35,595 bases of DNA from Candidatus Omnitrophota bacterium (GTDB lineage Bacteria; Omnitrophota; Gorgyraeia; Zapsychrales; Fredricksoniimonadaceae). Under the pieces are notes generated by a model. The model saw only the letters and a program-made list of their open reading frames with translations, did not search any database and was not told the origin of the DNA. Shown here one piece after another: positions 1 through 35,595 of this stretch (positions are counted from its first letter, which is position 1; the number at the start of each line of letters is the position of its first letter). The stretch lies in contig JADGCU010000015.1 of assembly GCA_015228785.1 (NCBI GenBank), positions 1-35,595 on the forward strand, given 5' to 3'. Position numbers and translations under genes: made by a program.

Positions 1-73
1 ATACATTTCCCGGCGGCAGACACCAAGGAATAAAAAATCATTATAATTCAGAGTGCTTTTTCAACCATGAGGA

Positions 74-835
74 TCAATTCGCCTCGATCCCCACAGGACA
101 ATGATCCGATCCCATAACGTTCTTTAAAATAAAGGCCTTTTTCACATAAGGCAAAAATGCCTGGCTAACAAAGAAATAATCGATCCTCCAGCCCACATTC
201 CGAGCCCGCGCCCCCGTCTTATAATCCCACCAGCTGTAATGTCCTCCCTCCTTATTCAATTGCCTAAATGTATCCGCATAGCCAGCCTGAATAAATTTCG
301 TGACCCACGCTCGCTCGTCAGGCAAAAATCCTGTGTTTTTCTGATTCTCTTTGGGTCTGGCCAGATCGATCTCTTCATGCGCTGTATTTACATCCCCGCA
401 AACAATGATATGCCGCCCCTTCTTACGCAACTCTTCCGCCTTCTTGAAGAAAAAGTCATAAAATGCCATCTTGAATGGCACGCGCTTATTCCCAGCCCCG
501 CCATTAGGAAAATAGATATTAAAAAGAACAAAACGATCAAAATCAGCAATGATGGTCCGTCCTTCGGAATCAAATTCCTTATTGCCAAGCCCATACTCAA
601 CGGAGCAAGGTTTTTCTTTCGCATAAACAGCAACGCCGCTGTAGCCTTTCTTCTGAGCGGAACACCAAAATGAGTGATACCCCGGGACATTCCTTAACTC
701 TTCGTCCAGCTGCTCACGCTCGGCCTTGATTTCCTGAAGGCACAAAATATCCGGATTCTCTGTCTTAAACCAATCCAGAAATCCCTTCTTTTGAACAGCA
801 CGAATACCATTCACATTCCAGCTAATAAGGCGCAT
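74..835 (-). CDS. xth: exodeoxyribonuclease III (ExoA/Xth family)
   Basis: 253 aa; MRLISWNVNGIRAVQKKGF, LQEIKA, GDVNTAHEEIDLARPKEN, GSDHCPV motifs of the EEP nuclease family. Confidence 0.95.
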   Translation of the reverse strand: MRLISWNVNGIRAVQKKGFLDWFKTENPDILCLQEIKAEREQLDEELRNVPGYHSFWCSAQKKGYSGVAVYAKEKPCSVEYGLGNKEFDSEGRTIIADFDRFVLFNIYFPNGGAGNKRVPFKMAFYDFFFKKAEELRKKGRHIIVCGDVNTAHEEIDLARPKENQKNTGFLPDERAWVTKFIQAGYADTFRQLNKEGGHYSWWDYKTGARARNVGWRIDYFFVSQAFLPYVKKAFILKNVMGSDHCPVGIEAN

Positions 836-844
836 AAAATCCTT

Positions 845-1240
845 CTATAATTTTTTAATGATCTGTAGCAAAGGCGAAGACACGTTAAGTTCCTTCATTT
901 CTTCTGACAAGAACCAGCCAAAATCATCATGCTCCTCACTGATCTTAAACTCCCCAGAAATATTTCCTGCGATAAAAATCCGATAAAGCACAATATCATG
1001 AGCCCGCTCCCATTCAAACTCCGCAAAAAGCTTCGCCGGCCTCACAGAAAAACCTGTTTCTTCCATCATTTCACGAATAAAAGCCGCTTCATGAGCTTCT
1101 CCAGGATTGACCTTTCCACCAGGAAATTCCCAATATCCAGGCCAACTCAACGAATTCCGCGAACGCTTCATCAAAAGATATCTTCCCTCATCATTTCTTA
1201 TAATTCCTCTCAAAACCAAAAGAACAGGCTTCCCTGTCAT
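845..1240 (-). CDS. Nudix (MutT-type) hydrolase
   Basis: Nudix box GGKVNPGEAHEAAFIREMMEETGF; the ORF extends to 1279, but an internal ATG at 1238-1240 overlaps the upstream stop (ATGA), suggesting translational coupling. Confidence 0.88.
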   Translation of the reverse strand: MTGKPVLLVLRGIIRNDEGRYLLMKRSRNSLSWPGYWEFPGGKVNPGEAHEAAFIREMMEETGFSVRPAKLFAEFEWERAHDIVLYRIFIAGNISGEFKISEEHDDFGWFLSEEMKELNVSSPLLQIIKKL

Positions 1241-2253
1241 GAAAAAACTCCCGCTATGGTCGCCTGACAATATTCGCATTTAGATTTCTTTATATGATAT
1301 TCCATTATCTTAAAGCCAGCCCTTTTAATAACACACTTCTTACAGGCTGGACAACATGTAGATCCGCCTTCCTCATCACTCACATTGCCCGTATAAACAT
1401 ATAACAAGCCCTCATCCAAAGCGATCTGACGCGCTTCTTGAAGAATATCCACGCCGGTTCTGGGGGTATTCATCATCTGATGATCAGGATGAAAGGCGCT
1501 CACGTGAAGAGGCACATCCTTCCCCAATTCAGCCTTAATCCAACGAGCCATTTCTTTAAAGATTTTCATGTCATTGTTCTCATCCGGAATAACCAAATTA
1601 GTGATCTCAAGCCAGACATCTGTTTTGTGCTTGATATAAAGAAGGGTATCGAGGACCGGTGCAAGCGACCCATTGCAAAGACGCGCATAAAAATCATGAG
1701 AAAATGCCTTTAAGTCCACATTGGCTGCATCAATATGTTCAAAAAACTCTAAACGCGCTTGATCAGAAATATATCCTGCCGTCACAGCAACCGTCTTAAT
1801 GCCCAACGTCTGACATTCTTTGGCTGTATCAATAACAAACTCGGTGGACACGATGGGTTCATTGTAGGTAAAAGCTACAGAAGGCACGCCTAACTCCAGC
1901 GCCTTGCGAGCGATCTCCAGGGGTGAGGCCTCAACCCCCAACGCTTGCGCATTCTTCGGCTTTGAAATCCTCCAATTCTGACAGAATCGACAACCGAGAT
2001 TACAACCAATCGTCCCAAAAGATAGAATTTGAGTCCCTGGCAGAAAATGATGAAGGGGCTTCTTCTCTATAGGGTCAACCGCAAATCCAGAGCTCAGCCC
2101 ATAGGTAGTCAACACAAGCTGCCCATGATCGTTACGGCGAGCAAAACAATAGCCCCTGTCCCCTGGTTTCAAAACGCACTGACGAGGACAAAGGTAGCAC
2201 TGAACAGCTTTGTTCGTAAGACTGTGATAAAAACGGGCAGGATGGCCAACCAT
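1237..2253 (-). CDS. amrS: AmmeMemoRadiSam system radical SAM enzyme (AmrS-like)
   Basis: 338 aa; radical SAM CNLGCRFCQNW motif preceded by CYLCPRQCVLKPGDRGYC; FTYNEPIV, FHPDHQM, YTGNV typical of the family. Confidence 0.85.
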   Translation of the reverse strand: MVGHPARFYHSLTNKAVQCYLCPRQCVLKPGDRGYCFARRNDHGQLVLTTYGLSSGFAVDPIEKKPLHHFLPGTQILSFGTIGCNLGCRFCQNWRISKPKNAQALGVEASPLEIARKALELGVPSVAFTYNEPIVSTEFVIDTAKECQTLGIKTVAVTAGYISDQARLEFFEHIDAANVDLKAFSHDFYARLCNGSLAPVLDTLLYIKHKTDVWLEITNLVIPDENNDMKIFKEMARWIKAELGKDVPLHVSAFHPDHQMMNTPRTGVDILQEARQIALDEGLLYVYTGNVSDEEGGSTCCPACKKCVIKRAGFKIMEYHIKKSKCEYCQATIAGVFS

Positions 2254-2277
2254 GAAAACCTTTAACGAACCGTGAAG

Positions 2278-2754
2278 CTAGACTTTCTTTTTATGGGCCT
2301 TTGCAAAACCGCCCAGGACACGCTCCAAAAGCTCGCTCCACATCACGTGATATTTTTGATCAAAATAAACAGTTTGCTCAACATCAATTCCGTCAACGAT
2401 CCTGATCTGGACGCCAGTCAAAAAAGTTTTCGGTGTTTGCGGTGTGACGGTGATAACCTGTGTCCAACGAGCTTCCCCGTGCATAAAAATGATCTGAGCC
2501 GTATCTGGAAGATGCAGCTCAAGCCAAAGCAATGTCCCTGCTTTTATCTCCACATTAGACTCAAAACAAAGTCCTTGAGCCGAAATGTTTCTGGAAAACC
2601 CGACGTATTTCTGGAGATGTTTTTCTTTGGGATCCAGCTCGATCCCAAAATCAACCTCCGCCCGGATCTCATAAGGAAGAACGAAATTGACTTTTACATC
2701 CGTCACATAACGGGGTAATTTGCGCTGATCAGGCTTGGGGGATGGCATCAACAC
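2278..2754 (-). CDS. PilZ domain-containing protein
   Basis: 158 aa; RKLPRYVTDVKVNF ... GFSRNISAQGLCFES ... TGVQIRIVD PilZ pattern. Confidence 0.75.
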   Translation of the reverse strand: MLMPSPKPDQRKLPRYVTDVKVNFVLPYEIRAEVDFGIELDPKEKHLQKYVGFSRNISAQGLCFESNVEIKAGTLLWLELHLPDTAQIIFMHGEARWTQVITVTPQTPKTFLTGVQIRIVDGIDVEQTVYFDQKYHVMWSELLERVLGGFAKAHKKKV

Positions 2755-2806
2755 ACCTCGTAAAATTATTTGAACTTAATAATATCCTTAATTTCTACAA
2801 TCAACT

Positions 2807-3394
2807 TTATTTTATACATATTTTTAAAAGAAACACGCAATAATTCTTGATTGCTCGCTCAGTTCGTTGATCAAGCGCCTCAGCATACTTGCCGTTGGAA
2901 TATTGAATGATCCCCAATGCCGGCCAGTTCTCGCCGGAAACAAGAGTCACAGGCACAGGGACAGAGGCCATTCCCATATATTTTGCATACGTATGGATCG
3001 CCTGCAAGCAAAGATCCCCTCCTCCTTCAGTATTCCCCGCAGAAGCAAATGCCGCACACATCTTACCAGTGAGTTTCCCGTGAAACCAAAGGCCCCCCGT
3101 GGAATCCATGAACGCCTTCATCTCTGCACTCACATTACCAAAATGAGTCGGAGACCCTAAAACAATAAGATCCGCATCAGAAACTGACTCAGGAGTGGCC
3201 TGAGGGAGCGCCATCATCGCCTTGAGATTCTCCTCTGTTTTCTGCGGAATATCTAGCTGCGAAGTCCAATCAAGATCAGCAACCCTGTACAGCCCAACAT
3301 CTTGCCCCTTGGCTCTTAATCCCTCCTCAAAAGCCCTGGCCATCAGGTAGGTATTCCCGCAAATACTATGAAAAATAATCGCGACTTTCATCAA
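2807..3394 (-). CDS. flavodoxin / NAD(P)H:quinone oxidoreductase, WrbA-like
   Basis: 195 aa; MMKVAIIFHSICGNTYLMARAFEEG, GSPTHFGNVSAEMKAFMD. Confidence 0.85.
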   Translation of the reverse strand: MMKVAIIFHSICGNTYLMARAFEEGLRAKGQDVGLYRVADLDWTSQLDIPQKTEENLKAMMALPQATPESVSDADLIVLGSPTHFGNVSAEMKAFMDSTGGLWFHGKLTGKMCAAFASAGNTEGGGDLCLQAIHTYAKYMGMASVPVPVTLVSGENWPALGIIQYSNGKYAEALDQRTERAIKNYCVFLLKICIK

Positions 3395-3403
3395 CTCTCC
3401 TTA

Positions 3404-3901
3404 CTATTTAAGACGAAAAATAAATGTCCTGCTCCAATCATCCCGCAAAAGCCACAAGAATGAATAATACGGAAAAATAAGTACCCCCGCCCCTATTACC
3501 GCAATCCTAAAATCCTTAGTTAGAAAATAAAAAGCATTATAGAAAAGCCCAAAAACAAGAATCGGAACAACGGAAACCCAAAAGACCGACCATCCGATCC
3601 GACGCTGCTCTTCTAAAAGAACGATCACATGATCACCTGGCTTCATGTCTCGACCTTGACAATCCACCTCAACAATAACCTTAGAAACGCTGCCTATTGA
3701 TAATACGCTCTTGGATCGAAAAGACAACGGGAGTTCTGCGCGAACAAGCTCAATCCCCACCCTCTGCCCTTTCAACTCCCGAACAACTGCAGTATGCTCG
3801 CTCACGCCCATGTCTTGTATTTTCCCGTTTGAGACGCAGGTGTCAAGACTTATCACCTGTTTGACGCTTTTACGTTCTCCATCCTCTGCCTTGACTTTCA
3901 A
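3404..3901 (-). CDS. rseC: SoxR-reducing system protein RseC family
   Basis: 165 aa; N-terminal cysteine plus two hydrophobic TM segments (VFWVSVVPILVFGLFYNAFYF, FRIAVIGAGVLIFPYYSFLWLL). The ORF start codon is TTG, so the exact start is uncertain. Confidence 0.65.
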   Translation of the reverse strand: MKVKAEDGERKSVKQVISLDTCVSNGKIQDMGVSEHTAVVRELKGQRVGIELVRAELPLSFRSKSVLSIGSVSKVIVEVDCQGRDMKPGDHVIVLLEEQRRIGWSVFWVSVVPILVFGLFYNAFYFLTKDFRIAVIGAGVLIFPYYSFLWLLRDDWSRTFIFRLK

Positions 3902-3957
3902 TTCTGCTCTGGTACTCTATTCACAAAACATCTTTCTTTAAATTATAAGGAGCTCCC

Positions 3958-5076
3958 ATGATCATCGGTGCTGTCAAAGATATCTTTTCTGGCGAAAGCC
4001 GGATTCCCATGACACCGCAAGGCACTGCTCGCCTCGTTAAAAAAGGCGCCACTCTTTTGATCGAAGACAGCCTGGGAACAGCACTTCACTATACAAATGA
4101 TGACTACATCCAGGCTGGCGCACGAATTGTCTCCCGCGATGAAGTCCTCAAGACCGCTGACATGATCCTGCGCGTCCGCAAACCTGCGGCAGAAGATATC
4201 AACAAGATCAAAAGCGGCGCGATCCATATAAGCTTCCTTGATCCCTTCAATGAAAAAGATCTGATCAACTCACTCGCCCAACAAGGCGTTTCAGCCGTTT
4301 CACTTGAAATGATCCCGCGCACAACGATCGCCCAGAAAATGGACGCCTTAAGTTCTCAGGCCAATCTTGCGGGGTATGTCGCGGTCGTCCTGGCTTCCGA
4401 GCGGATCACCAAGATCCTCCCTATGATGATGACACCCGCTGGCACGATCTCCCCTTCCCGCGTCTTTATTATCGGCGCCGGCGTCGCCGGACTTCAGGCC
4501 ATTGCGACAGCAAAGCGCTTAGGCGCTCGGGTCGAAGCCTTTGATACTCGTCCTGTCGTTAAAGAACAAGTTCAGTCGCTGGGTGCAAAATTTATTGAGA
4601 TCGATCTTGGGGAAACAGGACAGACCAAAGACGGGTATGCCAAGGCCTTAACCCCCGAACAACTCGCCAAACAACGCGAAGGCATGGCTAAAGTATGCGG
4701 CTATTCAGATATTGTCATCACAACAGCGCAGATATTTGGCCGCAAAGCGCCGATCATTGTCACAAAGGACATGATCGCACGCATGAAACCAGGAAGCATT
4801 GTCGTTGACCTGGCTATTGAGACTGGCGGAAACGTGGAAGGCGCAGAGCTTAATAAGGAAGTCATTATTAACGGGGTCAATGTTATTGGCCTGGGGAATC
4901 TGCCTTCCCATGTTGCCGTTAATGCCAGCGATATGCTCACCGCAAATTTTGCCAACTTTATTGAACATTTCTGGAATAAAGATTCAAACAGTTTTCACCT
5001 TGCCCAGGAAGATGAGATCATCAAGGGATGCCTCATCACCCACGGCGGGAAGATCGTTAATGAGAAATTGAAATAA
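3958..5076 (+). CDS. pntAA: NAD(P) transhydrogenase subunit alpha part 1
   Basis: 372 aa; MIIGAVKDIFSGESRIPMTPQGTARLVKKGA, IGAGVAGLQAIATAKRLGARVEAFDTR; preceded by an AAGGAG Shine-Dalgarno. Confidence 0.95.
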   Translation: MIIGAVKDIFSGESRIPMTPQGTARLVKKGATLLIEDSLGTALHYTNDDYIQAGARIVSRDEVLKTADMILRVRKPAAEDINKIKSGAIHISFLDPFNEKDLINSLAQQGVSAVSLEMIPRTTIAQKMDALSSQANLAGYVAVVLASERITKILPMMMTPAGTISPSRVFIIGAGVAGLQAIATAKRLGARVEAFDTRPVVKEQVQSLGAKFIEIDLGETGQTKDGYAKALTPEQLAKQREGMAKVCGYSDIVITTAQIFGRKAPIIVTKDMIARMKPGSIVVDLAIETGGNVEGAELNKEVIINGVNVIGLGNLPSHVAVNASDMLTANFANFIEHFWNKDSNSFHLAQEDEIIKGCLITHGGKIVNEKLK

Positions 5077-5087
5077 CAAGGAGGCTT

Positions 5088-5378
5088 ATGAACGAAGCCC
5101 TTATCTCACAACTTTTCATTCTTGCGCTCTCTATCTTTCTAGGCTTTGCCTTGATCAGCCGCGTACCGCCGCTTCTCCACACGCCGCTCATGTCAGAGGC
5201 CAATGCGATCTGCGGCATTATCATTGTAGGCGCCTTGATCGCAGCCGGTGTAGAGGCCGAGTCCCCCTTCACGATCATCCTGGGAACATCTGCCGTCGCG
5301 CTCGCCGCTTTTAACGTCATCGGTGGCTACATGGTCACAGAACGCATGCTAAAAATGTTTAAAAAGAAGGGCTCCTGA
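5088..5378 (+). CDS. pntAB: NAD(P) transhydrogenase subunit alpha part 2 (membrane)
   Basis: 96 aa; FLGFALISRVPPLLHTPLMSEANAICGIIIVGAL, FNVIGGYMVTERMLKMFKKK. Confidence 0.94.
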   Translation: MNEALISQLFILALSIFLGFALISRVPPLLHTPLMSEANAICGIIIVGALIAAGVEAESPFTIILGTSAVALAAFNVIGGYMVTERMLKMFKKKGS

Positions 5379-5380
5379 CA

Positions 5381-6769
5381 ATGAACATGGCTTCTCTTGT
5401 TCCCTTAGTTTACATCCTGGCGTCTGTCCTGTTTGCCTTTGGTCTCAAATTCCTTGGCTCTCCAGAAACAGCCCGTCGCGGCAATCAGCTTTCTGCGCTC
5501 GGCATGCTTTTGGCGGTCGTTGCGACACTGGCGGGTCATCATATTATTGGCTGGCAGTGGATTCTCCTGGGGCTTGCGATCGGATCAGGGCTTGGCGCCT
5601 TAGTCGCCGTAAAAGCAGCCATGACACAAATGCCGGAAATGGTGGCCCTTCTCCATGGATGCGGCGCTTTGGCCAGCGTCTTTGTAGACTGGGTCCATTA
5701 TGAAAAAAAGCACAGCGCTTTCATTTTCTCGATCGGCGGCGTTGAGGCTTTTACGCTTTATGTTTCCATCGTGCTCGGCGCCCTGACCTTCACGGGATCC
5801 CTCATCGCCTGGGCCAAGCTCAGCGAACGGATGCCTGGACGGCCCATCACATTCCCTGGCCAGCAGTGGATCAATGGACTCATTCTGCTTGGCATTCTTG
5901 TATCCGGTGTATTATTCCTAATGAATCCTGTCCGGATCGACCTTTTTTACGTCTTTCTTGCTCTCTCCGCACTGTTCGGGATATTCATGGTGATCCCCAT
6001 CGGGGGAGCTGATATGCCGGTCGTGATCTCAGTCCTTAACAGTTATTCAGGTGTTGTCGCTTGCACGACAGGTTTTGTCATCAACAACACGCTTCTCATC
6101 GTTGTGGGCGCACTTGTGGGCGCCAACGGGATCATTCTTTCCATCATTATGTGTAAGGCCATGAACCGCTCATTAGGAAATGTTCTTTTTGGAGCCTTCG
6201 GAGCTGCAATTAAGAAAGCCGCAGCGGGTGAGAAAAAAGAAGCTAAATCATTAACCATTCCCGACGCTTTTCTGATCCTGGAAGCTGCGCGTTCGGTTGT
6301 CATTACCCCTGGCTATGGCCTGGCAGTCGCCCAAGCGCAGCATGCTGTCCGGGAACTTGATGAACAATTAGAGAAAAACGGGGCTGAGGTCCGCTATGCG
6401 ATCCATCCGGTCGCTGGGCGCATGCCAGGGCACATGAATGTCCTTTTGGCCGAGGCCAACATCCCTTACGACAAACTCCTTGAAATGGAACATATTAATC
6501 CCACCATGGAGAATGTGGATGTCTGCATCGTGATCGGCGCCAACGACACCGTAAACCCGGCGGCGTTACACGACAAGACCTCCCCCATTTACGGCATGCC
6601 GATCATCGAAACCTTCAAGGCCAAGACCGTGTTTGTGATCAAGCGTTCTATGGCTGCTGGTTTTGCGGGGATCGAAAACGAATTGTTCTATTACGACAAT
6701 ACGCGCATGATCTTCGGGGATGCGAAGGACGTGGTGCAAAAACTCGTGGCCGAGTTTAAAACCAAATAA
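5381..6769 (+). CDS. pntB: NAD(P) transhydrogenase subunit beta
   Basis: 462 aa; GGADMPVVISVLNSYSGVVACTTGFVINNTLLIVVGALVGANG, PVAGRMPGHMNVLLAEANIPYD, GANDTVNPAA. Confidence 0.96.
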   Translation: MNMASLVPLVYILASVLFAFGLKFLGSPETARRGNQLSALGMLLAVVATLAGHHIIGWQWILLGLAIGSGLGALVAVKAAMTQMPEMVALLHGCGALASVFVDWVHYEKKHSAFIFSIGGVEAFTLYVSIVLGALTFTGSLIAWAKLSERMPGRPITFPGQQWINGLILLGILVSGVLFLMNPVRIDLFYVFLALSALFGIFMVIPIGGADMPVVISVLNSYSGVVACTTGFVINNTLLIVVGALVGANGIILSIIMCKAMNRSLGNVLFGAFGAAIKKAAAGEKKEAKSLTIPDAFLILEAARSVVITPGYGLAVAQAQHAVRELDEQLEKNGAEVRYAIHPVAGRMPGHMNVLLAEANIPYDKLLEMEHINPTMENVDVCIVIGANDTVNPAALHDKTSPIYGMPIIETFKAKTVFVIKRSMAAGFAGIENELFYYDNTRMIFGDAKDVVQKLVAEFKTK

Positions 6770-6974
6770 GAATCCCATAACTTAAAATGCCCCCTCAAAG
6801 CACACCCTATTTGGCTACTTTGAAATATTTTTCGGCATCGTGGAAATTACAATCTTCTTTAGATCTATAAGCCTGATCACTTCCAGCACCCCGGCCAATA
6901 ATTCCAGAGCACAAAAAGGGCTCACCAATCTATTGCCCCAAACTTGTACCTTGCGCAATCTGTTACATCAAGAA

Positions 6975-9900
6975 TTAACTCTTACTTAGAATGGAAGAAA
7001 TATCCACTGGCATAATCTTCAGAATAATAGGCGAAAATCCATCTGTTTGAAGGGGATCCGCATTCTCCTGATTGCCTTTTACATTTAACCTGTTACCCTG
7101 TATCAACAAATCTAAATATTTGGGATTCAAATCAATACCGCCGACATCTTTGGTCATCGCAGGCTCCGACGACTTCCACTCTCCTGACCTAAAAGCATAC
7201 GGAACACCATTATGAACCCTCTGCTCAATCATCCTCGCCGCTACTTGCTCATCAGCTTTTGTTTTGATCGGTGAAAATTCACTCCGTGGAACAACGAGGT
7301 GTTCCGTGGTGAGCAGTCGTGACATATCCCCAATCAATCGTTCAACCTGAGCGGCGGCGCTCATAATAGGAATCTGGCGATCAGGATGAGTTAAATCTGT
7401 TCCCACCCGAACAGGTTTTACAGCAAAATTAAAACGCAGGGAAGAAACCTTCCTATTCACAAGCTCAAGCCTCTCCTGTTGACTGAGCAAGAAATATCGC
7501 TTCAAATTCTCCTGCAAACTTCCACCGCCAAGAAAGAATTCAAACAGGCCTTCCAGATTGAAATAGTTTTGATTAGTGCTGATATAGCGAATCTGCGAAA
7601 AATCAAAGCCCGCTGGAACATTATCCTTCTCAAGGATCTGCGGCTTAAACTGCCCATTACTCTCCAAATCAACATCAAATAAAAACCCGCCTTCCTGGCC
7701 CTCCTCTCTTTCAACCAATGTCGTCATCATTTGTTTCCCAGAACGATAAAAATGGCCCAGCCTCCGTTGATCAATTCGAAAACCCATGTCATCACCGTTA
7801 GGAATCACAAGGACCTTACACCCACGCTCGGCCAAATAAGCCAACCTGCCATTTAAAAACGGCTGAATCAACATTTCCAAATGCCCAACAGGTTTCGTGC
7901 TAATAACACCATCATCCGTTCTAAATGGATCGCCCACTGACCCATTCCTGGCCATGATCTCATCGACGGCCTTCTCCGGATCAAATCTGGTTCCCTGTGG
8001 GATCAACCCATATTCAATCTTCTGATTATGAACTTTCTCAAGTTCTTTAATGACCTTACCTGAAACCAAAATATCCTTTTTAGAAGGGTTAAAACGATAG
8101 ATCCCGTTCTGACTGTAAAAACTGACATCTCCCGAAGGAAGACCATAAAAACCGTTCTTCTTCCACAACTGTTCAATATGAGATACATTTTTATCATTTC
8201 CCATCACCAAGACGGGGATACCCCTTTGCTGGTCATCCCCCTGACATATCCCTTTAATATGCGCCACTCGGATTTCAGCAAGATTCGCCTCAACATCCTT
8301 TCCCTGAATGGTTAACCGCAAGGATGTACTATGAACTTTATCGCGTAATGTCGGATCATCTACTTCATACCCAACCAAGCGACCACCTTCCCCTCCAGCG
8401 CCAATAATAACCGCTATTTCACCTGCCTTTATTAATTCCTCCCCAACCCGATCATTTACCCTGTTCTCTTCCTTCTTTAATTGATCAATATGGGTCAAAC
8501 TCTCAGAAGGCGAACGTACTTGAGCGGCCTTTAACCGATTAGCCATTAGAGAAGGTTGTGCATCAATGATCTTCTGATGCTGATCAAACGAGACGGAAGG
8601 CGTGGCTGAAGGATCCTCAGTGCGATACGGAGGGAAATACTTTTTGATCGTCTCTAAAGCTTCTTCATTAGTTTTCTTATTTGTAAGACCAAAAAGCGTC
8701 TCTTCCTTGAGAACGCCATCCTTAAGCGACCTCACTCTCGGATTTGAAAATAAATATTTTATTTGCCCTGCCGAATACCCGCTTTCCAAAAGTTTCTGGC
8801 CAAATACTGTCGACGTATAAGGCTGTTCAAAAACAAGAACCTTTTCCTTTAAAGCCTCCAGCGGGCCCGCGCTCAAATGAACCAAATTCGTGACCCCTCT
8901 TAACCCCGGACGCTGTACCTCTGGTACCGGCAATATGCCTTCCACCGCATCCCGACGAAGAGTACCTACCGAATTTCGATCCGGCATATTCTCATCCCCC
9001 ACCAGGTCTTCCCTCAATGCCTTTAAAGAAACGCCTGAGCCGGCCTTAGGCCTGACCAATAGAGCAATCGTTCTTTTCTCTTCAGGACTATCAAAGGCCC
9101 TGAACAATCCCGGCACATAACCATTCACGATAATGACCGGCTGACCATTATTGACACGCGGATGAACAACAGGAAAAACACTGGTAGAAATAGCCACTTT
9201 ATTCACGCCATAAGGCAGCTTTTTTTCATACCAGTTGATCTTCTGAACCCCGCTCTCGACAATGATCATCTCCCGGGGAACGGCGATCTCGCCATTCTCC
9301 ACACTAACAGCTTCTTTCCCCTCAACAATGCGGACTTTTATGCCATAACGCCTTTCAAAATCCGGAATACTGATCGAAAATCTTGACGGCGCCCATAATT
9401 GATCCACGTCCTCATCGGTCAGTCCATATTTTGTGACCAACTCGATCGCTGGAATAATCGGAGTCTGGCTAAAAGGGGCCTTAAACGTTCTTTCAAAATC
9501 AGGAGTATCATAAATTTCCCTAATCCGTCTTATAGTCTTCGGATCTCTAATGCCGTTTTGATATCCCTTGTAAGCGTCGCTATAGAATTCCTGTAACTTA
9601 TCCGGATGTTTCTGATAATAGGCGCCTCCCAAGACCCGCAGGCCGGCCACATCGCATCCAAAACTCTCAATTCTGTCTAAAATCGCACCAATAAGAGGTA
9701 AATTAAACTTTCCATCAGACCCTACCGTTGTCGGAGGCTTGAGCAGCATCACAGCTTCCTGCTGTCCAGGATCAAGAAGCTCAGATGAATCCATGAGGAC
9801 AAGATCTTCACCATTCACAGTTTTCGAATCATCCGCCTCTTTAAGAAGACTCACAAGATCATCCCGACTCATGGAACGGGCTAAATTCTTAAGTCGCTTT

Positions 9901-12900
9901 GCTATAGAATTAAGCTGAGGGATATTGACGACCTTTATGTTAGTATCCACAAATTTCTTATACTGTTCCCTCGAAAGCCTTCCTTCGACCAACAAATATG
10001 CTGCGTGTGCGATCTCAGCAACACTTCCAATCTGAACCAATAGAGGATTTTGCGTTTCCGCTCCATTAACCGCCATTTGCATGATCTCGTTATCATCAAG
10101 CTCCGCGTCAAGTGCCAAGGATAAAAGGTACATAACAATAAGCCCTAGAATATTCTCACGATCAAAGTTCTCCGAACCTTCAGCATCCAGCTGTTGACCA
10201 ACCATGCTGGCCGCACGATTAAGTCCGCGCCAACGCGGATAATTCACCCTCCTAATAAGTTCTGCCATAGGGGCAAGCTTCTCTCCTGCGTTGAGAGGTG
10301 TGAGATCATAACGATTCAAAAGGTCTCCAAGTCCGATTTCTTTGAGCATCTCAACCCCATACGCTAACTCTGAGGAAATAAACTTGGATTTGACCCCCTC
10401 CGGTTCAAACATATACTCAGCTAATTCATCCCGCATAATCTCATACATATGGGCAATCCTGTCGCGATCCAACTCCTCGGTTCTGTGGACAATAGGAGGC
10501 AAATCTTTGGTATATTGTCCGCTGGCCCCTGTCTTACGATAAGGATAAAAATCATCCGCCTTTCCCAAAATCGTCGTTCCATACTGTGCCAAATTATTCC
10601 CCCACTTCGAACCAGGCATGGGAACCGCAACAGAAAGACCAATGTTGGTAGGATCGGTTTCTTGGACAAATTTAATCGTTTGTCTCACGTCCCATTCCGT
10701 CTCACCCGGAAGCCCAACCATAATAAATAGCCTCACCTCCTCAATGCCCGCCTCTTTGGCCATCTGGATCGCTTTCCGATTGGTAGCGATATCCGTTCCT
10801 TTGCCGATCACTGTATCCAATATCCGCTGAGAACCACTCTCAATACCAAAGGCTACACCAATGCACCCCGATCTCTTCATAGCGCGAAGTAATTCTGGAT
10901 TCATCGTATTTGTCCGAATAGAAGCCCGCCATCTAATATCCAGACCAGCATCCTGGATAGCCTTACAAAGATTCAACAGCCATTTTCGATCAGAGCTAAT
11001 ACCATCATCAATAAATGAAAAATTTCTCTGCCCTTGACGATAATAATTCCTGATCTCATCAACAATATTCTCCGCGCTTCTTTTTCTTAAGGACCTTCCA
11101 AAAACGCCCTTGGAACAGAAGGTACAGCCAAAAGGGCATCCTCTTGTTGTCAAAATAGGAACTGCTTTATTGGCAGGATTCACAATCCACACATCATAAC
11201 GCGCCATTTCCGCAGGCGGAATTGCAGGAAAAGGTAAAGCATCAATATCGGTCAGCACATCCGGATTTCCGGTATCAAATATTTCACCTGGATATTTAAT
11301 ACTGAATCCCTTAACAGCCAATATTTCGTCCTTTTCCCCTGACCGGTGAATAGCGTTAACAAATTGACAAAACGATCTTTCCCCTTCTTGACGGAAACTA
11401 ATATCAAAATTTGATTCCTTTAACATATTAAGATTATTAACAGCACTAGGGTGAGGGCCACCTGCCGCAATAATAACATTGGGGTCTAGTTCTCTGGCAA
11501 TATCTGCGGCCCGAAATGCATTGGAAGAAGATGCTGTCGTAAAAGATACCCCAACGATATCTGGCTGAAATTCTCTCATCACTTTCTTTAAATGAGCCTC
11601 TCTTTGCAACTTTGTTTTCTCAGGACCAACTCCCAGATCAAGAATCCTAACTTCCGCATCAGAATCTTTTTTGAGAGAAGATTTTAAATAATACAAACCC
11701 AAAGGGGGGTTAAAACTATTAAGACCCGTGATGTGCGACTGGACCAAAAGAACACGGGGCTTTCGACTTCCTTGAATAATAGAATCTGAAACTTTCGCAT
11801 AATTGGCCGGAGAGCCATGGATAACATCCGGCTCTTGAGCGCCTTCTCCCTTACGCACGGGACGCCACACATGAAGTCCTGGGCGTAGCTGTACAAATCC
11901 ATCATTCGAAGTGGGTTGCGCATTCATCGCAAACTCGTTAAGGATACGACTGACCTCATTTGCGGCCTCTACAGAGGTCATTCCCTCTCCATATTCTCGC
12001 CCGTTAAAACTGCCGCCCCTTGTATAACGCAATTCTTGCTTCAGCTTCTGTTGCTGCTGCGAATCAAGATCTTGTTCAAAACCTACAATAATGGATGTTT
12101 TCTTTTCCTGCGCATCCGTTGTAACAAAACAAGCTGCTAACGCTTCCGAAAAACTCAACCCCAAAATTAATCTTTCAATGATCTGACCAGACGGCGATAG
12201 CCTTACGCTCTCAGAAACAGAATAAATCGTATTGCCATCATCATCCGTGCTCTTGCGAATAACCCCGGCATCGCTTCTCTCAAGCTGTCTAATAACGGCC
12301 AACAACGCATCAGGCGCCGAAACATCAGCGGACAACGACTTAAACTCCGGCTCAGCGCCCAACCCGTTCTCATTCAAAGTCTCTCGCCATCCCTCCGTAC
12401 TTCTTAATGGAACATTAAATACCTGAGCAACTATTGTCTTTCCGGTAACCGCCTCACCGGCACCTATCATCATTGCTTTTTCTGAAACACGACGTCCCTT
12501 CACAATATCGGGATTATAATCATATCCTCCTGAAAAATACTTTCGGGGAACAACCTCTTTCGAATTATCATCGTACTCTTCTTTGATAAAATTAAAGACT
12601 CCTACCTTAACCGCCTTAAGATACTGCTGATAAATCTTTTCTTTTGCAGCCAAATCATCCGCCTTGATGCCATTAACCTTGTTTTTCTCAACATACGTTT
12701 TCCCTAATAATGTCTCACGCAAATTCCGCTTGAACCATGTAGCCAAAACCATGGAATAAAATATTTGCCTCAAATTGGCAAAGGACTCGCCTTCATTAAC
12801 CTCTTTTTCAATCTCAGGTAGAATTAAAGAACGCATGATCGATGAGGAAACATCGCTAATCTTCTCCGCGTCCCGAGCACCTTCCTGACCGTTCTCTTTC

Positions 12901-13565
12901 AAAGCAAGATAATCGCTCTCCAGCATAACTTTTAAATGTGTTGAAACAACAAACGCCACTTCCCCTCGAACAAAAATCTCAGCCTTACTAGGGACAATCC
13001 ACACCTTATGAAAGGTATCAACAGGGATTTCCGTGGTTCCGTAAAGCTTGCCAGCTTTTGCATAAAGTTCATTCCAAAACCTACGGCCCAAATCCCTCTC
13101 GGGATACATTAAAGAAGAAACAAGCTGTTTAAGAATATAATCCTGGGCAAGCAGGTCTTGCCCCATTGTTGTCTGACCAAACTTCTCCGCGACCATCCTG
13201 TCTTTTTCATAGGGCGAAAGATTAACCCAAAGATCATTCTCGGGAGTAGTGAGACTAGCAAGAAAATACTTAATGAGCCGGGCGGCATCATCCTTTAAGC
13301 CCGCAGGGTCCGATGTACCATCACCAGTGTCCAGAATAAAGTCCATCCGAAACGGATTCTTCGTATCAATCTTAATCCCTTTAAGAAGAAGCGGCGCAAC
13401 GCTCGGACTTAGTAACACCATGGTCCCAGGAACAGGCAGAACAACACTGCCTCCTGAAAAACTGCCAGCAGACGCAAGTTGGGCATAGGAAGACGGAACG
13501 CTTGAGCACACGAATGCCACAAGCGTCACGAAAGAAATAAGCCTATGAATTGTTTCTTTGAACAT
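6975..13565 (-). CDS. giant multidomain protein: signal peptide + conserved N-terminal module + B12-binding/radical SAM + NDK-like domain (split) + UDP-sugar pyrophosphorylase-like domain + C-terminal tail
   Basis: Single uninterrupted 2196-aa ORF; MFKETIHRLISFVTLVAFVCSSVPSSYAQ signal peptide; CPFGCTFC (codons 11115..11138); NDK-like QEAVMLLKP...NSVGTLRRD...NLVHLSAGP; UDPGP-like VIIGAGGEGGRLVG...PVLVMGNDKNVSHIEQL...KPVGHLEML...VLVIPNGDDMGFRID. Confidence 0.9.
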   Translation of the reverse strand: MFKETIHRLISFVTLVAFVCSSVPSSYAQLASAGSFSGGSVVLPVPGTMVLLSPSVAPLLLKGIKIDTKNPFRMDFILDTGDGTSDPAGLKDDAARLIKYFLASLTTPENDLWVNLSPYEKDRMVAEKFGQTTMGQDLLAQDYILKQLVSSLMYPERDLGRRFWNELYAKAGKLYGTTEIPVDTFHKVWIVPSKAEIFVRGEVAFVVSTHLKVMLESDYLALKENGQEGARDAEKISDVSSSIMRSLILPEIEKEVNEGESFANLRQIFYSMVLATWFKRNLRETLLGKTYVEKNKVNGIKADDLAAKEKIYQQYLKAVKVGVFNFIKEEYDDNSKEVVPRKYFSGGYDYNPDIVKGRRVSEKAMMIGAGEAVTGKTIVAQVFNVPLRSTEGWRETLNENGLGAEPEFKSLSADVSAPDALLAVIRQLERSDAGVIRKSTDDDGNTIYSVSESVRLSPSGQIIERLILGLSFSEALAACFVTTDAQEKKTSIIVGFEQDLDSQQQQKLKQELRYTRGGSFNGREYGEGMTSVEAANEVSRILNEFAMNAQPTSNDGFVQLRPGLHVWRPVRKGEGAQEPDVIHGSPANYAKVSDSIIQGSRKPRVLLVQSHITGLNSFNPPLGLYYLKSSLKKDSDAEVRILDLGVGPEKTKLQREAHLKKVMREFQPDIVGVSFTTASSSNAFRAADIARELDPNVIIAAGGPHPSAVNNLNMLKESNFDISFRQEGERSFCQFVNAIHRSGEKDEILAVKGFSIKYPGEIFDTGNPDVLTDIDALPFPAIPPAEMARYDVWIVNPANKAVPILTTRGCPFGCTFCSKGVFGRSLRKRSAENIVDEIRNYYRQGQRNFSFIDDGISSDRKWLLNLCKAIQDAGLDIRWRASIRTNTMNPELLRAMKRSGCIGVAFGIESGSQRILDTVIGKGTDIATNRKAIQMAKEAGIEEVRLFIMVGLPGETEWDVRQTIKFVQETDPTNIGLSVAVPMPGSKWGNNLAQYGTTILGKADDFYPYRKTGASGQYTKDLPPIVHRTEELDRDRIAHMYEIMRDELAEYMFEPEGVKSKFISSELAYGVEMLKEIGLGDLLNRYDLTPLNAGEKLAPMAELIRRVNYPRWRGLNRAASMVGQQLDAEGSENFDRENILGLIVMYLLSLALDAELDDNEIMQMAVNGAETQNPLLVQIGSVAEIAHAAYLLVEGRLSREQYKKFVDTNIKVVNIPQLNSIAKRLKNLARSMSRDDLVSLLKEADDSKTVNGEDLVLMDSSELLDPGQQEAVMLLKPPTTVGSDGKFNLPLIGAILDRIESFGCDVAGLRVLGGAYYQKHPDKLQEFYSDAYKGYQNGIRDPKTIRRIREIYDTPDFERTFKAPFSQTPIIPAIELVTKYGLTDEDVDQLWAPSRFSISIPDFERRYGIKVRIVEGKEAVSVENGEIAVPREMIIVESGVQKINWYEKKLPYGVNKVAISTSVFPVVHPRVNNGQPVIIVNGYVPGLFRAFDSPEEKRTIALLVRPKAGSGVSLKALREDLVGDENMPDRNSVGTLRRDAVEGILPVPEVQRPGLRGVTNLVHLSAGPLEALKEKVLVFEQPYTSTVFGQKLLESGYSAGQIKYLFSNPRVRSLKDGVLKEETLFGLTNKKTNEEALETIKKYFPPYRTEDPSATPSVSFDQHQKIIDAQPSLMANRLKAAQVRSPSESLTHIDQLKKEENRVNDRVGEELIKAGEIAVIIGAGGEGGRLVGYEVDDPTLRDKVHSTSLRLTIQGKDVEANLAEIRVAHIKGICQGDDQQRGIPVLVMGNDKNVSHIEQLWKKNGFYGLPSGDVSFYSQNGIYRFNPSKKDILVSGKVIKELEKVHNQKIEYGLIPQGTRFDPEKAVDEIMARNGSVGDPFRTDDGVISTKPVGHLEMLIQPFLNGRLAYLAERGCKVLVIPNGDDMGFRIDQRRLGHFYRSGKQMMTTLVEREEGQEGGFLFDVDLESNGQFKPQILEKDNVPAGFDFSQIRYISTNQNYFNLEGLFEFFLGGGSLQENLKRYFLLSQQERLELVNRKVSSLRFNFAVKPVRVGTDLTHPDRQIPIMSAAAQVERLIGDMSRLLTTEHLVVPRSEFSPIKTKADEQVAARMIEQRVHNGVPYAFRSGEWKSSEPAMTKDVGGIDLNPKYLDLLIQGNRLNVKGNQENADPLQTDGFSPIILKIMPVDISSILSKS

Positions 13566-13812
13566 TCCCTGCCCCTTTGATTCAACGAACTCCCACCAAA
13601 TGAAGTATACTTTACATATTATAAATATAAGGGAATGAAGAAAGGATCGAGAGAAAACGCTATTACTAAATCTTATAACACCATGAAATATATTATTTTA
13701 TGGATATTTATAAATAATAAATAATCATATTTCTTATATACTAATCTTGACAAATTTTACAAAATTCTTAATTAATCGATTCTTCTTACTTTTATTCTTC
13801 CTATAAAAGAAA

Positions 13813-13836
13813 AAAGCCGTTCTCTCGAACGGCTTT
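13813..13836 (-). terminator. rho-independent (probably bidirectional) terminator downstream of the PilZ gene
   Basis: Perfect 10-bp stem AAAGCCGTTC/GAACGGCTTT with TCTC loop; T-rich tract follows on the minus strand (reverse complement of aaaagaaaa). Confidence 0.85.
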
Positions 13837-13865
13837 CTTATTTCATTATAAAATCATTGCGTCTT

Positions 13866-14234
13866 TTACATATGAGACGCAGCATTACGAGTTGGCGTCT
13901 TCAGTTGAACAAACCGAACAGCGATTTCATAGCATCTGCCTGATTTCTCATCAACGCGCGTCACCTCGCCAAATCCCTGAAAAATATCGACTATAACGGA
14001 AAGCGTTACGCTCACCTCTAAAATATCTCCCACAGCGTAAGGAATTTCACTCGAAAAAAGAAGACCCGTCAAACTCATATTATGCGTGCTCGACAAACTC
14101 CATGATTCCTCGGTTCTCTTTAAAACTGACTGATGCAAACGATGACGGATCGCCACAACACGTTCCGCGCGCAACGCTCCACGACGTTCTATCAATTTCT
14201 TAACCTTCTTAATTTTCTTAGCTGATCTTGTCAT
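13866..14234 (-). CDS. PilZ domain-containing protein
   Basis: 122 aa; RRGALRAERVVAIRHRL ... THNMSLTGLLFSSEIPYAVGDILEVSVTL ... EIAVRFVQL. Confidence 0.72.
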   Translation of the reverse strand: MTRSAKKIKKVKKLIERRGALRAERVVAIRHRLHQSVLKRTEESWSLSSTHNMSLTGLLFSSEIPYAVGDILEVSVTLSVIVDIFQGFGEVTRVDEKSGRCYEIAVRFVQLKTPTRNAASHM

Positions 14235-14278
14235 AATATCTCCACCAAATAATTTTACCCCTTCGTTAATAAAAAATC

Positions 14279-14299
14279 ACGGGGTTTTTTGTCACCCGT
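14279..14299 (-). terminator. weak candidate terminator after fumC
   Basis: ACGGG/CCCGT 5-bp stem followed on the minus strand by GATTTTTTATT. Confidence 0.45.
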
Positions 14300-14303
14300 A
14301 ACA

Positions 14304-15692
14304 TCAATACGGATGCGTCATATCCTGAGGCCGAACGATTCTGTCGAAATCTTCCCCCTTCACGAATCCTAAAGCAAGCGCCGCCTCCTTAAGGGTTGTA
14401 TTTTCCTTATGCGCTTTTTTTGCAACTTCTGCGGCCTTATCGTAACCGATATGCCCGGTCAAAGCAGTCACCAACATCAAAGAACGATCCACATGTTCCT
14501 TGATCCTGGGCATATTCGCCTCAATACCAACAATACAATTAATCCGGAAACTTTCGCACGCATCTGTCAACAACCTTATGGAATGAAGAACATTATAAAT
14601 AATAACCGGCTTATACACATTAAGTTCAAAATTACCGGACGCTCCCGCAATGGTGACTGCAACATCATAGCCCATCACTTGAGCACAAACCATGGTCATG
14701 GCCTCACACTGTGTGGGATTGACCTTCCCGGGCATAATCGAACTACCCGGCTCGTTCTCCGGAATCAAAATCTCGCCGATCCCAGAACGAGGCCCAGATG
14801 AAAGCCAGCGAATGTCATTGGCGATCTTCATCAGAGACGCGGCTACCGTCTTTAATGCGCCGCTCAATTCAACCATGGCATCGTGCGCGGCCATCGCCTC
14901 AAAGGTATTATCCGCCTGACGAAATACCAGGCCCGTTTCAGAAGAAATATGCTTTGTCGCAACTTTCGCGAAATCTTTATGGGTATTAAGCCCAGTCCCG
15001 ACGGCTGTCCCACCAATAGCCAACTGAAGCAGCCGTGGCATTGTTGCCTCCAGTCGATCGACCGCGTTAGCGAGCTGCTGCGCATAACCAGAAAATTCCT
15101 GCCCCAAGGTTAGCGGTGTCGCATCCATCAAGTGTGTCCGGCCGATCTTCACAATATCCTTAAACGCCTCAGTTTTTTCTAAAAATATCCCATACAATGA
15201 ACGCAACGATGGAATCAATTTTTCATGAACGGCCACGGCCGCGGCCACATGCATCGCTGTTGGAAAAATATCGTTAGAAGATTGCCCCTTATTTACAGCG
15301 TCATTAGGATGAACAAGTGATTTCAGCCCCAGCTCCCCTCCCAGAATTTCAGAGGCGCGATTAGCCAAAACCTCGTTCATATTCATGTTGGTCTGGGTGC
15401 CACTTCCCGTCTGCCAAATGACAAGGGGGAAATGGCCATCAAACTTCCCGGAAACAACCTCATCCGCTGCCTGAATGATCGCCTGCGACTTTTTCCCGTC
15501 TAGGACACCAAGCTCCCTGTTTGTACAAGCTGCTGCTTTTTTAACAAGAGCCAAGGCATAAATAAAATCCAAAGGAAAACTCTCCCCCCCGATCTTGAAA
15601 TTCTGGATCGAGCGGGCCGTCTGGGCGCCGTAATACTTGTCCGACGGAACCTTGATCTGGCCAAAACTGTCTGCTTCTAAACGATAGTTCAT
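14304..15692 (-). CDS. fumC: class II fumarate hydratase
   Basis: 462 aa; [16 protein letters not shown] signature, [19 protein letters not shown]. Confidence 0.97.
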
Positions 15693-15693
15693 A

Positions 15694-17172
15694 TCAATTG
15701 TTCACAATATAATCCGTTAACAAACGAACACCATACCCTGTCGCCCCATGACCATAATACCAGTGCGAATCACCATCCACAAAGGCTGTGCCAGCGATAT
15801 CAATATGGGCCCATGCCGTATCCCCAACGAATGCTTTCAAAAATTCTGCTCCGCAAATTGTCCCCGCTGATCCTCGAACATTGCTGATATTTTTAATGTC
15901 CGCGATCTTAGACTTAAGTGCATCTTTATATTCAGAATACATCGGAAGCTGCCAGGCACGATCATCTGTCTGTTGAGCGCTCTTTAAAAGCGCTTTAATA
16001 AGATCATCATTGTTCCCCAGGATACCTGCATAATCATGCCCCAACGCCACAACACAGGCACCGGTCAGTGTCGCAATATCAATCACACGCGCAGGTTTAT
16101 AATTCTTGATCACATACGCAAGAACATCAGCCAAAACAAGACGTCCTTCAGCATCGGTATTTCCGATCTCAACCGACTTTCCTGAGTAACCAACGATAAC
16201 ATCCCCAGGCTTATATGAATTCGCATCAATCGCATTCTCTACCATTCCAGCCGCAAAGATCAAATTCTTCTTAGGCTTAAGTGCCAAAACCGCCTTCAGT
16301 GTTGCCCAGACAGCCGCAGCACCACTCATATCCTCACGCATCGTCTCCATGCTTCCCGATGGCTTAAGATTCAATCCACCCGTGTCATACGTCAACCCCT
16401 TGCCAACAAGCGCCGTATAAGGAACGCTCTTCCCGGCTCCCGTATACTTGACGACAACAACACGCGGCTCTTTGCTGCTTCCCTGGTTCACAGCAAGCAA
16501 CAGGCCCAACTTCTTAGCTTTCAATTTTGCGCGGTCTAGAATCTCAAGAGAGATATTCTTTTCGCCGCGCACCAAAGTACGAACCTGTTTCTCCAGATAT
16601 TCTGCGGTAACAACATCAGCGTTATCATTAACAAGATCACGCGCAAAATTAACACTTTCAGCAATCTTCACTGCCAGAACACAGGCCTTCCCAAAAGTCG
16701 TGACAAAAACATAATCCTTCTTCTGGACTGTTTTGTCATCCTTCTTGGGGGTAATATATTTCTTCCACGCATAAACGCCGATCGTTGCGGCTTCAACAGC
16801 AGCACAAGCGACCTCTGCATTATCTTTTGAAAGAAGCACTTCGATAGTCTTGGCTTTCTTAAGGTTTCCTGAAAGAAAAGCCCGGCGTAAATAAACGCGC
16901 AGAGCCGTCATGGTGAGATCTTTTTCTTTCCCAAGACCTAATAAAAGAATGATCTTCTTGCCAATAATAATCGGAAAGACCTCCCCTTTATTACCTTCGA
17001 ACTGACCCGCGAGAACCAATTTCTTAATGTCGCCTAGAATCTGTTTAGGAAACGTGGACGCCTTAACCTGTTCAACGGTTAAACAAACGACGGCCGCATC
17101 CTTGTCAAATCCTGCATTGTCACGATATGAGATCACTATAAACTCCTTTAACAACAACTGCTTTCTGATCAC
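15694..17172 (-). CDS. pepA: leucyl aminopeptidase (M17)
   Basis: 492 aa; [38 protein letters not shown] and [17 protein letters not shown]17 signatures. Confidence 0.97.
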
Positions 17173-17189
17173 TCGTTAAGAATTCCCTG

Positions 17190-18482
17190 TTACCGCTTAT
17201 TGATCGACAAATAATCCCGCTTATTGTGCCCCACATAGATTTGTCTTGGACGACCGATCTTTCTTCCCGGATTATCCATCATCTCTTTCCAATGGGCGAT
17301 CCAGCCCGGCATACGACCGATAGCAAACATCACCGTAAACATGTTCCTGGGAATGCCCAAAGCCTTATAAATGATGCCACTATAAAAATCTACATTCGGA
17401 TAAAGATTGCGGTCAACAAAATACGAGTCCGCCAACACTTTCTTTTCTACTTTCAAAGCGATATCAAGAAGCGGATCATTGATGCCGAGCTTTTGTAGAA
17501 TATCATGTGCACATTCCTTAATAATCTTGGCACGCGGATCATAACTTTTGTACACACGATGACCAATGCCCATAAGACGAAACGGATTCGTCTTGTCCTT
17601 AGCCATTTCAAGACATTTATCAACGTTGCTATCTTCTTTTTGAATTGCTTCGAGCATTTCAATAACCGCCTCATTGGCGCCACCATGTAAAGGTCCCCAT
17701 AAGGCACAAATTCCAGCCGATACAGAAGCAAAGAGATTAGAATGCGCACTCCCGACCAAGCGAACGGTCGACGTGGAACAGTTCTGCTCATGATCAGCAT
17801 GAAGGATCAAAAGGACCTTGAGAGCCTTCGAAACTTCATCATAAATTTTATAAGGTCTCGAGGGATTAGAGAACATCATATTCAAAAAGTTAGGGACATA
17901 TTCAAGATCATGCCGAGGATAAACAAACGGCTCGCCAATCGATTTCTTATAAGCAAACGCGGCAATCGTCCGGATCTTGGACATAAGCTGAACCGCAACC
18001 CTGTCAAATTCCTCTGTTGAAAGAGCCGCCGAATCTATCCCAGGATAATAAGTTGATAAAGCACAAACAACAGAGGCCAAGATCGCCATAGGATGAGCCC
18101 TGGTCGGAAACCCATCAAATAAATGTTTCATATCCTCATGGAGGGTTGAATGCTCTGTAAATGTTTCTGAAAAGTTCTTGAACTGCTCAGCTGTCGGAAG
18201 ATCCCCATAAATCAGAAGGTAAGCGATCTCAACAAAGCCTGCATGCTCTGCCAGTTGTTCAATAGGATATCCACGATAACGCAATATTCCCGCCTCCCCA
18301 TCGAGATAAGTGATCGCACTCTTACAATTGGAGGTATTGCCAAACCCTTGATCAAAAGTCACATAATTGGTAAGCGTGCGAAGCTTCGAAATATCGATCC
18401 CCTTTTCCCCCTCTGTCCCGACAATCACCGGCAATTCATAAGTATTGCCATCGAGAATAACTTTTGCGCTTTGCTGATCCAT
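17190..18482 (-). CDS. gltA: citrate synthase (type II)
   Basis: 430 aa; HADHEQNCSTSTVRLVGSAHSNLFASVSAGICALWGPLHGGANEAV, FRLMGIGHRVYKSYDPRAKI. Confidence 0.97.
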   Translation of the reverse strand: MDQQSAKVILDGNTYELPVIVGTEGEKGIDISKLRTLTNYVTFDQGFGNTSNCKSAITYLDGEAGILRYRGYPIEQLAEHAGFVEIAYLLIYGDLPTAEQFKNFSETFTEHSTLHEDMKHLFDGFPTRAHPMAILASVVCALSTYYPGIDSAALSTEEFDRVAVQLMSKIRTIAAFAYKKSIGEPFVYPRHDLEYVPNFLNMMFSNPSRPYKIYDEVSKALKVLLILHADHEQNCSTSTVRLVGSAHSNLFASVSAGICALWGPLHGGANEAVIEMLEAIQKEDSNVDKCLEMAKDKTNPFRLMGIGHRVYKSYDPRAKIIKECAHDILQKLGINDPLLDIALKVEKKVLADSYFVDRNLYPNVDFYSGIIYKALGIPRNMFTVMFAIGRMPGWIAHWKEMMDNPGRKIGRPRQIYVGHNKRDYLSINKR

Positions 18483-18591
18483 ATGAGCTCCTATGAAAAA
18501 TTAAAATAGGGGTTTATTATATTACGTGTTTCTTAAAACCGCAAGACGATTAAACCTGTAGGATATCCTGTCTGACGTCGGAGAACATCAC

Positions 18592-19677
18592 CTACTCCGG
18601 ACTAGAAAGAGGCAAGGGCTCATGACCGACTGCTTTATTAATCGCCTTGATTTGAGGAAGCGCCTTGATGAACGCATCGACAACGGCTGAATCAAAAGAA
18701 GTTCCGGACATTTTCTTGATCTCTTTAACCGCCTCATCAAAAGGCCATGCTTTTTTATAAGGACGCTCAGAAGTCAACGCATCAAAAACATCGCACACCG
18801 CACAAATGCGCCCTGCGATCGGAATTTCTTCGCCATGAAGCCCCTGCGGATAGCCTTTCCCATCCCAACGTTCATGATGCGTACGGGCAATATTCTCCGC
18901 CATTCGCAAGAATGCGGAATCACTATTAGCCAGCATCCCCCCTCCGATCGCCGCATGAGTTTTCATAACTTCAAACTCATCCTTTGTCAAAGGACCTGGC
19001 TTAAGAAGAATACTATCAGGGATCGCGATCTTTCCCACGTCATGTAAAGGAGCGGTGTTAAGAATTTGTTCGCTTTCCTCCGCGCTCATCCCCATCGCCA
19101 GTGCCACGGCCTCACAATAACGGCTCATGCGAACAATATGCGCCCCTGTATCCGTATCCCTGCGTTCAGCCGCATAACCTAACCGTTGAATAAGCTCAAG
19201 ACGACTTTTATGAAGTTCTTCAGTGCGTTCTCGCACGATCCGCTCAAGATCAACATTTTTGCTCTGAACCTCAGCATGTAACAGTTTTGTTTCAATCACA
19301 TTACGGCAACGGAGAAGAACCTTGGCTGGCTCATACGGCTTGTTTAGAAAATCTTTAGCCCCTGAAGACAAAGCACGCAAATGGACCTTGTCATCGCTAT
19401 CTGCTGAAATAACCAGAATGGGAAGATAATCATCAGGATAAGCCTTCTTTAACGCATTCATCACGTCAAAACCGCTAACCTTGGGCATATGAAGATCCAA
19501 GACCAAAAGATCCGGATGAAAAGCCTCATACTGACGAATCAGACGCGTTGCGTTAGGAAGAGTGCGAATATTGTGAAACCCACCCGACGTTAGAATGCGT
19601 CGTAAAATAACACGATTAACTTTCTCGTCTTCCACGATTAAAATATTTGCATCCAGGATCTGTTCCGGTGTGATCAT
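18592..19677 (-). CDS. response regulator with HD-GYP domain (putative c-di-GMP phosphodiesterase)
   Basis: 361 aa; REC domain (LIVEDEKVNR, LLVLDLHMPKVSGF) and HDVGKIAIPDSILLKPG ... HHERWDGKGYPQGL. Confidence 0.93.
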   Translation of the reverse strand: MITPEQILDANILIVEDEKVNRVILRRILTSGGFHNIRTLPNATRLIRQYEAFHPDLLVLDLHMPKVSGFDVMNALKKAYPDDYLPILVISADSDDKVHLRALSSGAKDFLNKPYEPAKVLLRCRNVIETKLLHAEVQSKNVDLERIVRERTEELHKSRLELIQRLGYAAERRDTDTGAHIVRMSRYCEAVALAMGMSAEESEQILNTAPLHDVGKIAIPDSILLKPGPLTKDEFEVMKTHAAIGGGMLANSDSAFLRMAENIARTHHERWDGKGYPQGLHGEEIPIAGRICAVCDVFDALTSERPYKKAWPFDEAVKEIKKMSGTSFDSAVVDAFIKALPQIKAINKAVGHEPLPLSSPE

Positions 19678-20444
19678 AGAAAGATACTTCCTTTAACTGA
19701 CCTTAAAAAATCATGATCTGTCGCATCACAATGAATGGGAGCAACAACAACATAACCTTTCTTAAGAAGATAACTGTCTGACTGTCTCTCATTCTTACCA
19801 GCGGGTGGTCGCCCGGTCAACCAATAATATGTCTTTCCTGAAGGAGCCCTTTTCTTCTTAAATTCCCCATGGATCGGGACCTTGCACTGTCTTGTCCAGC
19901 GGATGCCCTTAATCTTCTTGAGATCAATATCCGGAACGTTAATATTCAAAAATGTCCCCCGAGAAAGTCGATGTGAAAGGACCCACCGTGCCATCATAAC
20001 ACCAACTTGAGCTGCGTGTTGAAAACAAGTTGCTCCAAATGAATCCAGGGAGATAGCGATCGAAGGGATCCCCATCAAGGCGCCCTCCCTGGCTGCCCCA
20101 ACCGTTCCAGAATAAAAAATACTGCATCCATCATTACATCCATCATTCACCCCAGAAACAACCAGATCTGGCTTCTTTTTCAAAATCATAGAAACACCAA
20201 ATTTAACGCAATCAGCAGGCGTTCCACTCATAGCATGCGCTGAAAATTCCTTCCGTACAGAAACGCGCTTATGATACAGCGGCTGATATAGCGTAATGGC
20301 CTGAGAGATCGAACTTCTTTCAGATTCCGGCGCCACAACCGTAACGTCTCCTATCTTAACAAGTTCATGATACATCGCCGCAATACCCGCGGCATACACG
20401 CCATCGTCATTCACCAAAAGAATGCGGGGTTTCTTTTTTGCCAT
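19674..20444 (-). CDS. surE: 5'/3'-nucleotidase SurE
   Basis: 256 aa; RILLVNDDGVYAAGI, VVAPESERSSISQAITL, SGTVGAAREGALMGIPSIA; overlaps the downstream gene by 4 nt. Confidence 0.95.
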   Translation of the reverse strand: MAKKKPRILLVNDDGVYAAGIAAMYHELVKIGDVTVVAPESERSSISQAITLYQPLYHKRVSVRKEFSAHAMSGTPADCVKFGVSMILKKKPDLVVSGVNDGCNDGCSIFYSGTVGAAREGALMGIPSIAISLDSFGATCFQHAAQVGVMMARWVLSHRLSRGTFLNINVPDIDLKKIKGIRWTRQCKVPIHGEFKKKRAPSGKTYYWLTGRPPAGKNERQSDSYLLKKGYVVVAPIHCDATDHDFLRSVKGSIFL

Positions 20445-21149
20445 TTATTTCTCCGCCACATAAATCGTCATCGCGCCTAAACAAAGTTTCCGACGCATCA
20501 CATTATTAAACCCAACCTGATGAATGATCTTCATAAAACGATCCCCGGACGGGAACGCCATCCCTGTCGTGGCAAGATATTCATAAGCCTTAACATCCCG
20601 ACTAAAAATAGAAATAAAAATAGGGATAACACACTTCAAATAAAAAGTATGGAACACCGCAAGCAAGAAAGACTCTGGCCTTGACAGTTCCAAAATAATC
20701 AACTTTCCCCCAGGAAAAAGAACCCGATAACTCTCAATAAGGGCGGCCATTAAATCCGGCATATTACGCAAAGCAAACCCAGCCGTTACCGCATGAAACG
20801 ATTCTTCAGAAAAAGGAAGCTTTTGCGCGTCCGCAGTCTCTAGAATAATCTTCGAGGAAAAACCTGCTTGTTGAATGCGCTCACGACCAATATTCATCAT
20901 TTCCTCAGACAAGTCAATGCCAATAATCGATGTGATCCGCGAACAACCCTGAGCCAAAGTGACCGCAACGTGTGCTGTCCCTGCGCCTATATCCAAAACC
21001 TTAAGATCTTCCCCTTTCGGCAAATAGCGCACCATACACCGCCGCCAATAATCATCCATCCCCAATGACAAAAAACGATTCAGAAAGTCATAACGCACCG
21101 ATATGGCATCAAACATCTTGGGAGACTCGGCTTTTGAAGAAATAGTCAT
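20445..21149 (-). CDS. menG: demethylmenaquinone/ubiquinone methyltransferase family
   Basis: 234 aa; MFDAISVRYDFLNRFLSLGMDDYWRR, VLDIGAGTAHVA, TAGFALRNMPDLMAAL, ELSRPE. Confidence 0.9.
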   Translation of the reverse strand: MTISSKAESPKMFDAISVRYDFLNRFLSLGMDDYWRRCMVRYLPKGEDLKVLDIGAGTAHVAVTLAQGCSRITSIIGIDLSEEMMNIGRERIQQAGFSSKIILETADAQKLPFSEESFHAVTAGFALRNMPDLMAALIESYRVLFPGGKLIILELSRPESFLLAVFHTFYLKCVIPIFISIFSRDVKAYEYLATTGMAFPSGDRFMKIIHQVGFNNVMRRKLCLGAMTIYVAEK

Positions 21150-21152
21150 ATA

Positions 21153-22094
21153 TTAGGTGTGGTCGTTAAGAAAATGTTCTACATCCAAGGCCGCCATACA
21201 TCCACTTCCAGCAGATGTTATCGCCTGACGATATCTTTTATCCTGAACATCCCCACAGGCAAAAACACCTTTGACACTTGTTAGGGTCGATCCAGGTACG
21301 GTCTTAACATACCCCGCATCATCCAACTCGATCTGCCCGCCCAAAAAGGCGGTATTGGGGGTATGTCCTATCGCATAAAAAAGACCGCTTGAGGCGATCT
21401 CTGACTCTTCCCCTGTCTTTACATTCTTGATTTTCAAAGAAGACAGAAATTTCTCACCCTTTGCTTCAACAGGAATCGTGTTCCAAAGAATCTCGATCTT
21501 AGGATTATCAAAGGCGCGTTTTTGCATGGCCTTGGATGCGCGCAATTCATCCCGACGGTGCATCAAAATAACCTTACTCGCCGTCTTGGTCAAATGCGAC
21601 GCTTCCTCGATCGCAGAATCCCCCCCGCCAACCACAACCAACACTTTATTGCGAAAGATAGGAAGAGCCCCATCACATACCGCACACGCCGAGATCCCAC
21701 GTTGCCAGAATTTTTCTTCTCCCAGAATATTCATGCGTCTGGCGGTCGCCCCCGTTGCGACAACAATCGCTCTTGCCTCCACTGTCTCCCCGCTATCCAG
21801 AAACAGAGAAAAAGGACGTTTTGAAAGATCAAGGCGCTCCACCGTCTGTGTTTTAATTCGCGCCCCGCACTTCATCGACTGTTCACGCATTCTCACCATA
21901 AGCTCAGGCCCGCTGATACCCTCAGGAAATCCTGGAAAATTCTCAATCTCCGTCGTTGTCGTCAGCTGCCCTCCCGCCGCAATCCCGCCAGCCATCATCC
22001 CTTCAAACAGCAAAGGATTTAAACTTGCTCGGGCTGTATAAATAGCCGCCGTGTGCCCTGCTGGACCTGACCCGATAATAATAACGCTCTCCAT
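21153..22094 (-). CDS. trxB: thioredoxin-disulfide reductase
   Basis: 313 aa; [78 protein letters not shown]. Confidence 0.97.
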
Positions 22095-22095
22095 A

Positions 22096-23169
22096 TCATG
22101 TCTCCTTTAAAAAAGGTCTCAATTCATCCCGACTTTTAAGGCCATCCGCTTCTTCATGAGTGTCAGAACGTAACAAGATTTCATCGATCTTAACATCAGA
22201 TTTAATCGAGAACCCCAGATCTTTGATCATTTGCAACGTATGGTGATTCGAAGAGCCTCGCGCATTCAAATATCCCTGAAGAAAAAGAGAATTGGCCACA
22301 TACAGCCCCAAAGGCTCAAGCGCCCGCAAGTGGATCTCCCTCCCGGCTGCCATACGGATTTCAGCACGCGGATTCATCAAACGAAACAAACATAATACCC
22401 GAAGGCAATATTCAGGCGTAAGCCCATTTAACGTCTTCAGAGCAATGCCTGGAATAGGAATCAAGAAATTAACAGGAATAGAATCAGTCTGAATATCACG
22501 ATGAATAAGCGCCATCTGAAAAACATCGTCTGCTGTTTCTCCCATCCCAATAATGACACCTGAGCAGATCGCCAAATCGTTGCTCTTGGCCGCCCGCAAC
22601 GTCGCAAGACGATCCGAATAACTGTGTGTTGTACAAATCTTCTTATAGTGCCGCTCCGATGTATTGAGATTGTGATTCAACCGATCGAGACCTGCCGCTT
22701 TCAATTTCTTTGCCTGATCCGATGTAATAACTCCTGGCGACACACAAACCTCAAGAGGCCAATTCTTTTTGATCTCCCGAATGATCTGCGACAAATGATC
22801 AATACGCTCATCTGATGGCCCCGCACCAGAAAAAACCATACAATATCGATGCGCCCCCTGCTCCCAGGCAGCCTTGGCCTCTGCCATGATCTCGGCATCT
22901 GACTTCATCGGATACTGCTCGATCCGCGCACTCGAAGATGTCGATTGCGCACAATACTGACAATCTTCCGAACAAAGCCCATTCTGAACATTATTCAAAA
23001 TGTGGACCGTGACTTCTTTAGAGAAATATTTATGTCGGATCTGATAGGCGGCTGCGACTAATATTAAGAGATCAACTCCATCAGAAGAAAGAACGCCAAG
23101 GGCGTCCGTCTTTGACAAAGGCTCATCACTTAAAGCGTTCTGTAATATTCTTTGACAGGAATCTGACAT
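22096..23169 (-). CDS. bioB: biotin synthase
   Basis: [33 protein letters not shown]. The ORF extends to 23220, but an internal ATG at 23167-23169 ([10 protein letters not shown]) is preceded by TTGGAG. Confidence 0.93.
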
Positions 23170-23256
23170 AAATAACTCCAATAAGGAAAACATTCTAATA
23201 TAAAAATAACCCGTCGGCAAATATTTATATAAATATATGAATAAAAATTACTTGCT

Positions 23257-23277
23257 TTTACGATAAAGTGTCGTAAA
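23257..23277. promoter_or_regulatory. 21-bp dyad in the bioB / 601-aa protein divergent intergenic region
   Basis: TTTACGA-TAAAGTG-TCGTAAA, perfect 7-bp arms, 15 bp upstream of the plus-strand ATG. Confidence 0.5.
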
Positions 23278-23291
23278 TTGAGGTAAATAAA

Positions 23292-25097
23292 ATGAGCCAA
23301 ATACAATCGCCCCATACATTCCACATCCCTGTCATGGGGACTGGATTCACAATCGATTCCCCCATCCGGGTTGCCCGCTACGGGATATCCTCTGTCATTT
23401 CCCTTGTTGATGATACCCTTATTGAAGACGTTCGTAAATTCTATGCCAAACGCTACAACGAACCCTACGAGCCTATTGAAAAACATTCCGAAGACTGGCG
23501 TGCACGCCGGATCACCGCATATCTCAACCTCGTTGACAAAATTGTCACAAAACAGGTTGAGGATCTAAAGAAAACCGCTTTCACGGTCGGCAGTGAGATT
23601 ACAAAATATTTCGAATTTCTCCCTAATGAATCCCCCCTCAAGATCCTTTATCATAAGATGTTAAAGACCCAAGATCCAATTGAAAAAACAGCTCTCCAAT
23701 CAGATCTTCGCCAACAAATCGTTACTGGACGAATTGATGTTAACATCATGACCAAATTGGACCGTCTTAATTACGCCAAGGACGGCACTCAGCTTCCAGA
23801 CGAATATTCAGATGCCCTTTCAGCGCTTCGCGGCTATGCCCAGAGCACGCTCACATCAGCCATAGTCCTCTCAGCCGGATTCAACCGTAAGCTTTACTCC
23901 TACATTGAAGAATTCAAAGATTTTTATGCTGATGCAGCAGGCACATTCAAGAAAGAAGTCATCCTAAAGGTCAGCGATTACCGCTCCGCCATCACACAAG
24001 GAAAATTTCTTGTCAAAAAAGGCATCTGGATTTCGGAATTCCGCGTTGAATCAGGCCTAAACTGCGGCGGCCACGCATTTGCCGGAAGCGGCAACCTGAT
24101 GGGACCGATCCTCGAAGAATTCAAACAAAAAAAACAAGAGCTGATCGACCAGCTTGGAGCGATGTATCTGGAAGCCCTAAAACTTAAGAACGCCATCCTT
24201 CCAGAAAAGACACCTGTTTTTCGCCTCACGGCCCAAGGCGGTATCGGCACCCTCAACGAAGATGTTTTTCTAAAACGCTATTATGATGTTGTGTCAACGG
24301 GGTGGGGCTCCCCCTTCCTTCTGGTCCCAGAAGCGGTCCAGATCGATAAAGATACACTGGAGAAACTTGCGGCCGCAGGAGAACAGGATATCTTCTTAAG
24401 CGATGTTTCTCCCATGAACGTCGCCTTTAATAACTTAAGAAATTCTTTAAGCGAAATCAAAAAATGTATTCTCATTAACGAAGGCCATCCCGGAAGCCCT
24501 TGTCTCCTGGGGCATATCGCGAATAACACAGAATTCACCAAGCACCCTATCTGCACCGCCTCACGAACGTATCAAAGCCTCAAATTAAGCGCCCTGAAGG
24601 CCATGGGGCTCCCCAAGGCTGAGTATGATAAACAGGTCGCCAAGGTCACAGCCAAGGCCTGTATCTGCGCCGAGCTCGGCCATGGTGTTTACCTCAATGA
24701 ACATCTTGGGAAAAAGAATGCCAATTCGCCAGCTGTCTGCCCAGGCCCTAACATCGCCTATTTCAATCGTCCCGCAAGCCTCAAAGAAATGATCGACCAT
24801 ATTTACGGCCGCATGAACATCATGCCTTTCAAGAACCGCCCGCATATGTTCATCAAGGAACTCAAACTTAATATCGAACAATTTGAGAAACTGGTCAAGG
24901 AAAGAACTTCTGACAAAAAAGAAGACGCCACGATCGAAGAATTCCGTAAGAATCTTATCGATGGCGTGGAATATTACCGAACCCTTATCCCCAAAATCGC
25001 TGAAGAGTCTCAAGAATTCCGCCGTGACATGCTCCGGCAGCTCGAAGAATGCCAGATAAATATCTTGCGCATCCTTCCCATTTCTGCGCTTGCATAA
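23292..25097 (+). CDS. conserved protein of unknown function, possibly an FMN/TIM-barrel enzyme
   Basis: 601-aa ORF opening with MSQIQSPHTFHIPVMGTGFTIDSPIRVARYGISSV; GLNCGGHAFAGSGNLMGP, FRLTAQGGIGT, GWGSPFLLVPEAV, PICTASRTYQ read as conserved glycine-rich enzyme motifs. Confidence 0.8.
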   Translation: MSQIQSPHTFHIPVMGTGFTIDSPIRVARYGISSVISLVDDTLIEDVRKFYAKRYNEPYEPIEKHSEDWRARRITAYLNLVDKIVTKQVEDLKKTAFTVGSEITKYFEFLPNESPLKILYHKMLKTQDPIEKTALQSDLRQQIVTGRIDVNIMTKLDRLNYAKDGTQLPDEYSDALSALRGYAQSTLTSAIVLSAGFNRKLYSYIEEFKDFYADAAGTFKKEVILKVSDYRSAITQGKFLVKKGIWISEFRVESGLNCGGHAFAGSGNLMGPILEEFKQKKQELIDQLGAMYLEALKLKNAILPEKTPVFRLTAQGGIGTLNEDVFLKRYYDVVSTGWGSPFLLVPEAVQIDKDTLEKLAAAGEQDIFLSDVSPMNVAFNNLRNSLSEIKKCILINEGHPGSPCLLGHIANNTEFTKHPICTASRTYQSLKLSALKAMGLPKAEYDKQVAKVTAKACICAELGHGVYLNEHLGKKNANSPAVCPGPNIAYFNRPASLKEMIDHIYGRMNIMPFKNRPHMFIKELKLNIEQFEKLVKERTSDKKEDATIEEFRKNLIDGVEYYRTLIPKIAEESQEFRRDMLRQLEECQINILRILPISALA

Positions 25098-25155
25098 AAA
25101 TCGGTAAAGAAAAACAATCCACTTCCCTGTCGTTACGCGCAAGGAATGCTTTCTT

Positions 25156-26732
<1,577 letters not shown>

Positions 26733-26807
26733 CCAGATATATATATTCTCTTTTTAAAGACGAAACAGAAGCCTTCATCAACACGTCAATCTCTAGATTA
26801 TCCAATA

Positions 26808-26836
26808 TTGACTAAAATTCGATACTAGCTTAGAAT
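26808..26836 (+). promoter_or_regulatory. candidate sigma70-type promoter TTGACT-N17-TAGAAT for the GltB-like gene
   Basis: TTGACT (26808-26813), 17-nt spacer, TAGAAT (26831-26836). Confidence 0.6.
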
Positions 26837-26861
26837 TCCATAAATTATACACTGCCTTGTT

Positions 26862-26901
26862 CTCTCTGCATTGACGTAGAGAGGATCCGCAATGACGCGG
26901 A
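26862..26901 (+). promoter_or_regulatory. tandem hairpins in the predicted leader of the GltB-like gene
   Basis: CTCTCTGC-ATTGAC-GTAGAGAG (26862-26883) then TCCGC-AATGAC-GCGGA (26886-26901). Confidence 0.45.
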
Positions 26902-26926
26902 AAAACACTAACAAAGGAGATGCTCT

Positions 26927-28570
26927 ATGTCACGTCCCGATCGTACGAACGATGCCATTGGTTCTGTCAACCGTGGCAACCCCTGCGAATCAGGTCTCTG
27001 CACCCTCTGCCGAGCTGACTGCACAGGAAGATGCGAAACCTGGCTATCCAGCCTCAAGGGTCGCAAAATGCTTTACCCGCGTGATTTCGGATATATCACA
27101 TCCGGCAGCGCAAACACATCACAAGAAGGCGTTTCCTACAACTCACTGCGCATCCAGGGATATGTATACGGTGCCAATGGTCTTCCCAAAGGACTTACAA
27201 ACTCTGCAGATGACTGCATCTTCCCTAATGTCAATATAGAAACCGAATTCGGCCAAACAATCAAAACCAAATGTCGCATTCCGATCATGACCGGCGCCTT
27301 GGGTTCCACCTTTGTCGCTGCCAGGTATTGGGATTCTTTCGCGATCGGCGCTGCTCTCGTGGGCTTCCCCATCGTCATTGGCGAGAACGTCGTCGGCATC
27401 GACAAAGCCGCGGTCATTGAAAATGGCAAGATCAAGGTCGCCCCTGAACTTGATCGACGTATCAATAATTACCTGAAATATTATGACGGCTACGGTGCCA
27501 TCATTGTTCAAATGAACGTTGAGGATACGCGTAATGGCGTAGCCGAATATGTCATCAATAAATACGGCAACAAGGTCATGATTGAACTTAAGTGGGGCCA
27601 GGGCGCCAAAGTTATTGGTGGTGAGATCCAGGTCGACAATCTTGATTACGCCATCTTCTTGAAGAAGCGCGGTTATGTGGTTGATCCTGACCCAACCCTG
27701 CCCCAGGTCCAGGCTGCGTTCAAAGCCGGTGCCATCAAGACGATCGCCCGCCACAGCCGTCTAGGGTACACAGACCTCAATTCAGAAGCCAAGGTAGAAA
27801 AGAACTTCATGGATGCGGTAAAATATCTAAGAAAGATCGGGTTCAAGCGCATTTCGCTCAAGACAGGATCTTATGGCATGGAACCCTTAGCCATGGCCAT
27901 CAAATATGCGACCGATGCCAAGCTTGATCTCCTGACGATCGACGGTTCTGGTGGCGGCACAGGCATGAGCCCCTGGAATATGATGGAACATTGGGGGGTC
28001 CCATCCATACTCCTTCATTCAAAAGCCCATGAATACGCAACGATCCTCGCCAAAAAAGGTAAGAAGGTCGTTGATATGGCGTTTGCTGGCGGCCTTGCGC
28101 GTGAAGATCATATCTACAAGGCGCTCGCACTTGGCGCTCCGTTTACGAAACTCATCTGCATGGGCCGCTCGGTCATGATCCCAGGGTATCTGGGTTCAAA
28201 TATCGAAGGCGTACTCCATCCGGAACGGAAAGCCGCTGTCCATGGCCACTGGGAAAAACTCCCCAACGCCATTACCGAGATCGGCGGGACACATCCCGAA
28301 GAGATCTTTGCGGGATATTACGACGTGGAAAGAAAAGTTGGAAAAGAAGCCATGAAGGAGATCCCCTACGGTGCGATCGCGGTCTGGACGCTCGCGGATA
28401 AACTCGCTGCGGGGTTACAACAATTCATGGCCGGATCGAGAAAGTTCTCGCTCAAGGCGATCACACGCAACGAGATCTACTCCGGAAACCGGGAGACAGA
28501 AGCAGAAACTGGCATTCCTTTTATTACGGATGTCGATGACGCAAAGGCGAAGAAGCTTCTCAAAAGTTAA
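26927..28570 (+). CDS. FMN-binding glutamate synthase-family protein (GltB-like domain, no glutaminase domain)
   Basis: 547 aa; DGSGGGTGMSPWNMMEHWGVPSILLHSKAHEY, DMAFAGGLAREDHIYKALALGAP; Cys-rich N-terminus CESGLCTLCRADCTGRC; SD AAAGGAGA. Confidence 0.88.
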   Translation: MSRPDRTNDAIGSVNRGNPCESGLCTLCRADCTGRCETWLSSLKGRKMLYPRDFGYITSGSANTSQEGVSYNSLRIQGYVYGANGLPKGLTNSADDCIFPNVNIETEFGQTIKTKCRIPIMTGALGSTFVAARYWDSFAIGAALVGFPIVIGENVVGIDKAAVIENGKIKVAPELDRRINNYLKYYDGYGAIIVQMNVEDTRNGVAEYVINKYGNKVMIELKWGQGAKVIGGEIQVDNLDYAIFLKKRGYVVDPDPTLPQVQAAFKAGAIKTIARHSRLGYTDLNSEAKVEKNFMDAVKYLRKIGFKRISLKTGSYGMEPLAMAIKYATDAKLDLLTIDGSGGGTGMSPWNMMEHWGVPSILLHSKAHEYATILAKKGKKVVDMAFAGGLAREDHIYKALALGAPFTKLICMGRSVMIPGYLGSNIEGVLHPERKAAVHGHWEKLPNAITEIGGTHPEEIFAGYYDVERKVGKEAMKEIPYGAIAVWTLADKLAAGLQQFMAGSRKFSLKAITRNEIYSGNRETEAETGIPFITDVDDAKAKKLLKS

Positions 28571-28593
28571 CGCCAACTAAACGATCAAAGGCC

Positions 28594-28627
28594 AAAAAGC
28601 CCTTTGCTTAACCGCAAAGGGCTTTTT
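28594..28627. terminator. bidirectional rho-independent terminator between convergent genes
   Basis: Perfect 14-bp stem AAAAAGCCCTTTGC/GCAAAGGGCTTTTT, loop TTAACC, T-tract on both strands. Confidence 0.93.
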
Positions 28628-28654
28628 GTTTACAGAAAACTTTAAGAAATATTC

Positions 28655-30649
28655 CTATGCCTTTCCAGACAATGGCAACGCGATGGTAAAAGTTGTTCCC
28701 TGACCAACTTTACTCACAACAGAAATCGTCCCACCATGTTTCTGAACAATATCATAACTAATGCTTAATCCCAAACCAGTCCCCTGTCCCACCTCTTTGG
28801 TACTAAAGAAAGGCTCAAATACTTTCTTCAGGTTCTGTTCCGGAATTCCAGTGCCTGTATCCTCAATATCCACCTTAACCATTCCCCCATCAAAATAAAT
28901 CCGTATACGAATTTCACCGTGCTTCTCAATAGCCTGAACAGCATTTAAAAGTATATTAATAAAGACCTGACCGATCTGTTGTTTATTACAGGACACCAAA
29001 GGCAAGTCCGAAGCGTATTCCTTCTTTAACACTGTTTTATATTTAATTTCATTATGAACAATCCCTAAAATACTATCCATGATCTGACAAATATCCTCAT
29101 CAGAATGAACAGCGCGCTCATCACGGGCAAATGTCTTTAAATCTCTAATAATACGCTGCATCCTTTCGAGCCCTTCCAAAGATTCCGTATAAATATTTTT
29201 GGCATCCTCCATAAGATAATCCATGTCATATTCCGCTGCCTTCGCATCAATATCCTGAAGAGCCTTACTCACCATATCCGGCGCTCCCTCTTCAAGAGCC
29301 ACAAATAACCCGCCATACAAAGACAAAATCTCTTTCAACTTATCCCAATATTCACGAAGAAGAACAATATTATTAGAAATAAACCCGAGAGGATTATTAA
29401 GTTCGTGCGCAACACCGGCTGCCAGCTGGCCAAGTGCAGCCAGCTTATCGCTTTGTAAAAGCTGATCCCGAACCGATTGAAGGCTATCATACGTCTGAGC
29501 AAGATCCATGACCATATTCTTTAACGCCGTCTCATTACGACGGAGTTCTGACTCGATCTTGTCCTTAGCTTTAATTTCTTCCTCGAGTCTTCTTTTTGAG
29601 AGCAACAGTCTGCGATTCAAGCGCAAGACATAAAACACTACTCCCAACGTCAAGATTAGGAAGGTCACAACACCAAGAATCCTCCATTGATAAAGTCGCA
29701 AGAACTCCTTCTCACTCATCTTGCCGTAATTACGGAATGACCCGTAACTGATTTCACGCAAACATGCGGCCACTGGCATATAACTCAAAGGAATTGTCCA
29801 TCCAGCACAATTCCCCATAACAGCAGCAAGATCATCTTCGGCCATTTCTAATAGCGCGATCAGAACCTCCTTGGAAAGCTTTTCAGTAATGCGGCCTGTC
29901 CGGGCCATAGGCCATTGAGGATAAAAACGCGTACTATATAATACGGAAGGGTTTTCCTGTCCCAACTCAGACACTGACGGATCCCGAATAACGTAAACAT
30001 CCTTCAAATCAATCTTACCTTTTGATGCCATTTGCTCCAGATCGCCAATCGCTACGGAACCAGCATCTACGCGGCCATTGATCACATCTTCCACCACCTG
30101 TTCGGGAGTCCCCACGAATCGCAAAGAACTAAAATCACGAAATGGCTGAATACCTCTATCTTTTAATTCCCGCCACACAGCAAGCCATGCCTCAAAAGAG
30201 TTCTCGTGGATTGTAGCAAATCTCTTACCCTTAAGATCGCTCCAGGAGCGAACTAGTTCATTATTTGTCCTCACAAAAATAACGCCGCCAGAAAGAGATG
30301 AACGCATTGAACCATAATAAACCTCCATGGTTGCAATACGGTCAATGCCAAACTTTTCATTCAAATCATAATACTGCGCAGGATTGGTTAAGACAAAATC
30401 AAGCTCATTGGCACGAACTGCTTTTTCAAGCTCGTAAAAATCCATGGGAATAACTTCAAAATCAGCATTCGGCACTCTATCTTTCAAATAATGTCTTAAG
30501 GGAACCCACTGTAATCGAGCCTGATCCAATGGTTTCAGCGACAAAATGCCAATACGATAAACAAACCGTGGCCCATCCTCAGCGTGTCCAGCAGGAAGCA
30601 GAACAACCAGGAAAAGACATAAGAATGAAATGACCTTATTTCTCATCAA
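28655..30649 (-). CDS. sensor histidine kinase with periplasmic PhnD-like substrate-binding domain
   Basis: 664 aa; signal peptide; YRIGILSLKPLDQARLQWVPLRHYLKDRVPNADFEVIPMDF...FVLTNPAQYYDL; TM IYQWRILGVVTFLILTLGVVFYVLRL; H-box AAGVAHELNNPLGF; HATPase DTGTGIPEQNLKKVFEPFFSTKEVGQGTGLGLSI. Confidence 0.93.
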   Translation of the reverse strand: MMRNKVISFLCLFLVVLLPAGHAEDGPRFVYRIGILSLKPLDQARLQWVPLRHYLKDRVPNADFEVIPMDFYELEKAVRANELDFVLTNPAQYYDLNEKFGIDRIATMEVYYGSMRSSLSGGVIFVRTNNELVRSWSDLKGKRFATIHENSFEAWLAVWRELKDRGIQPFRDFSSLRFVGTPEQVVEDVINGRVDAGSVAIGDLEQMASKGKIDLKDVYVIRDPSVSELGQENPSVLYSTRFYPQWPMARTGRITEKLSKEVLIALLEMAEDDLAAVMGNCAGWTIPLSYMPVAACLREISYGSFRNYGKMSEKEFLRLYQWRILGVVTFLILTLGVVFYVLRLNRRLLLSKRRLEEEIKAKDKIESELRRNETALKNMVMDLAQTYDSLQSVRDQLLQSDKLAALGQLAAGVAHELNNPLGFISNNIVLLREYWDKLKEILSLYGGLFVALEEGAPDMVSKALQDIDAKAAEYDMDYLMEDAKNIYTESLEGLERMQRIIRDLKTFARDERAVHSDEDICQIMDSILGIVHNEIKYKTVLKKEYASDLPLVSCNKQQIGQVFINILLNAVQAIEKHGEIRIRIYFDGGMVKVDIEDTGTGIPEQNLKKVFEPFFSTKEVGQGTGLGLSISYDIVQKHGGTISVVSKVGQGTTFTIALPLSGKA

Positions 30650-31655
30650 TCACCACATCCACTAATTTCAAGACTTCGTCAGAGATCGTGATCCCTAAAG
30701 CACGCGCTGTCTTAAGATTGACCATGCTTATCCCTTTTTCTGCTGTCTTGATCGGTATTCCTGTTGGCTTCTCCCCTCCAATAATCCGTAAAGCGATCTG
30801 TCCAGCCTCAAAACCATGCTCATAACCAGACTCCACAACACCGCATAAAACCCCGTCCTGAATAGCAAAGTCAAGTAACCCTACAGAAGGAATTTTTATG
30901 TTTTCCCGCGTCCAATCCATCACTTCCCCTGGCGCCAAGCTCGGTAAATTCGAAGCTTTCTTAATCGTATGGTATGTATAAAAGACCAAAGCATCGACCT
31001 TATGGTTAAACTCCATAATTCGTTTTTTCCAAAGAGAAAAAACTTCAACAATCTTATAATCCTTCACAATAATATTTTTGATGTTTTCTTCTATATGCCT
31101 CAAAGCACCTACAGATGTCTCACCAGAATCGCTCATAACAGCAATATTTTTTACAGAAGGGACAATTTCACGTAAAAGCGCTAGAGACTGATTAATGAAA
31201 GGCCGCTCAAGAACCCCTGAAACATTATCTGCGGGAAATCCATAGTCCTCAGGATCGCCGTTAACACCACAAAAAACAAAAAATGGCCTCTTGTTAAGAT
31301 AGTGACGTGTCACAAACGCCTGCGCATTATCATCTGACACAATCACCACATCAGGCTTAACCTCAGAAATTTTCTCACGGGCTTTTTTACCCATCTCAAC
31401 CATCCATTCTTGAGACGTATAGCGCTTGGTATCCATATAAAAAATATCTAAAGAGACTTCTTGTTCATTTAAAGCAGCCTGAACCCCCCTTGTGATATCT
31501 TTTACCCAACTATACTCTGAATGATAACTATGGATTAACAGAATTTTATGCGACGATTGTATTGGAAGGTCCTGAGAGAAGGCCTCTTGAGAAAACAAAG
31601 AAAGGAAAAGAAAAAAGAAGAAACCAGGAAAAATGCGCCTCAGGACATCTTTCAT
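30636..31655 (-). CDS. ABC-type substrate-binding protein (ABC_sub_bind family), likely a sensor accessory
   Basis: 339 aa; signal peptide; KILLIHSYHSEYSWVKDITRGVQAAL, PDVVIVSDDNAQAFVTRHY, PFFVFCGVNGDPEDYG; overlaps the histidine kinase by 14 nt. Confidence 0.85.
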   Translation of the reverse strand: MKDVLRRIFPGFFFFLFLSLFSQEAFSQDLPIQSSHKILLIHSYHSEYSWVKDITRGVQAALNEQEVSLDIFYMDTKRYTSQEWMVEMGKKAREKISEVKPDVVIVSDDNAQAFVTRHYLNKRPFFVFCGVNGDPEDYGFPADNVSGVLERPFINQSLALLREIVPSVKNIAVMSDSGETSVGALRHIEENIKNIIVKDYKIVEVFSLWKKRIMEFNHKVDALVFYTYHTIKKASNLPSLAPGEVMDWTRENIKIPSVGLLDFAIQDGVLCGVVESGYEHGFEAGQIALRIIGGEKPTGIPIKTAEKGISMVNLKTARALGITISDEVLKLVDVVIDEK

Positions 31656-31685
31656 GCTGTCTCCTTCAAAAAATAAGAACAGAAA

Positions 31686-32264
31686 CTAGGCCGCAGCTAA
31701 AAGCGACTTGACCTGATCCAAAAGGACAGTCGTGTTGAAAGGCTTATCCAAACAAAAATCAACGCCCATTTTAAGGAGCTTTTCTTTATCAGCTTCATCA
31801 AAATACGCCGACACGCCAATGATCTTCGTATTTTGACAATTAGCGGAACGCTTGATCTTCTGAGCTACCTCAAAACCATTCATTCCGGGCATTTTCATAT
31901 CAAGGATAACAAGAGCAGGCTTAAAAAGAAGGAGCTTAATTCCCGCCTCAAATCCATCATAGGCCACATCAATCTCAAAAGCCTGTTCCTTGCGCAGTAT
32001 CCTTTTAATGCTATTGACCATATTAATATCATCATCAACAATGAGAATCTTACGACTATCCCCGCGCGACTCAAAATTCTCAGGAATAGGCATATTGTAT
32101 TGTTTCAAGAATGAAATAAAATCCTCAATCTTCACACGACTATGATTGCCTGGCGTGCGATAGGCCTTCAGTTTGCCATCATGGATCCACTGAAGAACAG
32201 TCCGCAGATGAATATGGCAAAGATCTGCGATTTCACCAGTTGTCAGAGGTTTTTCATTTGCCAT
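31686..32264 (-). CDS. response regulator with N-terminal excisionase/MerR-like HTH and C-terminal receiver domain
   Basis: 192 aa; LTTGEIADLCHIHLRTVLQWIHDGKLKAYRTPGNHSRVKIEDFISFL then KILIVDDDINMVNSI...PALVILDMKMPGMNGFE. Confidence 0.92.
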   Translation of the reverse strand: MANEKPLTTGEIADLCHIHLRTVLQWIHDGKLKAYRTPGNHSRVKIEDFISFLKQYNMPIPENFESRGDSRKILIVDDDINMVNSIKRILRKEQAFEIDVAYDGFEAGIKLLLFKPALVILDMKMPGMNGFEVAQKIKRSANCQNTKIIGVSAYFDEADKEKLLKMGVDFCLDKPFNTTVLLDQVKSLLAAA

Positions 32265-32276
32265 AGCAGTCTCCTA

Positions 32277-32294
32277 TTTTTCTAGTTTTTCTAG
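32277..32294. repeat. perfect tandem 9-bp direct repeat (TTTTTCTAG)x2
   Basis: ttttctag units at 32277-32285 and 32286-32294 (CTAGAAAAA x2 on the minus strand), between the predicted promoter and the response regulator ATG. Confidence 0.8.
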
Positions 32295-32299
32295 TAAAA

Positions 32300-32328
32300 A
32301 GAGTACCCAACTTTATGATAATTGTCAA
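32300..32328 (-). promoter_or_regulatory. candidate promoter TTGACA-N17-TACTCT for the sensory operon
   Basis: Minus-strand TTGACA (32323-32328), 17-nt spacer, TACTCT (32300-32305). Confidence 0.5.
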
Positions 32329-32351
32329 GCTGCTAATTAAAAGAGGCCAGG

Positions 32352-32645
32352 TTATGATGTCTTTTTCGGCATGGAAAGCGCCAAAGAATCAGCAGCATCC
32401 AGAAGGATTGTCGCTTGATTAGCCGAAATCTCAAAGAAACCTTTTCGGGTGGTCGAGAATCGCAGGGTTTTTTCGGAGACCGGACGGACTTCAAAGGGCC
32501 CGGCTTTAAGTGAGGAGATAAGAGGCGCATGGTCAACAAGAATACCCATAAACCCTGCGCCACCTGGAACAGAAAGATAGGTGATCTCCCCTTCAAAAAG
32601 TACACGTTCCGGGGTCATCACTGATAACATAAGCTTTTTTGACAT
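32352..32645 (-). CDS. atpC: F-type ATP synthase epsilon subunit (short form)
   Basis: 97 aa; KLMLSVMTPERVLFEGEITYLSVPGGAGFMGILVDHAPLISSLKAG. Confidence 0.92.
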   Translation of the reverse strand: MSKKLMLSVMTPERVLFEGEITYLSVPGGAGFMGILVDHAPLISSLKAGPFEVRPVSEKTLRFSTTRKGFFEISANQATILLDAADSLALSMPKKTS

Positions 32646-32663
32646 AAAAATTAAAACCCTGCT

Positions 32664-34935
<2,272 letters not shown>

Positions 34936-34938
34936 AGA

Positions 34939-35595
34939 TTATTTCTTTAAAAATGCCTGTTTGAATTCCTGAGCTGCCTTCATCAAAAGATCCGCGTTCT
35001 CCGTAGAAAGGTCTCCCGTTGTATCAATCGTGTTTTCGATCGCCGGATATTTTGTCGCAATAAACTTATAAAATCCATCCTCGAACTTCTTAATCGACTC
35101 TGAGGGGACATCATCCAAAAGTCCACCAACACCGACATAAATGATCATGACCTGCTTGGCAAGTGAAAGTGGTGAAAACTGCGCCTGCTTGAGGATCTCA
35201 ACAACCTTTTCCCCGCGTGTGATTTGATCCTGTGTGGCCTTATCCAGATCGGAGCCGAACTGCAGAAACGTGACAAGCTCCCGATACTGAGCAAGATCAA
35301 GTCTCACCTTACCCGACACTTTCCGCATAGCCTTAGCCTGAGCCTTTCCACCGACACGAGAAACAGAAAGACCCACATTGATGGCCGGGCGTACACCAGA
35401 ATAAAAAAGATCAGATTCTAAGTAAATCTGCCCATCTGTAATTGAGATAACATTGGTTGGAATATAGCTTGTGATGTCACCTCCCTGCGTCTCAATAATA
35501 GGAAGCGCCGTCAAAGAACCCGCCCCCAGTGAATCTGAAAGCTTGGCCGCCCGTTCCAAAAGACGAGAATGAAGATAAAAGATATCCCCAGGATA
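34939..35595 (-). CDS. atpA: F-type ATP synthase alpha subunit, C-terminal part (gene continues beyond the window)
   Basis: Frame open to the window edge: [21 protein letters not shown]...[32 protein letters not shown]. Confidence 0.97.

Follow-up and report, generated by a model that had tools for sequence, protein, structure and literature searches.

A 2,196-residue Omnitrophota protein with fixed ends and variable cargo is probably a polyprotein cut at a lineage-specific motif

Introduction

Multi-gene products in bacteria usually arise via operons, and polyproteins are mainly viral. Does a bacterial reading frame that joins a signal peptide to several enzyme-like blocks encode one protein or several? 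We address this question for a gene in a window of 35,595 nucleotides, the whole stretch of DNA analysed here, from a Candidatus Omnitrophota bacterium (contig JADGCU010000015.1). Based on a sequence analysis of incomplete MAGs, we propose that this gene, one of at least 22 of its kind in the genome, probably encodes a polyprotein that is cut at a short junction motif. The leader-tail family to which it belongs is large and apparently previously undescribed; a search of the open-licence literature returned neither polyproteins in Omnitrophota/Omnitrophica nor relevant bacterial polyproteins.

Results

One uninterrupted reading frame among metabolic genes

The proposed polyprotein corresponds to a single ORF.

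6975..13565, minus strand: whole ORF of 2,196 aa, proposed polyprotein (ORF and codon bias)

The ORF starts with ATG. Its 2,196 codons contain zero internal stops, as a first-pass annotation of the locus had described; the minus strand was absent from that description. Codon bias resembles that of the adjoining genes in 12/12 blocks of 183 codons and in one frame only, so that the ORF carries a coding signal throughout and shows no sign of an internal chimera. The middle fusion of the window protein is, however, confirmed by no second genome among 83 genomes of the order. The genes around the ORF encode alanine dehydrogenase/transhydrogenase, fumarase, leucyl aminopeptidase, citrate synthase, SurE, UbiE, and ThiC, and are ordinary metabolic genes. 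At 6.6 kb, the gene lies below the >20 kb criterion for giant Omnitrophota ORFs.

A fixed leader and tail enclose variable cargo

Both ends of the window protein recur in other proteins.

13482..13565, minus strand: Sec-type signal peptide, residues 1–28 (SYA↓Q; sequence)
12525..13436, minus strand: conserved leader module, residues 44–347, ending PRKYFSGG (recurrence and AF2 model)
6978..7157, minus strand: conserved tail unit, residues 2137–2196 (GGIDLNP...GFSPIILKIMP; recurrence)

The window protein thus combines a Sec signal and a ~300-aa leader ending KYFSGG with a C-terminal GGID...PVI tail, in agreement with the signal peptide (residues 1–29), large N-terminal module (about residues 1–350), and short C-terminal tail of the first-pass annotation. 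In a search with the window protein, its N-terminal ~350 residues are common to 21 other ORFs of the same genome (42–60% identity), which range from 590 to over 3,300 aa, while the sequence beyond PRKYFSGG differs among all own-genome members. A Sec-type N-terminus is present in 19/22 of these members, the other three being truncated at a contig end or through the choice of start codon. Across the phylum, where family members were gathered by similarity to the window leader, the leader occurs in 90/286 Omnitrophota genomes. It is carried by 35/37 other genomes of the window genome's order and is multi-copy within this order.

AlphaFold (AF2) models the leader with a pLDDT of 84 and a pTM of 0.85. 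The fold has no match in the PDB or in BFVD, which is viral, at E < 0.001, and the sequence has no relative in the PDB. Moreover, no Cys, His, or Ser is invariant across 101 leader sequences, so that the leader is not an obvious protease. We rejected a known fold or a protease as the identity of the leader on these grounds.

The ~55-aa GGID...PVI tail ends 154/172 complete members from many genomes, and the form GGID...G-F-x-PVI...FLG is found in at least 15/22 own-genome members. When 96 phylum genomes were searched with the tail alone, six matched, namely the own genome and five with strong leader matches; the own genome yielded 23 matches, among them the window tail itself at 2.7e-13. In AF2 the tail has no fold of its own (pTM 0.21). 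DxAM lineages, named after the motif described below, conserve DPAM inside the tail.

Between these ends the cargo varies. Pfam, run on about 125 members, detects cargo that includes enzymes of glycolysis, glyoxylate, and glycogen metabolism as well as kinases and methyltransferases. Among the matches are phosphoglucose isomerase, PGK, TIM, enolase, class II aldolase, PPDK, phosphoglucomutase, adenylate kinase, isocitrate lyase, malate synthase, glutamate and alanine dehydrogenases, UDPGP, starch synthase, GDE_C/GH77, and GH116. Further cargo comprises methyltransferases, radical SAM enzymes, PRTase-CE, GDPD, NUDIX, histidine kinase, response regulator, PP2C, protein kinase, and DnaJ; most member residues match no Pfam family. 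Searching the two terminal modules separately and tabulating the cargo, as had been suggested, strongly supports the earlier idea of fixed modules around variable enzymes. Stand-alone housekeeping PGK, PGI, and glycogen synthase are kept where checked, and the copies in the family are extras.

These features could also belong to a single long multi-enzyme protein that is secreted as a whole, perhaps to the surface or interior of a host or prey cell, with its ends acting as secretion or delivery modules and ExAM sites as linkers. Fixed ends suggest a targeting system, and the Sec-type signal peptides of the own-genome members, the extra PGI and PGK copies beside housekeeping ones, and the symbiotic or predatory life inferred for Omnitrophota (PMC10066038) all fit secretion of the whole chain.

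A lineage-specific four-residue motif separates the parts

The window protein contains three copies of a short motif that the first-pass annotation had not noticed.

12471..12482, minus strand: junction motif 1, EKA↓M, residues 362–365 (ExAM match)
11925..11936, minus strand: junction motif 2, EFA↓M, residues 544–547 (ExAM match)
7155..7166, minus strand: junction motif 3, EPA↓M, residues 2134–2137 (ExAM match)

When the dipeptides of the 22 own-genome members are scanned without bias, AM comes out on top of the ordinary ones, and Glu stands two positions before it in 77/146 cases. Relative to expected counts that assume independent residues, and with the tail excluded because its DPAM inflates the numbers, the own genome contains 76 ExAM (4.2 expected) and 1 DxAM (3.9 expected). 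The reverse holds for the DxAM genomes, with 243 DxAM (14.8 expected) and 10 ExAM (16.9 expected). DxAM is the top pattern in relatives from other genomes and the motif of most relatives, including one genome of the same genus as the window genome (G294). Another genome (G222) uses DxSM (8 vs 0.5 expected), and SSP is used by G136 (10 vs 0.7 expected) and likewise by a few other MAGs. In distant families, SSP or SSA is followed by V, I, or L, with no Met at the site. Neither non-member ORFs nor giant ORFs of the same genomes are enriched in the motif, which rules it out as a general trait of large proteins.

The motif is placed at the borders of the fixed ends. Of the own members, 17/22 have it in the first 60 aa following the leader (3.4 expected), as do 82/155 DxAM members (20.2 expected) and 14/42 SSP members (5.2 expected), and it precedes the tail in 7/16 (1.6 expected), 36/114 (10.6 expected), and 9/26 (2.1 expected) members, respectively. 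A motif at both ends is not found in every member, which counts against the polyprotein model; the window protein has ExAM after the leader (362–365) and before the tail (2134–2137). Motifs of the wrong lineage occur near expectation at these positions, with one small exception, a DxAM-type motif after the leader in 5/42 SSP-lineage members (0.3 expected). Further, 0/106 motifs fall within Pfam spans (12.2 expected), a count that still takes in some tail sites. Since cargo is seldom common to members, direct comparison of E with D at orthologous junctions is thin.

Linkers of an intact secreted protein need no four-residue code that switches between E, D, and SSP by lineage across all paralogues. 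Location in linkers together with lineage specificity is expected of a docking motif, and the proteins might be modular fusions that stay whole in the envelope, with the motif serving as a tag for binding or modification. Several of the same features would be expected of flexible linkers that favour one sequence, a point that we count against the polyprotein model.

Predicted units begin and end like complete proteins

The sequences flanking the motif in relatives favour cleavage. Cut at DxA↓M, the 3,535-aa member L057 yields units that start like complete proteins, followed by the tail; they include five PRTase-CE copies in tandem whose alignments begin at residues 1–6, one GDPD, and two Sec signal peptides. 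In L066, of the SSP lineage, a full E. coli-type PGI (E 3e-170 to the solved PGI 3nbu) is bracketed by SSP↓V at its native ends, and in L194 PGK begins just after DTA↓M. Comparison of cargo with stand-alone ORFs of sampled loci gave one clean junction match (L099) and otherwise mostly tail matches.

Additionally, signal-like N-termini follow 27 of 340 motif Mets, compared with 103 of 4,558 other Mets, counted without the tail (odds ratio 3.7, P 1.6e-7), and include lipobox and Tat types. To work, Sec, Tat, and lipoprotein signals must form an N-terminus that faces the cytoplasm, which argues for cutting there. Within a chain that is exported whole, Tat and lipobox signals would be useless, and we regard intact secretion as rather unlikely. 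The first-pass view of one secreted multi-enzyme polypeptide has accordingly lost ground, as motifs separate leader, cargo, and tail, and internal signal peptides start there in relatives. Internal signal peptides and native termini directly after the motif also speak against uncut envelope fusions, which appear improbable.

Alternatively, the motif Met codons could be internal translation starts within a fused operon devoid of stop codons, as the units begin with Met and resemble natural N-termini, and the Ala codon before Met is skewed to GCG (60% vs 35%). In DxAM lineages, Shine-Dalgarno-like sites precede 44–68% of gene starts vs 6% of motif Mets, and 9% of other internal Mets, in counts that take in some tail sites; we rejected internal starts on the basis of this missing enrichment. 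In the own genome, such bases lie upstream of 15/77 motif Mets and are possibly supplied by the Glu codons GAG/GAA; this count and the GCG skew weigh against the polyprotein model. Both alternative Asp codons and both alternative Glu codons are used at the motif, so that conservation acts on amino acids (D/E, x, A/S), and SSP lineages have V/I/L where Met would be. Internal starts are highly improbable, and the least probable of the readings considered.

Enzyme blocks of the window protein

Cutting of the window polyprotein at its three motifs would release two cargo units, the second of which contains all recognizable enzyme blocks.

11928..12473, minus strand: predicted unit 2, residues 365–546, 182 aa (between motifs 1 and 2)
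7158..11927, minus strand: predicted unit 3, residues 547–2136, 1,590 aa, B12-rSAM, NDK-like, and UDPGP-like (no motif inside)
11364..11711, minus strand: B12-binding domain, residues 619–734 (Pfam PF02310, E 7.7e-13)
10665..11153, minus strand: radical SAM domain, residues 805–967 (Pfam PF04055, E 3.8e-26)
8820..9764, minus strand: tentative NDK-like block, residues 1268–1582 (hhalign E 1.4e-4, 53%)
7245..8498, minus strand: UDPGP-like block, residues ~1690–2107 (PDB phmmer 1.6e-6; Pfam 0.0026)

Unit 2 matches no Pfam family. In unit 3, the predicted B12-binding/radical SAM block is solid and upholds the first-pass assignment; both domains of the B12-binding radical SAM superfamily are present, and CxxxCxxC is intact (CPFGCTFC at 810–817). 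NCBIfam matches are to BchE-like B12-rSAM enzymes, all with scores far below the equivalog cut-offs.

The UDPGP-like block proposed earlier is good and credible as judged from its sequence. It matches 2i5k, a solved UTP-glucose-1-phosphate uridylyltransferase (phmmer E 1.6e-6), and contains the active-site motifs GxGG, PxGH, NxDxxG, and VVPRSxFxPxK; its PF01704 score of 17 bits (E 0.0026) stays under the gathering cut-off of 22. The NDK assignment is weak and plausible only. The block contains NLVHLS at 1560–1565, a candidate for the catalytic His motif NxxHxS within the catalytic-type pattern NLVHxS....EA. Aligned together with a single distant relative, it reaches an hhalign E of 1.4e-4 (53% probability). 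Residues 1268–1582 match no Pfam family, PF00334 included, and no PDB entry. The own genome also encodes a normal NDK.

Stand-alone homologues of the NDK or UDPGP block are absent from the 83 order genomes, bar one weak NDK-like match, and apart from this relative the three-enzyme fusion is unique among them. As the rSAM, NDK-like, and UDPGP-like blocks are not separated by any junction motif, the three may stay together as one unit after the predicted cutting. The nucleotide-sugar pathway suggested in the first-pass annotation is possible; a coupling of NTP supply and UTP-using sugar activation to a B12-rSAM step is likewise possible and speculative.

A model for the leader-tail family

In the proposed polyprotein, a signal peptide, the fixed ~300-aa leader, at least one variable cargo protein, and the fixed ~55-aa tail would follow each other in this order, joined by the four-residue site [DE]-x-A-M or, in more distant relatives, SSP[VIL]. 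A putative protease with lineage-specific specificity would cut between A and M and free the separate proteins. Many released units would start with Met like stand-alone proteins, and some would have a Sec, Tat, or lipoprotein signal of their own; given these starts and signals, cutting most likely takes place in the cytoplasm, while the chain is being translated at the membrane or shortly afterwards. The fixed ends, the variable cargo, and the enrichment, placement, and lineage specificity of the motif are seen directly in the sequences, whereas cleavage, its position and side of the membrane, the protease, and any metabolic role are inferences. For the window gene, the predicted products are an exported leader, the 182-aa unit, the 1,590-aa B12-rSAM/NDK-like/UDPGP-like enzyme, and the tail. 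The leader carries an export signal although cutting is placed in the cytoplasm, a feature that we count against the polyprotein model.

A wider version of this model is tentative and, as a whole, doubtful. Throughout the order, each genome might hold tens of polyprotein genes with a shared exported leader and tail, a genome-wide protease code that has changed from one sister lineage to another, and central-carbon enzymes that form a second set and work in a separate place, such as the envelope, an internal compartment, or a partner cell.

Discussion

If dozens of polyproteins per genome are indeed made, they would amount to a new form of gene expression, and the joint shift of the junction code in all paralogues of a lineage would be a natural experiment in protease-substrate co-evolution. 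The family also offers a concrete starting point for work on an uncultured phylum, many of whose large proteins are unexplained, and suggests an annotation rule for such proteins, in which chains are split at [DE]xA↓M or SSP↓V.

The family shares its phylum, very long ORFs, and poorly understood nature with the giant Omnitrophota ORFs (PMC10066038). In contrast to the window family, four giant ORFs tested (6,784–22,400 aa) lack leader, tail, and motif. Like BchE/HpnJ-type B12-rSAM enzymes, the window enzyme has a B12-binding domain and a radical SAM domain whose CxxxCxxC is intact; it differs from them in its low NCBIfam scores and in its fusion to NDK-like and UDPGP-like blocks. Likewise, its UDPGP-like block aligns with the motifs of eukaryote-type UDPGP (PF01704) and with 2i5k but is divergent, as reflected by its Pfam score below the cut-off.

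Polymorphic toxins are secreted families with a conserved N-terminal part and swapped downstream parts. The Omnitrophota family also keeps its N-terminal part and swaps what follows, but its tail is also fixed, a chain holds several cargo units, and most of the cargo consists of metabolic enzymes, not toxin domains. Viral polyproteins, for example of the flavivirus type, encode several mature proteins in one ORF, with junction motifs and internal signal sequences. The family described here likewise combines one ORF, several predicted mature proteins, a short junction motif, and internal signal peptides. Unlike viral polyproteins, no protease was found within the Omnitrophota chain, the motif is lineage-specific, and the genes are cellular and bacterial, with tens of paralogues per genome that present enzyme cargo between a fixed leader and a fixed tail.

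Codon use and layout across the family

Across all member loci, the alanine codon of the junction motif, which precedes the proposed cut, is enriched in GCG: 60% against 35% at other Ala-Met pairs in the member loci of the own genome, and 44% against 27% in the other member loci.

In distant leader-bearing families (loci L207-L211; genomes G142 and G173), an alternative tail of the GI(I/P)PS-ERIKEYL type replaces GGID. The ORFs at L117:11793, L058:11180, and L073:11917 carry the tail with no recognisable leader module. Giant ORFs of 6,784-22,400 aa (L233-L242 in genomes G071, G273, G294, and G155), whose glycogen-type domains are either GDE_C or GT5-like, have neither leader, tail, nor junction motif. 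The leader also occurs on contigs labelled Ca. Elulimicrobium and Bacteroidales (L119, L098); mislabelling or misbinning of these MAG contigs could account for this, as could transfer.

Palindromic inserts in leader modules

In an own-genome paralogue (locus L038, C98), in-frame palindromic repeats of the TCTGACGTCYRACGTC type interrupt the leader module:

10090-10186, palindromic repeat insert, in-frame
10414-10552, palindromic repeat insert, in-frame
10958-11059, palindromic repeat insert, in-frame

Similar inserts are visible at L039 and L034; the repeat at L037 is of another type. The L038 repeats resemble Rickettsia palindromic elements.

Follow-up and report, generated by a model that had tools for sequence, protein, structure and literature searches.

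Nucleoside-diphosphate kinase (NDK) makes building blocks of RNA and DNA and is, to our knowledge, among the most uniform of enzyme families, with about 140 residues and nearly alike in all life. The protein domain described here shares with NDKs of the Pfam family PF00334, such as that of M. tuberculosis (PDB 1k44), both halves of the fold, the order of its elements, and the positions of the catalytic His, Asn, Arg, Lys, Ser and Glu. The family to which it belongs differs from them by 75–150 extra residues between helix A and the third strand, which replace the PFF hairpin, and by a C-terminal helical extension and an HLSAGP signature. Among the PDB sequence matches listed for the family profile, the best are a 195-residue NDK (1xqi), presumably from Pyrobaculum aerophilum, and the Borrelia NDK 4di6. 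The former also has extra residues at the insertion site (chain residues 56–118, between the two halves in the profile alignment), but they amount to about half the length of the family's insertion or less, and the profile search matched none of them to it. The housekeeping NDKs of Omnitrophota (L001 of the source genome, and relatives) share a non-glycine residue next to the catalytic His (H-[VC]-S) and the NVxH context of that His; unlike the new domain, they are of ordinary length, lack the insertion, and are encoded by a separate gene.

We analyzed a 35,595-nucleotide stretch, hereafter the window, of a 2.02-Mb Omnitrophota draft genome that is 82% complete and encodes a single canonical housekeeping NDK elsewhere (G000:C39, 141.7 bits). 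The domain lies within a very long ORF with the following features, all on the minus strand.

6975–13565, minus strand: domain-bearing ORF, 2196 aa
12426–13565, minus strand: N-terminal module, residues 1–380, with a signal-peptide-like start; common to about 22 ORFs of the same genome
10614–11711, minus strand: B12-binding and radical SAM domain, residues 619–984 (Pfam; PF02310 7.7e-13, PF04055 3.8e-26)
9582–9770, minus strand: NDK-like N-terminal half, residues 1266–1328, comprising beta1 VMLLKPP with K1276, alpha1, beta2 and Y1328
9075–9581, minus strand: inserted region, residues 1329–1497, in the place of the canonical helical hairpin with its PFF motif
9237–9374, minus strand: about 46 insertion residues unique to the window protein, approximately residues 1398–1443 (model pLDDT about 57–79; boundaries approximate)
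9120–9125, minus strand: N1481–G1482 of a conserved VNGY/F motif inside the insertion
8811–9074, minus strand: NDK-like C-terminal half, residues 1498–1585, comprising beta3 RTIALLVRP, R1518, GDENMP, GTLR with R1537, NLVHLSAGP and E1574
8877–8879, minus strand: codon of His1563, the phosphohistidine position, invariant in 11 full-length rows of the core alignment
8625–8810, minus strand: C-terminal helical extension, residues 1586–1647, FGQKLLESGYSAGQIKYLFSNP...LFGLT; in most relatives, including the Parageobacillus protein
7221–8588, minus strand: UDPGP-like (UTP-glucose-1-phosphate uridylyltransferase-like) domain, approximately residues 1660–2115 (PF01704 8.8e-5)
6978–7142, minus strand: C-terminal tail, GGIDLN...DGFSPIILKIMPV; the motif recurs at the ends of many paralogous ORFs

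The ORF, the residues quoted in the original prediction, and the His1563 codon are all as given there. The radical SAM domain carries a CPFGCTFC motif (residues 810–817), and the B12-radical SAM region is BchE/HpnJ-like, with scores below the family cut-offs. A search of the C-terminal 574 residues gave PF01704 (UDPGP) 21.8 bits, short of the Pfam cut-off of 22. By blastp, window residues 1252–2115 match L032 (7.9e-114) and residues 1257–2121 match L033 (3.4e-72), such that the NDK-like and UDPGP-like domains are contiguous in three genomes (the window, L032 and L033); a radical SAM region stands upstream of the NDK-like domain in the window, L033, L035 and L081.

The N-terminal module has no Pfam family match and recurs in about 22 ORFs of the 2-Mb source genome, which range from 591 to 3332 aa, with approximately 40–60% identity in the module (the roughly 21 others are in loci L123–L141). 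Most of these ORFs that are uncut by contig ends finish with a tail of the GGIDLN...GFIPVIINI type (window 6978–7142), and the cargo between module and tail varies, including methyltransferase, radical SAM, glycogen debranching, starch synthase and histidine kinase. These proteins combine a signal-peptide-like start with enzymes of cytosolic type. Across the phylum, the module is found in 6 of 58 sampled genomes, three of which have 13–28 matches.

Searched alone, the window sequence has no NDK match in Pfam, NCBIfam or PDB sequences; weak matches of the single-sequence searches to Fve and a PTPN4 PDZ domain were dismissed as chance-level. The profile search that had been proposed as a check therefore fails with the lone sequence and succeeds with a family profile. 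A first profile, built from the window and three Omnitrophota relatives and including no NDK, matched 97 PDB sequences; all 60 of the 60 listed are NDKs (best E 2e-6), and they align in two stretches, N-terminal then C-terminal, with a long unmatched middle. A 12-member profile likewise matched PDB NDKs in two stretches and reached a best E of 1e-10. Alignment with hhalign to Omnitrophota housekeeping NDKs gave E-values of 1.2e-7 to 8.1e-10, the latter from a profile-profile comparison with 13 such NDKs in which the C-terminal half aligned. PF00334 itself does not match the window, and the best family relative scores 25.8 bits against a curated cut-off of 27, which no tested member reaches. 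Because this cut-off is missed and two motif tests failed, we describe the domain as a variant that would work like an NDK and not as a canonical NDK.

The predicted structure points the same way. An AlphaFold (AF2) model of residues 1263–1647, built from six sequences (mean pLDDT 81.6, pTM 0.72), contains the NDK alpha/beta fold, and its best PDB matches in Foldseek are NDKs, with probability up to 1.00 and target TM (NDK length) up to 0.75. The Foldseek alignments span about 313 columns on 135-residue NDK chains, which corresponds to an NDK fold with a large insertion; weak E-values (0.04) are expected here, since most of the query has no counterpart and the match is diluted by the insertion. 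A second model, of the Anaerolineaceae protein described below, has a pLDDT of only 61.6 and was set aside as too weak. The prediction of an NDK-like domain with a large insertion and a retained catalytic His is thus borne out by family-profile searches, by profile-profile comparison, and by a predicted fold, both halves of which superpose on NDKs. The window domain very probably shares the ancestry and fold of NDK, and probably also the phosphotransfer chemistry.

Eight residues of the window domain (K1276, Y1328, R1518, R1537, N1560, H1563, S1565 and E1574) align with canonical phosphate-binding or catalytic positions, the roles of which in canonical NDKs we take to be established. They include the N-x-x-H-x-S motif with a Glu 11 residues on (N1560, H1563, S1565, E1574), and the phosphate-binding Lys, Tyr and two Arg (K1276, Y1328, R1518, R1537, assigned by alignment). 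From the superposition, we infer that H1563 and K1276 would share a common pocket. Identity among the relatives is only 21–43%; the Asn and His are invariant across 11 full-length alignment rows, and the Lys, Asn, His, Arg and Gly/Pro of the NDK C-terminal half vary little or not at all among relatives of three phyla. Some positions do vary: the more distant L035 lacks the His, the Tyr is missing from L081 and L033 and the Glu from the Parageobacillus protein, and the Thr of GATNP, retained by most relatives, is Glu in the window (GDENMP).

The replacement of the canonical HGSDS by HLSAGP had been read as a possible sign of changed substrate or activity. Relatives from three phyla have an H-[LVF]-S-[AP] sequence, either HLSAGP or one much like it, and the lineage's own housekeeping NDKs read HVSSD or HCSSS from the catalytic His on, so this inference is unsupported. 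Judged by the alignments, HLSAGP is a signature of the insertion-bearing NDK subfamily and not a decayed HGSDS. A better hint of altered substrate handling is the replacement of the base-stacking PFF hairpin.

That replacement is evident in the insertion, which is real but longer than the residues 1336–1469 first assigned to it, running from about 1329 to 1497. The strand QPVIIVNG (near 1477), with which the C-terminal half was originally held to begin, lies inside the insertion as a strand of its own; the true third core strand is RTIALLVRP at 1498–1506 (model strand 236–244). The PFF-bearing helical hairpin that directly precedes the third strand in canonical NDKs is absent from the window domain, and the insertion stands in its place. 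The spacing between Y1328 and the third core strand is 170 residues in the window, 114–131 in other Omnitrophota and 98–101 in stand-alone relatives, compared with 19–26 in canonical NDKs; the approximately 46 window-specific residues rest on one assembly. The insertion has a conserved motif of its own, VNG[YF], followed by HP in the stand-alone members, and is therefore a homologous, inherited part rather than a set of independent insertions.

Relatives within very long ORFs were found in six other genomes of the phylum (E < 1e-4), and one more turned up when the class was searched with a profile. Scanning genome contigs for a pattern based on the lone sequence recovered no relative; an alignment-based pattern was needed to find them. 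In giant Omnitrophota proteins, homologous insertions adjoin B12-radical SAM and UDPGP-like domains, and stand-alone relatives of about 330 aa occur in Chloroflexota and on a Parageobacillus plasmid. These include a 331-aa protein of an Anaerolineaceae MAG with an NVHLSAGP-type context (TNGVHLSAGPFEA) and a 334-aa protein, annotated as hypothetical, on a conjugative plasmid of Parageobacillus caldoxylosilyticus. The alignment shows the C-terminal extension (residues 1586–1647) to be part of the family architecture. Viral contigs, phage records and predicted viral structures yielded no family member, and the viral fold matches are ordinary NDKs. A patescibacterial match (L087) was rejected since the ORF in which it sits (211 aa) resembles an alpha/beta hydrolase, and low-scoring profile matches in ORFs of 167–189 aa resemble canonical NDKs and were not counted as members. 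Literature searches, with subscription journals mostly outside their scope, turned up no paper describing an NDK family that carries an insertion of this kind. We regard the group as a real NDK subfamily, missed by annotation, in which the central hairpin has been rebuilt.

We compared the occurrence of the variant and of canonical NDK in 350 genomes of the Chloroflexota, the phylum of the Anaerolineaceae MAG, for which completeness was not reported. Canonical NDK scores above the cut-off in 327 of the 350. Five genomes carry a family member; a canonical NDK above the cut-off is missing from all five of these, compared with 18 of 345 non-carriers (Fisher p 8e-7, uncorrected for kinship); the 20.6-bit NDK match in one carrier (G509) is its own variant. 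Three of the five share the gene order DUF488-like, NDK-like, SIS-like and represent one lineage, which leaves about three independent cases of complementarity. This pattern suggests a stand-alone form able to assume the housekeeping role; in cells that lack canonical Ndk, NDP kinase duty probably falls to the stand-alone members.

About 18 of the sampled Chloroflexota genomes have neither a canonical NDK above the cut-off nor the variant, and in roughly 20 the canonical match is only about 1e-15 to 1e-22, possibly reflecting fragments or another divergent form.

On balance, we favor the reading that residues from about 1266 to 1647 form a member of an unannotated NDK subfamily that would carry out phosphohistidine phosphotransfer with a rebuilt nucleotide-side wall, probably beside a sugar-nucleotidyltransferase-like domain in the window. 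An NTP held by K1276, Y1328, R1518, R1537 and N1560 would phosphorylate His1563, oriented by E1574, and the phosphate would then pass to a second substrate, most likely an NDP. As the insertion takes the place of the hairpin with the base-stacking Phe, nucleotide-side recognition, and possibly oligomerization, would be rebuilt while the catalytic side is kept. In the window protein a local role is the more likely one, given the housekeeping NDK elsewhere in the genome; the domain might, for example, regenerate UTP for the adjoining UDPGP-like domain. The UDPGP match lies just under the Pfam cut-off, so UTP supply is conjecture, as is the local NTP supply to a sugar-nucleotide step that we propose from the repeated pairing of NDK-type domains with a sugar-nucleotide-type domain, the giant ORF L148 described below included.

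A phosphotransferase with NDK chemistry could instead act on a non-nucleotide acceptor, such as a sugar- or cyclitol-phosphate, with the insertion as the new acceptor site. The loss of the base-binding hairpin and the adjoining sugar-related UDPGP-like domain are compatible with such an acceptor, as are the SIS-domain sugar isomerase gene next to the NDK-like gene in three Chloroflexota and, on the Parageobacillus plasmid, neighbors encoding inositol-phosphate synthase, a split DegT-type aminotransferase, SDR, a kinase and SurE (the aminotransferase and kinase named by eye). We nevertheless consider it unlikely, since the five of five Chloroflexota carriers without canonical NDK suggest ordinary NDP kinase duty there and the neighborhoods vary between lineages. 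That the domain of the giant Omnitrophota proteins is catalytically weak or dead, serving as a binding or structural module, seems to us quite improbable: N1560, H1563, S1565, R1537 and K1276 persist in the window and in most relatives even at identities of only 21–43%, although the His is lost in L035, the Tyr in L033 and L081, the Thr has become Glu in the window, and most of the hosts encode a canonical NDK separately. Chance resemblance, or an assembly artefact placing foreign sequence inside an NDK gene, would fit the failure of the lone sequence to match NDK in any library; homologous insertions in independent Omnitrophota and Chloroflexota genomes and a finished Bacillota plasmid, together with the profile and fold matches to NDK, make this explanation very improbable indeed.

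A broader account can be offered tentatively, at somewhat less than an even chance: an unrecognized branch of the NDK superfamily, its hairpin replaced by an insertion of about 75–150 residues, may have displaced canonical Ndk as the NDP kinase of some Chloroflexota and been recruited into giant multi-enzyme proteins of Omnitrophota beside radical SAM and sugar-nucleotidyltransferase-like domains. A subfamily with the phosphohistidine machinery but a rebuilt nucleotide-side wall would offer a natural way to learn what parts of NDK determine substrate and assembly, a task for which the stand-alone members of about 330 aa would be handy, and it would also account for the making of NTPs in some genomes seemingly without ndk.

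Other loci and neighbors show further features. In a different Omnitrophota genome, a second giant ORF (L148, G411:C163) has a signal-peptide-like start and an NDK domain of different build (53.6 bits); the segment after this domain contains HKHYHWQ and resembles a GalT/HIT enzyme. On the conjugative Parageobacillus plasmid (L088:194-13241, NZ_CP040554.1), the cluster looks aminocyclitol-like, several assignments having been made by eye; its genes encode inositol-phosphate synthase, methionine adenosyltransferase, a DegT-type aminotransferase in two ORFs, SDR, PqqD, HprK-like and APH-like proteins, the NDK variant, SurE and NUDIX, and an IS256 transposase lies inside it. Within the window, positions 28655–30649 on the minus strand encode a histidine kinase with a phosphonate-type periplasmic binding domain as its N-terminus.
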